Shown here: positions 1 through 64,000 of the stretch, one piece after another
How positions within the stretch are numbered: position 1 is the first letter of the stretch
Layout of the letters: each line of letters opens with the position of its first letter
DNA from: Paraflavitalea soli
Lineage (GTDB): Bacteria; Bacteroidota; Bacteroidia; Chitinophagales; Chitinophagaceae
Direction: 5' to 3'
NCBI RefSeq assembly: GCF_003555545.1
Contig: NZ_CP032157.1
Coordinates: forward strand, 8,374,546-8,438,545
DNA length: 64,000 nucleotides
Notes under the pieces: generated by a model
Seen by the model: only the letters and a program-made list of their open reading frames with translations
The model's database searches: none
What the model was told of the DNA's origin: nothing
Translations under genes and position numbers: made by a program

Positions 1-1180
1 TCACATTACCTGCCTGCATGATCTTTAATACCTGGGTGATATTATTGTTCCGGTTTACGATACCTGAAAAATGACCTGTCGGAATATTACCTGCATACAC
101 AACTTCCACATCATACCACCTTGCCACCTGCCGCATGATCCTTTCTATATCCAGAGAGTTGAATTGAAACAAGCCATTTTTCCATGCCATCACGGCTTCA
201 ACATCTGCTATACCGGTCCTGATGTCTCCTGTTTGAGTGATCTTGCCTTCCTGGCCAGGCTTTAATATTTTATATTGGGTTCCTTTGGATACGCTTACAG
301 AGCCCTCCAGTAAAGTGGTATTGACGGAGCGTTCATCCTCATAAGCCATGATGTTGAAATGGGTGCCCAATACTTCTACAATACCTTCCTTTCCGGCATC
401 CGTTGGACCTCCGGTGGCGGAGGGGAAATGGACTTTAAAAGGCATCGCTGCATTTTTCGCCACTTCGAAATAGGCTTCCCCTGTTATGTACACGTTTCTT
501 TCTTTTCCGGTGAAGGCTACGGGAAACCTGATAGAAGAAGAGGCATTGAGCCAGACTTTTGTACCATCGGCTAATAATAGCTGATATTGCCCTCCACGGG
601 GCGTAGCGAGTGTATTGTAAACAACCTCCTGGCCAGTTGCTTTTCCTGCATCATAAGCAAGAACAGCCGTATTAAGATTAATGACCCTGGCGTCTCCCTG
701 TTTGGTAAGGGTACCCTTTTGAGTAGAATCAAGGAGGAGCTTCGAGCCATCGGCCAATGTAAGCTCGGCCTTGTTTCCACCGGGTACGATAGTATCGTTG
801 AGAGGAAGCTGTTTTGAACCGGAAAGTTGCGTGGTTGGTTGGTGTGTTAACCAGAGATAACCACCTATGCAAGCGAAAAGAAGGATGGCAGCTGCGACTG
901 CGCTGCGCCACCACCAGGATGCTGGTCTGGACATAATGACCGCCCCTGGCTTTTCAGACTTCCCTTGCTGTAAAATAGCGGCCAGCATCTCCTCGCCCTT
1001 GCGCTCATCGATCGGCTGGCTTAGGGTGCTATGCTGTTGCCAGGTAGACGTCAATAAGCTTTTTACCTGTTCATCATTTTCAGCTTGTTCTACCAGCTGC
1101 ATGAATTCATCACGCTCTGCCGGAGTAGCAGTCTTATTGATATAAGCCTGGAAGAGGTAAGCTAGTCTTGATTTGTCCAT
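1..1180 (-). CDS. FecR-type anti-sigma factor (partial, cut by left edge)
   Basis: The reverse strand reads open from an ATG at 1180 to the window edge, giving about 393 residues without a stop. The N-terminal part is the cytoplasmic sigma-binding segment. It has one membrane helix near residues 89-110 (after SRPASWWWRSAVAAAILLF), then a periplasmic FecR domain with the typical stretches TPRGGQYQLLLADGTKVWLN, ITGEAYFEVAKN and VEVLGTHFNIMAYEDE. Family knowledge: FecR proteins relay the state of a TonB-dependent receptor to a FecI-type sigma factor. The gene lies 101 bases downstream of an ECF sigma gene on the same strand, so the two probably form a pair. A SusC-like receptor gene would be expected just left of the window. 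The C-terminal end is not visible. Confidence 0.93.
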   Translation of the reverse strand, partial: MDKSRLAYLFQAYINKTATPAERDEFMQLVEQAENDEQVKSLLTSTWQQHSTLSQPIDERKGEEMLAAILQQGKSEKPGAVIMSRPASWWWRSAVAAAILLFACIGGYLWLTHQPTTQLSGSKQLPLNDTIVPGGNKAELTLADGSKLLLDSTQKGTLTKQGDARVINLNTAVLAYDAGKATGQEVVYNTLATPRGGQYQLLLADGTKVWLNASSSIRFPVAFTGKERNVYITGEAYFEVAKNAAMPFKVHFPSATGGPTDAGKEGIVEVLGTHFNIMAYEDERSVNTTLLEGSVSVSKGTQYKILKPGQEGKITQTGDIRTGIADVEAVMAWKNGLFQFNSLDIERIMRQVARWYDVEVVYAGNIPTGHFSGIVNRNNNITQVLKIMQAGNV

Positions 1181-1281
1181 ATAGCAATATTCCCGATAGA
1201 TAAGAAAATGATCATTTCCTCTTTGTTATACATAAAGACAACGGTGGTATCCCCAAGAGGTAATGGAATTAAATATTTTTT

Positions 1282-1899
1282 TTAGTGGCGCAACCAGCAG
1301 GTAATAAGCAGGAGGAAGAAACGGATATTTGCGCGAAGGTGATTTCTTAAAAAGCGGAGGGCCAGCACCATATGTTTCTTTACTGTTTCATGGGAGATGT
1401 TTAGCTTTTTAGCGATCGCTTCCTGGCTGATGCCATCTCTCCGGCTCAGGAGGTATACATTTTTCTGGCGGGGAGGAAGTAGCTCCACGGCTTCGTCAAT
1501 AAGCTGGCTGGGGTCGGGGGCCGGTGTTTCGTTTGGATTATTTAATGCCAGGTGAAGCACTGAATTTGTCCATTCTTTCCTGCGGTTTTTTTCCCGGGCA
1601 ATTTGTTTCAGGCAATTAAAAGCGTGATTTCTGGCAACCACCATCAGGTAGGCTTTAAAGCAATCGATTGATGGGAGGGAGTGGCGGTTGATCCATATTT
1701 TTAAAAACACATCCTGCACTATTTCCTGGGTCAACTGTTCAGATTCAGTGATGCGCATAATATAATCACCCAATAGGTTGTAGTATGCTCTGAAAAGTTG
1801 GGCGAAGGCGTTTTCATCTCCTTCGGATACCCGTAAAAGCAACCCATTTACATCATTGATAGAAAGATTTGACAAGCAGTTAGTTTGGTTCGTTAGCAA
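1282..1899 (-). CDS. ECF RNA polymerase sigma factor (FecI/RpoE-like)
   Basis: The protein has 205 residues. Region 2 covers about residues 30-100, with AFAQLFRAYYNLL and the QEIVQDVFLKIW helix, and region 4 about 135-190, with PPRQKNVYLLSRRDG and the helix-turn-helix SQEAIAKKLNISHETVKKHM. The length and the absence of regions 1 and 3 fit the extracytoplasmic-function class. It lies directly upstream of the FecR gene on the same strand, which supports a sigma/anti-sigma pair controlling a TonB-dependent uptake operon outside the window. The C-terminal tail (FFLLLITCWLRH) is unusually hydrophobic for this class. No autoregulatory site was identified in the 37 bases before the start. Confidence 0.93.
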   Translation of the reverse strand: MLTNQTNCLSNLSINDVNGLLLRVSEGDENAFAQLFRAYYNLLGDYIMRITESEQLTQEIVQDVFLKIWINRHSLPSIDCFKAYLMVVARNHAFNCLKQIAREKNRRKEWTNSVLHLALNNPNETPAPDPSQLIDEAVELLPPRQKNVYLLSRRDGISQEAIAKKLNISHETVKKHMVLALRFLRNHLRANIRFFLLLITCWLRH

Positions 1900-1936
1900 T
1901 AGGTCGGGTCTAAATTAAAGATTTTTAGTTCAACAA

Positions 1937-3553
1937 TCAATGAAATTTTGTTATGACTGTCTGGAGTGGAAGTTCCTCCACGATGCCGGCTTCCTGTAGA
2001 AATCCCTTATCATGCGATATGATAATAAGGGTTCCTTTGTACTCCGCAAATATCTTAGCCAGCATGCGAATATTGCTCAGGTCCAGGTTGTTGACAGGCT
2101 CATCGAGGAAGATGATATCGGGTGTTCTGTTTTGCAATACCATACAGCAAAGTACCAGTCGCAGCATTTCGCCACCACTCAGTACAGCACAGGATCTATC
2201 CCAGCTATCCGGCATAAACAGAAAATTGGCCAGCAGGGTATGTACGATTGGCGGGTCAAGCGGTGCTTCATTATAAGCCATGGCTTGCTCCAATACTGTT
2301 TTGCTGCGGTCGATAAGGCTGTAGTCCTGGTCCAGCAACAGGGTAGTGCAGGGGGCTATCTGTAAACTTCCCTGTGACGGGAGCAGCTGTCCCCGCAGTA
2401 AATGGAACAAGGTAGATTTGCCACTGCCATTAGCCCCGGAAATGGCCAGCCTGTCGCCACTGCGGATGGTGAAGGTTAAAGGTTGAGCCCATAGGAATGG
2501 ATTATTTCCATAGGCAAAGTTGATATCATTTGCCTGTATCAGCACTTTGCCGCGCGGCAAGGTGGGGTTATTAAAATACCCTTTCATAATACGTTGTACC
2601 TGGGCCATGGCTGCTGCTTCCTGCAAACTGTTTCGCAGCTCGGTCACCTTGTCGTTGTGTATATGCTTCAGTTTGCCGGTGCTGGCTTCGGCAGCTGTTC
2701 TTCGTCCATTGATCACGGCTTTGGGCAATCCACTTTGCAATCCTTTCCGGCGTGCCTGTGCATCTGCGTGTTGTTTGCGTTCCAGTACTTCCTGCTGTTT
2801 TAGTTTGGCTTCCTTCCAGGCTTTTTCGTGGTGTGCCAGGGCATGCTCCCGGGCTGTGATCTCTATTTCTTTTTGCGCTGCATAAAAATCGTAGTTGCCG
2901 CCATAGGCGCTGATGCCGGATGGCTGCAGCTCCCAAATGGGCTGGCACAAGCGGAGTAACTGACGATCGTGGCTGGTGAGCAGCAGGGTACAGGAGGTGT
3001 TTTCCATCCATTCGTACAATTGGGCGCGAGCCTTCGCATCCAGGTGATTGGTAGGTTCATCCAATAATACAATGGCTGGTTCAAAGATATCGATGCCGGA
3101 AAGGAATAACCTTGTTTTCATACCACCACTCAGTTGTTGTAGAGGCTGGTGAAGGTCGACGCCGGTTATGCCCCATCGGGCAAAGGCTTCTTCACACCGG
3201 GCGGCAATGTCCCAATGATGTTCCAGCAGGTCGTAATAATGCTGGTCAGTAGCCCCTTGTTCAATCGCCTGGAGGGCTTCGAGTAGTGGTGCTATTCCCA
3301 GTGCGGCGGCCACGGTTAGCTGGTTAAAATGGCCGTAATGCTGGGGCACATAATGGAGTGTACCGTTGATCCGGAGATCACCGGTAAAACCTTTAATATG
3401 GCCGGCCAGTATCTTCAGCAGGGTGGTCTTTCCTGTACCGTTATTGCCTACAATAGCGGCCTTCTCACCTTTATGCAGGGAGAAACTAATATCGTTGAAA
3501 AGCAGCCCGCGGTTGGGGGTATGATAGGTAATATGTTGTGCGTTGATAAGCAT
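1937..3553 (-). CDS. ABC-F family ATPase
   Basis: This 538-residue soluble protein has two nucleotide-binding domains and no membrane segment. The first has Walker A GNNGTGKT (36-43), signature LSGGM (141-145) and Walker B LLDEPTNH (163-170). The second has GANGSGKS (373-380), LSGGE (459-463) and LDEPVNNLD (483-491). A charged linker of about 100 residues (225-330) separates them, as in ABC-F proteins, which act on the ribosome rather than in transport. Some members give resistance to ribosome-targeting antibiotics and others are housekeeping translation factors; the sequence alone does not decide. The second domain has DEPVNN where the family usually has DEPTNH. The gene stands alone, with 264 bases of spacer upstream. 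Confidence 0.93.
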   Translation of the reverse strand: MLINAQHITYHTPNRGLLFNDISFSLHKGEKAAIVGNNGTGKTTLLKILAGHIKGFTGDLRINGTLHYVPQHYGHFNQLTVAAALGIAPLLEALQAIEQGATDQHYYDLLEHHWDIAARCEEAFARWGITGVDLHQPLQQLSGGMKTRLFLSGIDIFEPAIVLLDEPTNHLDAKARAQLYEWMENTSCTLLLTSHDRQLLRLCQPIWELQPSGISAYGGNYDFYAAQKEIEITAREHALAHHEKAWKEAKLKQQEVLERKQHADAQARRKGLQSGLPKAVINGRRTAAEASTGKLKHIHNDKVTELRNSLQEAAAMAQVQRIMKGYFNNPTLPRGKVLIQANDINFAYGNNPFLWAQPLTFTIRSGDRLAISGANGSGKSTLFHLLRGQLLPSQGSLQIAPCTTLLLDQDYSLIDRSKTVLEQAMAYNEAPLDPPIVHTLLANFLFMPDSWDRSCAVLSGGEMLRLVLCCMVLQNRTPDIIFLDEPVNNLDLSNIRMLAKIFAEYKGTLIIISHDKGFLQEAGIVEELPLQTVITKFH

Positions 3554-3782
3554 GAAATGTGTGTTGTGGGTGGGAAATGAATGAACTGATCCGGTGGCAG
3601 GAAGTGATTTTCATGTCTTTAATTTTTGAGAACAATAAATGTATAGTGAAATAAAAAGCAGGCCGGAGGGCCTTTGAAACAGCAGGAGCTGCAGGGTGTA
3701 TGGTGTGGATTACAATTTCATGATGGCGCAAAGGTAAACATTTATTAAAAAACGTACAAACAATGCTTTGAATTACTAAACT
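3554..3782. other. Divergent intergenic spacer
   Basis: This stretch separates the leftward ABC-F gene from the rightward GLPGLI operon. No convincing reading frame is seen. It must hold both promoters. A TTTG at 3767-3770 lies 16 bases before TACATTTA (3787-3794), roughly like the Bacteroidota -33/-7 pair, though the spacing is shorter than consensus. Confidence 0.4.
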
Positions 3783-3807
3783 TTCGTACATTTACGATAT
3801 AATCGTA
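3783..3807. promoter_or_regulatory. Putative BlaI-type operator before the GLPGLI operon
   Basis: TTCGTACATTTACGA (3783-3797) is identical in 15 of 15 bases, in the same orientation relative to its gene, to the sequence in front of the BlaI-like gene (reverse complement of 9150-9164). A second overlapping palindrome, TACGAT-ATA-ATCGTA, spans 3793-3807. The site sits 17 bases before the ATG at 3824 and overlaps a candidate -7 element. Repression by the BlaI-like protein is an inference. Confidence 0.7.
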
Positions 3808-3823
3808 GTTTAAATCATTGATT

Positions 3824-4699
3824 ATGAAAGCATTTACCACATTAACACTCCTTGTTAGCTTGCATGTTGGCGTCTATGCCCAGCAACCCGAGCCCCTCGT
3901 TTTAACGGTTAAGTACGACTTCCTGCACGTCTATGACACTGCCGACCGGGCCAATCCCATCCGTGAAACCATGTACCTGCTCGTGGGCCAGACCAGCAGC
4001 AATTACCGCCGCAGCCCCGCCGCTCCTTACATCAAGCCCAGCGCTGAGCCGGCCGTACGCAGCGGTGGGCCTACGATCACCGTATCCGGCATGCCCATGG
4101 CTGTCGTCAACGCGCCCGGCATCAGCGAAGGGGAACTATTTCAGTATCCTGCTGCCGGAACCTTCAAAACCTGCACGCACATCGCAATGAACGATTACCT
4201 GGTCGAAGACAAACTGCCGGTCATCAATTGGAAAGTAGGTACGGATACCAAAACCATCGGCGACTTCAAATGCCAGCAGGCTATTGGTACTTATGCCGGT
4301 CGCACTTACACTGTATGGTTTACCACCGACCTGCCTTTCCGTAACGGGCCCTGGAAATTGAATGGTCTGCCCGGCCTCATCCTTGAAGCCAGGGATGCCA
4401 CCGGCGATGTAGCCTTCACCTTTTCTGCCTTCACGAAAGCTGATTCCGGACAGGTCACGACATCCAACAAAACCCGGCTCATTACCACCAACCAGAAAGC
4501 CCTTAACCGTGTACGTGAAGCCTTCAATGAAAGTCCCGTTGCCACCATGCAGGCACAACTGCCTGCCGGTTCTCCTGTCCCTACATTGGCTTACCGCCTG
4601 CCCTCCGGAAAGACCGTGCGTGGTGAAGAAGCGCAGGAACTCATCGAGCAAAAAAGGAAAGCGAAGAATCCGAACAACAACCCACTTGAATTGAAGTAA
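3824..4699 (+). CDS. GLPGLI family secreted protein
   Basis: The ATG at 3824 is preferred over an in-frame TTG at 3818, because it begins a clean signal peptide (MKAFTTLTLLVSLHVGVYAQ). The protein has 291 residues and carries the family hallmark GLPGLI at 181-186, preceded by PFRNGPWKLN. GLPGLI proteins are Bacteroidota-specific, exported and of unknown biochemical function. They are usually encoded beside an outer-membrane barrel protein with an N-terminal CarboxypepD_reg-like domain, which is the case here: the next gene starts 3 bases after this stop. The operator-like site upstream links the pair to the convergent BlaI/M56 unit. Confidence 0.9.
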   Translation: MKAFTTLTLLVSLHVGVYAQQPEPLVLTVKYDFLHVYDTADRANPIRETMYLLVGQTSSNYRRSPAAPYIKPSAEPAVRSGGPTITVSGMPMAVVNAPGISEGELFQYPAAGTFKTCTHIAMNDYLVEDKLPVINWKVGTDTKTIGDFKCQQAIGTYAGRTYTVWFTTDLPFRNGPWKLNGLPGLILEARDATGDVAFTFSAFTKADSGQVTTSNKTRLITTNQKALNRVREAFNESPVATMQAQLPAGSPVPTLAYRLPSGKTVRGEEAQELIEQKRKAKNPNNNPLELK

Positions 4700-4702
4700 T
4701 TC

Positions 4703-7387
4703 ATGAAAAGCCTATTGTGGTGTCTTGTAGCCTTGTGGCTACAGGCGCCCCTGCTGGCGCAGGTAAAACAGCTTACCGGTCACCTCAAAGGCCCGGGTGG
4801 GAAACCCTTGCCGCAGGCGAGCATATCGCTCAGGAACAAACAGGGACTTATCGTACAATATACCATCAGTAATGACAAAGGAAACTTCCAGCTATCATTG
4901 GCTGATACGGCTTACCTCACAAGTCTATCGCTCGAAGTCACTCACCTTGGTTATAAAAGATTGCTGACACCCTTGCAGGCAGGTAAATACGTTTATGAGC
5001 TACAACTCGAAGAGCAGGCCGTGCTCTTGCCCGAAGTAGAGGTCAGGAACAGGCCCATCATCTCCAGCAAAGGTGATACCGTCAGCTACAATGTGCGCTC
5101 CTTCGCGCAGGAAGAAGACCGCAGTATCGGCGATGTACTCCGCAGGATGCCCGGCATAGAAGTAGGCGACGATGGCAAGATCTACTACAATGGCCAGCAG
5201 GTTTCCAACCTCTACATTCATGGCGACGACCTCATGGCAGGGCGCTATGGGTTAGCTACGAAAGCCATCAACAAAGAGCTCATCCAGAGCGTCGATGTGA
5301 TCAGGAACCACCAGCCTATCAAGGTCCTGCAGGATAAAGCAACCTCGGATGCTGTCGCCGTCAACCTGGTATTGAAAGATGAGAACAGCACAGCCCTCAC
5401 CGGTCAGGCCATGCTGGCCGGTGGCTGGCCAACACTATATGATGCGGCGCTCAATACGATCCTCCTCAACAGGCGCATGAAGATGATCAACGCTGCAAAG
5501 TTCAACAACAGTGGTGTCGATTACCAAAGTGATTATGAGCAGTTGGGTTCCGATGCATTTTCATCAGCAGGAGGTGGTACCACACCCTCCAACCTGCTGT
5601 CGGGCGGCACGGTACCCAACCCCGATCTGCCGCGCCGCAACTACTATTTCAACAGGTCGGGCCTCATCAACCTCAACCATCTTGTCAACAACAAAAAAGA
5701 CATCCAGTTCCGCACGAACGTGCAGGGATTTAGCGACCGGCAGACCTTCGATTACAGCAGTACCGTAGAGCAATACCTGGCAGGCGACACGATCGTATAC
5801 CGCGAAAAGCAGGATGCGCTGCGCAAGCCCTGGTTCATCAACGGCGCTTTCACGGTCATGGCCAATACCAACAAATACTATATCCGCAATAAGACCGACA
5901 TTCAACTCAAGGAGGACTACAACGGTAGTCAGTTGCAAAGCAATACGCTCAATTTTGGACAGCAATTGCGCAACCGGCAACAGGCTTTTTCCAACGATTT
6001 CGATTGTAAGCCTTTTTCCAAAAGCAGGAACATGTGGGATATCCACCTTTATACCAGCTATGCTACCAATCCACAGCGTTTGTTCGTCGATCAGGGCCTG
6101 CACAGCGATATACTCAACGATAGCCTGCCCTATGCCGCCATCGCTCAGCAGGCCCGGATGCCTACCTGGTACAACGAAGCATCACTTGGTTATATCATTC
6201 CTTCCAATACCCGGTGGATCACCCAGGAATATAAATTAGGGTTCTCCAGCGAGCGGCAAACGCTCATTTCCCAACTGGAACTTGTACAGGACAATGGTAG
6301 TGTTAAAAGCTATGAAGGAGATGTGGGTAACGATCTCCGATGGCGGCGCAATGTCCTCCAGGCTTCCGCAAAGTATTCACTCAATAAAGGGCGCTTCCAT
6401 GCCAGTCTTTTTGTGCCCTTCACCTGGCAGGGCATCCGCTATCACCAACCGGAATATGCGCTCGACAACCGCGACCGCCAGTTCTTCATCAATCCAACGG
6501 GTTGGGTAAAGTACCGGATCAATGTAGAAGATCACCTCCAATTCAGTTACCGGTATAATAACAACATGGGTAATATCTCGGGCGTGTACAGGGGCGCCAT
6601 TCTTGCCAACTACCGCTCCCTGCGCGCCAATGACGCCGGATTGCAGGAGCGTTCTATGTCGAATGCCAGCCTCAGCTATAGCTTTCAACGCGCCATCATC
6701 ATGCTCTTCATCAATGCCAGTGTTGCCTATACCAACACCACAGTCAATAGTCTCTATGCTTCCATCGTCACCGACAACATCCAGCGCAGCATCCTGCTGC
6801 CTTATAAGAACGATCAGAGCAGCCTCTCGGCCAATGCCGGCATCAGCAAATACCTCTTTGCCCTCAAAAGCACCGTATCGGTAAAGGGAACTTTCTCCCA
6901 GGGGCGTTACAATCAGTTCTTCAACGATCAGTTCCTGCCCTATGACAACAATACTACATCGCTGCAGGCAACTATCGAAAGCAAGCCCTTTGGCAAGTTC
7001 AGCCTGCGTTACAATGGTAGTTCCCATTGGAGCAACAGCCGGCAGCGTGATCTGGTAACAGCGGCGAAGGCCATCACCAATCGTACCAGCAGGATCGATC
7101 AGCATATCGTGTTTGGCATCACGCCCTTCAGGAGTGTATTCATGAACTTCACTGCTCGTCATCTCCATAGCCGGCAGCCGCAGGTATCCGCCGTCAGCTA
7201 CCTGTTTATGGATCTCAACCTGCGCTACAAGCACAAGCCCTGGCGCACGGACTTCGAGTTCGATCTTACGAATATCGCTAATGTAAATACATACGAATTG
7301 TACAGGGTAAGCAGTAATTTATTCTCTGCCGACCGGTACCAGATCAGGGGCAGGATGGCTGTGCTCAGGGCCACTTTCAATCTGTAA
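4703..7387 (+). CDS. Outer membrane beta-barrel protein with carboxypeptidase-like N-terminal domain (TonB-receptor-like)
   Basis: The 894-residue protein begins with a signal peptide (to about residue 20, LLAQ). A CarboxypepD_reg-like beta-sandwich follows (about 22-105), with the pattern GPGGKPLPQASISL and NDKGNFQLSL. A plug-like domain comes next (about 112-230: SIGDVLRRMPGIEV, YYNGQQVSNLYIHGDDL), then a long region rich in alternating aromatic strands ending in an aromatic/hydrophobic C-terminus (RATFNL), as expected for an outer-membrane barrel. Proteins of this group are often encoded next to GLPGLI proteins; ligand and partners are unknown. It is translationally close to the GLPGLI gene (3 bases) and its 3' end lies 10 bases from the convergent M56 gene. 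A role in sensing or exporting a peptide or cell-wall product would be speculation. Confidence 0.87.
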   Translation: MKSLLWCLVALWLQAPLLAQVKQLTGHLKGPGGKPLPQASISLRNKQGLIVQYTISNDKGNFQLSLADTAYLTSLSLEVTHLGYKRLLTPLQAGKYVYELQLEEQAVLLPEVEVRNRPIISSKGDTVSYNVRSFAQEEDRSIGDVLRRMPGIEVGDDGKIYYNGQQVSNLYIHGDDLMAGRYGLATKAINKELIQSVDVIRNHQPIKVLQDKATSDAVAVNLVLKDENSTALTGQAMLAGGWPTLYDAALNTILLNRRMKMINAAKFNNSGVDYQSDYEQLGSDAFSSAGGGTTPSNLLSGGTVPNPDLPRRNYYFNRSGLINLNHLVNNKKDIQFRTNVQGFSDRQTFDYSSTVEQYLAGDTIVYREKQDALRKPWFINGAFTVMANTNKYYIRNKTDIQLKEDYNGSQLQSNTLNFGQQLRNRQQAFSNDFDCKPFSKSRNMWDIHLYTSYATNPQRLFVDQGLHSDILNDSLPYAAIAQQARMPTWYNEASLGYIIPSNTRWITQEYKLGFSSERQTLISQLELVQDNGSVKSYEGDVGNDLRWRRNVLQASAKYSLNKGRFHASLFVPFTWQGIRYHQPEYALDNRDRQFFINPTGWVKYRINVEDHLQFSYRYNNNMGNISGVYRGAILANYRSLRANDAGLQERSMSNASLSYSFQRAIIMLFINASVAYTNTTVNSLYASIVTDNIQRSILLPYKNDQSSLSANAGISKYLFALKSTVSVKGTFSQGRYNQFFNDQFLPYDNNTTSLQATIESKPFGKFSLRYNGSSHWSNSRQRDLVTAAKAITNRTSRIDQHIVFGITPFRSVFMNFTARHLHSRQPQVSAVSYLFMDLNLRYKHKPWRTDFEFDLTNIANVNTYELYRVSSNLFSADRYQIRGRMAVLRATFNL

Positions 7388-7397
7388 AAAGAAATGG

Positions 7398-8765
7398 TTA
7401 TTGCTGTCCGCGACCGGTCACGGTTACTTCCCGGAGATTGCCTTTGGAAGAATCGGCCGGTGGTGTGACGCGGATACCATTAATGCGACGCGTAGTGGGG
7501 TAGCCTGTTACGATCACTTCATTCTGCACGGGAAAACCTGCTACTGTTTTTGAAGTTACACGGCCCGTAGCATTGGGTGTGCCCGCAAGGCTTAATTTGT
7601 CTGCGGCAGCAGTAACGGGCGTTTCATACAGGCGTCCCTGGATACCCTGGCGAAGTGGCTGACCTACCAGTTCCCGGGCAGGAGGATCCGTTGTTGCTGC
7701 TGCCTGTTGCTGGGAATTGGATCCATTGGCAATAGGACGGATGGTTATTTGCACAGGCTGCCTGCCCGTGCGCGACGGGAGAGCGGCTGACTGGGTATCC
7801 GGTACTGACAAATTGAGAACAGTAGGGGGGGAGGTAGCAGGTTCGTTGATTGTTGCAGCAGGTGTTAAGATCACTTGCTCCAATGCTTTGGTAGCAGCTT
7901 GCAAAGGTTGCCGCACGGTGATCGAAAACGCCAGGGTGATCAGCAGCAAAATGGGTAATAATAAAGCGTAGCGCCCCAGCGTCAATTTTGAAGAACGACG
8001 CACATTCATCATGCGGATCCTTTTCTTCAGGTCTACCAGGTTGAAATCATTTGCAATAAGTGGGGTAGCAGTGCGTGCGCCTATATGCAGCAAACTATAT
8101 TGGTACGCTTTCTTATCCGCTCCTGCTTCCAATACCTGTTCATCGGCAATGAACTCCAGGTTTTCTTTGATCGCTTTCCGGATGATCCAGGCTGCCGGGT
8201 TGAACCAGTTCAAGGTAAAGCACAGTTCTGCCAGCAGCACATCTACGGTATGCCGCTGCCGTACATGAATATGTTCATGGGCTACGATCGTCAGCAATTC
8301 CTCCGCGCTGTGTTCTGCAGGATTGATGTAGATATGTTTGCCGAACGAAAAGGGGCTCATAGAGGCATTGATCAATCGAACGGGTGCATCTCCAATAAGG
8401 GCAGGCGCTGATTGGCGATGGATACGGTACAGGGATACGAACTGCCGCAGGATCCGGAACAGCATTACGGCTAATCCTATATAAAAAAGGAGGAATACCC
8501 AGGTCATATAAGCCGGCATCACAGCTGTTGTCACCATCGTCCTGAGCTGTTGGGTAAATTCCGGTACGACGGCCATGGCTGTCTCCTTTGCAAACAGCGG
8601 CGACAGATCGATCAAAGGATACAGCATGGCGAAGCAAATGGCAAACAACAGGAAAGCCCGGTTGGCAGTATAGAATGTCAGGCGGCGAAGAATACCGTAA
8701 TAAGCTACTGCGAATAGCACCAGTACCAGGTTGATCTTGAAGAGGGCGATGAAGAAGGGGGGCAT
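7398..8765 (-). CDS. M56 family metallopeptidase (BlaR1/MecR1-like sensor)
   Basis: This 455-residue membrane protein has helices near 5-25, 36-55, 85-108 and 264-283. It has a zinc peptidase motif HEHIH at 163-167 and a downstream ENLEFIADE (201-209) that supplies the third ligand. In BlaR1-type systems this peptidase transmits a signal that inactivates the BlaI repressor. There is no penicillin-binding sensor domain. Instead, residues 290-455 form a Pro/Thr/Ala-rich periplasmic tail with two segments, EVIVTGYP and REVTVTGRG, that resemble the start of SusC-type plug domains. It is co-transcribed with the BlaI-like gene, 2 bases downstream of its stop. Confidence 0.88.
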   Translation of the reverse strand: MPPFFIALFKINLVLVLFAVAYYGILRRLTFYTANRAFLLFAICFAMLYPLIDLSPLFAKETAMAVVPEFTQQLRTMVTTAVMPAYMTWVFLLFYIGLAVMLFRILRQFVSLYRIHRQSAPALIGDAPVRLINASMSPFSFGKHIYINPAEHSAEELLTIVAHEHIHVRQRHTVDVLLAELCFTLNWFNPAAWIIRKAIKENLEFIADEQVLEAGADKKAYQYSLLHIGARTATPLIANDFNLVDLKKRIRMMNVRRSSKLTLGRYALLLPILLLITLAFSITVRQPLQAATKALEQVILTPAATINEPATSPPTVLNLSVPDTQSAALPSRTGRQPVQITIRPIANGSNSQQQAAATTDPPARELVGQPLRQGIQGRLYETPVTAAADKLSLAGTPNATGRVTSKTVAGFPVQNEVIVTGYPTTRRINGIRVTPPADSSKGNLREVTVTGRGQQ

Positions 8766-8767
8766 GC

Positions 8768-9133
8768 TTACTGTTTTTCATCGTTATCGATAAGGTTGAT
8801 GATCTCTTTCAGTTCGTCTTTGCTGATCTTGTTCTCTTTTGCGAAGAAGGTTACCAGTTCTTTGTAAGAACTGGAGAAGAAGTTGTTGACCATTCCGTTT
8901 ACGGAGCGCTTCTTGTATTCGCTCTCCCTGATCTTGGCGCTGTAGCGTAAAGCGTTCGCAATGCGTTCACTTTTCAAAAAGCCTTTCTTCTCGAGGTTCT
9001 TGATGGTAGATGCCAGTGTGGTGTAAGGCAGCCTTACAGGGTACAAGGCTGTCATAAAATCTTTTACGAAGCCGGGGCCAACTTTCCAGATGGCGATCAT
9101 TACAGCTTCTTCATGTGGGGTCAATTGTTCCAT
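8768..9133 (-). CDS. BlaI/MecI/CopY family transcriptional repressor
   Basis: The protein has 121 residues, the usual family length. An N-terminal winged helix spans about residues 5-75 (LTPHEEAVMIAIWKVGPGFV, LPYTTLASTIKNLEKKGFLK), followed by a C-terminal dimerisation helix region. BlaI-type proteins are dimeric repressors cleaved after signalling by an M56 partner, and that partner follows directly. The operator-like palindrome at 9149-9164 lies 15 bases upstream of the start, so autoregulation is likely. The same sequence occurs before the GLPGLI operon. Confidence 0.92.
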   Translation of the reverse strand: MEQLTPHEEAVMIAIWKVGPGFVKDFMTALYPVRLPYTTLASTIKNLEKKGFLKSERIANALRYSAKIRESEYKKRSVNGMVNNFFSSSYKELVTFFAKENKISKDELKEIINLIDNDEKQ

Positions 9134-9148
9134 AATATCAACGGGATA

Positions 9149-9171
9149 TTCGTAAATGTACGAAGTTTACG
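9149..9171. promoter_or_regulatory. Putative BlaI-type operator before the repressor gene
   Basis: TTCGTAAATGTACGAA (9149-9164) is an inverted repeat of 6-base arms (TTCGTA/TACGAA). A further arm TTTACG (9166-9171) pairs with CGTAAA (9151-9156). Its core is identical to the reverse complement of 3783-3797. The position just upstream of the repressor start fits autorepression. Confidence 0.7.
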
Positions 9172-9363
9172 GAGAATAAGGTATTAATTTTCAATGCTTC
9201 ATGAGTGAATAAATGATTTTTTAGTGTGCCAAATATAGTCGGCTGATAATCATTCACTTTGCGGTGGGTAGTCGCTATTGCCGGAAATCTTCCCGGACAG
9301 CGCTAAAGTCGCGGAAATTATTATTTTTGAAGGGTTTACCCAATGCGTTAATCAATCTACCAC

Positions 9364-9951
9364 ATGAAAATTGCTAAATCCAAGCACAAGAACGTTTTCT
9401 GCATAGAGGGCAACTGGACGAATGACCTGCGCGACAGGAGAAGTATCAAAACAGCCCTGGAATTCCTGGAGCATAATTCCTACAGTAAAAAGCACGTGCT
9501 GCATACGCACCGGCAATGTAGTTCCAAACAGGAGTTTGAGAACCTGGTGAAAGAATCCTGCTTAAAGCGATATGACCAATACAGTATTTTGTACCTCGCG
9601 TTTCACGGCAATGCGGGCCGCCTGCACGTAGGTAAGCGGGTGACGATGCGCCTGGAAGAAATTGCCGAAATGCTGGAAGGAAAAGCAGCCAATAAGATCA
9701 TTCACTTCGGCAGCTGCGAAACGATGTATGTGATGCGGCGGGAGCTCAACAGGTTTATGAAGCAAACGGGCGCCCTGGCCATATCGGGTTATGAGAACAC
9801 GATCGACTTTATGCCCAGCACTTTCCTCGACCTGCTCTATTTTCAGTTTTGCCAGCAATACCAGAAAATGTACCTGATCGAAAGGGATGTCAAACAATAT
9901 TATGGCAAGCTGGCGCGTGAGCTGGGTTTTAAAATGATCTACGAGAAATGA
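9364..9951 (+). CDS. Caspase/CHAT-like small protein of unknown function (DUF6642-like)
   Basis: The protein has 195 residues, no signal peptide and no membrane segment. I do not recognise a characterised homologue; it resembles proteins labelled DUF6642, from memory and unverified. Two spaced motifs are notable: LYLAFHGNAG with H81, and IIHFGSCETM with C118, followed by ALAISGYEN (137-145). A strand ending in H-G, then a strand ending in a Cys about 37 residues later, matches the catalytic His/Cys layout of caspase-fold (C14/CHAT) peptidases. Protease activity is an inference. The gene starts after a 230-base spacer and its last 4 bases overlap the start of the methyltransferase gene, so the two are translationally coupled. 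Confidence 0.75.
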   Translation: MKIAKSKHKNVFCIEGNWTNDLRDRRSIKTALEFLEHNSYSKKHVLHTHRQCSSKQEFENLVKESCLKRYDQYSILYLAFHGNAGRLHVGKRVTMRLEEIAEMLEGKAANKIIHFGSCETMYVMRRELNRFMKQTGALAISGYENTIDFMPSTFLDLLYFQFCQQYQKMYLIERDVKQYYGKLARELGFKMIYEK

Positions 9952-10466
9952 GTGAATACTTTTATAAAGAGATGGACTCTCCGGTGGGCCGGTTGAAACT
10001 GGTGGGCAGCGACAAAGGGCTTGCCGCCATACTTTGGGAAAATGATAACCCCCACCGGATAAAGGTAAGAACCTACACAGAAAATAATACGCACCCTGTA
10101 TTGCTGGAAGTAGAACGCCAGCTGAAGGAATATTTTGCCGGTAAGCGAACATCGTTCTCACTAGACCTTGATCCTGTTGGCACCGATTTTCAAAAAGCAG
10201 TATGGAATATTCTTTCCACGATACCGTTTGGTGAAACGAGAACGTACATGGGTATTGCCAAACAGCTGGGCAATACCAAGGCGGTACGCGCGGTTGGCGC
10301 TGCGAATGGAAGAAATCCTATTTCGATTGTGGTACCCTGTCACCGGGTTATCGGCAGCTCTGGTGAACTGACCGGTTTTGCCGGCGGGCTGGAAGCAAAA
10401 GCTACTTTGTTATCGCTGGAAGGCGTTAAAAACAATAAAACACAAATTGAATTGCCGCTGGAGTGA
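9948..10466 (+). CDS. ogt: Methylated-DNA--protein-cysteine S-methyltransferase
   Basis: The 172-residue protein transfers alkyl groups from O6-alkylguanine in DNA to its own cysteine. The active-site motif PCHRVIG is present with C131. The helix-turn-helix segment FQKAVWNILSTIPFGETRTY (81-100) and the asparagine hinge AANGRNP (118-124) are also clear. The length fits the single-domain Ogt/MGMT type without an AdaA methylphosphotriester domain. Its ATG overlaps the stop of the upstream caspase-like gene (ATGA). It converges on the hybrid sensor gene with 17 bases between the stops and no evident terminator. Confidence 0.96.
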   Translation: MSEYFYKEMDSPVGRLKLVGSDKGLAAILWENDNPHRIKVRTYTENNTHPVLLEVERQLKEYFAGKRTSFSLDLDPVGTDFQKAVWNILSTIPFGETRTYMGIAKQLGNTKAVRAVGAANGRNPISIVVPCHRVIGSSGELTGFAGGLEAKATLLSLEGVKNNKTQIELPLE

Positions 10467-10483
10467 TATTATAACCATCTTCT

Positions 10484-13400
10484 TCACTGATCCTTCAACG
10501 CTTCACCAGTATACTCGCTGGGTGTTGTACCAAACTGTTTTTTAAACTCCTTGCTGAAGTATTTACGGTCATTGTAGCCAACTGCCTGGGCTACCTCAAA
10601 TACGTTGAGTTGTTTTTCCCGCAACAGCTCTGCAGCCCGCTTCAGTCGTATGGATTTGATAAAGTCGTTGACCGACATATTGCTGACTGCCTTTATTTTC
10701 TTGTAGAGGATGGGGGCGCTCATGGCTACTTTTCTCGACAGCATGTCTACACCAAATTCCTGGTTGTCGAGGTTCTCTTCTACAATGCGCACCACCTGCT
10801 CCAGGAAGGCCTGTTCGATGGTATTTACCACCGGTTCTTTGGGAACGGGCACGGGAGTCGTGGGGCTAACAGCAGTATGTAATTGTTGCATGAACAGCCT
10901 GCGCCACTGTTCCCGGGCCAGCAGCAGGTTCCTGACATTCAGCTCCAGTACTTTGGTGCTGAAAGGTTTGGTCATGTAGATATTAGCGCCTGTTTCCAGT
11001 CCGCTCACATGATCGGTCTGGGTGCTCCTGGCAGTCAGTAAGATAACGGGTATATGGCTGGTGCGGTGGTCGGTCTTAATATGTCGGCAAAATTCGAAGC
11101 CATCCATTTGGGGCATCATCACATCGCTGATGATGATATCGGGAATTTCATGGACAGCCAGCTGCAAACCTTTAGCCCCATCGGGCGCTTCCAGTACATG
11201 GAACTGGCCTGCAAATTTTTCTTTGATGATATTCCTCAGTTCTACATTGTCTTCTACAATAAGCAGGGTAGGCTGCTGGCCCGCAGCTGGCTGCAGCTCA
11301 TTGGGCACCGGGTTGGCGGCAGGCAAGGCAGCAGGGATTGGAACAGGGGGCTGGTCAGTTGCTTTTACCTGGTTGAAATGCCGGTTGTCTTTGAACAGCC
11401 GTACAATGAAGGTGGTATGGCCGGTTTGATCATTGGCAGCCGGGATACTTTCGGCCGTGATGCTTCCCTTGTGAAGGAATACAATGTTTTTGGCCAGTGC
11501 CAACCCAATACCGTAACCGGTATTTTGCAAACCATGATCATCTACCTGGAAGAAGTTGGTAAAAACCTTATCGAGGTATTCAGCGGCAATGCCCCGGCCA
11601 TTGTCCATCACCTTTATGATCGCCTCGGTAGGGGTCTCTGTCACCTGCAGGGTGATCTGCCCGTTTTCTGGCGTGAAGCGCACAGCATTGGAAAGCAGGT
11701 TGAAGAATACTTTCTCCAGTTGCTCCCGGTCGAACCAAAGGAGTAATTGCGTTCCATCATAAATGAAGGAAGTGCTGATATTCTTTTTGAGGGCTATATC
11801 CTGGAAGCTATTGTAAATATCTTCGAGGAAGGGGATAAGGTCGTGTTGGGCCACCTGTAGTTTCAGGTGACCGGTTTCTGCTTTCCGGAAGTCCATCAAT
11901 TCGCTCACGAGCTTCAGGAGCCTGTTGGCGTTTTTATGGATGGAGTCAAGCTGCTGCCTGGCGAAACCGGAAGTATCTTCCGATTCCTGCATTTTTTCCA
12001 CCGGCGCCATGATGAGGGTAAGGTGTGTTCTGATCTCGTGCGATACATTGGTAAAGAAATTGAGTTTTACCTGGTGCAGTTCATCTTCTTTCTTGAACAG
12101 TTCCCTTAAGAATATATACCGGCTCAACAGGAAGATGATGCCGATGGCGATGAGGGTATAGATGATCCAGGCCCACCAGGTATTCCAGAAGGGTGGGAGC
12201 ACCTCGATCGGGAGTTGTATGGGATTGCTCCAGACACCATCGTTGTTGGCGCCCTTCACGATGAAATCATAATCGCCTGACGGCAGGTTTACATAGCTGG
12301 CAACGGGTGTATTGGTATACACCCAGTCCTTATCATATCCCTGCAATTTATAGGCGTAGGAATTCTTATTGCTCTTGATATAATTGATCAACGCAAATTC
12401 GAGGTTGATCACGTTCTGGTTGTGTTTTAAAGTAAGGTGATCAATGCCTGCTATGTTCTCTTTCAGCAGGCCGGTAGAATCACCGGGTACTATTTGTTTA
12501 TTGAAGAGCTTAAGGCCGGTAAGAACGGTATTGCCAGCCCTTGGGTTTGATACGATCTTATCCGGGGCAAACCAGGTGATGCCGTTGAATCCGCCGAAAT
12601 AAAATGCTCCTTTGCTGTCTTTGAAGAAGGAGTTGTAGTTAAAGGCATTGCCGGCGAGGCCGTCGCTCACGGTGAACAATTGCAGCTGATTTTGTGGTGG
12701 GTTGAATTTCAGCAGGCCATTGTCGCTGCTGAGCCAAAGGTTCTGCTGGTTGTCTTCAAGGATGCCAAAAATGTTGCGGCTGCTGATCTTCTCCGGTTGC
12801 GTGAGGTAGACTGGTTTCTGGCTTGATTCGTCAAACCTGGCGAGGCCGGCTTGCTGCAGGCCCCACCATACCTGGGTATATTTATCCTGCATCACACAAT
12901 TGACGATATTGTCGGATAGTTTTTGAATAGAATCGTTCCGGAGCAGGAACAGCCCGCTGTTGGTACTTATCCACAGGCGGTTCTTATCATCTTCGAAAAA
13001 GTATTTGGCGGTGTTGGCAAATACGGGATGGCTGGTAAGGGGAAGGTGAACGGGGGTAAGGCCCTGTGGCGATTTGTCATAGAGTTTAATGCCCATGGTA
13101 GAGCCTACCCACAATCTCCCTTTGGTGTCTTCATAGATGCTCACGATCTCTGCATTGAGATAGGCAGGATTGTTGTCTTCATAGAGGTAGCGGGTGAATT
13201 TTTTATGCACGGGGTCGAAGAGGTTCAGGCCGCCGCCATGGGTACCGCACCATATTTGACCCTGCCAGTCGCGGTACACCACTTTGATGAGGTTGGAGCC
13301 AATGCTGCCGGGATCGCCGGGATTGTGTCGGTAACTGGTGAAGCGGCCCGTACTGCGGTCGTAATAATTCAATCCTCCTCCTTCTGTACCTATCCACAGG

Positions 13401-14560
13401 TTTTTCTTCTCATCTTCGGTAATGCTGCTGATCACATTGTTGTTGAGAAAACCGGGTTCGTCTTTTTTACGAATGACGGAAAAGCGGGTGTTGACAGCAT
13501 ACGCATAATTGGCGCCTCCAAAGTAAGTGCCTATCCACATATTGCCGGTAAAATCCTGGAAGAGGCTATGCACACTGTTGTGGCTAAGGCTGCCCGGATC
13601 GGCATCGTTCTGCTGGTAGGAATACAATAGTTTGCCGGCTTCGTCGAGAATGCTAAGGCCTTCCTGGGTGCCCACCCACAGGTGACCCTCTTTATCCAGT
13701 AACACTTTGCGAATGGTGTTGCTGATAATGGACTGCGGGTCGTTGTTGTTGTGCAGAAAGTGGCTGAAGGTTTTTTGTTGCGCATCGTAGAGGTTGAGGC
13801 CATTGGAGTGGGTGCCCACCCAGAGTTTACCGTAGCGATCTTCTGCAAGGGATGTTACAAAGTCGGCGCTGATGCTGCGGGGATCAGCGGGCTGATGTTT
13901 GAAATGGATAAATTGCCGGCTGGCTCCTGTTTCCTGCATCAGGAGGAGACCGGCAGTTGCGCCAATCCAGAGGGCGCCATTCCTGTCCTGGTAAATGGTG
14001 CGCACGTTCCATTGCTGGTCGATGGCCTGCTGGCCGGGCAGTAATACGGGCTGCAGCACGCCGGGCAGTGCGGCATCCACTACAAACAACCCATAATCTG
14101 TACCGGCCCAGATCCTTCCTTTCCGGTCTTCATACAACACATAAAAGGCAAGGGGCTTTTCTATGGGCGACTTGATCCTGGTAAAGCGGTCGAGCCGGGC
14201 ATCATACCTGTTGAGTCCATCCTGGGTGCCTGCCCACATATTCTTACGGGAGTCGTTGAGCAGGGCCAGTACGCTGTTAGCAGAAAGGGTGGTACTGTCA
14301 TTGGGCCGGGACTGGTATTGTTTGATGCGGTAACCATCGTAGCGGTTCAATCCATTGGGGGTGCCTATCCAGATAAAGCCGAGGTTGTCCTGGCTAATGG
14401 CGATGACGGCATTTTGGGAGAGCCCATGCTCCACGGTCAGGTGCCGGAAGGCAGCCTGCTGGGCCATGCAGGGTAAAAGACCGGCCAACAGTAAGGCGGC
14501 CAGCAGTACGGGGTACAGGATCGAGGGCCTGGTATACTTCTTCATATAGGGCAACTTCAT
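10484..14560 (-). CDS. Hybrid two-component system sensor/regulator (HTCS) with AraC output
   Basis: This 1358-residue one-protein signalling system starts with a signal peptide (to about 33). It has a large periplasmic part of two-component propeller repeats (repeated GKLWVGTHSNGLNLYD-type units, about 40-700) and a Y_Y_Y domain (about 725-790). A membrane helix follows (about 795-817), then HisKA with SHEIRTHLTLI (phospho-acceptor H841), HATPase (N958, DNGRGI, GYGIGLAL), a receiver domain (D1146, K1198) and a C-terminal AraC helix-turn-helix (about 1255-1353). The family senses oligosaccharides in the periplasm and activates polysaccharide-use operons. It is divergent from the cytochrome/SusCD run. 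A second ATG at 14545 (MKKYTRPS) is also a plausible start. Confidence 0.95.
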   Translation of the reverse strand: MKLPYMKKYTRPSILYPVLLAALLLAGLLPCMAQQAAFRHLTVEHGLSQNAVIAISQDNLGFIWIGTPNGLNRYDGYRIKQYQSRPNDSTTLSANSVLALLNDSRKNMWAGTQDGLNRYDARLDRFTRIKSPIEKPLAFYVLYEDRKGRIWAGTDYGLFVVDAALPGVLQPVLLPGQQAIDQQWNVRTIYQDRNGALWIGATAGLLLMQETGASRQFIHFKHQPADPRSISADFVTSLAEDRYGKLWVGTHSNGLNLYDAQQKTFSHFLHNNNDPQSIISNTIRKVLLDKEGHLWVGTQEGLSILDEAGKLLYSYQQNDADPGSLSHNSVHSLFQDFTGNMWIGTYFGGANYAYAVNTRFSVIRKKDEPGFLNNNVISSITEDEKKNLWIGTEGGGLNYYDRSTGRFTSYRHNPGDPGSIGSNLIKVVYRDWQGQIWCGTHGGGLNLFDPVHKKFTRYLYEDNNPAYLNAEIVSIYEDTKGRLWVGSTMGIKLYDKSPQGLTPVHLPLTSHPVFANTAKYFFEDDKNRLWISTNSGLFLLRNDSIQKLSDNIVNCVMQDKYTQVWWGLQQAGLARFDESSQKPVYLTQPEKISSRNIFGILEDNQQNLWLSSDNGLLKFNPPQNQLQLFTVSDGLAGNAFNYNSFFKDSKGAFYFGGFNGITWFAPDKIVSNPRAGNTVLTGLKLFNKQIVPGDSTGLLKENIAGIDHLTLKHNQNVINLEFALINYIKSNKNSYAYKLQGYDKDWVYTNTPVASYVNLPSGDYDFIVKGANNDGVWSNPIQLPIEVLPPFWNTWWAWIIYTLIAIGIIFLLSRYIFLRELFKKEDELHQVKLNFFTNVSHEIRTHLTLIMAPVEKMQESEDTSGFARQQLDSIHKNANRLLKLVSELMDFRKAETGHLKLQVAQHDLIPFLEDIYNSFQDIALKKNISTSFIYDGTQLLLWFDREQLEKVFFNLLSNAVRFTPENGQITLQVTETPTEAIIKVMDNGRGIAAEYLDKVFTNFFQVDDHGLQNTGYGIGLALAKNIVFLHKGSITAESIPAANDQTGHTTFIVRLFKDNRHFNQVKATDQPPVPIPAALPAANPVPNELQPAAGQQPTLLIVEDNVELRNIIKEKFAGQFHVLEAPDGAKGLQLAVHEIPDIIISDVMMPQMDGFEFCRHIKTDHRTSHIPVILLTARSTQTDHVSGLETGANIYMTKPFSTKVLELNVRNLLLAREQWRRLFMQQLHTAVSPTTPVPVPKEPVVNTIEQAFLEQVVRIVEENLDNQEFGVDMLSRKVAMSAPILYKKIKAVSNMSVNDFIKSIRLKRAAELLREKQLNVFEVAQAVGYNDRKYFSKEFKKQFGTTPSEYTGEALKDQ

Positions 14561-14634
14561 CAGTTTTAATCCAGGTATAGGTGGTGTTATTATAAATTTA
14601 CGGTTGTTAACCAGTATGATGTGCCGGTTTTAGG

Positions 14635-14669
14635 ATATTCCCCCTAATTTTTTAAAATAGTCCCCCGGT
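14635..14669. promoter_or_regulatory. Candidate HTCS binding site, copy 1
   Basis: The sequence contains ATATTCCCCC and, 22 bases later, a second TCCCCC block, that is TTCCCCC/GTCCCCC spaced by two helical turns, which is typical of AraC-type direct repeats. It lies in the divergent spacer between the HTCS gene and the cytochrome operon. Its first 32 bases match the sequence at 22045 before the SusC gene at 25 positions. Binding by the HTCS is an inference. Confidence 0.5.
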
Positions 14670-14763
14670 ATATGGCGTGGACTGTGGTACATTCGGGAAG
14701 GCCGGGATCAGGAAAATGGTTGCGGCAAAATAAACGTCTCATCTAAAAGGCGCCATATTGAAA

Positions 14764-17700
14764 ATGAAACTACGATTGAACAGAGGTCTCCTGGTGGTAG
14801 CGTGTCTCGCACTGCTTATTTTCATCGTCACTCAAGTGGGTATGGGAGGGAATTTGAATATTCCTGCCGATGTAAAGGAGGCCATGGCTGCACTCCCCGG
14901 GCAGCTGGATTATAATATACATGTAAAAAAGATCCTTTCTGATAAATGCTTCAGTTGTCATGGTCCCGATGCAGCCAAACAGAAAGGGGACCTCCGGCTC
15001 GATCTGGCCGATGCGGCTTATAACAAGAAGACGGAAAGCGGGCTGCGGGCCATCCGGGCGGGCAGTATTGCGCGCAGTGAAGTGGCGCACCGCATTTTGA
15101 GTGAGGATAAAGCGTACAGGATGCCTACGCCTGCCTCACACCTGTCGCTGACGGTAGAAGAAAAGGCGACCATCCTGCAATGGATTGACCAGGGGGCCCA
15201 ATATGCGCCGCATTGGGCATTCGTAGCACCTAAGAAGGCGCCTTTGCCGGATGTGAAAACGGAAGGCTGGGTGAAGAATGATATTGACCGGTTTGTATTG
15301 AGCCGGCTGGAAAAGGAAGGATTAACGCCTTCGGCGGAAGCCGACCGGGAAACGCTCATACGTCGCGTGAGCTTTGACCTGACGGGCTTACCGCCTTCCA
15401 TCGCGGAGATCGATGCATTCCTGCAGGACAAGAGAGCAGATGCTTATGAAAAAATGGTAGACCATTACCTGCAGTCACCGCGATACGGAGAACGGATGGC
15501 AGCCTACTGGCTGGATGTAGCCCGGTTTGCCGATAGTCATGGTTATCTCGACGACAAACACCGGGATGCTTCGCCCTGGCGGGATTGGGTGATCAATGCT
15601 TATAATAAGAACCTGCCTTATGATCAGTTCATTACCTGGCAGCTGGCGGGTGACCTGTTGCCGCATGCTACGCGGGAACAGATACTGGCCACGGGTTTCA
15701 ACCGCAACCACAAGCAAAATTCAGAGGCGGGCATTATACCGGAGGAGTTCAGGGTGGAATATGTGGTAGACCGTACGAATACGCTGGGCAGTTCGGTGAT
15801 GGGACTTACGGTGAGCTGCGCCAAATGCCATGACCATAAATATGATCCGATCAGTCAGAAGGATTACTTCTCGCTGTTTGCTTTTTTCAATAGTACGTTC
15901 GAACTGGGTAGTTCCAATTATGGTGCTGATAATAATATCGTACCGGGCCCCACTTTGTTGTTGCTGGACAAAGAGAAAGAGCAGCAGCTTGGGCAGCTCC
16001 ATGCGCTCATCAGCAGGCTACAGGCAAAACAGGTAGTGGCTGCGCAGGAAGCACCGCAGCAATCCCTGCAGCAAAAAGTACTGGCTTCGCTTCCCTTTGA
16101 TAAAACAGCATCGCTCAATACATATACGGGCAAAAAGATGGAAGTAACCAGGGCCTTCCGCAACGAAGTGCAGCCATTGCTGTCTGCAAAAACCACGGAG
16201 GAGAAACTGGTAAAAGGGGTGGCCGGGCAGGCTTTGCAGCTGGAAGAGGGTACGCTGGTATACCTGCCTCCTTATAAGACAGGTTATTTTGAAAGGTATG
16301 AGCCGTTCTCTTTCAGTATCTGGGTCAATGTGCCGAAGCAATATGAAGAAGCAGCGATCGTACACCATAGTGATCCGCGTCGATATGGTTTCCAGGGCTA
16401 TGACCTGGTGCTGAAGAACAACCAGCTTAATTTTCGCCTGATGCATGCTTTCCCACACGATGCAATCAGTGTACTGACGAGTGCTACGCTCGACAGCAAT
16501 CGCTGGTACCATGTGGCGGTGAGTTATGATGGCAGCAGCAGCGCAAAAGGGGTATCTATTTATCTCGATGGCAAACCTGTACAACTGCAAACAGAATACG
16601 ATCACCTGCAAAAAAATATCAAGCCTTTTCCCAATGTGCACAAAGTAGTGGCTTTTCATGGGCTGGCTTTTGGCGCCCGGGAACTGGAGCGTACGATGAA
16701 GGGAGGTATGCTGGATCAGTTCTGTCTTTTTGATGGTACGATGAATGCGCAGGAAGCGGCGTATTTGTACAATAACAAAGCGGTGGCCTTTGCACCACGG
16801 AACCCTGCGGCATTCAGGAAGCAACCCGACAGTTTGCAGCTGGCGCGCATGCAGGAGACAATGATCTACGATTCTACACAGGAAGTAATGGTAATGGGCG
16901 ACCTGCCCAGGCCGCGCAAAACACATGTGTTGCTGCGGGGCGTGTATGATAAATATGGCGATGAGGTGGAGCCTTCCACACCGAAGGCCATCCTGCCCTT
17001 TCCGGTCGATTTTCCGCGGAACAGGAAGGGGCTGGCCGAATGGCTGTTCCTGCCTGAACATCCGCTTACGGCGCGGATCGCGGTAAACCGCATCTGGGAA
17101 ATGTATTTTGGCCGGGGGATCGTAAAGACCTCGGATGATTTTGGCAACCAGGGTGAAATGCCTACGCATCCTGCCCTGTTGGATTACCTGGCTATCCGGT
17201 ACCGTGAGGGTGGCTGGAATACGAAAGCATTGCAGAAGTTTATTATGATGAGCGCTACTTACCGTCAGCAATCGGTGGTGCGGCCGGAGCTGTTGCAGCG
17301 TGATCCGGAGAATAAATTACTGGCGCGCAGCGCACGCTTCAAAATGCCGGCAGAAATGATACGGGACAATGCGCTGGCAACCGGCGGCCTGTTAAGTGAC
17401 AAGATCGGCGGTCCCAGTGTATATCCTTACCAGCCACCGGGCCTGTGGGAAGCATTGAGTGATAAGAGCTGGAAATATGTATACAAAGAATCGGTGGGAG
17501 AGGACCTGTTCCGCCGCAGCATTTATACGATCGTGAAGCGGTCGAGCCCGCCCCCTTTTATGTTGATCTTCGATGCACCGGACAGGAATTTCTGTACGGT
17601 AAAAAGATCGGTATCAAGCTCACCCTTGCAGGCGCTGGCCTTGTTGAATGACCCCACTTTCATTGAAGCCTCCAAATACATTGCAGGCCGTATGATGCAG

Positions 17701-17970
17701 GAAGGCGGTAAGGAAGTGCGGGAGCAATTGGTATACGGCTTCCGGCTGGTGACAGGTCGAAGGCCCGACGCCCAGGAGATGGCACTGCTGACAAAAATGT
17801 ATGGAGAGGAATATGCACTGTATACCAAGCAGCCTGGTAAAGCAGTGAAAATATTGTCGGTAGGCCGCGCGCAGCAGCCGCTGAAGACGGAGGGGCTGGC
17901 GCAAACTGCTGCCTGTGTAGATGTAGTGATGGCGCTGATCAACACGGATGAATTCATTACGCGGAAATAA
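14764..17970 (+). CDS. Planctomycete-type cytochrome c with DUF1549, LamG-like and DUF1553 domains
   Basis: ATG at 14764 is chosen over the TTG at 14758, giving 1068 residues. After a signal anchor (about 5-28) comes a PSCyt1 cytochrome domain with haem motif CFSCH (62-66). A PSCyt2/DUF1549 domain follows (IDRFVLSRLEKEGL, RRVSFDLTGLPPS, and a second CxxCH in VSCAKCHDHKYDPIS). A LamG/concanavalin-like insert (about 470-690; WYHVAVSYDG, GVSIYLDGKPV) precedes a PSD1/DUF1553 domain (HPLTARIAVNRIWEMYFGRG, FDAPDRNFCTVKRS). Such proteins abound in Planctomycetes and occur in Bacteroidota glycan loci; their chemistry is not established. It heads a plus-strand operon with a DUF1501 gene 27 bases downstream, the classic partner. 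Confidence 0.93.
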   Translation: MKLRLNRGLLVVACLALLIFIVTQVGMGGNLNIPADVKEAMAALPGQLDYNIHVKKILSDKCFSCHGPDAAKQKGDLRLDLADAAYNKKTESGLRAIRAGSIARSEVAHRILSEDKAYRMPTPASHLSLTVEEKATILQWIDQGAQYAPHWAFVAPKKAPLPDVKTEGWVKNDIDRFVLSRLEKEGLTPSAEADRETLIRRVSFDLTGLPPSIAEIDAFLQDKRADAYEKMVDHYLQSPRYGERMAAYWLDVARFADSHGYLDDKHRDASPWRDWVINAYNKNLPYDQFITWQLAGDLLPHATREQILATGFNRNHKQNSEAGIIPEEFRVEYVVDRTNTLGSSVMGLTVSCAKCHDHKYDPISQKDYFSLFAFFNSTFELGSSNYGADNNIVPGPTLLLLDKEKEQQLGQLHALISRLQAKQVVAAQEAPQQSLQQKVLASLPFDKTASLNTYTGKKMEVTRAFRNEVQPLLSAKTTEEKLVKGVAGQALQLEEGTLVYLPPYKTGYFERYEPFSFSIWVNVPKQYEEAAIVHHSDPRRYGFQGYDLVLKNNQLNFRLMHAFPHDAISVLTSATLDSNRWYHVAVSYDGSSSAKGVSIYLDGKPVQLQTEYDHLQKNIKPFPNVHKVVAFHGLAFGARELERTMKGGMLDQFCLFDGTMNAQEAAYLYNNKAVAFAPRNPAAFRKQPDSLQLARMQETMIYDSTQEVMVMGDLPRPRKTHVLLRGVYDKYGDEVEPSTPKAILPFPVDFPRNRKGLAEWLFLPEHPLTARIAVNRIWEMYFGRGIVKTSDDFGNQGEMPTHPALLDYLAIRYREGGWNTKALQKFIMMSATYRQQSVVRPELLQRDPENKLLARSARFKMPAEMIRDNALATGGLLSDKIGGPSVYPYQPPGLWEALSDKSWKYVYKESVGEDLFRRSIYTIVKRSSPPPFMLIFDAPDRNFCTVKRSVSSSPLQALALLNDPTFIEASKYIAGRMMQEGGKEVREQLVYGFRLVTGRRPDAQEMALLTKMYGEEYALYTKQPGKAVKILSVGRAQQPLKTEGLAQTAACVDVVMALINTDEFITRK

Positions 17971-17997
17971 TATTTCTAACTGATCAATTGGATACCC

Positions 17998-19482
17998 ATG
18001 GATGAGATCCGGAAAGCAATAGAAGAACAGAGCCGCCGCGATTTTTTACGCGGTTCGGCACTGGGATTGGGCAGCATTGCACTGGGCAGTTTGCTTGGCT
18101 GCAATAGTGAAGATAAGACTGTGAAGAAAGCGGTGGCTAACGCTATGGCTGCTGGTGCTGCTGTTGAGGAGAACCAGCCGCTGGTGAACCCGCATTTTGT
18201 ACCCAGGGCCAAACGGGTTATCTATATGTTCCAGAGTGGCGGCCCCTCACAGATGGAATTGTTTGATTACAAACCGCAGTTGTACAATATGCACGGGCAG
18301 GATATTCCGCCCAGTGTATTGGGTACGGGCAGGGTATCGGGGATGGTCTCTAATCAAAACCGCTTTCCATTGGCGCGTCCTGCTACTTCGTTTAAGCAAT
18401 ATGGTTCCAATGGCGCTTATTTCAGCGACCTGGTACCGTATACAGCCGGCATAGCGGATGATATTTGTGTAGTGCGCAGCATGTTTACCGAGCAGATCAA
18501 CCACGAGCCGGCAGTGATCTTTACACAAACAGGTAATCAGTTGAGTGGCCGCCCCAGTATTGGTTCCTGGATCAGTTATGGATTGGGCAGCCTTAATCAA
18601 AACCTGCCTGCTTTCATTGTAATGGTATCGAAAGGGGGTGGTGACCAGCCAATCAGTAACCTGGCCTGGAGCAATGGATTCCTGCCTTCACATCACCAGG
18701 GCGTGCAGTTCATGTCGGGCAAAGATCCTGTGTTATATCTCTCGTCGCCAGATGGTGTCGAGAAGATGGACCGCCGCCGTGCACTGGACTTTATACGCTC
18801 CTTCAACCTGTTGCAAAAAGATAAATGGCACGATCCGGAGATCGACAGCCGCCTCAATCAATATGAGATGGCCTACCGCATGCAGATGGCGGTGCCGGAG
18901 ATCACGGACCTGAGTAATGAACCTGCACATATTCTCGATATGTATGGCCCGGATGTAAAAGTGCCCGGCAGCTATGCCTACAACTGCCTGATGGCAAGAA
19001 GGCTGGCGGAAAAAGATGTACGCTTTATCCAATTGTATCATTTAGGCTGGGATCACCATGGCGGCCTGCATGCAGGCATTCGCAAAGCTACCAGGCAAAC
19101 TGACCAGGCTTCTGCTGCTTTGGTAAAAGACCTGAAACAACGTGGGCTGCTGGATGATACGCTGGTGATATGGGGCGGGGAGTTTGGCCGTACGAGTTTT
19201 TGTCAGGGTACCTTAACGGAAGAAGCATTTGGCCGTGATCACCATCCAACTGCATACAGTATCTGGATGGCAGGTGGTGGTACGAGGCCGGGCCTGGTAT
19301 ATGGCGAAACGGATGATTTTGCACACAACATTGTAAAGGATAAAGTGCATGTGCACGATTTTCAGGCCACACTGCTGCACCTGATGGGCATCGACCACGA
19401 ACAATTTGTTTATAAAACACAAGGCCGCCGTTACCGTCTGACCGACGTAGCCGGAGAAGTGGTAAAAGGAATTATTGGCTGA
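17998..19482 (+). CDS. DUF1501 family exported protein
   Basis: The 494-residue protein begins with a twin-arginine motif SRRDFLRG and a hydrophobic segment ending in LLGC, so it may be a Tat-exported lipoprotein. The body shows DUF1501 features: RVIYMFQSGGPSQMELFDYK near residue 75, HEPA, the WDHHGG motif and a late GGEFGRTSF followed by GRDHHPTAYS. DUF1501 proteins share the alkaline-phosphatase/sulfatase fold and may bind metal through these His and Asp residues. Their substrate is unknown, and they are nearly always encoded beside DUF1549/DUF1553 cytochromes, as here. The stop overlaps the next start (TGATG). Confidence 0.93.
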   Translation: MDEIRKAIEEQSRRDFLRGSALGLGSIALGSLLGCNSEDKTVKKAVANAMAAGAAVEENQPLVNPHFVPRAKRVIYMFQSGGPSQMELFDYKPQLYNMHGQDIPPSVLGTGRVSGMVSNQNRFPLARPATSFKQYGSNGAYFSDLVPYTAGIADDICVVRSMFTEQINHEPAVIFTQTGNQLSGRPSIGSWISYGLGSLNQNLPAFIVMVSKGGGDQPISNLAWSNGFLPSHHQGVQFMSGKDPVLYLSSPDGVEKMDRRRALDFIRSFNLLQKDKWHDPEIDSRLNQYEMAYRMQMAVPEITDLSNEPAHILDMYGPDVKVPGSYAYNCLMARRLAEKDVRFIQLYHLGWDHHGGLHAGIRKATRQTDQASAALVKDLKQRGLLDDTLVIWGGEFGRTSFCQGTLTEEAFGRDHHPTAYSIWMAGGGTRPGLVYGETDDFAHNIVKDKVHVHDFQATLLHLMGIDHEQFVYKTQGRRYRLTDVAGEVVKGIIG

Positions 19483-20534
19483 TGAAAAGACGTACCTTTC
19501 TTAAAAGCTCACTGGCGTTGGGCGCCACTGCTGCACTGACCTCTCCTTTTAATATTATAAAAGCTGCCAACCGCGAAGGAGAGATCATTGGTCATGGTGA
19601 TTTCAGGTACCGGGTCAATCGCTCCTGGGGGCAATTGGATCGCACGAAGTATCCTGTTAAAGATTGTCATGAAATGGTGATGGACAGCCGCAAGCGGCTC
19701 ATCATGATCACCAATGAAACAAAGAACAATATTCTCATCTACGATAAATCGGGCAAGCTGCTCGATAGCTGGGGCAACCGCTTTCCCGGTGGCCACGGTC
19801 TTACCCTGCACAATGAGAATGGGGAAGAGTTCCTGTACATCACCGATTATGAGGTGAAGGAAGTGTACAAGACCACACTCGATGGCAAAATACTGCTCAC
19901 GATAAAACATCCTAAGTTGATCGGCGAGTATGCCGATTGCGACAAGTTTGGCCCTACTGAAACCTGTATTGGTCCCAACGGAGATATTTATGTGGCCGAT
20001 GGCTATGGTTCGCAATACATCCTGCAATACACTGCCAAAGGTGAGTTTATCCGCAAGTTTGGCGGCGATAGCTTTATCAAAGACGATAAGTTCAAACAGG
20101 TGCATGGCGTTGCACTCGACACCCGTGATCCCGCCAACCCGGTACTGATGTGTACCGAGCGGGTAAAGAATTGTTTCAAACGTTTTACACTGGATGGGAA
20201 ATACATTGATTCCATTTATTTACCGGGCATCTATATGAGCCGTCCAGTATTTGATGGCGATATTTTGTATTCGGGAGTTTGTTATTCGGCGCTGAAGCAT
20301 CATATGCTCACGATGAACTCCGGGTTTGTAACGATCCTGAATAAAGACAACAAAGTGGTGTCCAATCCCGGTGGTACAAAGCCTGTATACAAAGGTGGGG
20401 AGCCGGAATTGATGGTGCAGGACCAACCCATCTTCAAACACTGCCACGATGTATGCGTGGATGATGACAAGAATCTATATATCTGCCAATGGATGGCTGA
20501 TGGTACTTATCCTGTGAAACTGGAGCGTATTTAG
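19482..20534 (+). CDS. Exported NHL-repeat six-bladed propeller protein
   Basis: The 350-residue protein has a Tat-like leader (MKRRTFLKSSLALGATAAL). Repeats in the body have the NHL pattern: NNILIYDKSGKLLDSWG, GPNGDIYVADGYGSQYILQY with GEFIRKFGG, and a final DDDKNLYICQWMADGTYPVK. NHL propellers serve as binding platforms or, in peptidylglycine-lyase relatives, as catalytic domains. Conserved His residues (CHEMVMD, GGHGLTL, QVHGVALD, KHCHDVCVD) sit at propeller-mouth positions where a metal or substrate could bind. The start overlaps the DUF1501 stop by one base, so it is probably coupled to that gene. Confidence 0.88.
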   Translation: MKRRTFLKSSLALGATAALTSPFNIIKAANREGEIIGHGDFRYRVNRSWGQLDRTKYPVKDCHEMVMDSRKRLIMITNETKNNILIYDKSGKLLDSWGNRFPGGHGLTLHNENGEEFLYITDYEVKEVYKTTLDGKILLTIKHPKLIGEYADCDKFGPTETCIGPNGDIYVADGYGSQYILQYTAKGEFIRKFGGDSFIKDDKFKQVHGVALDTRDPANPVLMCTERVKNCFKRFTLDGKYIDSIYLPGIYMSRPVFDGDILYSGVCYSALKHHMLTMNSGFVTILNKDNKVVSNPGGTKPVYKGGEPELMVQDQPIFKHCHDVCVDDDKNLYICQWMADGTYPVKLERI

Positions 20535-20560
20535 TTAACCGTCTAAACCCCTGTCCGTAC

Positions 20561-21991
20561 ATGGTGCTTGCTTTCCTTGATGAATGGGTAAGATATTTAG
20601 GTCATTTCCACCCGGTGGTCGTGCATTTGCCCATCGGTATGCTGGTAGTGGCTTTTATTATGGAATTGCTGGTATGGAGAAACCGCCAGCTGGTGGTATT
20701 GAATGGGGCAATCGTCATCTGCCTGCTGGCAGGTTGCATCAGCGCCATCCTTTCCTGCCTGGTGGGCTGGTTCCTGAGCATGGAAGGAGGCTATGAGGAA
20801 AGCACCTTGTCTTTTCATCAATGGATGGGGATCAGCGTGGCCGTATTGTCAGGCATATGCTGGTTTATCAAACGGCGGTATGCCTTGATGCCGCGTGTAA
20901 TGAAAGGGTATCGTCTGGTATTTATAGCATTGATATTACTGCTGACGGTGACGGGACATATGGGCGGCAATATGACGCATGGCGAAGACTACCTCACGGC
21001 GGGCCTGCCGCAACCGGTAGCGGGATGGCTGGGTATGGAGCCTGCAAAAGACACTGCTGTTATTATAAAGAAAAACATCTCCGATATAAAGACGGCTGTT
21101 GTGTATACTGACCTGGTGCAACCCATCTTCCAGGAAAAATGTTACAGTTGTCACAGTTCTAAAAAAGTAAAAGGCGGCCTGCGTATGGACCAGGAGCCGC
21201 TGCTGTTCAAAGGCGGCAAACATGGTGTGGTGATCAGGCCGGGTGATGAAGCCGGCAGTGAACTGACCAAACGACTGTTATTGCCGCTGGAAGATGATAA
21301 ACGGATGCCGCCAAAAGACCAGCCGGCACTCACAGCCGCAGAAACAGTTTTGCTGCGCTGGTGGGTGCGATCCGGAGCCGACACGAAAAAGAAGGTCAGT
21401 GAATTGTCGCCCGACAGTACCACCCTGGCCTTGCTGCATGGTTTCCAGCAGGGTGGAGGCGATACGCTTGTACAGGTGCCGCTCTCCCCGGTATATGCAG
21501 CCACCGTTGCGGCGCCAGACCCCAATGCCATGCTGGAATTGACGAAACTGGGTGTGTTGGTAACGCCCGTTGCTAAAAACAAACAATTGCTCGATGTGAG
21601 CTGCATTAACTTTTCCGCCTTTGATGACCGTACGGCTGCACTGCTCCTAAAGTTATCTGGTAATATTGTATGGCTCCGGCTGGACAATACCCGGATATCA
21701 GATAAAACGCTGGAAGTGGTTGGACAATTAAAACAGCTGGTACGGCTCAACCTGGTCGGCACCAGTATCACTTCAGCCGGTATCGACGCATTAAAGAACC
21801 TATCCCATCTTGAATATATAAACCTTACTGCTACGAAAGTGGATGATGCAGGCCTGCGTACGCTGGCATCACTACCGGCACTCCAACAAATTTATTGCTG
21901 GCAGTCGCTGATCACCGACAATGCGATGACTGCTTTCCGCAAAAGCAAGCCATCCATTCATCTCGTTGGTGGTGCAAATGCAAAGTCATAG
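20561..21991 (+). CDS. Membrane cytochrome c with DUF2231-like N-terminus and C-terminal leucine-rich repeats
   Basis: The 476-residue protein starts with a DUF2231-like membrane part: FHPVVVHLPIGMLVVAFIME, then helices near 46-70, 88-103 and 118-135. A PSCyt1-type cytochrome domain follows with CYSCH (194-198) and RMPPKDQPALTAAE, and then about 120 residues of leucine-rich repeat (IVWLRLDNTRISDKTLEVV, LEYINLTATKVDDAGLRTLA). The layout anchors a periplasmic haem domain and a protein-interaction surface in the inner membrane. It is 26 bases downstream of the NHL gene and closes the cytochrome operon. It could pass electrons from the DUF1549/1553 protein to the membrane; this is inference. Confidence 0.85.
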   Translation: MVLAFLDEWVRYLGHFHPVVVHLPIGMLVVAFIMELLVWRNRQLVVLNGAIVICLLAGCISAILSCLVGWFLSMEGGYEESTLSFHQWMGISVAVLSGICWFIKRRYALMPRVMKGYRLVFIALILLLTVTGHMGGNMTHGEDYLTAGLPQPVAGWLGMEPAKDTAVIIKKNISDIKTAVVYTDLVQPIFQEKCYSCHSSKKVKGGLRMDQEPLLFKGGKHGVVIRPGDEAGSELTKRLLLPLEDDKRMPPKDQPALTAAETVLLRWWVRSGADTKKKVSELSPDSTTLALLHGFQQGGGDTLVQVPLSPVYAATVAAPDPNAMLELTKLGVLVTPVAKNKQLLDVSCINFSAFDDRTAALLLKLSGNIVWLRLDNTRISDKTLEVVGQLKQLVRLNLVGTSITSAGIDALKNLSHLEYINLTATKVDDAGLRTLASLPALQQIYCWQSLITDNAMTAFRKSKPSIHLVGGANAKS

Positions 21992-22044
21992 GGAGATTTT
22001 CTTAAAATCTTTATTGAAAATCAATAGGGTAGGAAGTGTTTAAA

Positions 22045-22079
22045 ATATTCCCCTTACTCTTTTAAGATTCTCTCCCTCC
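22045..22079. promoter_or_regulatory. Candidate HTCS binding site, copy 2 (before susC-like gene)
   Basis: This sequence begins ATATTCCCC, contains TCTTTTAAGAT and ends TCTCCC. It matches the copy at 14635 at 25 of the first 32 positions. It sits about 107-141 bases before the SusC start in a 194-base spacer, a suitable place for an activator. Confidence 0.5.
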
Positions 22080-22185
22080 TCAAAATTGATTGCAACGTTA
22101 CTTGTGATGTGTAACTAAAACAATAAATCCATCAGGCAGTTTGCAACTCTCCTGATCTATTCTTCATTTAAAAATCAACTGCTAT

Positions 22186-25100
22186 ATGACGCGATTGCCA
22201 ATTGTCCATGGTAGCAAAGTCTTCAAACCCCTGGCCTTGCTAATGGCCTGTATGATCTCTTCCCTGGTATTGATGGCTCAGGCGCAGCCAAGAACGGGTA
22301 AAGTAACCGATGAGAATGGCGCCCCCCTGTCCAATGTTTCTGTAACAGTAAAAAATTCGGCAGGTGGTACTACTACCAATGCTCAGGGTGTTTTCTCCAT
22401 CAATGTAGCCGCCGGCGCGGTATTGGTGTTTTCGGATGTAAACTTTGACATTAAAGAACTGGTGGTGGGCGCCTCCACCACTATCGATGTTAGCCTGCGT
22501 GCCAAAAGCGGCACCATGAGTGATGTGGTAGTAGTAGGTTATGGCTCGCAAAAAAAGGTAAACCTTACCGGCGCGATCGCCACGATCGACAACAAGAAGA
22601 TCGAGAACCGGCCTGTTACGAACGCCATTGCTGCTTTACAGGGTGTGGCAGCAGGCGTAACGATCACCCGTACGACCGGCGAACCTGGTCGGGAGGGATA
22701 TGACCTGCAGATTCGCGGCGCTTCTTCTGTCAACGGAAGCTCTGCACTGGTATTGATTGATGGCGCCCCGGGCAGTCTGGGTGGCCTTAACCCCAATGAT
22801 ATCGAAAGCATCAGTGTATTGAAAGACGCTGCGGCCGCCTCTATCTATGGAGCGCGTGCAGCAGGCGGCGTTGTATTGGTGACCACCAAAAGAGGCAAGG
22901 CCGGTAAAATGATCGTCAGCTATAGTGGCAAATATGCTTCGCAGAAACCGGTGAGTGTACCGGGCAAACTGCATAGCTGGGAAGAAGCAGAAATGCTGAA
23001 CGTTTCCCGTATCAATGCCGGACAATCGGCTGGTTATACCGATGAGCAGATCGGCTGGATGAAAGATCCCAATGTAGAGTATAAAGTGAACCCCAGCAAT
23101 CCCAGCGATTACCAATATTGGTACGACCTCGACCAGCGTCCGCTGGTATTGAGAGACCGGAGCCCGCTGTGGGATCAAAATATTTCCCTGCGTGGCGGTG
23201 GACAGAAAGAGAATTATTTCTTTTCCCTGGGTTATTTGAATCAGCAGGGGGTGTTCAAACTGGGACCGGATAAAACAAACCGGGTGAATGCACGCTTTAA
23301 TTATTCCAACAAGTTGTCGGAGATCTTCAGCCTGGATGCCCGGTTGGCTTACCGTCAATCCAATATCCTGTCGCCCAGTGTAGGCAACGCGCGTATCTTT
23401 TCCAACCTGTATACCACGCGTTCTTTATATCCCACTTTCTTTCCTGGTACCACCGACCGGTATATCAATGACAACAGCGGCAACTTTGCCTATGCTTTGC
23501 TCAAAGAAGCAGGTGAGAACGATACCAGGGTAGATGATGCGAGCGCCCAGTTGATGTTAAAAGCAAAAGACATCATTAAAGGCCTTACGTTATCTGCTGC
23601 TTACAATCCACGCATGGTGGTAGAAGCGCAGGACGTCAATGTGCGTACCATTCCCCGTTACAATATTGTAGGTATTGGCAGTTATATGAACAACCCCAAC
23701 TCTTATACAAAAAACAACTACAAACAGTTTTCCAACAACGTACAGCTGCTGGCCGATTTTAGCCGTACCTGGGGTGATCATGATTTCCATATACTGGGTG
23801 GTTATGCGTATGAAGACCAGCGCAACGACAATACAACGGCCATTGCCCGCAACCTGGCCTCCAATGACTTCTTTACGCTCAACATTGGCGATCCGGTGCA
23901 GGCTTCCAATACGGAAGATGTGCAGCAATGGGGCCTGGAGTCGTATTTCGCAAGGGTGAACTATGTATACAAAAACCGGTACCTGGTGGAAGTGAACCTG
24001 CGTCGTGATGGTAGTTCCAAACTGGCCGCTTCCAATCGCTGGCATAGCTTCCCTTCTGTGTCGTTGGGATGGCGGCTTAATGAGGAAGACTGGTTCAACC
24101 GTCTTGCTCCTTTCTTTAATGAATTCAAATTGCGCGGCAGCTGGGGCCGGCTGGGCAATTCAGATGGGGTGATCGGCAACTATGATTATTTCCCCATGCT
24201 GGAACCTGGTGCTGCTTATCCTTTCAACAATGTCAGGAACCGCTCCTATTACCAGGCCACACTGGCCTCACCGCTGAAGACCTGGGAGACGATCGAAACC
24301 TCAAATATAGGTGTGGATGTGGCGTTGATGAAGAACAGGTTGACGTTTACCGGTGATTATTTTGTGAAACGTAATGATGATATGCTGGTGCCCATGCAAT
24401 TGTCTTCTATCATTGGTATTGCCACTTCTACTTACAACCTGGCAAGCCTGAAGACCTGGGGATGGGAACTCTCTGCCGGATGGCGCGACAATATTGGCGG
24501 TTTCTCCTACTGGGTGAATGCGAATATTGGTGACAACCAGAACAAAGTGTTGAATTATAATGGACAGACAGCTATTTCAGCTGGCGCCAACAGTATTATT
24601 GAAGGGTTTCCCATCAATACCATCTTTGGCTATGATGCAATAGGTTATTTCCAAAGCGCCGATGAAGTGAGTAAATATCCAAAGTTTAGCACCGCGGTAG
24701 GGCCTGGTGATATCAAATACCGCGATGTGAACGGCGACAATAAGATCAATGCAGGATTGGGCCGTGCATCGGACCATGGCGACCTGGTTGAATTGGGTAA
24801 TACGAATCCCCGTTATACCTATGGTTTTGATTTCGGATTCAGCTATAAAGGATTCGATTTCTCTGCCATGTTCCAGGGAGTTGGTCAGCGTAAGTTGTTT
24901 GTTGATCCTACTACTTTGTATCCTTATACTTCCAGCTGGATCATGCCAATGGATTATAATACGGACTACTGGGCACCTGAAAGGCCCAATGCCAAATTCC
25001 CCCGTCTTTTTATTGGTGGTGCGCAAAATACCGTGCGCTCTTCGCATTGGTTGATGAATGGCGCCTACCTGCGCCTGAAGAATGTACAACTGGGATATAA

Positions 25101-25287
25101 CCTGCCGGCCAACCTCATCAGCAAAGCTAAATTGAGTGCTGCCAGGGTATATGTAGGTGGACAAGACCTGTGGGAGATCAACAATATGTGGATCAAAAAT
25201 GCTTTCGATCCGGAAACGCCCAGCAATGCTACCTGGCAATATCCTTTCTTCCGCACCATCATGGTGGGCTTAAACCTCACTTTCTAA
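22186..25287 (+). CDS. SusC/RagA family TonB-linked outer membrane protein
   Basis: The 1033-residue protein has a signal peptide (to about 33, LMAQAQ), a CarboxypepD_reg-like domain (about 36-105; GKVTDENGAPLSNVSVTVKN), and the SusC hallmark DVVVVGYGSQKKVNLTGAI at about 112-130. It then has a plug (GVAAGVTITRTTGEPG, IRGASSVNGSSALVLIDG, IYGARAAGGVVLVTTKRGK) and a beta barrel ending in VGLNLTF. It forms the outer-membrane channel that imports oligosaccharides with a SusD lid, encoded 17 bases downstream. A candidate regulator site lies upstream. The length and motifs are normal for the family. Confidence 0.97.
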   Translation: MTRLPIVHGSKVFKPLALLMACMISSLVLMAQAQPRTGKVTDENGAPLSNVSVTVKNSAGGTTTNAQGVFSINVAAGAVLVFSDVNFDIKELVVGASTTIDVSLRAKSGTMSDVVVVGYGSQKKVNLTGAIATIDNKKIENRPVTNAIAALQGVAAGVTITRTTGEPGREGYDLQIRGASSVNGSSALVLIDGAPGSLGGLNPNDIESISVLKDAAAASIYGARAAGGVVLVTTKRGKAGKMIVSYSGKYASQKPVSVPGKLHSWEEAEMLNVSRINAGQSAGYTDEQIGWMKDPNVEYKVNPSNPSDYQYWYDLDQRPLVLRDRSPLWDQNISLRGGGQKENYFFSLGYLNQQGVFKLGPDKTNRVNARFNYSNKLSEIFSLDARLAYRQSNILSPSVGNARIFSNLYTTRSLYPTFFPGTTDRYINDNSGNFAYALLKEAGENDTRVDDASAQLMLKAKDIIKGLTLSAAYNPRMVVEAQDVNVRTIPRYNIVGIGSYMNNPNSYTKNNYKQFSNNVQLLADFSRTWGDHDFHILGGYAYEDQRNDNTTAIARNLASNDFFTLNIGDPVQASNTEDVQQWGLESYFARVNYVYKNRYLVEVNLRRDGSSKLAASNRWHSFPSVSLGWRLNEEDWFNRLAPFFNEFKLRGSWGRLGNSDGVIGNYDYFPMLEPGAAYPFNNVRNRSYYQATLASPLKTWETIETSNIGVDVALMKNRLTFTGDYFVKRNDDMLVPMQLSSIIGIATSTYNLASLKTWGWELSAGWRDNIGGFSYWVNANIGDNQNKVLNYNGQTAISAGANSIIEGFPINTIFGYDAIGYFQSADEVSKYPKFSTAVGPGDIKYRDVNGDNKINAGLGRASDHGDLVELGNTNPRYTYGFDFGFSYKGFDFSAMFQGVGQRKLFVDPTTLYPYTSSWIMPMDYNTDYWAPERPNAKFPRLFIGGAQNTVRSSHWLMNGAYLRLKNVQLGYNLPANLISKAKLSAARVYVGGQDLWEINNMWIKNAFDPETPSNATWQYPFFRTIMVGLNLTF

Positions 25288-25304
25288 CGAGCAAAACCTG
25301 AAAA

Positions 25305-26954
25305 ATGAAGCAATCAATTCGAAATACAGTCGGCCTGTCTGTTGTAGCTGCAGCGATGCTTTGCGGGTGCAATAAAAAACTGGACCTGGTACCTGAATCC
25401 AAAATAGGGGACGAGACATTCTGGAAAACGACGAACGATCTGGTACTGGCTTGTAATGAGCTGTACAATTCCCTGCCCGTCATGTCAAACAACGTGAATG
25501 CTGTGTGGTCGGATGATGGGTACGCCCAGGCGCCCAATGGCATCAGCGACGGTACGCGTACCATTCCTGTAACGGATAATGCGTTCAGCATTCCTTATAC
25601 CCTGATCCGTAAGAGTAATAATATCCTGGAGAAGTCCGTCAAGACCACGGGCGATGCGGCGCAGATCCGTCGTTACCGGGCCGAGGCGTATTTTTTCCGC
25701 GCCTTCGCTTACAGCGAACTGGTAAAGCGCTATGGTGATGTGCCCCTGGTGCTGCGCACCTTCGATGTGTTCGATACCCTGGCAACAGCGCACCGTACGC
25801 CCCGCGAAAGGGTACTGGACTCCCTGTACCGCGACCTGGATTCGGCTGCTGCCGGATTACCTACGGCTACAGCGCTTGCTGCCGCAGAATATGGACGCAT
25901 TACCAGGAATGCTGCGCTGGCCATGAAGTCGCGCGTGGGATTGTTTGAAGGCACCCGCAATAAATACCATGCACTGGGCGATGCCAATAAACACTTGAAC
26001 ATTGCACTGGCTGCCACAGAAACACTGATGACCACCGGCGGTCACCAATTGTACAAGCACCCCACCGTTCCCGACAGCAGTTTCTTTTACCTGTTCCAAT
26101 ATGCAGGTAATGGCCGCAATAACAAGGAGAATATCCTGGTGAGGTTGTATGGACAAAATGCCACCAACAGTATTTCCGAACACAACTATACGCGGCAGTT
26201 CCTCGATGCGGGTGGTGTAAACCCCACTAGGTCTTTCGTAGATGCCTACTTGTACAAGGATGGCCTGCCACTGGGCAAGTCACCGCTTGAACAGCCGCAA
26301 ACCACTACTTTATCTGAATTCACCGACCGCGATCCCCGCATCGGCATGACGGTGTTCAGCAAACTGGTGCCGGGCTTTTCGCTGACGGCTTACACACCCA
26401 CTTTTGCTTTCACGCCTACGGGCTATAAAACGCGGAAGTATGCAACGGTGGAAGATTGGGCCTCCCAACAGAGCTTCAACCACCATATCATTATCCGCTA
26501 TGGAGAAATATTGCTCAACTATGCCGAGCTGAAATTCGAACTGGGCGGCGGCGCCATCTCCGATGCAGACCTGGATATCTCCATCAATCTGCTGCGCGAC
26601 CGGGCAAAGATGCCGAAACTGACCAACGCCTTTGTAACAGCCAATGGCCTGAACATGCAGGAGGAAATGCGCCGGGAGAGAAGGATCGAGCTGGCCTTTG
26701 AAGGCGAGTTCCGCTATTGGGACCTGATCCGCTGGAAAACAGCTGAGGTGGAATTGGTGAAAGCCGTGAAGGGCTCTAAAAAATTCCCGGCCGAGCAGGT
26801 GAATGTCATTACCGCCCCCGTGGATGCCAATGGCTTTGTGATCGTACAGGATGCTTCCAAGCGCACATTTGATGTGAAGAGAGATTATTGGTGGCCTATT
26901 CCCTCCAACGAAACGGGCCTCAATGTTAATATGAAACAGAATCCGTTCTGGTAA
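25305..26954 (+). CDS. SusD/RagB family glycan-binding lipoprotein
   Basis: The 549-residue protein has a lipoprotein signal with a cysteine near 20-22 (AAAMLCGC). The SusD fold is visible in the TPR-like N-terminal helices (YRAEAYFFRAFAYSELVKRY), the family-specific ILLNYAELKFE segment and the C-terminal RRIELAFEGEFRYWDLIRWK with the final NVNMKQNPFW. SusD proteins bind glycan at the cell surface and close the SusC channel. The gene directly follows the SusC gene. Confidence 0.97.
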   Translation: MKQSIRNTVGLSVVAAAMLCGCNKKLDLVPESKIGDETFWKTTNDLVLACNELYNSLPVMSNNVNAVWSDDGYAQAPNGISDGTRTIPVTDNAFSIPYTLIRKSNNILEKSVKTTGDAAQIRRYRAEAYFFRAFAYSELVKRYGDVPLVLRTFDVFDTLATAHRTPRERVLDSLYRDLDSAAAGLPTATALAAAEYGRITRNAALAMKSRVGLFEGTRNKYHALGDANKHLNIALAATETLMTTGGHQLYKHPTVPDSSFFYLFQYAGNGRNNKENILVRLYGQNATNSISEHNYTRQFLDAGGVNPTRSFVDAYLYKDGLPLGKSPLEQPQTTTLSEFTDRDPRIGMTVFSKLVPGFSLTAYTPTFAFTPTGYKTRKYATVEDWASQQSFNHHIIIRYGEILLNYAELKFELGGGAISDADLDISINLLRDRAKMPKLTNAFVTANGLNMQEEMRRERRIELAFEGEFRYWDLIRWKTAEVELVKAVKGSKKFPAEQVNVITAPVDANGFVIVQDASKRTFDVKRDYWWPIPSNETGLNVNMKQNPFW

Positions 26955-26963
26955 TCGACCCGG

Positions 26964-26996
26964 GTACCTGTACAAGTGATTACTTGGTACAGGTAC
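26964..26996 (+). terminator. Intercistronic stem-loop between susD-like and lyase genes
   Basis: GTACCTGTACAAGT (26964-26977) pairs with ACTTGGTACAGGTAC (26982-26996) around a 4-base loop, with one bulged G. Only a weak T stretch follows. It may attenuate transcription or stabilise the 3' end of the SusCD message rather than fully terminate it. Confidence 0.6.
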
Positions 26997-27009
26997 TTAC
27001 TTTTGTACT

Positions 27010-28953
27010 ATGAGACTTTCTTATGTGTTAATTATAGCAACGTTCCTCGCGCCTGTCCGGGTTTCCGGACAGGCCGAAAGGAATATGCTGACGGGTAAAT
27101 ATGACAGCGCCTGGCTGGCTACCTCCCTCTCCATGCAGGAAGTAGCAAAGGCCTGGCCTTCTTATGCCGACAGGGCCCGGTGGGCATCATTGGATACGGT
27201 GTATCGCCGGCAACTGATCCGTGAGGGCGAAACAGCATTCAATTACCAATGGCAGGTTGTGCCTGCCACAGCTTACCTGGAATATGTGCGTACGGGCAAC
27301 CGCTACATCATGGAAGATATTTACAACATGAATGTAACGGCGCTTAAGAAACTGGTCTTCGCCGAACTGGCAGAAGGCAAGGAACGGTTTGTGCCGCAGA
27401 TCATCAATGGCGTATGGACGCTGTGCGAAGTGACAAGCTGGTCTATATCTGCCAGCATCGGTTTGCAGCGCCAGGGTCCCGGATTACCGGATGTCAATGA
27501 ACCGGTGTTTGAACTGGGGGCAGGGATCACTTCCAATGTGATGGCCTGGACCTATCACCTGTTCAGATCAACCTTCGACCGGTATAGTCCCTTGATCGCC
27601 CAACGAATGAAACAGGAGATCAACCGGCGTATCCTTCAGCCTTATTATACACGCAACGACTTTTGGTGGATGGCGCTGGATGGTAAACAGCGGATGGTGA
27701 ACAACTGGAATGTGTGGCTCAACTTCAATGCACTTACCTGCATCCTGTTGGTAGAAGATGATGCTGCCCAAAGGGCAGCAGGCATTTACAAAACGATGCG
27801 CAGTGTAGATCAATTTATCAACTATTACAAAGACGACGGGGCTTGTGAAGAAGGGCCAGCCTACTGGTCCCACGCGGGCGGTATGTTGTACAACTACCTG
27901 TCTTTATTAAAACAGGCTACAGGCGGCGGCATCGATCTCTTTGACAAATCCCTGATCAAAAATATTGGCTCGTATATCGGCAAGGCTTATATCGACAGTA
28001 ATTATTACCTCAACTATGCGGATGCCGCTGCGAAGCTGACAACAGATGCAGGTATTGTATACTTGTACGGCAAAGCTACGGGCGACCAGCAGTTGATGTC
28101 ATTTGGCGCTTACCTCGCCGGGCAGCAGCAATGGCAAAAAGCAGTGCCGGTGGAAACGATGTACGGCGGACTGCGCAATCTATTCATGGCCGCAGAAGTA
28201 CTGGCCACCCCGCCAGCCCAACCCCTGATGGCCTCCGGCTGGATGGTAGGCACGGGCATTGCGATAGCGCGCGATGAAGCGGGCAGTGCCAAAGGGTTTT
28301 ATTTCTCTGCCCTGGCCGGGCACAATGAAGAAAGCCATAACCACAATGATGTGGGCACCTGTGTACTGTTCTATAATAGCCGGCCTGTGCTGATCGATGT
28401 GGGCAGTGGCACCTATACCGGGCAAACCTTCGGACCACAACGGTATTCGATCTGGACCATGCGCTCCGCTTATCACAATGTGCCACTCATCAATGGGGTA
28501 GAGCAACAAGCTGGCAAGCAATACGCAGCGCGTGCGGTACAGTTTAAGGATACAGGACCGCTGGTAAGTTTCCGTGCCGACATTGCCGCTGCTTACCCTG
28601 CCGAAGCAAAAGTGGATACCTGGCTGCGCTCTTATACCCTGCAACGCGGTCATTCCTTTACGATCGGCGATGAGTACCGGCTGCAGGCCAACAATGGCCG
28701 CAATGCCCTTCATTTCATCACCAGCGCTGCGGTGTCGCAAAAAAAAGAAGGGGTGCTGCTACTTGATACCGGCCGTGATAGCCTGGAGCTGACCTATGAT
28801 CCGCGCTTGTTTAAAGTGACTGTTGAACCGATCACGATCGATGATAAAAAGTTATTACAAAGCTGGCCGCCACTGGTGTACCGGCTTGTATTTTCTATGA
28901 CGGGTCACCGAACCCGTGGCAAACATCGTCTTGTTGTGAAGAAGGCTTCTTAA
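27010..28953 (+). CDS. Heparinase II/III-like polysaccharide lyase
   Basis: The 647-residue protein has a signal peptide ending near VSGQ (residue 20). An alpha/alpha toroid (about 40-380) carries NNWNVWLNFNALT and GPAYWSHAGGMLYNY, regions that hold catalytic Tyr/His residues in related lyases. The C-terminal heparinase II/III beta-sandwich has the hallmark SHNHNDVGTCVLFYNSRPVL (S442, H443, H445, D447). Lyases of this class cleave uronate-containing polysaccharides by beta-elimination, leaving an unsaturated uronate. The next gene encodes GH88, which removes exactly that residue. The exact PL family and substrate (glycosaminoglycan, alginate or other) cannot be fixed from motifs alone. Confidence 0.88.
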   Translation: MRLSYVLIIATFLAPVRVSGQAERNMLTGKYDSAWLATSLSMQEVAKAWPSYADRARWASLDTVYRRQLIREGETAFNYQWQVVPATAYLEYVRTGNRYIMEDIYNMNVTALKKLVFAELAEGKERFVPQIINGVWTLCEVTSWSISASIGLQRQGPGLPDVNEPVFELGAGITSNVMAWTYHLFRSTFDRYSPLIAQRMKQEINRRILQPYYTRNDFWWMALDGKQRMVNNWNVWLNFNALTCILLVEDDAAQRAAGIYKTMRSVDQFINYYKDDGACEEGPAYWSHAGGMLYNYLSLLKQATGGGIDLFDKSLIKNIGSYIGKAYIDSNYYLNYADAAAKLTTDAGIVYLYGKATGDQQLMSFGAYLAGQQQWQKAVPVETMYGGLRNLFMAAEVLATPPAQPLMASGWMVGTGIAIARDEAGSAKGFYFSALAGHNEESHNHNDVGTCVLFYNSRPVLIDVGSGTYTGQTFGPQRYSIWTMRSAYHNVPLINGVEQQAGKQYAARAVQFKDTGPLVSFRADIAAAYPAEAKVDTWLRSYTLQRGHSFTIGDEYRLQANNGRNALHFITSAAVSQKKEGVLLLDTGRDSLELTYDPRLFKVTVEPITIDDKKLLQSWPPLVYRLVFSMTGHRTRGKHRLVVKKAS

Positions 28954-28972
28954 AACCATTAAAGAATATCTG

Positions 28973-30256
28973 ATGAAGAAAGTTTTGTTTGTATGTATGT
29001 TGAGTGTTGCTTCCTTTCTTTCTGCATTTGCACCCGCTGATGAAGAAGTGTTCATTAACCGCCATATGGACCTGGCCAGGGCGCAGGTGGAATATATGGT
29101 ACAGGCCATGAAGGACAAAGAGGGTTTTCCCCGCACGATCAATACCTCCGGCAATATGGTGACCACGAATATGTATGACTGGACACCGGGATTCTTCCCC
29201 GGCAGTTTGTGGCAGGTATACGCTTATGCACCCGATACGGCCCTGAAAGCATCCGCCATCCGCTGGACGGAACGGCTGGAACCACTCAAGTTCTTTACCG
29301 AGCACCACGACCTGGGCTTTATGATGTATTGCAGCTTTGGCAATGCTTACCGCCTTACCGGTAATCCCAAATACAAGGACGACCTGGTACAGGCTGCGCG
29401 TTCACTCAGCACGAGGTTTGATCCCAAAACAGGCTGTATCAAATCCTGGAATAATTTCCGCTCCTGGCATGGTACTAAAGTATACCAGTACCCCGTGATC
29501 ATCGATAACCTGATGAACCTGGAGTTGTTGTTCTTCGCTACGCGGGTAAGTGGTGATAGCTCGTTTTATAAAGTAGCCATCACCCACGCCGATAATACGT
29601 TGAAAAACCAGTTCCGGAAAGACTATAGCAGCTACCATGTAGTATGTTACAACCCGGAGACCGGCGCTGTGGAAGGTAGGGAAACGGCACAGGGCCTGGC
29701 TGATAACTCCACCTGGGCAAGAGGACAGGCCTGGGCTATCTATGGCTATACGATGATCTACCGCGAAACCGGTGATGCCCGTTACCTCAAAGCTGCCCGC
29801 GGTATGGCCGACTTTTTCATTCACCACAAGAACCTGCCGGCCGATAAGATTCCTTACTGGGATTTTAACATAGGACAGGAAGGTTATACCCCGGGTGTTA
29901 ATTCCTATGCGCGCAAAGATACCGGCCACTACCGCGATGCCTCTGCCGCTGCCATTACCGCTTCCGCTTTATTGGAGCTGAGTACGTATGCAGGGAAAGA
30001 AGGAAAGCAGTACCGTCAACCGGCTATCCAAATGATCAGATCATTGGCCAGTCCTGTCTACCGGTCCGAGCCAGGCACCAATGGCAATTTCCTTATCAAA
30101 CATTGTGTAGGCAGTATCCCACATCAAACTGAAATTGATGTACCCCTGGTGTATGCTGATTATTATTTCCTGGAAGCCCTGCACCGGTACAAGCTGTTGC
30201 TGAAAGGAGAAAAATTATTTCCCGTAGCACTGAAAGGAGGAGTTCATGGCAGATAA
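28973..30256 (+). CDS. Glycoside hydrolase family 88 (unsaturated glucuronyl hydrolase)
   Basis: The 427-residue protein starts with a signal peptide (to about residue 20). An alpha/alpha-barrel holds the two aspartates typical of the family: D113 in HHDLGFMMYCSFGNAY, and D178 in VIIDNLMNLELLF, near the spacing known for the Bacillus UGL enzyme. Other family signatures are TPGFFPGSLW, WARGQAWAIYGY and the final EIDVPLVYADYYFLEAL. The enzyme hydrates the 4,5-unsaturated uronate at the non-reducing end left by a lyase. It lies 19 bases after the lyase gene, and its last 11 bases overlap the isomerase-like gene. Confidence 0.96.
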   Translation: MKKVLFVCMLSVASFLSAFAPADEEVFINRHMDLARAQVEYMVQAMKDKEGFPRTINTSGNMVTTNMYDWTPGFFPGSLWQVYAYAPDTALKASAIRWTERLEPLKFFTEHHDLGFMMYCSFGNAYRLTGNPKYKDDLVQAARSLSTRFDPKTGCIKSWNNFRSWHGTKVYQYPVIIDNLMNLELLFFATRVSGDSSFYKVAITHADNTLKNQFRKDYSSYHVVCYNPETGAVEGRETAQGLADNSTWARGQAWAIYGYTMIYRETGDARYLKAARGMADFFIHHKNLPADKIPYWDFNIGQEGYTPGVNSYARKDTGHYRDASAAAITASALLELSTYAGKEGKQYRQPAIQMIRSLASPVYRSEPGTNGNFLIKHCVGSIPHQTEIDVPLVYADYYFLEALHRYKLLLKGEKLFPVALKGGVHGR

Positions 30257-32012
30257 TAAGCACTTGCGTTCGAACTATGATAAGTTTCCCTGTACAGTGA
30301 TCAATGAGGACGACATAGTAGCCGGAGAAGGATGGGAAGAGGTAGGCCGGTTGATAAAGGAAAAGATGGATTGCCTGCCCGGCAGGAAAGTAGTGGTACT
30401 GGATTGTTACCAGGGGGTAAGGGAAGAGGAACTGGTACACCAGCTTACGCAGCAGCTCACAGGTACTTTTTTCTATACGAAGGATTATTTCTTATCACCC
30501 AACGACATACAGGCACTGGTGTATCCCGATGTTACGGATGATGAGGTGTTTGGATACCTCACGCGGCTACGTATGATCGATTTTTTCGACCCAACCAAAA
30601 TACAGCAGGCACGGGCCGCCATCCAACAGGTACAGGAGGGGCCGGTTTATGTACTGGGCGCCGGAGCCTCTTTGCTGACAGATACACCCGGCCTGCTTGT
30701 ATATTTCGATATGCCCCGTTGGGAAATACAATTGCGTTTCCGCAACAAGGAGGTGAGTAACCTGGGTATGAACAATGCGCAGCAAAAAACTTCCTTACAA
30801 TATAAACAGGCATTTTTTGTGGACTGGCGCGTATGTGACCGGCACAAGAAAAAACTGATGTCCCGCTGGGACCTCGTAGTAGATACTACGGTGAAAGACC
30901 ATCCAAAGATCGTTAATGGACCGGCCCTGAATAAAGCGTACCAGTACCTCACTACCCATCCGTTCCGGCTGGTACCTTTTTTTGATCCCGGTCCCTGGGG
31001 TGGTCAATGGATGAAGGAAGTATGTGACCTCGACCGCAGTGCGCCCAATTATGCCTGGGCTTTCGATGGAGTACCCGAAGAAAATAGCCTGTTGTTCCAA
31101 TTCAATGGCTTGCTGTTTGAAACACCTGCCATCAACCTGGTCTTTGCAGCAGCCCGCCCTTTGCTGGGTGAAGCCGTACAGGCACGCTTCGGCGATGAAT
31201 TTCCCATCCGGTTCGATTTCCTCGATACCATGAAAGGCGGCAACCTCAGCTTGCAGGTGCATCCCGGTACCCAATATATACAGGAGCATTTTGGTATGCC
31301 CTATACCCAGGATGAAAGTTATTATATGCTGGATGCTGCACCGGACGCAGTTGTATACCTGGGACTAAAAGATGGTATCGATCCGGCCTCGATGGTCCAT
31401 GACCTGCAAAAAGCCCATAAAGGCGAAATCACTTTTAATGCCGACGATTATGCGGCCAAATGGCCCGTGAAGAAACACGATCATTTCCTGATCCCTGCTG
31501 GCACCGTGCATTGTTCCGGCAGCAACAGCATGGTGCTGGAGATCAGCGCCACGCCTTACATTTTTACGTTCAAATTATGGGACTGGGGGCGTATGGGGCT
31601 TGATGGAAAACCACGGCCTATTAATATAGAACGAGGAAAGGAAGTGATCGACTGGACCCGCACCCCGGCATTTACCCGGCAACAATTGATCAATACAGTC
31701 ACCACCGTTGCCGAAGGCGATGGCTGGAAAGAAGAAAGAACAGGCTTGCATGAGCGCGAGTTCATTGAAACACGACGCCACTGGTTTTCGAAAACAGTAC
31801 ATCATCATACAGGAGGGAGTGTGAACGTGCTCAACCTGGTAGAAGGCAGGGAAGCCATCGTTGAAAGTCCTTCCGGTGCGTTTGTCCCTTTTATTGTTCA
31901 TTATGCGGAAACATTCATCATTCCCCAACAGGTGCAGGAATATACGATACGTCCACATGGAGACAGTGAAGGATCGTTGTGCGCAACCCTCAAGGCTTTT
32001 GTAAGGATCTAA
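30246..32012 (+). CDS. Class I mannose-6-phosphate isomerase-like protein with kinase-like N-terminal domain
   Basis: The 588-residue protein has two parts. Residues about 235-588 form a type I phosphomannose isomerase cupin with likely zinc ligands: LSLQVHPG (Q337, H339), DESYYMLDA (E357) and IPAGTVHCSG (H422). Residues about 20-230 resemble a uridine-kinase-like P-loop domain (VVVLDCYQGVREEELVHQL, FFYTKDYFL, IDFFDPTKI, VYVLGAGASLL), but the expected GxxGxGK(S/T) loop is not intact. The second half predicts interconversion of hexose or hexuronate phosphates. The role of the first half is unknown, perhaps a dead kinase or a sugar-binding domain. The start overlaps the GH88 stop by 11 bases, implying coupling. 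Confidence 0.82.
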   Translation: MADNKHLRSNYDKFPCTVINEDDIVAGEGWEEVGRLIKEKMDCLPGRKVVVLDCYQGVREEELVHQLTQQLTGTFFYTKDYFLSPNDIQALVYPDVTDDEVFGYLTRLRMIDFFDPTKIQQARAAIQQVQEGPVYVLGAGASLLTDTPGLLVYFDMPRWEIQLRFRNKEVSNLGMNNAQQKTSLQYKQAFFVDWRVCDRHKKKLMSRWDLVVDTTVKDHPKIVNGPALNKAYQYLTTHPFRLVPFFDPGPWGGQWMKEVCDLDRSAPNYAWAFDGVPEENSLLFQFNGLLFETPAINLVFAAARPLLGEAVQARFGDEFPIRFDFLDTMKGGNLSLQVHPGTQYIQEHFGMPYTQDESYYMLDAAPDAVVYLGLKDGIDPASMVHDLQKAHKGEITFNADDYAAKWPVKKHDHFLIPAGTVHCSGSNSMVLEISATPYIFTFKLWDWGRMGLDGKPRPINIERGKEVIDWTRTPAFTRQQLINTVTTVAEGDGWKEERTGLHEREFIETRRHWFSKTVHHHTGGSVNVLNLVEGREAIVESPSGAFVPFIVHYAETFIIPQQVQEYTIRPHGDSEGSLCATLKAFVRI

Positions 32013-32023
32013 ATTATTTATGC

Positions 32024-33376
32024 ATGAGTATAGCAGGTTTTCGTCAGCAGGTGGTATGCCTCATTGTTGCCATGGGCGGATTGTTGTTTGGATTTGATAC
32101 TGCTGTTATTTCAGGCGCTATCATACCATTGAAGCAGCAGTTTAGCCTGGATACCGCCATGGAGGGCTGGCTGGTGAGCAGTGGTTTGATCGGCTGCATT
32201 ATTGGCGTATTGATCACTGGTATATTGAGCGACCGCATTGGCCGTAAGAAAACGATCCTGCTGGCAGGATGGATGTTCCTGCTGTCCGCTGTGGGTTGCG
32301 CCTTTGCTCCCTCGGTATTTATATTGGTACTAAGCCGTATGATTGGTGGCATCGGGGTAGGCATGGCCTCCGTGATATCGCCCATGTATATAACAGAGTT
32401 TGCCCCGGCTGCCCGTCGCGGACAGATGGTGGCTTATTATCAGCTGGCCATTACAGTGGGTATTGTGCTGGCTTACGCTTCCAATGCCTGGCTCGATGGG
32501 ATCGACCTGGCATGGTTTAGCCGGGCCGAAATATGGCGGCCCATGTTCCTGGTAATGGCTGTTCCCTCCCTGGCATTCCTGGTGCTGCTGGCCAAAGTGC
32601 CCGAAAGCCCGCGCTGGCTCATGAGCCGGGGTAAGGCCGATAAAGCGGCGCAGGTAATGCAGGTAATACGTGATCCCGAAGAGGTGGAAAAAGAAATGTA
32701 CGAGATGACCAATGCTGCCTTGAAGGCCAACGGGAAAACTGGTTCCCTGTGGTTGCCGGCCATCCGCCTGCCCTTGTTGATCGGTGTGGTGCTGGCCATA
32801 CTGCAGCAATTCTCCGGTATTAATGCGATCATTTATTATGGCCCTTCCATTTTTGAAGCAGCAGGATTCGACAGCAGCAATGCCTTGCTATTGCAGGTAG
32901 TTATCGGTGGGGTAAATGTGCTGGCTACTTTTATAGCCATCCGGTTGGTAGATCGGTATGGCCGTAAATCTTTGCTGAAAGCAGGATTAGCCGGTATTGT
33001 ATTGTCGCTGATATTGTGTGGCCTGTTGTTCTATACCGGTAATACCAGGACACCCCTGCTATTGGTGCTGATGCTTTTTTATATTGCCTGCTTTGCCTTT
33101 TCACTGGGCCCCATCACCTGGATCATCATCAATGAGATATTTCCCACTGAAGTGCGGGTAAAGGCTGTAGCCTTTTGTACCCTGATGTTGTGGGTGGCTG
33201 TATGGGCCGTGGGTCAGTTTGTGCCCTGGCTGTTAACCACCGCAGGCCCGGCAGTAATGTTCTGGATCTTCGCCCTCTTCAGTGCCGCTAATTTCTTCTT
33301 TAGCTGGAAAGTGGTGAAAGAAACAAAAGGCCGGTCCCTGGAAGAAATGGAAGAAGTATTTATGGCCCCTCATTGA
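32024..33376 (+). CDS. Sugar porter family MFS transporter
   Basis: ATG at 32024 is chosen, 11 bases after the previous stop. An upstream GTG at 31979 would overlap that gene and add a non-hydrophobic leader. The 451-residue inner-membrane protein has about 12 helices and sugar porter signatures: GFDTAVISGA, DRIGRKKT, PESPRWLMSRG, QQFSGINAIIYYGP, DRYGRKSLL and KETKGRSLEEME. It is related to XylE/GLUT-type proton symporters and most likely imports the monosaccharide or uronate released by the lyase and GH88. The substrate cannot be read from sequence. Confidence 0.95.
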   Translation: MSIAGFRQQVVCLIVAMGGLLFGFDTAVISGAIIPLKQQFSLDTAMEGWLVSSGLIGCIIGVLITGILSDRIGRKKTILLAGWMFLLSAVGCAFAPSVFILVLSRMIGGIGVGMASVISPMYITEFAPAARRGQMVAYYQLAITVGIVLAYASNAWLDGIDLAWFSRAEIWRPMFLVMAVPSLAFLVLLAKVPESPRWLMSRGKADKAAQVMQVIRDPEEVEKEMYEMTNAALKANGKTGSLWLPAIRLPLLIGVVLAILQQFSGINAIIYYGPSIFEAAGFDSSNALLLQVVIGGVNVLATFIAIRLVDRYGRKSLLKAGLAGIVLSLILCGLLFYTGNTRTPLLLVLMLFYIACFAFSLGPITWIIINEIFPTEVRVKAVAFCTLMLWVAVWAVGQFVPWLLTTAGPAVMFWIFALFSAANFFFSWKVVKETKGRSLEEMEEVFMAPH

Positions 33377-33380
33377 GGTT

Positions 33381-33453
33381 TGTCAGGAGCCTGTCGATGG
33401 CGTCTCAAGGGTGGGTCGCCCTCTAAGGGCGGCTCACCCTGATCTAAAGGAGC
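33381..33453. repeat. Dispersed palindromic repeat element, copy 1
   Basis: The core 33408-33440 forms a 15-base-pair stem (AGGGTGGGTCGCCCT / AGGGCGGCTCACCCT, two G-T pairs) with a 3-base loop, followed by GATCTAAAGGAGC. The same core and 3' flank occur at 48162. The 5' flank GTCAGG..AGCCTGTCGATGGCGTCT resembles the repeat at 42583. It lies just after the sugar porter gene and may also end its transcript. Confidence 0.8.
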
Positions 33454-33548
33454 CTGCACGTATCGAAGGGTATTCTTGCCCCTTTAGAGCTTGTCCCGCC
33501 ACAAGCGGGAGGCTATCGCTTTGTAGAAAATAATATCAATAAATTCAT

Positions 33549-33565
33549 TTGCCCTGTAGGGGCAA
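33549..33565. other. Small hairpin before the asparaginase gene
   Basis: TTGCCC (33549-33554) pairs with GGGCAA (33560-33565) around a 5-base loop, 18 bases before the ATG at 33584. It could influence translation of the asparaginase. A second inverted pair, TCCCGC/GCGGGA, lies at about 33495-33511, so this spacer as a whole is rich in short palindromes. Confidence 0.4.
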
Positions 33566-33583
33566 TCCATCATTAACCTTGTT

Positions 33584-34606
33584 ATGTCAACACGCAGAAA
33601 GTTTTTACAACAATCAATCCTGGGCACCGCCGGTATGGTAACCGGGGCTGCCTCCCTGGCCGCTATGGGCGATGCACCGGCTGCCGGTGCTATAGTCGTC
33701 TCTACCTGGAACATGGGTCTGGAAGCTAACGCGGCCGCCTGGGAAATACTGGGCAAGAACGGCTATGCGCTGGATGCCGTAGAAGCAGGCGTACGCGTGC
33801 CCGAGGCCGATCCGAAAGGCAACAGTGTGGGCTATGGCGGCTTGCCCGACAGGGACGGGCGGGTGACACTCGACGCCTGCATCATGGACGACCGCTACAA
33901 TGGCGGATCGGTGATGTGCCTGGAACATATCATGCATCCCATATCTGTAGCCCGGCTGGTGATGGAAAAAACACCGCATATTATATTGGTGGGAGAGGGC
34001 GCCCATCGCTTTGCCCTGGCCAATGGGTTTAAGAAAGAAAACCTGTTGACGCCAGCCAGTGAAAAAGCCTGGAAAGAATGGCTGAAGACCTCCAAATATG
34101 AACCGGTGATGAATATCGAAAATAAATCCTATAGTTATAATAAACAAACCGACCCCATGCCGGGGGGCATCGACAACCACGATACTATTGGCATGCTGGC
34201 CATTGACAACAGCGGCCGCATGAGCGGAGCCTGCACCACCAGCGGCCTGGCCTTTAAGATGCAGGGCCGGGTAGGTGACTCGCCAGTCATCGGCGCGGGG
34301 CTGTATGTGGACCCCGAAGTGGGAGCGGCTACTGCTACCGGTGTGGGCGAAGAAGTGATCCGCATTGTAGGGGCACACCTCATTGTGGAACTGATGCGCC
34401 AGGGCAGAAAACCCGAAGCCGCCTGTAAAGAGGCTGTGGAAAGACTGATCAAAAGAAACCCCACGAAGGCCAAAGACATCCAGGTAGGTTTCCTGGCCCT
34501 GAGCAAAACCGGTGAGTATGGTGCTTATGCCTTACAAAAAGGCTTTACCTACGCGGTAAAAAGCCAAACGGAAGAAAAGTTGTATACTGCAAAAAGTATT
34601 TATTAA
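33584..34606 (+). CDS. N4-(beta-N-acetylglucosaminyl)-L-asparaginase (glycosylasparaginase)
   Basis: The 340-residue protein has a Tat-like leader (STRRKFLQQSILGTAGMV). It is an Ntn-hydrolase whose precursor is cleaved before Thr201, the nucleophile, in GGIDNHDTIGMLAID. Other conserved parts are NGYALDAVEAG, VGYGGLPDRDG, GRVGDSPVIGAGLYVD and TATGVGEEVIR. The family hydrolyses the GlcNAc-Asn bond left when glycoproteins are degraded, or releases beta-aspartyl groups. Export and location beside a glycan locus suggest action on glycopeptides in the periplasm. Its TAA overlaps the next ATG by one base, so it is coupled to cutC. Confidence 0.93.
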   Translation: MSTRRKFLQQSILGTAGMVTGAASLAAMGDAPAAGAIVVSTWNMGLEANAAAWEILGKNGYALDAVEAGVRVPEADPKGNSVGYGGLPDRDGRVTLDACIMDDRYNGGSVMCLEHIMHPISVARLVMEKTPHIILVGEGAHRFALANGFKKENLLTPASEKAWKEWLKTSKYEPVMNIENKSYSYNKQTDPMPGGIDNHDTIGMLAIDNSGRMSGACTTSGLAFKMQGRVGDSPVIGAGLYVDPEVGAATATGVGEEVIRIVGAHLIVELMRQGRKPEAACKEAVERLIKRNPTKAKDIQVGFLALSKTGEYGAYALQKGFTYAVKSQTEEKLYTAKSIY

Positions 34607-35346
34607 TGATTAACAATATGACGACTCCCAAAGCAAGATTCGAACTCTGCTCCTTCAATATACAATCCTGCCTACTGGCCGAAAAGCTGGGCGCTTACAG
34701 GGCCGAACTCTGCGATAACCCCGTGGAAGGCGGCACCACCCCCAGCTATGGCGTGATCAAACGTACCCGCGAAAAGATCGGCATCAAGCTGTACCCCATT
34801 CTGCGTCCCCGCTGCGGCAACTATTTTTATGATGAAGATGAACTGGCCATGCTCAAAGCCGATATTGCGGTGTGCAAAGAGTTGGGTTGCGATGGTATTT
34901 CCATTGGCGTGCAAAAGATCAATGGCGAGATAGATACCGATAAACTCAAGCAGTTTGTGGAATGGGCCTACCCCATGGGGGTCACTTGCAACCGGGCATT
35001 TGATGCTACCCCCGATCCTTACCAGGCGCTGGAAGATATCATATCCGCTGGCTGCGAACGTATCCTTACTTCCGGCCAGGCAAGCGGTGCGCCCGATGCC
35101 ATCCCGGTGTTAAAGAAACTGGTACAACAAGCCGGCGCCCGCATCAGCATCATGCCGGGCGCAGGCATTACGGCCGATAATATTCAACAACTGCGGGCGG
35201 AAACAGGGGCCTGGGAGTTTCATGGTTCCCTGCGGAAACCTACAGCCAACCCAATGACCTTCTCCAATCCGCTGGTATTGGATTATGGGAATGTATACCT
35301 GCCCGATGAAGTAGCCCTGGCCAGGGTCATCGCTGCCCTGCAATAA
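34606..35346 (+). CDS. cutC: CutC family protein
   Basis: The 246-residue protein is cytoplasmic with a TIM-barrel family pattern: FELCSFNIQSCLLAEKLGAY, RAELCDNPVEGGTTPS, YPILRPRCGNYFYDEDE, DGISIGVQ, RAFDATPDP, RILTSGQA and IMPGAGIT. The family was named for copper homeostasis, but its enzymatic role is unsettled. Coupling to the asparaginase gene (one-base overlap) suggests a part in amino-sugar or glycan metabolism here, which is inference. A second ATG at 34618 is possible; the coupled one is kept. Confidence 0.93.
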   Translation: MINNMTTPKARFELCSFNIQSCLLAEKLGAYRAELCDNPVEGGTTPSYGVIKRTREKIGIKLYPILRPRCGNYFYDEDELAMLKADIAVCKELGCDGISIGVQKINGEIDTDKLKQFVEWAYPMGVTCNRAFDATPDPYQALEDIISAGCERILTSGQASGAPDAIPVLKKLVQQAGARISIMPGAGITADNIQQLRAETGAWEFHGSLRKPTANPMTFSNPLVLDYGNVYLPDEVALARVIAALQ

Positions 35347-35438
35347 TTCTTGCCAGAAATAGGGAAAAATGAAATGAATTGATATCTTGAGTGTTGTATT
35401 AACCCCATTTTACCAATTCACGTATATTAACCCATGTT

Positions 35439-35948
35439 ATGAACCGAACTCCAGTAGCAATCTTCGTTTGTTGTTTTCTTTTTATGATGATCAGCCAGAC
35501 CAATGGCCAGGAAACCAAAAAAGTAATTTCCTATTCCAAGACCATGGGCGACTCCCGCATCATGGTATTGCGCTCCGACAATACCCTTTGGTGGTATGCA
35601 CCCAAAAAAAGTTGGACAGCCGTTAATAAAACAGGTTTGCCCAATATAGGTATCAAGGATATCGAAGTGTATCAGAAACCGGCTATGATGGGCACCGAGA
35701 CAAGGCTCATTGTTCTGATGGATGATAACAGCATTTATTGGTATGCAGAAGGCAAAGACTGGGAGCTGATAGAAAGCACCGGTTTGCCCGCTGGCGCAAA
35801 AGTGAAGGACATCACCGTTTTCCTGAAATCAACCGGGTTTAGCAATGATGCCCGTATTGTGGCACTCATGGAAGATGGCTCCCTCTGGTGGTTTGCCCCC
35901 AAGAAAGATTGGGAAAAAGTGCCCCTGGATGGATTGGGCGGTAAATAA
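35439..35948 (+). CDS. Small secreted protein with three Trp-rich repeats
   Basis: The 169-residue protein has a signal peptide ending near QTNGQ (residue 23). No known family is recognised. Three internal repeats of about 45-48 residues are clear: SRIMVLRSDNTLWWYAPKKS, TRLIVLMDDNSIYWYAEGKD and ARIVALMEDGSLWWFAPKKD, the first two each followed by a TGLP-type turn. The pattern (strand, Asp/Asn turn, WW or YW strand) resembles blades of RCC1 or tectonin-like propellers, but three repeats are too few for a closed propeller, so it may oligomerise. A strong hairpin follows. It stands alone between cutC and the Nif3-like gene. Confidence 0.75.
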   Translation: MNRTPVAIFVCCFLFMMISQTNGQETKKVISYSKTMGDSRIMVLRSDNTLWWYAPKKSWTAVNKTGLPNIGIKDIEVYQKPAMMGTETRLIVLMDDNSIYWYAEGKDWELIESTGLPAGAKVKDITVFLKSTGFSNDARIVALMEDGSLWWFAPKKDWEKVPLDGLGGK

Positions 35949-35974
35949 TACAAGGAAGAGAAATATCAATAGCG

Positions 35975-36019
35975 ATAATACAATGGGGTGTGCCTTTACG
36001 ACACACCCCATTGTATTAT
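35975..36019. terminator. Perfect 18-bp stem-loop
   Basis: ATAATACAATGGGGTGTG (35975-35992) pairs perfectly with 36002-36019 around a 9-base loop. It lies 26 bases after the Trp-rich repeat gene. No T run follows on the plus strand and no A run precedes it, so it is an atypical terminator or an RNA-stabilising element. Confidence 0.65.
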
Positions 36020-36099
36020 ACTGATAGGTGTCCATGCCAAAAGACAAATTGACGGTTGTATAGGCTACAAAAGTTTATATTTACTTACAACCAAGCTAT

Positions 36100-37026
36100 A
36101 TGAACACTTCCTCCTTTCCATGGTCTGATCCCTTCAACAGAAGAAAATTCCTTACTCAGGCACTGGGCGCCGCCGGTAGCATGGCCTTACTGTCCCTGCC
36201 ATTGGCGGGTATGGCTGTATCCACGCAAGCGGGTACTGCAGCGCTTACCGTGCAGGACATCATCAACCTCATCCTGGCCGAAGGTAAGCTGCAGCCCAAA
36301 CAGGACACCGTAGATACCCTCAAATCCGGTCAGGCCAGCCAGGTGGTTACCGGTATTGTTACCACCATGTTTGCTACCATCTCCGTCATCGAAGAAGCAG
36401 CGAGGTTGAAAGCCAATTTCATCATGGCGCATGAACCCACGTTTTACAACCACAAAGACGATACAGATTGGGTAAAGAACAATAAGGTAGTGCAGCAAAA
36501 GCAGGAACTGCTGGCAAAGCATGGTATCGCCGTTTGGCGTTTCCATGATTATTGCCATTCCCTGAAGCCCGATGCCATCAGCTATGGTGTTGCCAAAAAA
36601 ACCAACTGGCTGCCGTATTATAAAACAGGAGAACTGATACTGACCATTCCTGCTGCTTCTTTACAACAGATAGCACAGCACCTGAAATCCTCCCTAGGTA
36701 TTACACATGTAAGAGTGATCGGCAACCTGGAGCAGCCCTGCACCCGGGTAGCTTTATTACCAGGCGCCTGGGGTGGACAACGACAGGTAACTGCGGTGGA
36801 AGTTGAAAAGCCAGATGTGCTGATCGTAGGTGAGCTATCAGAATGGGAAACGGCCGAGTACATACGCGATGGCCGTTTATTGGGCGGAAAAACAGCCTTG
36901 ATCGTATTGGGCCACAGTGTGAGTGAAGAACCCGGCATGGAATGGATAGTGGATTGGCTACAACCTAAAATACCTTCCCTTAAAATTACGCATATAGCCT
37001 CCGGTGATCCATTCACCTGGCTTTAA
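36100..37026 (+). CDS. Exported Nif3-like dinuclear metal centre protein
   Basis: The 308-residue protein is of the NIF3/DUF34 family. Conserved parts are the metal-site segment IMAHEPTFYN, WRFHDYCHS, GELSEWETAEYIRDG and LGHSVSEEPGMEW, which supply His and Glu ligands for two metals. Family members are normally cytoplasmic; some relate to GTP cyclohydrolase, but function is not settled. Here the N-terminus carries a twin-arginine motif (NRRKFLTQALGAAGSM) and a hydrophobic segment to about residue 45, predicting export. The neighbours give no pathway clue. Confidence 0.85.
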   Translation: MNTSSFPWSDPFNRRKFLTQALGAAGSMALLSLPLAGMAVSTQAGTAALTVQDIINLILAEGKLQPKQDTVDTLKSGQASQVVTGIVTTMFATISVIEEAARLKANFIMAHEPTFYNHKDDTDWVKNNKVVQQKQELLAKHGIAVWRFHDYCHSLKPDAISYGVAKKTNWLPYYKTGELILTIPAASLQQIAQHLKSSLGITHVRVIGNLEQPCTRVALLPGAWGGQRQVTAVEVEKPDVLIVGELSEWETAEYIRDGRLLGGKTALIVLGHSVSEEPGMEWIVDWLQPKIPSLKITHIASGDPFTWL

Positions 37027-37035
37027 TCATCCATT

Positions 37036-37200
37036 ATGGAATTCAGACCTTATACATCGGCCGACAGAGAAGTAAAATAAGATCACCCCCGGTTTCTACG
37101 CACCGGGCATTGACCGCTATGATATGGTACTGCAACAAGTGCCAGCTTCCCCACGCAATATTACAACCTGGTAGCGGCATCCGGCCTGCTTAATGTAAAC
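37036..37200 (+). pseudogene. Possible remnant of a GNAT acetyltransferase gene
   Basis: A start MEFRPYTSADREV at 37036 runs into a stop at 37078. In another frame just after, TPGFYAPG appears, close to patterns near the start of some GNAT acetyltransferases. No longer frame remains. The resemblance is short, so decay of a GNAT gene is only a suggestion. Confidence 0.3.
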
Positions 37201-37241
37201 ATAACACTGGTTGTGTTTCTTTGCGGCCATATTTGCCAACC

Positions 37242-38849
37242 ATGTTTTTACCCCGCTTTTTTTTAGTAGTCGCGTTGTTATTGATGGGCGCTATGAATCT
37301 CTATGCGCAGCAGGAGCTGGCATTAGCTGCCAATCAAAAAGAAACATCCAGTGCCTTTGACCGGCTTTTTGCTGATTCCTCCTTTACTGAACTTAAAAAT
37401 TCACTGGGCGCTGCCATCAAAAAGGATGATAAGTTAGGCGCCGGCCTTTGCCTGAAGCAGATGGGCCATATCTGCTATCGCCTGGCACATTTTCCCCAGG
37501 CGCTCGATTATCACCTGCAGGCCGATAAAATATTCAGGAAAGAAAAACAACCCCTTCCACTGGCCGAAAACCTCAATGATATCGGTGTCATCTTTCTGCA
37601 CAACCATCAGCCCGACCTGGCACGCCAGCAATACGATGAGGCTTTGGCCATTTATAAGAAGGCAGGTGATAAGCGGGGAATGGCATTTACCTATGGAAAG
37701 ATCGGTCACTTGTTTGTGATGGGACATCGCTACGACAGCGGCTTCTATTACCAGCGGCTGGCCTTGAATGAATATGTATTGCTGGGTGATAAAACCGGTA
37801 TGGCAAAGATGAATGGTGAGATGGGCAATATTTATGAAGACCTGGAAAAATATGATACCGCCTGGACTTATTTCGAAAAAGCACAGGTATTGAGCCAGCA
37901 AACCGGAGATACCGCTATCTATATTGAAGCACTGAACAATATGGGCGATATTTTCCGCAAAACGGGTCGCTACGAGCAGGCATTGCCATTGACCCGCCAG
38001 GCGCTGGAACTATCCCTGCTCACCAATGAACTATTCCACCTGGGCAGCGCTTACCGCGATATGGCAAAAACCTATCACCTGATGGGTAACAATGACAGCG
38101 CCTATTATTACCAGCGCATAGGACAGGCTTATGTGCAGGAAATCTATTCGAGAGAGAACGGTACCCAATTGGCCATATTGAAAACCATGTATGATGTGGA
38201 GAAACAGAACAATGAGATCATTAAGTTGAAAGCTACCCGCAAGATCACCGTGGCCATTGTTATCATTGGGTTATTATTATTGATGCTGGGTGGATTGGTC
38301 ATTAGCCGCCAGCGCCTGCGGATCAGGAATGCACATTTGATGCATGAACAGGAAAAGCAATCCCACCATGCCGTGCAGGCCATGATGGGATTGCAGGAGC
38401 AAACCCTGAAACAGGAACTGGAACTGAGGTCCAGGGAATTGAGCTCCTTTACCCTTCATATTATGCAAAAGAACCAGTTCCTGGAAAAGCTACACCTGCA
38501 GGTAGATGACATGCTGAAGGATGACAAGCGCGACCAACGCAAGCCATTAAAACAATTGCAGCTACAGATCAACCAGCATTTTAACCACGACCAGCATTGG
38601 GAAGAATTCCGCAACATTTTTGACCAGGTGCACCAGGCTTTTTTCCTGAAGCTCAAAGAACATTGCGACACATTGACCAGGAGCGAGCTGCGCATAGTAG
38701 CCCTGCTGAAAATGAACCTTACCTCAGCCGATATGGCTACTTTATTAGGTATTTCAGAAGACAGTATCCGGGTAATGCGCTACCGCTTGCGGAAAAAACT
38801 CAACCTGCCGCAGGGCGAAAGCCTCACCATGTTCATACAATCCCTGTAA
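37242..38849 (+). CDS. TPR-containing membrane regulator with C-terminal LuxR-like helix-turn-helix
   Basis: ATG at 37242 is chosen over TTG at 37221, giving 535 residues with a signal peptide (to about AMNLYAQ). Periplasmic tetratricopeptide repeats follow (about 65-300; LAENLNDIGVIFLHNHQPDL, AKMNGEMGNIYEDLEKYDTA, ALNNMGDIFRKTGRYEQAL). Next come one membrane helix near 334-353 (ITVAIVIIGLLLLMLGG), a long coiled-coil (about 360-430) and a C-terminal helix-turn-helix (about 477-535) with LTRSELRIVALLKMN and LGISEDSIRVMRYRLRKKL. This one-component architecture is common in Bacteroidota; signal and targets are unknown. A direct link to the downstream peroxidase/phosphatase run is possible but unproven. 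Confidence 0.9.
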   Translation: MFLPRFFLVVALLLMGAMNLYAQQELALAANQKETSSAFDRLFADSSFTELKNSLGAAIKKDDKLGAGLCLKQMGHICYRLAHFPQALDYHLQADKIFRKEKQPLPLAENLNDIGVIFLHNHQPDLARQQYDEALAIYKKAGDKRGMAFTYGKIGHLFVMGHRYDSGFYYQRLALNEYVLLGDKTGMAKMNGEMGNIYEDLEKYDTAWTYFEKAQVLSQQTGDTAIYIEALNNMGDIFRKTGRYEQALPLTRQALELSLLTNELFHLGSAYRDMAKTYHLMGNNDSAYYYQRIGQAYVQEIYSRENGTQLAILKTMYDVEKQNNEIIKLKATRKITVAIVIIGLLLLMLGGLVISRQRLRIRNAHLMHEQEKQSHHAVQAMMGLQEQTLKQELELRSRELSSFTLHIMQKNQFLEKLHLQVDDMLKDDKRDQRKPLKQLQLQINQHFNHDQHWEEFRNIFDQVHQAFFLKLKEHCDTLTRSELRIVALLKMNLTSADMATLLGISEDSIRVMRYRLRKKLNLPQGESLTMFIQSL

Positions 38850-39067
38850 GCAATCGAGCTGTTAATATTTTGATAATGGGCAATTTGTTTCGGAAAGCGT
38901 GGCTGTTTATCAAAGGATTAGAAAGGTTTTGTTACAGAAGTTTCCATTTTGCCTACGCTGCTGCAACGACTGCTGCCTTTTTACAACGCGCCGGATTTGC
39001 CAAATGCCTGAACGAAACAGCATTTTTGCGCCGCGGATCAGGAAACATTTTTTAACCACCGGGAATC
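38850..39067 (+). other. Intergenic spacer before the peroxidase gene
   Basis: No reading frame or clear terminator is seen. The stretch is AT-rich near 38865-38950 and must carry the promoter of the peroxidase gene; no consensus element could be assigned with confidence. Confidence 0.3.
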
Positions 39068-40930
39068 ATGAAACAGTTTAAGGTAATGAAGTTGATAGCT
39101 GGTATGTTTTGTAGCTGCTTTTGCCTGGTGGTAATGGTGAGCCTTACCCAGCCTTCCCGTACCACAACCGGTGTAGAACCAGCCGTGCTTTTTTTCAAAA
39201 CCCAATCCGACAGTTTTGCCATAGCGGCCCTGCAATTGCAAACAGCCCTGGCAGCTATTGATAAAGACAAACCTGCTACACTGGCCAATAGCCGTGAAGC
39301 ACTGAAGCGGTGCAGGGTGCACTATAAAAAAATAGAATTCTTCCTGGCCTATTTCTTTAAAAGCTCCTCCCTCATTTACAATGCACCACCCAAGGTCGAG
39401 ATCGAAGAGCCCTATATGGAATACCAGGAGCCCATTGGCTTGCAGGTAATGGAAGGCCTGCTCTTTGAAAAAGAGGTAGTTGCTAAGAAGGAAGTCTTGT
39501 TGCAGCAGGCCGATGCCATTGCTTCTTCCGCCAAAGACCTGCATGCCTTGCTGCATGGCTTTCAGGCCGATGACAAACAGCTGCTGGAAAGTATCAGGCT
39601 TGAATTGATCAGGGTGATCACCCTCGGTATTACCGGCTTTGATGCACCGCTGTTGAAGTCGGGCCTGGCAGAAGCAAGTGCCTCCCTCGAAGCAGTGCAA
39701 TATGTGATACAGCCATATCTCAGCAGGGGTGCTCCGCAGGCAGACAGTGTAACGAAATACCTGGGCGGCTGCCGGCAGTTCCTGCAAGAGTACCAGGACT
39801 TTGACAGTTTCGACAGGATGACCTTTCTCACGCAGCATATGTTGCCATTGCAGCAATATGTAGGCTTGCTGATAAAGGAATTAAACCTGCAATACAATAC
39901 AACCGGTGGTACGATCAATTACGAGGCCGGCAATATATTCAGCCCCGATGCCCTGAACCTCCTGGCTTTTCCACGGGCGGGCACGCAGGCAGACAGTGCC
40001 TTGCTGGCATTAGGAAAACAATTGTTTTTTGAACCTGGCCTGTCCGGTAATAACAAGGTGAGCTGCGCTACCTGTCACAATCCCGCGCTGCATTTTACCG
40101 ATACCCTCACCACCAGCCTCGCCTTCGACGGACAGGCACACGTGCGGCGCAATGCGGTTTCCCTGTTGTATGCCGGATTTCAGTATGAACAATTCTGGGA
40201 TGGCAGGGCCAAAAGTATTGAGGAACAGGTAAGGACCGTGATCAATGATCCGAAGGAAATGAATGGGGGAGAGTCAACCATCCTTTCCCTCTTGCAACAC
40301 AAGCCTACTTACACCAGGCTATTCAAAGAGGCTTTTGGGCAACAGCTGGATACCATGACACTCATCAACCAGGTGGCCCTGCCCATTGCTGCTTATGTGC
40401 GGAGCCTTAATCCACGCAATTCCAGGTTTGATCGATATATGCAGGGTGATCATACAACACTGACAGCACCGGAGGTCAATGGTTTTAATTTATTCATGGG
40501 CAAAGCCCAATGCGGCACCTGTCACTTTGCACCCTTGTTCAATGGGTTGGTGCCTCCCTTGTACAACCTGACCGAACTGGAAGTGCTGGGCACTACCAAA
40601 ACCGATAACCTCGATCAACCTGAAATGGATGCCGACTATGGCCGGTATGATATATTCCAGATCGATTTCTATGAAAGAGCTTTCAAAACTCCTACCGTAA
40701 GAAATGCATCCGCCACAGCGCCTTATATGCACAATGGATCTTTTAAGACCCTGGAGGCCGTAGTGGAGTTTTATAATAAAGGCGGCGCCATTGGGCTGGG
40801 CCTCGATGTACACAATCAAACCTTATCTGCCTTACCCTTGAACCTTTCGAAAGAAGAGGTCAACGATATTGTTCAATTCCTCCGCACATTGGAGGATTCG
40901 GTTGCCACCTATATCCCGGAAAAGAAATAA
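39068..40930 (+). CDS. Dihaem cytochrome c peroxidase (CcpA/MauG family) with N-terminal helical domain
   Basis: The 620-residue exported protein has an N-terminal helical domain of about 250 residues (possible imelysin-like fold, for example RCRVHYKKIEFFLAYFFKSS and YMEYQEPIGLQVMEGLLFE). The peroxidase part has two haem motifs, CATCH at 333-337 and CGTCH at 482-486. Conserved FDGQAHVRRNAVSLLYAG, FWDGRAKSIEEQ and KTPTVRNASATAPYMHNGSF fit the family. Such enzymes reduce peroxide or oxidise substrates in the periplasm. The gene leads a plus-strand set with two phosphatases and a TonB-dependent receptor; whether they form one operon is unclear (37-base gap). Confidence 0.93.
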   Translation: MKQFKVMKLIAGMFCSCFCLVVMVSLTQPSRTTTGVEPAVLFFKTQSDSFAIAALQLQTALAAIDKDKPATLANSREALKRCRVHYKKIEFFLAYFFKSSSLIYNAPPKVEIEEPYMEYQEPIGLQVMEGLLFEKEVVAKKEVLLQQADAIASSAKDLHALLHGFQADDKQLLESIRLELIRVITLGITGFDAPLLKSGLAEASASLEAVQYVIQPYLSRGAPQADSVTKYLGGCRQFLQEYQDFDSFDRMTFLTQHMLPLQQYVGLLIKELNLQYNTTGGTINYEAGNIFSPDALNLLAFPRAGTQADSALLALGKQLFFEPGLSGNNKVSCATCHNPALHFTDTLTTSLAFDGQAHVRRNAVSLLYAGFQYEQFWDGRAKSIEEQVRTVINDPKEMNGGESTILSLLQHKPTYTRLFKEAFGQQLDTMTLINQVALPIAAYVRSLNPRNSRFDRYMQGDHTTLTAPEVNGFNLFMGKAQCGTCHFAPLFNGLVPPLYNLTELEVLGTTKTDNLDQPEMDADYGRYDIFQIDFYERAFKTPTVRNASATAPYMHNGSFKTLEAVVEFYNKGGAIGLGLDVHNQTLSALPLNLSKEEVNDIVQFLRTLEDSVATYIPEKK

Positions 40931-40967
40931 TAACATAACAATCATTTAAAGTAAAAATCACAAGCCC

Positions 40968-42557
40968 ATGGCTGTAGGTTGGAAGGTCCTTGTATGTTCT
41001 CTATTGTTAGCTGTCAATGTAATGGCGCAGGATAGTGCGCCCTTGTCCAAAAAAGATCCTGCCGGAAAAGTATTGGTAAAACCTCAGTTGATCCGTGGCC
41101 CTTACCTGCAGGTAGCTACCACCAATAGCATGGTCGTACGCTGGCGTACCGATGCTTTTGCCAGAAGCAGGGTACGCTACGGAACCGAAGCAGGCAAGCT
41201 GGACAAACTGGCCGATGATTCAGCCTTAACGACTGAGCACCTGGTAAAACTCACGGGCCTTACTCCCGGCACCAAATACTATTATTCAATTGGTGGTATA
41301 AAAGATACCCTGCAGAGTGGCCCGGAAAACTATTTCTTCACCCTTACCGCCGCAGGCAGTGAAGGCATGGTGCGCGTAGGTGCTTTTGGCGATTGCGGCA
41401 ATAACTCCATTAACCAGCGTAATGTAAGAAATGCCTTTATAAAATACCTGGGCAGCGATTATATGAATGCCTGGATATTGCTGGGTGATAATTCCTACCC
41501 CGATGGGGCAGATGCCGAGTTGCAGGCCAAGTTCTTCAATATCTATAAAGATGATCTCCTCAAAAAGTATCCTTTATTCCCCGCCCCCGGCAATCATGAT
41601 TACCATGATATTGAATTTTCAGCAGAGGTAGCCCAAAGGACCAAGGAGGTGGCTTACTACCAAAACTTCTCCATGCCCGAAGCGGGCGAGGCGGGTGGTG
41701 TTGCTTCCCATACCAAGGCTTTCTATTCTTTCGATATTGGCAATGTTCATTTCCTGTCCCTCGATTCTTATGGAAAAGAAGCCAACCAGTTCAGGATCTA
41801 TGATACCCTGGGGCCTCAGGTGCAATGGGTGAAGAAGGACCTCGAAGCGAATACCAACCGCCAGTGGGTGGTAGCTTACTGGCATCACCCGCCTTATACC
41901 ATGGGCTCACATAGTTCTGATGGGGTAGGAGAACTGGCTAAGATAAGAGAGAATTTTATCCGCATCCTGGAGCGCTACGGGGTTGATCTTATTCTTTGCG
42001 GCCATAGCCATGATTATGAGCGGAGCGGTTTGCTGCAAGGTCATTATGGAGCGGAGGCCAGTTTCAATGCAGCCGAACATACCCTGAGCCCTTCCACCGG
42101 GCGCTATGATGGCAGCAGCAATTCCTGCCCCTACTTTAAGAATTCGGCTACTGGACAGGGTACGGTGTATGTGGTGAGTGGCTCGGCTGGTCAATTGGGT
42201 GGCCGGTCTGCAGGATTCCCCCACAATGCTATGCAATATTCCAATGATTCAGTAGGCGGCGCTTCGATCATTGAAGTGCGGGGCAATCGCCTTGACCTTA
42301 AATGGATCTGTGCCGATGGCGTGATACGCGATCAGTTTACCATGATGAAGGATGTGAACAAAACAGTGCAGGTGAAAGGAAAGAAAGGCGTGCCCCTAAT
42401 CCTCACCGCTTCCTTTGTAGGCAATTATCAGTGGAACAAAAAAGGAGCTACTGCCCGCAGCATCACCGTGATGCCCACCAGCCGCAAAACAGTGTATGAG
42501 GTAAAAGATCCTTTTAGCTGCGTGAAAGATGTATTTGAAGTAGTGGCAACAAAGTAA
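40968..42557 (+). CDS. Purple-acid-phosphatase-like metallophosphoesterase (paralogue 1)
   Basis: The 529-residue secreted protein has a signal peptide (to about MAQ, residue 21), an N-terminal fibronectin-III-like domain of purple acid phosphatases (RGPYLQVATTNSMVVRWRTD), and the metallophosphoesterase motifs GAFGDCGNN, LLGDNSYPDG, PAPGNHDYHD, VAYWHHPPYT and CGHSHDYERS. These provide the two-metal site. A C-terminal domain of about 60 residues (ILTASFVGNYQWNKKG, DPFSCVKDVFEV) follows. The enzyme probably releases phosphate from organic esters outside the cytoplasm. The next gene encodes a close paralogue with the same layout. Confidence 0.93.
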   Translation: MAVGWKVLVCSLLLAVNVMAQDSAPLSKKDPAGKVLVKPQLIRGPYLQVATTNSMVVRWRTDAFARSRVRYGTEAGKLDKLADDSALTTEHLVKLTGLTPGTKYYYSIGGIKDTLQSGPENYFFTLTAAGSEGMVRVGAFGDCGNNSINQRNVRNAFIKYLGSDYMNAWILLGDNSYPDGADAELQAKFFNIYKDDLLKKYPLFPAPGNHDYHDIEFSAEVAQRTKEVAYYQNFSMPEAGEAGGVASHTKAFYSFDIGNVHFLSLDSYGKEANQFRIYDTLGPQVQWVKKDLEANTNRQWVVAYWHHPPYTMGSHSSDGVGELAKIRENFIRILERYGVDLILCGHSHDYERSGLLQGHYGAEASFNAAEHTLSPSTGRYDGSSNSCPYFKNSATGQGTVYVVSGSAGQLGGRSAGFPHNAMQYSNDSVGGASIIEVRGNRLDLKWICADGVIRDQFTMMKDVNKTVQVKGKKGVPLILTASFVGNYQWNKKGATARSITVMPTSRKTVYEVKDPFSCVKDVFEVVATK

Positions 42558-42582
42558 TGGCTTGTTAAACTGTCACCCTTGT

Positions 42583-42612
42583 CCAATGTCAGGCTGAGCC
42601 TGTCGAAGCCGT
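42583..42612. repeat. Short dispersed repeat between the phosphatase genes
   Basis: The stretch contains GTCAGGCTGAGCCTGTCGAA, with the palindrome CAGGCTGAGCCTG at its centre, followed by GCCGTCT. A diverged relative lies at 33382 (GTCAGGAGCCTGTCGATGGC). This looks like an intergenic repeat family; no gene is associated. Confidence 0.65.
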
Positions 42613-42673
42613 CTAAATGAAAGGCGAAAGGAAACGGAACTTATTATAAACAAATCAATCAAGTAGAAAACAG

Positions 42674-44290
42674 GTGAAAAAGAATTTATTACTGTACATG
42701 ACAGGGCTGCTCACCATTGCGTGTGCAGCGACCAACGCACAGGATACCACAAAACCAAGGCCCGCAAAACCAGCACAGGAAGAACGCAAACCCAATGTGC
42801 TGGCCCACCTGCTGCGTGGACCTTATTTACAGGTAGCCACCGACAACAGCATTATTATCCGCTGGCGTACAGATGCCTTGACAAGAAGTGTGGTGAATTA
42901 CGGTGTGAACGAAAACGGACTCACCATGCGTACAGAAGAGCCCACCCTCACCTTTGAGCACAAAGTGCAATTAACCGGTCTTTCTCCCCGCACCAAATAT
43001 TATTATGCCATTGGCGGGGGAGCCGGTGATACCCTGCAAAAAGGAAGCGATAACTATTTCGTAACCCTTCCCGTACCTGGTACAGAAGGTGTCTACCGCA
43101 TTGGCGTATTTGGCGATTGCGGCAACAACTCCACCAACCAGCGCAGTGTGCGCGATCAGGTAGAGAAATACCTCGACACAAAGCCCATGGATGCCTGGAT
43201 ATTATTGGGTGATAATGCCTATTCATCCGGCACCGATCCTGAGTTCCAGGAAAAGTTCTTCAACATATACAAGGATGGTCTCTTAAAGAAATATCCTTTG
43301 TTTCCTGCGCCCGGCAATCATGATTACAATGATTTCTACCAATACAAGGCAACTGCGCAGGCATCAAAAGATATAGCTTATTACCAGAGTTTTTCCATGC
43401 CGGCCAATGGAGAAGCGGGTGGTGTCCCTTCCGGTACTCCTGCTTATTATTCTTTTGATATTGGCAATGCCCATTTCCTGTCGCTGGACTCTTATGGAAA
43501 AGAAGACAACAACGCTACCCGCCTGTATGATACTGCCGGCGCCCAGGTGCAGTGGATCAAAAAAGACCTCGAAGCATATAATAATACCCGCAGGGGATGG
43601 GTGATTGCTTACTGGCACCACCCGCCCTATACCATGGGATCACATAACTCCGATAAGGAAGGCGAGCTGGTAAAGATGCGCGAGAATTTTATCAGGATAC
43701 TGGAGCGCTATGGTGTTGACCTCATTCTTTGCGGCCATAGCCATTTGTACGAGCGTTCACGGTTAATGCAGGGCCATTATGGCATGGAAGCAACTTTCAA
43801 TGCTGCTGAACACAACCTGAGTACTTCCACCGCTTTGTATGATGGCAGCGAAAACTCCTGCCCCTATATCAAAGATACCCTTACCAATAAGGGCACCGTG
43901 TATGTGGTTACCGGATCAGCCGGTGCCCTGGGAAGATCGCAGCCCACCTATCCCCACGATGCCATGTTTTACTCCAACACCGAATTGGGCGGAGCGTCTA
44001 TGGTAGAAGTAACAGAAAACAAACTGGAACTGAAATGGATCTGTTCCGACGGACAGATCAGGGACCATTTTGTAATGATGAAAGATGTGAATAAAACGAA
44101 GATCATCCAGGCAAAGAAGGGCGAGCCCGTAACGCTTACCGCTTCTTTTGTAGGCGCCTACACCTGGAATAAAAGAAAGGAGACCAGCCGGAGTATTACC
44201 GTAAAGCCGGCTGCCGGAAAAACCATGTACGAAGTGATCGATCCTTACACCTGCCTCAAGGACAGGTTTGAAGTAAGGGTCACCCGATAA
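42674..44290 (+). CDS. Purple-acid-phosphatase-like metallophosphoesterase (paralogue 2)
   Basis: Translation most likely starts at GTG 42674, which begins a clear signal peptide (KKNLLLYMTGLLTIACAATN). The 538-residue protein repeats the domain order of its upstream neighbour: RGPYLQVATDNSIIIRWRTD, GVFGDCGNN, LLGDNAYSSG, PAPGNHDYND, IAYWHHPPYT, CGHSHLYERS and the C-terminal LTASFVGAYTWNK domain. The two are tandem duplicates that have diverged. All metal-binding residues are kept in both, so both should be active. It precedes the TonB-dependent receptor gene by 140 bases. Confidence 0.93.
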   Translation: MKKNLLLYMTGLLTIACAATNAQDTTKPRPAKPAQEERKPNVLAHLLRGPYLQVATDNSIIIRWRTDALTRSVVNYGVNENGLTMRTEEPTLTFEHKVQLTGLSPRTKYYYAIGGGAGDTLQKGSDNYFVTLPVPGTEGVYRIGVFGDCGNNSTNQRSVRDQVEKYLDTKPMDAWILLGDNAYSSGTDPEFQEKFFNIYKDGLLKKYPLFPAPGNHDYNDFYQYKATAQASKDIAYYQSFSMPANGEAGGVPSGTPAYYSFDIGNAHFLSLDSYGKEDNNATRLYDTAGAQVQWIKKDLEAYNNTRRGWVIAYWHHPPYTMGSHNSDKEGELVKMRENFIRILERYGVDLILCGHSHLYERSRLMQGHYGMEATFNAAEHNLSTSTALYDGSENSCPYIKDTLTNKGTVYVVTGSAGALGRSQPTYPHDAMFYSNTELGGASMVEVTENKLELKWICSDGQIRDHFVMMKDVNKTKIIQAKKGEPVTLTASFVGAYTWNKRKETSRSITVKPAAGKTMYEVIDPYTCLKDRFEVRVTR

Positions 44291-44430
44291 GATTTCCGAA
44301 GTGTTCATCAATCCTGCTTAGCAGCAGGCCCACGTAACAGTCAGTGGTTTTTAAAAAAAGCCATCATCGACTGAAGGGGATACCTATTGCCCAAAAGATC
44401 CTGATTTATACCGAACTAAAAACAAAAATT

Positions 44431-47400
44431 ATGAGACCTCTTTTAACAACCGTGTTATTCTTATGCCTCCTTCCCTTTGCAGGGTGGGCGCAGGGCCTGC
44501 TCTCGGGGCGCATTGTAGATTCCGGCAGCCTGAGCCTGCCGGGTGCTACTATCGAGATCAAAACCTTATCCAAAAAAACGGTATCTGATGAAACAGGCCG
44601 CTACAAATTACTGGGTATTCCCAATGGCAGTCACACCGTCACCATATCCTATATCGGCTTTGCCACTATTCAACAAAAGGTCACCATCAGTGATAACAAG
44701 GCCGTAGCACTGGACATCGTGATGGCGCCCGAATCCCGTAACAAGCTACAGGAGGTGGTGATCACCGGTAGCACAGGGTCTGCACTGAAAGCCCTCAACC
44801 AGCAAAAGAACTCCAACCGGATCGTTAATATCATTTCTGCCGACCAGATCGGCCGTTTTCCCGATCCCAATATTGGTGATGCATTGAAGCGCGTGCCCGG
44901 TATCTATGTACAGCTTGACCAGGGAGAAGCTTCCCTGGTAAGCGTACGGGGTACCGATCCTTCCAAAAGCACCATCAACATCAATGGTACCAATATGTCG
45001 GGCACCGGCGATAACCGCTCGGTAGGTATCAACGCCGTGCCTTCCGACATGGTGCAATCCGTAGAAGTGACCAAGGCCATCACGCCCGATATGGATGGTG
45101 ATGCCATTGGCGGGGTGATCAACCTCGTTACAAGAAAAGCGCCTTATAAAAAAATATTATCGTTTACCGGTGGTACTGGTTATTCCTTTATGATCGAAAA
45201 GCCCATGCTCAATGGCAATGTGGTGTTTGGCGACCGCTATGGTAAGAACAAAAAACTGGGTGTAATGGCATCCGCCTCTTACTATCGCCAGTTCCTGGGG
45301 TCCAATATCCACAGCAGCGACTGGAGCGATACCAAATGGGTAGATGGCAACACCTATTTTATGCCCAAGTACCTGAGCATGGAACAAATATACCTGGAGC
45401 GCATCAGGCAGAGCTATACCATCGGGCTGGATTATAAGTTCAATGAGAAACACAGCATCACTGTGACCGGTATCTATAATGATTACCGCGATTGGCGCGA
45501 ACGTTATACGCTGAAAGTAGATGATATTGGTGCGGAATATCCCACCAACTGGAAAAGGGCCAAGGGATATGAAAGAGGCACCACCAAAGGCAATAAAGTA
45601 AAAGATGCCAACAAAGACCTGAAAGACGATGTAACAGGTGAATATTATGTGGACCTCACCAACGACCACCTGCATCCTCAGTTTGATCCTGAACTGGAAA
45701 GGCACGTAAACGGTGGTGTTAACAGCCGCAATGGAGCAGAGATCAGGCAGAAGATCATCAACCTGGGCCTGGAAGGGCAGCATATATTCGGCAAAGTGAA
45801 AATGGAGTGGAAAGGGTCCTTCATGAAGAACCGGGGCGACAATCCCAATGCCAGGAACCTGGAACTGGAAAGCGAAATGGAAAAGACCGTACAGATGGAT
45901 TATACCAATCCCCGCTTTATCAAAGCTGTGGGTGGTACCGGTGTAGACAATGTATTGAAGAACCTGGAAGGCCGGAAAACAAGCAACAGCGATACCGTAG
46001 ATACCTGGTATGCCGACAGCTACAATGGATCGGATAAGATATCTTATACCCGGCAGTACCTGGCGCAACTGGACTTTACTGTTCCTTTATGGGGTGGTAA
46101 GTTTGGCAACTCCCTCAAGTTTGGTGGTAAGTACAGGGGCATGAAAAAAGAAAACAAAACATTGAACAGCACCGTATGGAAACCCGGTATTGATCCGAAA
46201 CGGAAAGCCGAATATGAACAAAAGATTGCCAAAGGCGAGAAAGTAAATGTAGATGATTATATGGACTGGGGCGGCTTTTGGACCGGTTATGGAAATAATA
46301 TGCAGAACGTAAGCAGCCAGATATTCCATAACTCTCGTTATGAGGTAGGCAGTACCGTCACCACAGAATGGGTATCCCACCGCAACGCCAGCTATTATGG
46401 CAGCACCGATGATTTCATCAAACTGAGCGACAAAACAGATGCCATTGCTGCCAATTACCTGGGCGAGGAAGGCATCACCGCCGGTTACTTAATGAGCACA
46501 CAAAACCTCGGTGAAAAGATCACCCTCATCGGTGGTCTGCGGGTGGAACACAGTACCTTGAAATATGAAGGCGGCAATTACAATAAAAGGTTGAATACCC
46601 TGGGGCAGCCCCTTGTATCAAAATCTGATTTCCTGAACCTGATGCCCGCCTTTCATATCCGGTATGCACCCGATGCCAGATCCGTATTCCGCTTTGCTTA
46701 CACACGCACCATCTCCCGTCCATCCTATGGCGATATTGCGCCCCGCATGAACGTAAGCCTGAAAGACAAAACCGTGTCGGAAGGTAATCCCAATCTGAAA
46801 CCCACTTTGTCCAACAACATCGATCTGCTCGGGGAGTACTATACAGGCGGTACTGGCCTTATTTCGGCAGGTGTATATTTCAAGAACATTACCAGCTATA
46901 CCATCTCCAAAAAAGATGAAGTGCGCTTTGCGGATGTGCAGAAGTTTGTCATGACGCCTGATGAATTGGCCGCACAAGGTTCTGATGCAGCCACCTTGTC
47001 CGATTACAAAAAGTATTATGATCCCCTGAAGAACAACAATGAGCTATTGGCCAGAACCAAACCTGCCAATGCAGGCGTAGCCAATTTGCTGGGTCTGGAA
47101 ATTGGTTTCCAGCGCAAGCTCTCCTTTTTGCCAGGTATATTGGGCAATCTCAACGTGTATGCCAACTACACCCACAACTGGATATTTACCAAAAAGGATG
47201 AACCAAAATTGCCCGGAACAGCCAACAGCATCCTGAACCTGTCTGTGGCCTATGAAGTGCCGAGGTTCAATGCGCGTTTATCATTCAACAATACGTCTGA
47301 GTTCTCTACCGTTACCGGCGCATTGCCCGATGGCAAAGGCGATATCTATTATGATAAGGTGTATTACCTCGATGCCAATGCCAATTATTTCATTAATAAA

Positions 47401-47538
47401 AGATGGGTACTTTTTGCCAATGCCAATAACCTGTTGAACCAATCTCAACGCAGGTACATGTGGAAACCTGAGTATACTTATTATTCCTTATATACAGGAA
47501 CGACCGCCCAGATCGGTGTGAAGGTGAATGTGTATTGA
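44431..47538 (+). CDS. TonB-dependent receptor with carboxypeptidase-like domain
   Basis: ATG at 44431 is preferred to GTG at 44344 because it opens directly into a signal peptide (MRPLLTTVLFLCLLPFAGWA). The 1035-residue protein has a CarboxypepD_reg-like domain (SGRIVDSGSLSLPGATIEIK), a plug (QIGRFPDPNIGDALKRVPGI, VSVRGTDPSKSTININGTNM, MDGDAIGGVINLVTRKAP) and a barrel ending in AQIGVKVNVY. It resembles TonB receptors of the Xanthomonas/Caulobacter type rather than SusC, and no SusD follows. With two secreted phosphatases upstream, uptake of a phosphorylated organic compound or a released product is a reasonable guess. Confidence 0.94.
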   Translation: MRPLLTTVLFLCLLPFAGWAQGLLSGRIVDSGSLSLPGATIEIKTLSKKTVSDETGRYKLLGIPNGSHTVTISYIGFATIQQKVTISDNKAVALDIVMAPESRNKLQEVVITGSTGSALKALNQQKNSNRIVNIISADQIGRFPDPNIGDALKRVPGIYVQLDQGEASLVSVRGTDPSKSTININGTNMSGTGDNRSVGINAVPSDMVQSVEVTKAITPDMDGDAIGGVINLVTRKAPYKKILSFTGGTGYSFMIEKPMLNGNVVFGDRYGKNKKLGVMASASYYRQFLGSNIHSSDWSDTKWVDGNTYFMPKYLSMEQIYLERIRQSYTIGLDYKFNEKHSITVTGIYNDYRDWRERYTLKVDDIGAEYPTNWKRAKGYERGTTKGNKVKDANKDLKDDVTGEYYVDLTNDHLHPQFDPELERHVNGGVNSRNGAEIRQKIINLGLEGQHIFGKVKMEWKGSFMKNRGDNPNARNLELESEMEKTVQMDYTNPRFIKAVGGTGVDNVLKNLEGRKTSNSDTVDTWYADSYNGSDKISYTRQYLAQLDFTVPLWGGKFGNSLKFGGKYRGMKKENKTLNSTVWKPGIDPKRKAEYEQKIAKGEKVNVDDYMDWGGFWTGYGNNMQNVSSQIFHNSRYEVGSTVTTEWVSHRNASYYGSTDDFIKLSDKTDAIAANYLGEEGITAGYLMSTQNLGEKITLIGGLRVEHSTLKYEGGNYNKRLNTLGQPLVSKSDFLNLMPAFHIRYAPDARSVFRFAYTRTISRPSYGDIAPRMNVSLKDKTVSEGNPNLKPTLSNNIDLLGEYYTGGTGLISAGVYFKNITSYTISKKDEVRFADVQKFVMTPDELAAQGSDAATLSDYKKYYDPLKNNNELLARTKPANAGVANLLGLEIGFQRKLSFLPGILGNLNVYANYTHNWIFTKKDEPKLPGTANSILNLSVAYEVPRFNARLSFNNTSEFSTVTGALPDGKGDIYYDKVYYLDANANYFINKRWVLFANANNLLNQSQRRYMWKPEYTYYSLYTGTTAQIGVKVNVY

Positions 47539-47557
47539 TTGGAACGTATAATAAAAG

Positions 47558-47596
47558 CGATGGCCCCCGGTTAGCAATGCTGATCGGGGGCCATCG
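47558..47596. terminator. Bidirectional terminator hairpin
   Basis: CGATGGCCCCCG (47558-47569) pairs perfectly with CGGGGGCCATCG (47585-47596) around a 15-base loop. It sits between the convergent receptor gene and the DUF1772 gene, with a modest T-rich stretch after it on the plus strand (TCTTTATAAT). Confidence 0.8.
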
Positions 47597-47608
47597 TCTT
47601 TATAATGA

Positions 47609-48112
47609 TTATTTGCCGCCAAGCAGGCATCCCAGGATCGCCAGGAGCGCACTGATGATATTGGCAATCGTACGGATGCTATGGAGCATATTCCATTTGG
47701 CTTCAAACAGTCCTCTGTGCCGGGCCAGTTCTTCGGCCGAAGAACCTGCAATATTGATTTTGTCAAGCGCATCATTGAGCGGCACATTCCCGCCGATCGT
47801 AACACCGAATGTGCCCACGATGTAAAGGATAGCCGCAGCGAGGAAACACCAAAACAGTGGAGAGGCCTGCCCCTGGTAACTGAACCAGGCGCCGAGCGGC
47901 AGCAAGATTAAGGTGCCCATAAAAGTGGCAAAGAATACAGGATTGAGAATGGCCCTGTTAATAGCTTGCATGGCGCCCAGGTATTCCGCATCCGGCAATC
48001 GACCGAGCGCCGGGTTTACAGAGCAGGAGTAGCCATAAAACAGGCCGGCTATTAAGCCTGTTGAAAGTGTTGATACCAGCAATACGAAGTTGATCATTGT
48101 TTTATTTTTCAT
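47609..48112 (-). CDS. DUF1772 family membrane protein
   Basis: The 167-residue protein has four predicted membrane helices (about 8-27, 56-78, 82-104, 146-164). The family pattern is visible in GLIAGLFYGYSCSVNPALGR, FFATFMGTLILLPLGAW and NVPLNDALDK. DUF1772 includes anthrone-oxygenase-like proteins, but most members are uncharacterised. It is convergent with the receptor gene. The small cytochrome gene lies upstream on the same strand, with a palindromic repeat between them, so co-transcription is uncertain. Confidence 0.88.
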   Translation of the reverse strand: MKNKTMINFVLLVSTLSTGLIAGLFYGYSCSVNPALGRLPDAEYLGAMQAINRAILNPVFFATFMGTLILLPLGAWFSYQGQASPLFWCFLAAAILYIVGTFGVTIGGNVPLNDALDKINIAGSSAEELARHRGLFEAKWNMLHSIRTIANIISALLAILGCLLGGK

Positions 48113-48145
48113 GGTTATGTTGATGTTGTAAAGTTATCAAATGAT

Positions 48146-48208
48146 GTCAGGAGCTTGGCGAAGGGTGGGTCGCCCTCAAAGGGCGGCTCACCCTGATCTA
48201 AAGGAGCT
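48146..48208. repeat. Dispersed palindromic repeat element, copy 2
   Basis: The core 48162-48194 is the same 15-base-pair stem as at 33408 with loop CAA instead of CTA, followed by GATCTAAAGGAGC and preceded by GTCAGGAGC. It lies between two minus-strand genes, directly 3' of the cytochrome gene. Confidence 0.8.
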
Positions 48209-48213
48209 CAAAC

Positions 48214-48528
48214 CTATTTTCTCAATGTCTTCACATACGCCACCACCAATCCCAGTTCCGCACTGTCCATCCTCTTCTCCCAGGCCGGCATGATCTTCCT
48301 GCCCCTGGCAATCGTGGTATAGAGTGCCTCATCCGCCAACTGGCTGGTTTGTAAATTTTTGGCACCAAATAATCCCCGGGTGCCGTCTTTACCGTGGCAT
48401 TGTTTGCAATGCTTTTCAAACAGCTCCTGCCCGGTTTTACCGGGACCAGCTTTTTGCCCGGTAACAATAAATGAAAGGAGTAAGACCGTGATCAAACTTC
48501 CTGTGATGGTGGCTATTAAAGGTTTCAT
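48214..48528 (-). CDS. Small monohaem c-type cytochrome
   Basis: ATG at 48528 is chosen over an upstream start at 48561, because MKPLIATITGSLITVLLLSF is a clean signal or anchor. The 104-residue protein has one haem motif CKQCH and a typical class I cytochrome ending, with axial methionine in GRKIMPAWEKRMDSAEL and AYVKTLRK. It probably carries electrons in the periplasm. A palindromic repeat lies just after its stop. Confidence 0.9.
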   Translation of the reverse strand: MKPLIATITGSLITVLLLSFIVTGQKAGPGKTGQELFEKHCKQCHGKDGTRGLFGAKNLQTSQLADEALYTTIARGRKIMPAWEKRMDSAELGLVVAYVKTLRK

Positions 48529-48591
48529 GGCTTTTATTTGACACAAAACTATAGCGGTCAAAGCGGCAGAAATAGAACAAAACCGACAGCC

Positions 48592-48628
48592 CCAAAAAAA
48601 AGAGACTGCACCAGGTAATGCAGTCTCT
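48592..48628 (-). terminator. Rho-independent terminator of the M14 gene
   Basis: AGAGACTGCA (48601-48610) pairs with TGCAGTCTCT (48619-48628) around an 8-base loop. On the minus strand the stem is followed by a run of T (A run 48593-48600 on the plus strand). It lies 24 bases after the stop of the peptidase gene. Confidence 0.88.
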
Positions 48629-48651
48629 GAAAAGAAAATATACTGGTTCTT

Positions 48652-51453
48652 CTAGTTCGTGGTACCCAATAGCTGATTGAACAGCATTTTGAACGTGCCA
48701 TGCGTTTGCGAGCGGAACGTGATCTCCGGTCCAAAGGCATACAAGGTTCCTTTCCCCACCGTAGCTTCAAAAGCCGTTACACCACCTTCCAGGTAGGCCT
48801 GACCCCAGGCCCAGCCACTGCGCAAAGGTTTGTTGTTGGGAAACCACAACAAGGGCTTCACCGTGCCTTTAGCTACTGCATCAGGCGCCAGGTTGAAAAC
48901 CGGGCTGGCATCAAAATATACATCACAGGCTGCCGGCAAACCATAAGTGGCTTCCTGCGTAGAATCAAGGCTCACCTGCAATACACTGCCGGGAATATAA
49001 TACTTCTCACCGGGCAGCCGCTGCTCTTCACCATTGTTCATTTCTACCAGCGCATTGCGCACAGGCAGTTTAAGATGGTACGCCAGGCTGGTGCTGGAGC
49101 CAATCGTCACAATACGGCCACCGGCTTCAAGAAATCGTTTGAGTTCAGGGATTGATTTGTCAGCCGTGATCCTTCCACGACGTCCCTTGAATTCATCGGG
49201 AATGCTGTCATTTTGTTGGCCGCCGCCAAATCCACCACCACCGCCAAAGCGGCCTCCGCCTTCTGAAGCAAGGCCCGGAATAGCACCACCTACAAATACG
49301 ATCACATCATATTTGGAACGCAGGCTGCCCGAGTCTATCGTTGGCGGATAGATGATATCTGCATTAAAATGATATTGTTCAAAAATATAACGTATCCAGC
49401 CAGATGGCATCGAGCCGCCATAAGTATCCCAGAGCGCAATGCGCAGGCTGTTGACCGGTTTAAGTCCGGCGGGCTTCTTACTCACCGTACCTGCTTCGAT
49501 ACCAAGATCAGTGACACATTTGTCGATCACTGTTTTTGCTTTGGCCGATGCCGGTACAAAGAAAGAGCCTGCTGCAAAACCGGGCGCACCTTCTTTCATA
49601 CGGAATACCTTGCTGCCTGCCTTCAGTAATTCATTAACTGCGAGGAAGGAATTGTTGGCGGCGCTGTTCAACACATAACCCGCAGCTACCTTCGCGGCAG
49701 TTCCTTTGGGTGATTGCAATTCGCCATAAGGCACCCGCTCAAAGGGGCCGTCAAAATCTTCCAGGAACCGGTCAAATTGCACGCCCATCAGGTAAGCGAG
49801 TGTCCAGCCTGCGGCATCATAGGGGGCTACAGGAGGTCCACCGGGATAACGGAAATCATTGGGGTGATCCTGGGGTTCAAACATATCGAGCACATGCGGA
49901 CGGAACGCCTGGTTCGTCTTGACGATATAAGAACCGGCAGGGTATTTTTTGCCTTTCACTGTAAATTCGGCGCTGGCCTTGTGCACCAGTACCCCTGTTT
50001 TTACAAGGGCATTGATGAATCGTACAGCCGTAGGGAAATCAGCTTGATCAGCTGGTAAGATAAAACCACGGGGATCGCGCGTAGCCGGATCTTTCATCAC
50101 AGAGTCATAAAACTTTACTGGCATACCGCCGCCCATTCTGCCACCACCGCCTGCGCCGGGAGCTTCTGCAGTCGTTTGACCACCTCTTGTATTCGTGTTT
50201 TTCTTCTGGTCATTTTGATAAGCCGTATTGATGGCATTGATGCGACGGGGAGAAAGGCCCCAGTAATCCTTGCTGCCGCGGTCAATTGAATTCCTGCCCA
50301 TCTTGTAGATATTGTACAGCAACTCATCGCGGTAGCGGGTGGCATAATTCAATACCGCATAGTTGAGCGATACAGAATAGTCGATCGACTGCCGGAAATA
50401 CCATTTCTGTGGTGTTACCGGAAAGGGAGTAGCCCCATCAGGTATCAGGCGCTGCGGTACCAGCGGTACTTCCGAGGGTGTAGGGCTGCCAATGATCTCA
50501 GTCAGTAAACCTACGATATTGTGAAAATAAGTGGTCGTACGTAAGCCGCCATTGTACCAGGTAGAAAAAGTAGATCCCGTACGTTGCGTGTAGCCGGGCT
50601 TTCCTTCTACATTCAGCCGGTTGATCATGGCCGCGCCTACCGCATCGATGCTCGTCATGAGCAAAGGATCAAAAACATAATTGAATGGATCCCGGTAGGG
50701 AGCCCCTGCTACTACTGAACCCGCAGGACCAGCCTGATGGTGGTTGTACATGATCTGCGGCAGCCATTCAATATATAGCTGGCGGTTGATGTTTTGCGTC
50801 TCCTTCAGGTTGGCCATGAAGAAGTCGCGGTTATTATCGTGACCCGCATATTTTTCATACAGGCGGGGTAATTGATTGAGCGAACGTTTTTCGGGTTTCG
50901 ATTCACGCATGTACCAATTGGACACCAGTTCCTGTCCATCCGGATTGGCATGTACCATCAATATGATCGCATTGTCCAGTATCCGCATCGTCTCCGCGTC
51001 TTTGCGGCTGATAAGCTGGTAAGCTGTTTCGATCAACTGGTGGGCGCCTACGGTTTCTGTAGCGTGCAGGCCGCCATCGATCCAGATCACCGCTTTGCCT
51101 TCCGCTGCCAATGCCCGCGCCTGTTCCTCCGTCATGTCTTCTGCATGCGCCAGCTTTTGCGAAATAGTTTTGTACCGTTCCAGGTTCTTGATGTTGGCAG
51201 GAGAGGATACGATCAGCATCCATTGCGTACGGCCTTCTTCTGTAAGCCCCATATCCACCAGTTTGGTACGGTCCGAAGCAGCCGCCAGCTTTTTGAAGTA
51301 GGCTTCTGTTTGCGTGTACGTGGCCAACTGGTAATTGTCGCCAATATTGAATCCAAAATGTTCTTTGGGCGTGGGAACCGATTGTGCCCTGGTCAGGGCA
51401 GCCGTTAATAGAAAGATCAGTGAAAACGTAAAGCAGCGTTTTGTACAAATCAT
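48652..51453 (-). CDS. Large exported M14 family zinc carboxypeptidase-like protein
   Basis: The 933-residue protein has a signal peptide (to about ALTRAQ, residue 24). The N-terminal 350 residues form an M14 domain: WIDGGLHATETVG gives zinc ligands H130 and E133, MVHANPDGQELVSNWY is the conserved segment after them, and MYNHHQAGP lies at the usual third-ligand region. The C-terminal half includes a Gly-rich stretch (EGGGRFGGGGGFGGGQQN) and a segment ending RSQTHGTFKMLFNQLL that resembles a glutamine-amidotransferase-like fold. The family trims peptides or cell-wall peptides. It is monocistronic, with its own terminator. Confidence 0.9.
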   Translation of the reverse strand: MICTKRCFTFSLIFLLTAALTRAQSVPTPKEHFGFNIGDNYQLATYTQTEAYFKKLAAASDRTKLVDMGLTEEGRTQWMLIVSSPANIKNLERYKTISQKLAHAEDMTEEQARALAAEGKAVIWIDGGLHATETVGAHQLIETAYQLISRKDAETMRILDNAIILMVHANPDGQELVSNWYMRESKPEKRSLNQLPRLYEKYAGHDNNRDFFMANLKETQNINRQLYIEWLPQIMYNHHQAGPAGSVVAGAPYRDPFNYVFDPLLMTSIDAVGAAMINRLNVEGKPGYTQRTGSTFSTWYNGGLRTTTYFHNIVGLLTEIIGSPTPSEVPLVPQRLIPDGATPFPVTPQKWYFRQSIDYSVSLNYAVLNYATRYRDELLYNIYKMGRNSIDRGSKDYWGLSPRRINAINTAYQNDQKKNTNTRGGQTTAEAPGAGGGGRMGGGMPVKFYDSVMKDPATRDPRGFILPADQADFPTAVRFINALVKTGVLVHKASAEFTVKGKKYPAGSYIVKTNQAFRPHVLDMFEPQDHPNDFRYPGGPPVAPYDAAGWTLAYLMGVQFDRFLEDFDGPFERVPYGELQSPKGTAAKVAAGYVLNSAANNSFLAVNELLKAGSKVFRMKEGAPGFAAGSFFVPASAKAKTVIDKCVTDLGIEAGTVSKKPAGLKPVNSLRIALWDTYGGSMPSGWIRYIFEQYHFNADIIYPPTIDSGSLRSKYDVIVFVGGAIPGLASEGGGRFGGGGGFGGGQQNDSIPDEFKGRRGRITADKSIPELKRFLEAGGRIVTIGSSTSLAYHLKLPVRNALVEMNNGEEQRLPGEKYYIPGSVLQVSLDSTQEATYGLPAACDVYFDASPVFNLAPDAVAKGTVKPLLWFPNNKPLRSGWAWGQAYLEGGVTAFEATVGKGTLYAFGPEITFRSQTHGTFKMLFNQLLGTTN

Positions 51454-51679
51454 GGGGTGGTAGAATTTATGAATAATAGTTTTTTCTCATGTACCGTAAA
51501 AAGCAAAGTTCTTGGTTGATGCACCCTGGCAGCCCATCAGACGACTCTTTTACCAGGCGTCTTTTGCTCTGCCGCGGTAAGTTATTAACACTTTTTCAAT
51601 AAAACAGGGTGAAAGGGGGCTTATTGCTTCAGCTATTTTATGACCGGCAATATGTATCTTATCGTCAAATTGGGATCAA
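51454..51679. other. Divergent intergenic spacer
   Basis: The spacer lies between the leftward M14 gene and the rightward lipoprotein gene. No frame, repeat or strong palindrome was seen. Both promoters should be here. Confidence 0.3.
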
Positions 51680-52723
51680 ATGAAGACAACCATTGGCCTG
51701 CTGGGTATGCTATTGTGCCTGTATAGCTGTAAGGAAAAGAAAGACAAAGCAGCCTCCATAAATGATGTTGAAGAGATCGCCATTCCTGCTGGCATGGAGG
51801 GTTTGGATAAGTGGTTTACTGCCTGGGAATTGACGAGTACCCGCAAGTTTGCATTACTGCCCGTGCCGGCGCCCGCTATATTGTTGTACGATGACAAACA
51901 CGTGTATACCATCTCAGCGGTAAGTGCACCGGATAGTGCGGTGCCTTACACAGGGCCAGCATTCTTTGACCAACAATTGCCCTGGAAAAGGGGGCCGCAT
52001 CATGATACACTGACCATCCCCGATGGTAAGAAAGTACCGGTAGGGTTAATGTCTTTTGCCGCAAGCGACTCAAGTGGTCATCCCTTTTTTGTGATGGCTG
52101 CGCCAGGCTTCTGGAAGGCAGCAGGCGTCGAAAGCAAAGAACTGGGCCTGGACAACCTCCTGACTGCCGTATTCCTGCATGAGTTTTCCCATACCCGCCA
52201 GCAAGCCGGCATGGGGGCGATGGTAGATTCAATAGAGAAAACACATTCGTTCAAAGACCCGGAGTTGAGCGATGATATCGTACAACATACATTTCAAAAT
52301 GACAGTAATTATGTTCGTAGCTTCCGGGCTGAAGTAAGCAAGTTTTATGAAGCGGCTTTTGCCGGGGATAAAGAGAAAACAAAACAGCTGACACGGGAAG
52401 CATTGCTGTTGTTGAAGAAACGCCAGTCCACTTACTTCATAAAAGAACATGCCGTATTGAAGCCCCTCGATGATATTTTTCTCACCATGGAGGGGCTGGG
52501 CCAGTTTGCAGGTTTCTATTGGCTGCAGGATCCTTCCGGCGCTAATATCCCTTTTGAAAAGGCCGTGGAAGGCATGCGCCGTAAACGTAACCAGTGGTCC
52601 CAGGAAGAAGGTCTCGCCATGTTCCTGGTCCTCGATAAACTCACCAAACCCAACTGGAGTAATGACCTGTTTGGTGAGCACCCCAAAAACATCATTGCCT
52701 TGCTGGAAGCTGCGGTGCAGTAA
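51680..52723 (+). CDS. Lipoprotein with HExxH motif, unknown family
   Basis: The 347-residue protein has a lipobox ending at C17 (MLLCLYSC), so it should be lipid-anchored. I do not recognise the family. A single HEFSH at 167-171 inside AVFLHEFSHTRQQAG is the gluzincin/minigluzincin-type zinc motif. A nearby FRAEVSKFYEAAF segment might provide the third ligand. The rest is helical with no other named domain. Peptidase activity is an inference from the motif. The gene is convergent with a small secreted-protein gene across a terminator. Confidence 0.72.
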   Translation: MKTTIGLLGMLLCLYSCKEKKDKAASINDVEEIAIPAGMEGLDKWFTAWELTSTRKFALLPVPAPAILLYDDKHVYTISAVSAPDSAVPYTGPAFFDQQLPWKRGPHHDTLTIPDGKKVPVGLMSFAASDSSGHPFFVMAAPGFWKAAGVESKELGLDNLLTAVFLHEFSHTRQQAGMGAMVDSIEKTHSFKDPELSDDIVQHTFQNDSNYVRSFRAEVSKFYEAAFAGDKEKTKQLTREALLLLKKRQSTYFIKEHAVLKPLDDIFLTMEGLGQFAGFYWLQDPSGANIPFEKAVEGMRRKRNQWSQEEGLAMFLVLDKLTKPNWSNDLFGEHPKNIIALLEAAVQ

Positions 52724-52731
52724 CAACAAAA

Positions 52732-52751
52732 AAGCCGGGTTGCCCCGGCTT
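52732..52751. terminator. Bidirectional terminator hairpin
   Basis: AAGCCGGG (52732-52739) pairs with CCCGGCTT (52744-52751) around a 4-base loop. An A run precedes it on the plus strand, so it fits termination of the minus-strand gene best and may serve both convergent genes. Confidence 0.82.
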
Positions 52752-52780
52752 GTATTGATCATCGTCCTTCCAGTCCAATA

Positions 52781-53212
52781 TTAATTTCTGGTGGCAGCAT
52801 CACGTACTTTCTGTACCGCTGGCAACAACAAGGAAACAGAATAGTCCTCACCGCTGCTTAGATCAGTGGGTCTGCAAATACACATACCTACAGACTGATT
52901 GTTGGGAATGGAAAAGCAGGCATCCGGTATCGGAAACTTGCAGGGTGGTTTGGGGGCGCCATTGGTGCCTGGGCGAACAGGCGACAGGCGCGATTCTTTA
53001 CCGGCTGCATCCGTATACACTACATCCGTAAACTTGTCACCCCTTTTCACCAGTTGAATAGTGCCTTTGCCATCCGGAACCTGTATCGTGTTTTTGCCAT
53101 CTTTTATTTTAACCGAAGAGATCATCACGTCACTCATGGTAACACTTTGGGCAAACAAAGAACCTGTGGTGGCCAGTACAAGCATCGAAAGAATTAAACT
53201 TACTTTTTTCAT
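52781..53212 (-). CDS. Small secreted protein with C-terminal Cys motif, unknown
   Basis: The 143-residue protein has a signal peptide (to about GSLFAQ, residue 22). The family is not recognised. The first half is a predicted beta region of alternating charged residues (SSVKIKDGKNTIQVPDGKGT). The second half has four cysteines in PPCKFPIPDACF and GMCICRP, which could form two disulfides in the periplasm. It lies just downstream of the flavin monooxygenase gene on the same strand, separated by 130 bases. Confidence 0.7.
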   Translation of the reverse strand: MKKVSLILSMLVLATTGSLFAQSVTMSDVMISSVKIKDGKNTIQVPDGKGTIQLVKRGDKFTDVVYTDAAGKESRLSPVRPGTNGAPKPPCKFPIPDACFSIPNNQSVGMCICRPTDLSSGEDYSVSLLLPAVQKVRDAATRN

Positions 53213-53342
53213 GATTCAGATTTGAAATGATTATTGTTATTGATTACCATACAAAGATGCGATGAGGTCAGGTGTAAAAGAATGGTCGTTTAATGAATGC
53301 CGTGATTGACTTAACGGATCTTTCTTTTGAATGCCCGTTGTT

Positions 53343-54845
53343 TTAAAAGAACTGGTAACCGGGTTGGGGAACTGGTTTTACTGCCTGCTCTTTTTTATGT
53401 CCGCGCAATAGCTTGTGGTAATCAGCCGGGTTAATAGGTTTGAGCCATTCATGCGGCCAGCGGCTAAGTTTTACAGGCAGCCCCATATCTTTCATCAGTT
53501 GATCGAGGTGCATATAGTTGAACGGCGCAATACAGGTGCCTCCAAATTCCGACGCAATGGGCCTGCTATGTTGGCGCCACTGGAGCATGTATTCCATATC
53601 TTCATTAATGGCGCTGACGGAGGGCAACGATAATTGGTTTTCCATATACCGTACCAGCCAGTTGGCCGCTATTTCCGACGTAAGCGTAGTAAACAGGCTC
53701 GAGTTGAAACCCACAAATCCCAATTGCGGCACCAATGGATGAATGATATTCCGGAATAAACGGTAACTGCCATTGGACGCAATGATCAGTTTGCGGTAGC
53801 TTTCTTCCAGGAAAGGCAGTTCCTGCGTAAAACCCGTACCACATACCAGCACATCCGCTGTAATCGATTCCCCATCCTGCAGCATGATCTGTTTTCCCTC
53901 CATGCGGGTGATCTCCGTTTTCCTGGCCTTGATCCTGCCACTTTGTATATTTTCATAAAACCCTACCGGCGCCACACCGAGGCTGCAACTGATCTGGTCT
54001 TCAATGCGGTGTTCCGGCACCATGCCACAAGCCTTTAGTTTGAACTGCATTTTCAGCAAGGCTTCCAGTCCCCGCCATTGCGCCCATACCAATGGTCTGC
54101 CCACTGAATGCAATAGTTTTTGACCGATTGATTTACGGGGGGCATTAAAGAAGGCTTCCGATAAGCGCGAGAACAACAGGTACCGCATATTTACTTTGTT
54201 ACCAAAAAAGCGGGGTACTTTCCATTGTGCTTTGCGGTACAGTAGCGTGGTGCTTTTACTGATACCAGCCGATAGCGTAGCTACATCCGTAGCCGATTTG
54301 GCAAAACCTACCACTGCCACCCGTTGGTCCCGCAGCAGCGATTCATTTTTCACTTCACTGGAATGGAGAATGCGTCCGCCTGCCTGTACAAAACTTTCGC
54401 TGCCCGCAAAAGCCGGTATATAAGGTTTGTGAAAAGTACCCGTACATACTGCCACAAAATCAAAATGCAGGGATTGCGTAGACCCATCGTGGAGGTCGGT
54501 TACCTGCACTTCCCAGACCGATTGCCGGAATTCCAGCGTATTGACCTGCGCACTGAACCATATATGCGGCAGCACATGGAACTTAATAGCATAGTCTTTC
54601 AGGTAAGCCTGCACCTGGGCGCCCGAAGGCCATTGCGGATAATGCGCAGGCATCGGGAAATCCGAGAAGGCATATTCATCCCGCGTGGTTTGCGTGGCTA
54701 CCCCCACATAAGAACGGCTTTTTTCCCATACGCCACCCAGGTCTGCCGCTTTTTCCAGCACCGTTACCCGGTAGCCTTTCTCCATAAACGCCTTGGCCGT
54801 AGCCAGGCCGCTGATGCCGGCGCCTATTATACCTACATGTTTCAT
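53343..54845 (-). CDS. Flavin-containing monooxygenase family protein
   Basis: The 500-residue protein has an N-terminal FAD-binding loop GIIGAGISGLATAKA (G8, G10, G13) and LEKAADLGGVWEKS. A second NADPH loop, VAVVGFAKSATDVA, lies near residue 176, and the family-like segment VCTGTFHKPYIPAF near 150. These are features of class B FMOs and Baeyer-Villiger monooxygenases, which oxygenate soft nucleophiles or ketones. GFAKSA replaces the more usual GxGxSG in the second loop. The substrate cannot be inferred. It diverges from the LytS-like gene. Confidence 0.9.
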   Translation of the reverse strand: MKHVGIIGAGISGLATAKAFMEKGYRVTVLEKAADLGGVWEKSRSYVGVATQTTRDEYAFSDFPMPAHYPQWPSGAQVQAYLKDYAIKFHVLPHIWFSAQVNTLEFRQSVWEVQVTDLHDGSTQSLHFDFVAVCTGTFHKPYIPAFAGSESFVQAGGRILHSSEVKNESLLRDQRVAVVGFAKSATDVATLSAGISKSTTLLYRKAQWKVPRFFGNKVNMRYLLFSRLSEAFFNAPRKSIGQKLLHSVGRPLVWAQWRGLEALLKMQFKLKACGMVPEHRIEDQISCSLGVAPVGFYENIQSGRIKARKTEITRMEGKQIMLQDGESITADVLVCGTGFTQELPFLEESYRKLIIASNGSYRLFRNIIHPLVPQLGFVGFNSSLFTTLTSEIAANWLVRYMENQLSLPSVSAINEDMEYMLQWRQHSRPIASEFGGTCIAPFNYMHLDQLMKDMGLPVKLSRWPHEWLKPINPADYHKLLRGHKKEQAVKPVPQPGYQFF

Positions 54846-55064
54846 ATTGATTGTATTTGTTGATTAATGCGTCCAAATTATTGGTAAAGCAGGCCGTGGG
54901 CGAGGCACAGTTAATGAAACAGGAGAATGGCTTAACAGAAGCAGCCCCTTGGTTAGAATGGAAGTTTGCCGGATACAGGTAAGTTTTTTGCCGGTTACAG
55001 CCCGTTGGCTAGCCTTCAGCGTGGTCGTGGTTGCAATAACCCGCAATTCGCCACTCATCCGGGG

Positions 55065-55099
55065 CGGTCATCCATTAAATGAAAACGGTCATCCGTTAA
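55065..55099. promoter_or_regulatory. Candidate LytTR binding site (direct repeat, 21-base period)
   Basis: CGGTCATCC-ATTAA at 55065 and CGGTCATCC-GTTAA at 55086 are near-identical direct repeats with a 21-base period, the geometry used by LytTR response regulators. The site lies 43 bases before the LytS-like start. Binding by the downstream LytTR protein is an inference. Confidence 0.5.
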
Positions 55100-55141
55100 G
55101 TCAGCCGGGTGTTCTATAATAGTTTCTACATCTTTGTCAAA

Positions 55142-56890
55142 ATGACCAATACGATGGGGAGCCTGGCAATGGTTAAGCGGTTAGGAGTTATGATGGTCTT
55201 ACTGGTAGTCTGTACCCTGCTACAGGCACAACCGGTGAGCGGGCGCGGTGATTCCTGGCAGGAGGTATTCAATAATAAAAAAGGTACCGTAACAGCCTTA
55301 TGGGATGATATAGAGCCTTTTATCTATATCAATAAGGATGGTGTGCTGCAAGGCGTGGAATACGAGATCATGGAATCCTTCAAGTCTTACCTGCAGCTCA
55401 AATATGCCATTGACCTTACCATTGTATGGGAACCGGCCGGCTCTTTTGACAGCATTTATGGGAAGGTTAGGAACAGCCCGCAGCCGGGCGTATTTGGGTG
55501 GTCCTATTTTTCCATCACCCCTGTACGGCAAAAAGAGGTGCAGTTCAGCCCGCCTTATATGCCCGATCTCAATGTGCTGGTCACCAATAACCTCGAGCCC
55601 ATGTATGCCAGCTCCCAGGAATTTACCGCGAAGATCAAAGAGATGCGGGCCTATACCATGGCCGGTACCACCATGACCGAAGACATCCTGTCCCTAAAAA
55701 AAAGTTTTTATCCCGCGCTGCCTGTTACTTATAAGGAACAGGATTATGACGTAATGCGTACCATTGCGGGCGACAACAAAGGATTTGGCTATGTACCCTT
55801 GTCCGTCTATATCGTGGCCTTGCAAAAAGGCATTAAGGTGAAAAGACAGCATGTACTCTCCAGTCGCCGCCAGGGTTTTGCCGCCATCATGCCACTCCAA
55901 ACAGACTGGAAGCCTGTAATGGATGAATACTTTTCCTCCGACCTGTTCCGCATAAAGGCCGGTGCCATCATTGCCAAATACCTGGGCTCCGAGGTCAAAG
56001 ACCTCGTATTTGAAAATGTGCAGGAAAGCGCACCCGCCCTCGACCTGGTTTCTCTCGAAAAAGAGATCGTGACCAAAAGGCTCATGGACACCGCCGTGGA
56101 AGTGCAGAAGCACCGTTCCTTTCGCAACATCATGCTCGTACTGTTCGTTTCCGTGATCCTGCTTTCCCTCGTATTGTACAATCGCTTTCAGACCAAACAA
56201 AAGCTCAACCGCCAGCTGAGTGCCAAGAATGACCAGATCGAGCAAATGAACCAGCTGTTGAAACTGAAAATATTACAGGCGCGGATGAACCCCCACTTTT
56301 TGTTCAACTCCCTCAACTCCATCCAATACTTTATTACAGGCGATGATAAAAAAGCCTCTTTGCAATATATTGGCCGTTTTTCCGCCTTCCTGCGCAAGGT
56401 GATCAACTATGGTGATGAGCTGTTCATCAACGTGAAAGAGGAGGCCGAGTTGCTGACAGAATACCTGTGGTTGGAACATTGCCGCTTCCACGATAAATTT
56501 GATTATGAGATCAGGGTAGCGCCGGGCACACAGGGTGCGGCCATTTTACCCCTGCTTACCCATAGCCTGGTAGAAGAAGCCTTGTACAAGGGGGTGCTCA
56601 ACCTTACCAACGGGCACAAAGGGAAATTGTGTATTGAATTTGTCACCGAAGAGGATACCCTGGTGGTGAAGGTTACCGACAATGGCATTTCACGGCAGGA
56701 TGCTGCCAGGCTGGATAAGAAAAAAGGAATGATGAATGGTGATGATGCCATGTTGATGCGCCGGATAGACCTGTTCAATGCACAGGGCAAAAGAAAGATC
56801 ACCACCAGTAAGGCAGTATGGCACGAGAATGGCACAGCCCTCAACAACGCCACCCTCGAAATACCACAACCATTGTTTGAACAACTATAA
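55142..56890 (+). CDS. LytS-like sensor histidine kinase with periplasmic solute-binding domain
   Basis: ATG at 55142 is chosen over GTG at 55109, giving 582 residues. A signal or anchor segment (about 15-30) precedes a periplasmic type-3 solute-binding-like domain (about 48-280; LQGVEYEIMESFKSYL, PQPGVFGWSYFSITPVRQKE). A membrane helix (about 329-347) follows, then a coiled-coil and a His_kinase domain with ARMNPHFLFNSLNSIQ (H385). The ATP-binding part is unusual: the usual VENAIKHG-type N box reads VEEALYKG (477-484), replacing the Mg-binding Asn, and the glycine-rich G2 box is missing although VTDNG is kept. It may be a low-activity or pseudokinase. The LytTR gene follows by 8 bases. Confidence 0.87.
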   Translation: MTNTMGSLAMVKRLGVMMVLLVVCTLLQAQPVSGRGDSWQEVFNNKKGTVTALWDDIEPFIYINKDGVLQGVEYEIMESFKSYLQLKYAIDLTIVWEPAGSFDSIYGKVRNSPQPGVFGWSYFSITPVRQKEVQFSPPYMPDLNVLVTNNLEPMYASSQEFTAKIKEMRAYTMAGTTMTEDILSLKKSFYPALPVTYKEQDYDVMRTIAGDNKGFGYVPLSVYIVALQKGIKVKRQHVLSSRRQGFAAIMPLQTDWKPVMDEYFSSDLFRIKAGAIIAKYLGSEVKDLVFENVQESAPALDLVSLEKEIVTKRLMDTAVEVQKHRSFRNIMLVLFVSVILLSLVLYNRFQTKQKLNRQLSAKNDQIEQMNQLLKLKILQARMNPHFLFNSLNSIQYFITGDDKKASLQYIGRFSAFLRKVINYGDELFINVKEEAELLTEYLWLEHCRFHDKFDYEIRVAPGTQGAAILPLLTHSLVEEALYKGVLNLTNGHKGKLCIEFVTEEDTLVVKVTDNGISRQDAARLDKKKGMMNGDDAMLMRRIDLFNAQGKRKITTSKAVWHENGTALNNATLEIPQPLFEQL

Positions 56891-56898
56891 CTTTTGCT

Positions 56899-57657
56899 AT
56901 GAAATACAAAGCCGTGATCGTTGAAGATGAATTGATGAACAGCGACTTCCTCAAGCACCTGCTGGCAGAGTTCTGTCCACAGGTAGAAGTGGTAGGCGTT
57001 GCCAACAACGTGGAAACCGCCGTAGCCTGCATTCACCAGCAGGCCCCCCAGCTCATCTTCATGGATATTGAACTGCAAACTGCCACCGGATTCGATGTAT
57101 TGCAGCAGGTGAAGGACGCCGATTTTGAAGTGATCTTTACCACCGCCTACGATCATTATGCCATTAAGGCCATTAAGTTCAGTGCGATTGATTACCTGCT
57201 CAAGCCCATCAATTTTGAAGAGCTGCAGGGCGCCGTGGGCAAAGCCATAGAAAGATGGCAGTTGAAAGAAAAAGATGATAAGCTCGAACTCCTTATCAGA
57301 AATGTACGCCGGCCTGCCGGAGAAGACTTTTCCATCAGCCTTTCTACTTCCGAAGGCGTGGAGTTTGTGCCCCTCAGCCAGATCATCCGCCTGGAAGCCA
57401 AAGGCCCGTATACGACTTTCTTTATGAAGAATGGGGCTCACCTGATGGTATGTAAAAACCTAAAAGAATATGAGCTCTTGTTAACAGACTATGGCTTTTT
57501 CCGTTTGCACAATTCTTATATGGTCAATATGAAAGAGGTGAGAAAAATGATCAAAGCCGATGGAGGGTATGCCGTCATGAACGATGATGCCATGATCGCT
57601 ATATCACCCAAGAAGAAAGACGAGTTTCTGGCCCTGATGTCACAACGATTGGTGTAG
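56899..57657 (+). CDS. LytTR family response regulator
   Basis: The 252-residue protein has a receiver domain (about 1-120) with the acidic pair in VIVEDE, the phospho-acceptor in LIFMDIEL (D56), and the later FTTAYDHYAIKAIK and YLLKPI. A LytTR DNA-binding domain (about 145-250) has IRLEAKGPYTTFFMKNG, FFRLHNSYMVNMKEVR and ISPKKKDEFL. It works with the LytS-like sensor, encoded 8 bases upstream. The 21-base-period direct repeat before that gene is a plausible self-regulation site. Confidence 0.94.
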   Translation: MKYKAVIVEDELMNSDFLKHLLAEFCPQVEVVGVANNVETAVACIHQQAPQLIFMDIELQTATGFDVLQQVKDADFEVIFTTAYDHYAIKAIKFSAIDYLLKPINFEELQGAVGKAIERWQLKEKDDKLELLIRNVRRPAGEDFSISLSTSEGVEFVPLSQIIRLEAKGPYTTFFMKNGAHLMVCKNLKEYELLLTDYGFFRLHNSYMVNMKEVRKMIKADGGYAVMNDDAMIAISPKKKDEFLALMSQRLV

Positions 57658-57666
57658 AGAACAGCT

Positions 57667-57781
57667 GTTAGCCGTTAGGCGTTAGCTTTTAGCAAAACCC
57701 CTCGAAGCAAACGTCGAAGCAAAAGACTGCCGACTGCCGATTGCCGACTGCCGATTGCCGATTGCCGATTCACGATTGCCG
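57667..57781. repeat. Two heptanucleotide tandem arrays and a short dispersed repeat
   Basis: Three GTTAGSC-type heptamers lie at 57667-57687. A TCGAAGCAAACGTCGAAGC element lies at 57702-57720. Eight heptamers of the type AYTGCCG (one variant ATTCACG) occupy 57726-57781. The second array runs into the 3' end of the hybrid kinase gene and covers its stop codon at 57770. A near copy of the middle element occurs at 63802. Confidence 0.85.
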
Positions 57782-60133
57782 ACCAAACTCCTTCAGATCC
57801 GCCACCGCCTGCTTACACACCACACTCACTTTCTCAAACAATTGCCTGATCTGCTCCGGGTCTTCTGCCGCCATGGCTAGTTTCTCCATCGTCAACAGTT
57901 CACTGCCGATAGCAGCCGTCAGTCCAAAAAAGCCGATCGTATTGCGCAATGAGTGTGTGGTCTTGTAGATCGTCTTGAAATCTCTTTTGCCAATGGCTGT
58001 TTTCAGTTTCGCAATATCCCGTGGATTCTGGTTCTTGAAAATATGGATCATCTCATGAATGAAGGCCCTGTTGTTCCGCGTTTGCTGTACCAGGAAGGAG
58101 AGGTCGATCCGGGCAATGGGCGCGCCGGATTGATCAGCAGTGGACTGGTGATTCAGTTGGCGGGCCCAGTGCGCGATCTTGTCCAGCAGGTCCGGCTCTT
58201 TAAAGGGTTTGGCCAGGTAATCATTCATGCCTGCCTGCAGGCATTTTTCTCTTTCTCCCGAAAGCGCATGCGCCGTCATAGCAATTACCGGCGTGGCCAG
58301 GTGCAATTCATCCCGGATGAGCTGCGTGGTTTTGTATCCATCCATCACCGGCATCTGGATATCCATCAGGATCAGGTCTGCCTGCTTTTCTTTCAGGTAT
58401 TCAATGGCTTTTTTACCATTCCGCGCCACCGCTACCTCAAATCCCTGCCCTTGTAAAATGATGGAGGTTAATTTCTGGTTCATCAGGTTGTCTTCTACTA
58501 CCAGTATCTTTTTGAGCGAAAAGTACTGCCGGTGATCCGTGGCCTCGCGCGAAGAAATGAGTTGTTGTTCGGGTGATTTCCGGTAGGGGATGATAAAACT
58601 GCATTCCGTACCCACCCCCTCCTGACTGCTGATCGAGATCGTACCTCCCAGCAGTTCTACCAGTTGTTTGGTGATTGCCAGTCCCAGTCCTGTACCGCCA
58701 TACTTACGCGTGATATGCGTATCCACCTGCGTAAAACGCTCAAAGATCGTAGCGATCTTATCCGCCGGAATGCCAATGCCTGTATCCTTCACGGTGAAAC
58801 ACAATACCACATTGTCCTCCGTTTCCTGTTGTATGATACAATTGATATATACCCCGCCCGACTCCGTAAACTTCACCGCATTGCCCATCAGGTTCACCAG
58901 TATCTGTGTCAGCCGCATAGGATCCCCCAGTACCGGGAAACTGATCCCCATATCCACACTGCAGCTCAACCGCAGGTCTTTACCACTCGCTTTGGTAGAG
59001 AACATCACCTGTAGCGAATGCAACAATTCCGGTATGCTGAAGGGGATCGTTTCCGTAAGGAATTTGCCGGCATCCAGTTTCGACAGGTCAAGGATATCAT
59101 TGATGATCGACAACAGGCTTTTGCCCGAAGTATGGATCGCTTCCAGGTAATCCTGCTGCACCGTATCCAGTGACGTTTTCTGCAGCAGGTCCGTAAAGCC
59201 CAGGATAGCCCCCAGCGGCGTTCGCAGTTCATGACTCATATTGGCTACAAAGTCTGCCTTCGTCTGGGCAGATTCTTCTGCCAGTATCCTCGATCTTTCC
59301 ATTTCCTCCTCTACCTTTTTGCGTTCAAAAAAAGTAGGGATATTGTATTGCTCCTTAGAGGCGTATGGCTTTTTATGTGCCGCATTGAACCGCTCCAGGT
59401 GTTCATGGATCTTGTGCGGGGGCGACATGATGAAGGTGCAGCGTTCATCCCCCTTCGCAGTACAACTCACTTCCACTGCCGTAAGCTCGATGCCAAAACT
59501 TTGCTCGCACCAGCCCGATGAATAACCCGCATTCATCACGCACACCGGTTCTTTCGATAATACCCCTGCCCGTTTCCACGAATCTGCTTCAAAAGAATAA
59601 GGGTGATCATAGATCAGGCAAAAGTTTTCATCCGGCGAAGGATTACTCTCCGGCGAGATGTCTACAAAGGCCCATCCCGAATAGGCAAAATGGATAGGAC
59701 CGGCCGATAGCTTGGCAATAGGATCCGTTACGTTCATGCGGACATGAAAATCCCTGGCGTCATGCAGGCCTATTACGTGCGCATAATCGAACAGGAAATT
59801 ACGGCCAATAGCAAAAGCCTCACTTTCTCCTTTATCCGCATACAGCCGCTGGATCGTTTCCAGGAAACCTTTGGAAAAGGCAGAAGCCCGCACCAGCACA
59901 TACCGTTGGTCATTGATCTCGATGGTGCCCTTGGTAGGGTCCATCTTGAATCCCTTGAAATATTCCCGCACCGTCTCCTGCGCCACGTCAAACAGTGGCT
60001 GCATGGCGCTAGGCACCGTTACCGACCGGCCCGTGGGCAAGCCATTGAGGTCCTGTCGCAGTACGGCATTTTCCCGTTCAAGCGCTGCTATCCGTTGCTG
60101 AAGGGCTGTGATCGTAGATGATGATGTTGGCAT
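57770..60133 (-). CDS. Hybrid sensor histidine kinase with XylR_N/V4R sensor, receiver and HPt domains
   Basis: ATG at 60133 is preferred to TTG at 60178, giving 787 residues and no membrane helix. An N-terminal coiled-coil (ITALQQRIAALERENAVL) leads to an XylR_N-like/V4R sensor (about 45-240), shown by YSSGWCEQSFGIELTAVEVS and the Cys-containing CTAKGDERCTFI (C224, C232). A HisKA domain (SHELRTPLG, H301), HATPase (DTGIGI, GGTGLGLAI), receiver (LILMDIQMPVMDG, D591) and C-terminal HPt (THSLRNTIGF, H727) follow. V4R domains bind aromatics or other hydrophobic ligands in known proteins. No separate output gene is adjacent, except the convergent LytTR gene on the other strand. Confidence 0.92.
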   Translation of the reverse strand: MPTSSSTITALQQRIAALERENAVLRQDLNGLPTGRSVTVPSAMQPLFDVAQETVREYFKGFKMDPTKGTIEINDQRYVLVRASAFSKGFLETIQRLYADKGESEAFAIGRNFLFDYAHVIGLHDARDFHVRMNVTDPIAKLSAGPIHFAYSGWAFVDISPESNPSPDENFCLIYDHPYSFEADSWKRAGVLSKEPVCVMNAGYSSGWCEQSFGIELTAVEVSCTAKGDERCTFIMSPPHKIHEHLERFNAAHKKPYASKEQYNIPTFFERKKVEEEMERSRILAEESAQTKADFVANMSHELRTPLGAILGFTDLLQKTSLDTVQQDYLEAIHTSGKSLLSIINDILDLSKLDAGKFLTETIPFSIPELLHSLQVMFSTKASGKDLRLSCSVDMGISFPVLGDPMRLTQILVNLMGNAVKFTESGGVYINCIIQQETEDNVVLCFTVKDTGIGIPADKIATIFERFTQVDTHITRKYGGTGLGLAITKQLVELLGGTISISSQEGVGTECSFIIPYRKSPEQQLISSREATDHRQYFSLKKILVVEDNLMNQKLTSIILQGQGFEVAVARNGKKAIEYLKEKQADLILMDIQMPVMDGYKTTQLIRDELHLATPVIAMTAHALSGEREKCLQAGMNDYLAKPFKEPDLLDKIAHWARQLNHQSTADQSGAPIARIDLSFLVQQTRNNRAFIHEMIHIFKNQNPRDIAKLKTAIGKRDFKTIYKTTHSLRNTIGFFGLTAAIGSELLTMEKLAMAAEDPEQIRQLFEKVSVVCKQAVADLKEFGRQS

Positions 60134-60318
60134 ACAGTTAAATTGCGTGTCACCGGCAGGGTAGTATCCGGCACGCAAACAAAGTTAACAGTCTGCCCCA
60201 ATAATCCCCGGCTACTTAATAAAAACCACTTTTCACTTAATGAAAAAGCCAGCCGCCGGATATTGTGTAACTTACCCCTCCCATATCGGGATCGTATTAC
60301 TCAAATAGCACATGAAAG

Positions 60319-61164
60319 ATGAAAACAAACTACACTGAATTACAACTCAATAAAGCTGTCACTTTCAAAGCCCTCCATGAACGCCCTGGTATATTCGCTT
60401 TTCCCAATCCCTGGGATGCAGGCTCCGCAAAAATGCTCGCCGCCCTCGGTTTTGAAGCCCTGGCCACCACCAGCGCCGGACTGGCCTTTTCCCTGGCCAA
60501 GCCCGATGGGGAAGGAGCCGTTACCCGGGAGGAAACCCTGGCCAATGCACGCGCCATCATCGCCGCCAGCAACCTGCCCGTAGCCGGAGACCTCGAAAAT
60601 GGGTATGGTGATGCACCCGAAACCTGTGCCGAAACCATTATCATGGCCGCAGCCGCAGGCCTGGTAGGTGGCTCCATTGAAGATGCCACCGGCCGGCCCC
60701 ACGATCCAATCTATCCATTTGAATTATCCGTGGAGCGTGTGAAGGCCGCAGTAGCCGCTGCCCGTAGTTTGCCCTTTCCCTTTATGTTGACCGCACGCGC
60801 CGAAAACCTCATCTATGGCCGTCCTGATTTTAAAGATACCCTCCGGCGCCTCGAAGCTTTTGCTGAAGCAGGCGCCGATGTATTGTTTGCGCCCGGCCTC
60901 ACTACCCGTGAGGAGATCGTGACCGTTGTGAAAGCCGTAGCGCCCAAACCCATCAATATCGTGGCAGGATTAGGACCTACCCCTTTCTCCCTAAATGAAC
61001 TGGAAGATATGGGGGTGAAACGCGTAAGCCTCGGTTCCTCCCTGGCCCGTGCCGCTTACAGTGGATTCCTGCGGGCAGCAGAAGAGATAAAGACCAATGG
61101 CTCCTTTGGCTTCACAAACGGCACTACTTCCTATGGGGAGATCAACCAGTTGTTGAGGTCATAA
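60319..61164 (+). CDS. Isocitrate lyase/PEP mutase family protein
   Basis: The 281-residue cytoplasmic TIM-barrel protein has family segments FAFPNPWDAGSAKMLAALGF, DLENGYGDAPETCAETI, GGSIEDATG, FMLTARAENLIYG and GADVLFAPGL. Members include 2-methylisocitrate lyase, oxaloacetate decarboxylase-like enzymes and PEP mutase; this sequence lacks the KKCGH loop of true isocitrate lyases. The specific reaction is not determinable from sequence. It lies between the divergent hybrid kinase and the permease and is probably monocistronic. Confidence 0.9.
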   Translation: MKTNYTELQLNKAVTFKALHERPGIFAFPNPWDAGSAKMLAALGFEALATTSAGLAFSLAKPDGEGAVTREETLANARAIIAASNLPVAGDLENGYGDAPETCAETIIMAAAAGLVGGSIEDATGRPHDPIYPFELSVERVKAAVAAARSLPFPFMLTARAENLIYGRPDFKDTLRRLEAFAEAGADVLFAPGLTTREEIVTVVKAVAPKPINIVAGLGPTPFSLNELEDMGVKRVSLGSSLARAAYSGFLRAAEEIKTNGSFGFTNGTTSYGEINQLLRS

Positions 61165-61296
61165 GCTGTACCAATACCGTCCTGCCATTGTATCGAAAGC
61201 GAACAAGCGAATGGTGAACAGCTGCATAAAGTAATTGCAAACCAATTGCTTATGCATTGGCATGTTTTTCAGGGAATAAGGTCATATCCTGCTAAT

Positions 61297-63663
61297 ATGA
61301 TTAGAAATTACTTCAGGACCGCCTGGCGCAACCTGGTTCGCCACAAAGCCTTTTCCATGATCAATCTATTGGGGTTGTCCCTCGGCATCACCTGTAGTTT
61401 ACTCATTATGCTGTGGATACAGGATGAGCGCAGCGTGGACCGCTTTCATGCCAACGGTCAACAGTTATACCATGTATGGGAGCGCAGTTTCTTTGAAGGT
61501 AAAGTAGAAGCCGGTTATATCACCCAGGGACCCCTGGCCGCTGAATTGAAGAAATTAGTACCCGAAGTACAACAGGCCGCCAGCCTTGAGGTCAATACCC
61601 TGCATACCTTCCAGGTAGATAGCAAGGTGGCCAAAATGGAAGGATCTTATGCGGGGGAAGACTTCTTCAGCATGTTCAGTTACCCCCTCCTGGAAGGAAC
61701 ACCACAGGCTGCCTTGAAGGCGCCCGGCGGTATAGCCATCTCACATAAAATGGCCGAACGTTTTTTTGGTAGCGCTGATAAAGCGATCGGTAAAACCATC
61801 CGCTTCGAAAACAAAGAAGACCTGCGCGTAACCGCTGTTTTTGAAAACCTGCCCATTAACTCTTCTATACAATTTGACTTTTTAAGGACCTGGGCCGACT
61901 ATACACCCGACAATGCCTGGGCCAGCAGTTGGACCAGCGCCAGTCCGCTCACCTTTGTGCAGCTAAGGCCCTCAGCTGATCCCGCAAAAGTGCAAGCGAA
62001 GATCAAAGACTTTTTAAAACGCTATGCAAACCCTAATGATGCAGCACGCACCGAGCTTGCTTTACAACCCTATGCCGATAAATACCTGCATGGTAATTTT
62101 AAGGAAGGGCAGCTGGCCGGTGGTCGTATTGAATACGTAAACAGCAGCGGCCTGATAGCCCTCATCGTATTGCTCATTGCCTGTATCAATTTTATGAACC
62201 TGGCCACCGCCCGTTCGGCCAAACGTGCACGCGAAGTGGGTATCCGTAAAGTAGCAGGCGCCCGGCGCGGCACCCTCATCCTCCAGTTTGTAGGAGAAGC
62301 CATGCTCCTTACTTTTTGTGCGATGGGCGTAGCCTTATTCCTGACCACCGTGCTGTTACCCGCTTTCAATAACCTCACCGGCAAACAATTGGTAATGCCT
62401 GTACAGCAACCCGTGTTTTGGCTGTGCGTAACCGGCCTGCTTGTGATAACCGGTTTTGTAGCGGGCAGTTATCCGGCCCTTTTTCTGTCCTCTCTCCAAC
62501 CCATCCGCGTATTGAAAGGTGGTCTGCGCTTTAGTCCTTCAGCCGCCATGTTCCGGAAAGGCCTGGTGGTTTTCCAGTTTAGCCTTTCCATGATCCTGAT
62601 CGTTGGTATGATCGTTATTTACCGGCAGATGGATTATGTACAGGCAGCAAACCTTGGCTTCGATCGCGAAAACCTGATCTATATTCCCATAGAAGGAGAG
62701 CTGACTTCCAAACACGAATTGTTCAAAAAGGAAGCCAGCGACTTGCCGGGTATTCTCTCCGTATCGAGGATGAAACAGGCCCCCACCGCCCATGATCATT
62801 ACTCCGGCGATATAGGCTGGCCCGGTAAAGCCCCCAACCAGCAGGTGCTGATAGCAGATGCCTCTGTGGGCTATGATTTTGTAAAGACCATGAACCTTAC
62901 CCTCCTGGAAGGACGTGATTTTTCCCGCGATTTTGGCAATGAGGAGAATAGCTATTTGCTCAATGAAGCCGCTGTAAAAAAGATGGGATACCAGCATCCC
63001 GTAGGGCAGCCCTTGTTTTGGGGATCCAGCCAGGGTACCATCATTGGCGTACTGAAAGATTTTCATGTCAACTCCCTGCACCAGGCTATTGAACCCCTGG
63101 TGATCCGCTTGCAGAACAATGCTTCCTGGGGCAACCTGTTGGTGCGTACCCGGGCAGGTAAGACCAAAGAGGTGCTCGCTGGTTTGGAAAATATCTGCAA
63201 AACATTAAATCCTCAATTCCCTTTCACCTGGCAGTTTGCCGATGAGCAATATACCCGTCTGTATAAGAACGAGCAGGTGGTTAGCAAGCTCACCAACTTC
63301 TTTGCCTTCCTGGCCATCTTTATTTCCTGCCTGGGTTTATTTGGCCTGGCTGCCTTTACTGCTGAACAGCGTACCAAAGAAATAGGCGTGCGCAAGGTAT
63401 TGGGCGCTTCTGTACCAGTCATTGTAAAAATGCTGTCGGCAAATTTCCTGAGGCCCGTAGCCATCGCCATGCTCGTTGCATTCCCCATAGCCTGGTATGT
63501 CATGCACCAATGGCTGCAGAACTTTGCCTATAAGATTGATATCGCGTGGTGGGTATTTTTGCTGGCGGGCGCCATAACCGTTGGTATTGCACTACTCACC
63601 GTCAGTTTTCAAAGTATCAAGGCTGCACGCATGAATCCTGTCAAAAGCCTGAGAAGCGAATAG
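61297..63663 (+). CDS. MacB/FtsX-type ABC transporter permease
   Basis: ATG at 61297 (MIRNYFRTAWRNLVRHK) is chosen over 61246, because the longer start would put about 17 non-conserved residues before the standard beginning of this family. The 788-residue protein has a first membrane helix (about 20-40), a periplasmic MacB-PCD domain and FtsX membrane blocks: one around 290-400 (LIVLLIACINFMNLATARSA, VGIRKVAGA) and one at the C-terminus (GIRKV-like GVRKVLGAS, SIKAARMNPVKSLRSE). Such permeases export or relocate lipids, peptides or drugs with an ATPase. No ATPase gene is adjacent. The duplicated FtsX architecture without a fused ATPase is common in Chitinophagaceae. Confidence 0.93.
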   Translation: MIRNYFRTAWRNLVRHKAFSMINLLGLSLGITCSLLIMLWIQDERSVDRFHANGQQLYHVWERSFFEGKVEAGYITQGPLAAELKKLVPEVQQAASLEVNTLHTFQVDSKVAKMEGSYAGEDFFSMFSYPLLEGTPQAALKAPGGIAISHKMAERFFGSADKAIGKTIRFENKEDLRVTAVFENLPINSSIQFDFLRTWADYTPDNAWASSWTSASPLTFVQLRPSADPAKVQAKIKDFLKRYANPNDAARTELALQPYADKYLHGNFKEGQLAGGRIEYVNSSGLIALIVLLIACINFMNLATARSAKRAREVGIRKVAGARRGTLILQFVGEAMLLTFCAMGVALFLTTVLLPAFNNLTGKQLVMPVQQPVFWLCVTGLLVITGFVAGSYPALFLSSLQPIRVLKGGLRFSPSAAMFRKGLVVFQFSLSMILIVGMIVIYRQMDYVQAANLGFDRENLIYIPIEGELTSKHELFKKEASDLPGILSVSRMKQAPTAHDHYSGDIGWPGKAPNQQVLIADASVGYDFVKTMNLTLLEGRDFSRDFGNEENSYLLNEAAVKKMGYQHPVGQPLFWGSSQGTIIGVLKDFHVNSLHQAIEPLVIRLQNNASWGNLLVRTRAGKTKEVLAGLENICKTLNPQFPFTWQFADEQYTRLYKNEQVVSKLTNFFAFLAIFISCLGLFGLAAFTAEQRTKEIGVRKVLGASVPVIVKMLSANFLRPVAIAMLVAFPIAWYVMHQWLQNFAYKIDIAWWVFLLAGAITVGIALLTVSFQSIKAARMNPVKSLRSE

Positions 63664-63664
63664 T

Positions 63665-63818
63665 CACTCTTTTTTTCATTTCGAACGGCACTTTTTCATT
63701 TCGAACGGCACTTTTTTATTTCGAATCGCACTTTTTTTGTCATTTCGAATCGCACTTTTTTGTCATTTCGAACGCAGCGCAGCGGAGTGAGAAATCCGCT
63801 ATCGAAGCAAACGCCGAA
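63665..63818. repeat. Tandem array of a dispersed repeat after the permease gene
   Basis: About five units of the form ACTTTTTTTGTCATTTCGAACGGC (units of 18-25 bases, with CATTTCGAAYSGC as the stable core) run from 63665 to about 63775. The last unit continues into a longer piece (GAACGCAGCGCAGCGGAG, then TGAGAAATCCGC). TCGAAGCAAACGCCGAAG at 63802-63819 matches the element at 57702 almost exactly. No gene is encoded; the open frame across it is a repeat artefact. Confidence 0.8.
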
Positions 63819-63831
63819 GACAAATAAAAAA

Positions 63832-63853
63832 GCCCCGCATAGAAATGCGGGGC
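63832..63853 (-). terminator. Leftward rho-independent terminator at right edge
   Basis: GCCCCGCAT (63832-63840) pairs with ATGCGGGGC (63845-63853) around AGAA. On the minus strand it is followed by a run of T (A run at 63826-63831 on the plus strand). It therefore ends a leftward transcript from the right. No leftward gene is visible in the remaining 147 bases; a tiny frame (MVNEFD) ends just before it. The rest of the edge is AT-rich, with no other supported feature. Confidence 0.8.
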
Positions 63854-64000
63854 GACACTAATCAAATTCGTTAACCATTAAACCTTATCCTTTTTATTAT
63901 AACAAGTAAATCGAGTTTCTGTACTAAAGGAAAGGCAGAAATTTTCTAATTATTTTTGTTCCGAAGCGTCTAACCGGGGTATTTTTACAAATAATAGCCA

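Follow-up and report, generated by a model that had tools for sequence, protein, structure and literature searches.

Does the BlaI/MecI-type repressor encoded at this locus of Paraflavitalea soli control the GLPGLI and barrel genes that face it, and which cue would lift that control? The stretch of DNA analysed here (the window) is 64,000 nucleotides long and contains two convergent units, GLPGLI-barrel and BlaI-M56 (Table 1). We consider it likely, from the sites shared between promoters, that double dyads serve as operators for BlaI-type repression of the GLPGLI-barrel operon, of the repressor's own operon and of an unlinked barrel gene, and that the M56 peptidase relieves this repression. 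BlaI control of the GLPGLI and barrel genes is the part of this reading that is well supported.

Table 1. Features of the two convergent units (positions within the window).
Feature	Position	Strand	Basis or remark
Double operator of the GLPGLI-barrel unit	3774..3807	+	TACTA-AACTT-TCGTA-CATT-TACGA-TATAA-TCGTA; 19/20 consensus positions
15-mer TTCGTACATTTACGA, junction of two dyads (inner half-sites), GLPGLI unit	3783..3797	+	sequence search
-7-like box TACATTTA within the junction, putative promoter	3787..3794	+	resembles the TAnnTTTG consensus
GLPGLI family protein, 291 aa	3824..4699	+	TIGR01200, 140.7 bits (NCBIfam subfamily cut-off 50)
894-aa protein with CarboxypepD_reg-like start, probable outer-membrane beta-barrel	4703..7387	+	Pfam matches weak, under the cut-off
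M56 membrane metallopeptidase, 455 aa, HExxH	7398..8765	-	PF05569, E 1.6e-11
BlaI/MecI-type repressor, 121 aa	8768..9133	-	PF03965, E 3.6e-25
Double operator of the BlaI-M56 unit	9140..9173	-	TCCGT-AAACT-TCGTA-CATT-TACGA-ATATC-CCGTT; 16/20
Second 15-mer copy (exact reverse complement), junction of the BlaI operators	9150..9164	-	sequence search

The gene identities proposed in the preliminary description were confirmed by family scans for GLPGLI, Peptidase_M56 and Penicillinase_R, whereas the 894-aa protein can only be called a probable barrel, because its matches are limited to CarboxypepD_reg and lie below threshold. These same sub-threshold matches are all that relates it to TonB-dependent receptors, together with a weak Plug match in its L068 homologue (E 0.03, below the cut-off). 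The GLPGLI protein has, judged by eye, a signal-peptide-like start. Penicillinase_R covers residues 4-116 of the repressor, nearly the whole protein, which places it in the BlaI/MecI/CopY family, and MecI chains were retrieved with it by sequence (E 6.5e-07). H162, E163 and H166 of the M56 protein are invariant in an alignment of 41 proteins. Our own HMMs for BlaI, M56, GLPGLI and the barrel were built from few sequences, and their E-values are rough. The genome holds 9 strong BlaI and 11 M56 genes. Just past the BlaI promoter, and transcribed away from it, lies a gene for a DUF6642 protein (9364-9951, E 1.4e-32).

An identical 15-mer had been described ahead of both units, and indeed the window contains it in two exact copies, oriented alike with respect to their genes, 27-41 bases upstream of the GLPGLI ATG (3824) and 17-31 bases upstream of the BlaI ATG (9133). 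With up to 3 mismatches the number of matches in the window is 5, including both sites as read on the opposite strand; in 100 shuffles the mean was 1.16 and the highest count 4. Nor is the 15-mer common at unrelated sites: among the TTCGTANNNNTACGA matches of the 8,443,189-base single-contig genome, the exact sequence is present in these two copies only. The ORFs surrounding the TTCGTANNNNTACGA sites at 0.144, 0.222, 2.868 and 2.876 Mb include no BlaI, M56 or GLPGLI. The copies were also said to be palindromic; they are, but imperfectly, with 6 of 8 (first) and 7 of 8 (second) pairs over 16 bp.

The view of the 15-mer as one operator did not hold. Upstream of close BlaI homologues the full element reads TACGA-N5-TCGTA-N4-TACGA-N5-TCGTA, that is, two tandem dyads 4 bp apart, of which the 15-mer is the junction. 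We rejected the 15-mer alone as the operator because the relatives conserve all four half-sites. The inner half-sites are perfect in both window promoters and the outer ones are degenerate in the BlaI-M56 operator, the weight matrix giving 10.8 bits to the window BlaI site vs 33.4 bits to the GLPGLI site. In most promoters scored, the N4 junction holds a TAnnTTTA box resembling the -7 consensus TAnnTTTG given for Bacteroidota (PMC9723704). In many relatives this box is preceded by a TTTG or TTGG that starts 22-25 bp upstream, and in the window GLPGLI promoter the distance is 20 bp; no such element was found upstream of the box of the window BlaI.

Sequence comparison with relatives defines the architecture, specificity and conservation of the operator, and the membership of the regulon as shared sites. 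Convergent GLPGLI-barrel and M56-BlaI units with this BlaI type, the barrel homologue adjoining GLPGLI each time, occur in nine distinct loci: the window, L040, L041 (=L085), L042 (=L087), L070 (=L094), L071 (=L095), L073 (=L097), L076 (=L100) and L101. All nine GLPGLI promoters carry a dyad of at least 9/10, and the array lies upstream of both units in 9/9 loci, some copies having indels or weak outer half-sites. Array scores out of 20 are 20, 20, 20, 19, 19, 19, 18, 18 and 14 at GLPGLI (the 14 has an indel) and 14 to 19 at BlaI. The lowest BlaI scores, 15 in L100 and 14 in L101, where the inner core TCGTATATTTACGA alone is intact, are also reached by 4 of 828 background ORFs. BlaI promoters other than these, 18 in all, served to build a weight matrix, by which the target site outscores BlaI's own site in 8 of the 9 loci, as would be expected if the target were repressed more tightly than the regulator; the exception is L101, where the GLPGLI array has the indel and the matrix places the BlaI site higher. 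The window and L040 are nearly identical, as are L070 and L071, and because of the common descent of the loci these counts cannot be taken as independent. Duplicate loci (14 ids) were excluded from the dyad and array counts, and the analysis covered 47 of the 52 barrel places, all but G208:C210, G177, G357, G068:C279, and G293:C35 at 186 kb.

In L042, three tandem dyads precede each unit (~6154-6206 and 12335-12390), and TTCACGA replaces TTTACGA in both promoters. The host genome has a second convergent locus (L025:5030-11559, 3.688-3.695 Mb), where BlaI-M56 faces GLPGLI and an OMP barrel, with, by eye, a putative peptidyl-prolyl isomerase; its BlaI is of a different type. We did not count this locus in the regulon because the array is missing upstream of the barrel and the BlaI site reads TACGA-N6-TCGTA.

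The array is not confined to the complete loci. It scores 18-20 of 20 upstream of 18 of the 20 close BlaI homologues found elsewhere (12 at 20/20, five at 19, one at 18), the exceptions being L051 (16) and L059 (15). Fifteen further BlaI loci, two already counted, gave 20 (six), 18 (three), 17 (two), 16, 15, 13 and 12; the weak ones include L143 (16), L161 (13) and L150 (12), the last two each keeping one exact dyad. Upstream of the L062 BlaI (41% identity) no array was found (score 11). Spacing is strict: across 36 promoters, 47 of 48 pairs of exact half-sites show the inward N5, and 23 of 25 junctions measure 4. Moreover, the array ends 1-6 bp upstream of the BlaI gene in 14 of the 15 genomes with coordinates compared, the distance in the fifteenth being taken from a reading frame extending upstream of the start codon. 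Other BlaI paralogues of the host genome show, by eye, different dyads with N6 spacing, e.g. AACTACAATTGTAGTT and CTCTACATTTGTAGAG, and the N5 array can therefore be regarded as the mark of one BlaI subgroup. It is distinct from the classical BlaI/MecI operator (N6, TACTA/AACTA-like half-sites), a statement about the type of operator and not about the membership of the protein.

How far does the regulon reach? Allowing up to 3 mismatches, the four-half-site pattern occurs at 3 places in the host genome, and the reversed control pattern gives one match per strand. Besides the window GLPGLI promoter, the places are a second BlaI at 5.377 Mb, in a BlaI-M56-M56 operon with a perfect 20/20 array, and a site at 5.748 Mb ending 10 bp upstream of an unlinked 930-aa OMP_b-brl_3 barrel gene (L131:7375-10167). 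This last gene has orthologues (60-80% identity) in 5 of the 8 genomes searched, and in all five (L164-L168) the array starts 41-47 bp upstream, with scores of 19, 19, 19, 19 and 20; it is absent from both of the more distant homologues inspected (L169 and L170, 38-40% identity). Another barrel gene precedes the 5.748 Mb one.

It is possible, if rather unlikely, that the GLPGLI-barrel operon answers mainly to the 5.377 Mb paralogue, the more widespread form, and that the linked BlaI-M56 pair is a modifier or a decoy. The paralogue owns the perfect array and its PYTTLASTIKNLE stretch is identical to that of the window BlaI; in addition, G002 and G003, in which the BlaI nearest to that of the window reaches no more than 54%, still keep the 5.748 Mb-type barrel with its array. 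Against this, the window-type BlaI is linked to GLPGLI-barrel in nine loci, with arrays at both units. Two BlaI paralogues could share these sites, so that the linked one is a candidate regulator.

Repression by a BlaI of this subgroup, which we prefer, also fits the distribution of the dyad among GLPGLI genes: it is present at 9 of 12 in loci with any BlaI and at 7 of 53 in loci without one (Fisher p 5.5e-5). The three that lack it beside a BlaI are those of L025 and L108, whose BlaI are of other types, and the second GLPGLI of L101. Conversely, of the seven GLPGLI genes that have the dyad without a linked BlaI, six carry it in exact form (L072, L126, L127, L128 and two in L068), and the seventh is in L065. 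For four of these unlinked loci the genomes were checked (G408, G380, G401 and G261), and control in trans is likely since each carries a close BlaI elsewhere, with an array of 17 to 20. Among 828 other ORFs of the loci, 5 have an exact dyad and 4 more a 9/10 dyad; by coordinates and sequences, all five exact cases are divergent neighbours of BlaI or GLPGLI promoters.

The full array is still more selective. Across 70 Chitinophagaceae genomes (one per genus), up to 1 mismatch, it marks 24 distinct places, spread over 19 genomes. Of these places, 19 precede BlaI, 1 an M56 gene without BlaI ahead, 2 GLPGLI and 2 an OMP_b-brl_3 barrel. The reversed pattern has no match in the same genomes. These places argue strongly against the palindromes being extended promoter or attenuator elements of a common -7 region, instead of repressor sites. 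We find this highly improbable even with the -7-like box inside the junction, for the 24 places fall to these few gene families, and the dyad (at least 9/10) is missing at 46 of the 53 GLPGLI promoters in loci without BlaI. The proposal of a BlaI-controlled system hence stands as far as the regulon joining both units is concerned, with the array in relatives and the specificity across 70 genomes behind it, and similar palindromes do recur before BlaI/M56 and GLPGLI genes; it falls as regards a single operator and a self-contained switch, for the array also stands at the unlinked barrel gene and the BlaI-M56-M56 operon, and in other loci some GLPGLI operons have the dyad although no BlaI lies within the locus as retrieved.

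Single dyads alone are uninformative in the host genome, because the reversed control gave 19 matches vs 7 exact dyads (at 6 loci). Those at 6.067 and 6.331 Mb lie within coding sequences and were treated as chance. At 8.031 Mb (L137:1501-1515) a single exact dyad stands 44-58 bp upstream of the likely start of a gene for a Por_Secre_tail protein, putatively type IX-secreted.

The BlaI-BlaR1 and MecI-MecR1 systems of staphylococci and bacilli offer the closest comparison, with the same repressor family and an adjacent M56 gene. In bla and mec, operators precede both the regulator and the target operons, as they do here. The staphylococcal mec operator has the geometry TACTA-N6-TAGTA, whereas the window dyads are TACGA-N5-TCGTA and stand two in tandem. 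Here the M56 peptidase domain with its HExxH is retained and the penicillin-binding sensor domain of BlaR1/MecR1 is absent; this absence had been noted before, and we found no transpeptidase or penicillin-binding Pfam match at E up to 1. A classical beta-lactam-sensing BlaI-BlaR1 system, suggested by the PF03965 and PF05569 pair and by weak similarity to the BlaR1 and MecI models, is hardly tenable given this absence, an NCBIfam BlaR1 score of 27.4 vs a cut-off of 400, and targets that are barrel and GLPGLI genes. The CopY/TcrY copper repressors belong to the same family, and the cop box is also a short dyad. We discarded a copper system of this type: the window BlaI scores 34.2 vs an NCBIfam cut-off of 121.95, and the families scanned reveal no copper gene in the two convergent units.

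With BlaI-type repression, then, the system might work as follows. BlaI dimers would bind at the core promoter of each unit, on the two adjacent TACGA-N5-TCGTA dyads with their 4-bp gap; because the TAnnTTTA box sits between the dyads, bound repressor would cover the core promoter, and would thereby block RNA polymerase. It would repress the GLPGLI-barrel operon and, more weakly, its own BlaI-M56 operon, and the barrel gene at 5.748 Mb is probably repressed too, either by this BlaI along with the 5.377 Mb paralogue or by the paralogue in its place. On sensing a periplasmic or envelope cue, M56 would inactivate BlaI and the barrel genes would be switched on. For the route of inactivation, the LVLNFVEKEEL region of MecI aligns with LVTFFAKENKI of the window BlaI. 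BlaI and MecI are cut before the Phe of this region, so that proteolytic inactivation of the window BlaI is plausible.

What could the cue be? The M56 tail and the targets point to something outer-membrane or TonB-related. Residues ~278-454 of M56 are predicted to be disordered (pLDDT <50, in a low-confidence model with a mean pLDDT of 54.8) and contain two Ton-box-like motifs, EVIVTGYPTTRR (EVIVTGY) and EVTVTGR, within the segments NEVIVTGYPTTRR and REVTVTGRGQQ. In the SusC protein Bt1763 the Ton box reads DEVVVTG (PMC7782687). The pattern [DE][VIL][VIT]V[VTI]GY matches 3 of the 9 tails of complete loci, 1 of 24 other M56 tails, and 4 times the remaining six-frame ORFs of at least 150 aa (486,693 aa in total), a background that includes duplicates and spurious frames. 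These four matches are found 105-235 residues from the start of ORFs 1,043-1,149 aa long, which we take for SusC-like receptors matched at their Ton box. A second SusC-shaped pattern matches 2 of the 9 tails, none of the 24 others, and 5 ORFs of the background, two of which (one locus, duplicated) are not SusC-size receptors; both patterns were written after the tails had been read. A looser Ton-box pattern, also chosen after seeing the tails, matches 9/9 complete-locus tails and 3/24 others. The M56 proteins of L048 and L108 gave no tail by the cut used and were left out of the tail counts.

Entire domains occur elsewhere: among the 41 M56 proteins scanned, 12 have a receptor Plug domain, one a TonB_C and one a CarbopepD_reg_2. 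The window M56 differs from such Chitinophagaceae proteins with TonB-system modules in having short Ton-box-like motifs only. A survey reportedly describes TonB-BlaR fusions in Bacteroidetes. In L032 (3851-5596) an M56 protein shows two receptor Plug-like segments in its periplasmic tail, and in L029 (2923-5415) another of ~830 aa has a long series of repeats in its tail. Because M56 sensors repeatedly bear parts of the TonB system and the targets are outer-membrane barrels, the state of TonB or of the outer membrane suggests itself as the signal. As a speculative and rather doubtful extension, M56 may be a TonB-coupled envelope sensor: one or two Ton-box mimics of its tail (EVIVTGYPTTRR, EVTVTGR) would vie with receptors for TonB, and TonB occupancy or pull would switch the protease, inactivate BlaI and so adjust the set of barrels.

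The GLPGLI protein, modelled with 20 relatives (mean pLDDT 82.6), shows a clear match to the PNGF-II N-terminal domain (Foldseek E 1.5e-8, Z 15.5), in agreement with its Pfam PNGase_F-II_N match. Matches to LolA, RseB and MucB are middling (Z 8.0-8.7; E 1.5e-4 for RseB and 8.8e-4 for LolA), and since the unrelated enzyme VioE and a Thermus protein of unknown function score 9.1, this borderline likeness may reflect a common arrangement only. A role in periplasmic binding is plausible. RseB/MucB-RseA are envelope-stress switches. The window system would resemble them in that a membrane protease responds to an envelope cue and envelope genes are freed from a transcriptional block; however, the block here would be a repressor and there an anti-sigma factor, and GLPGLI is a target here.

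Our literature search found no paper joining GLPGLI with BlaI, or a TonB box with a peptidase and M56, and among the matches listed for BlaI, BlaR1, MecR1 or M56 with TonB or Bacteroidetes no title or opening of an abstract concerned this system. Several GLPGLI genes are controlled by PhoP in Riemerella (PMC9603813), and one BlaI and one M56 gene of Porphyromonas gingivalis appear in tables of hemin-dependent expression and methylation (PMC10470040).

In conclusion, one widespread subgroup of BlaI would gain a precise operator code, a small outer-membrane barrel regulon and a concrete hypothesis on its signal, and the GLPGLI proteins, whose function is unknown, a regulatory context. The BlaI/M56 family is best known from antibiotic resistance. 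The operator allows the regulon to be predicted in other Chitinophagaceae genomes and to be tested directly. If the TonB hypothesis were true, the TonB system would be read out at the level of transcription by way of a BlaR-type relay.
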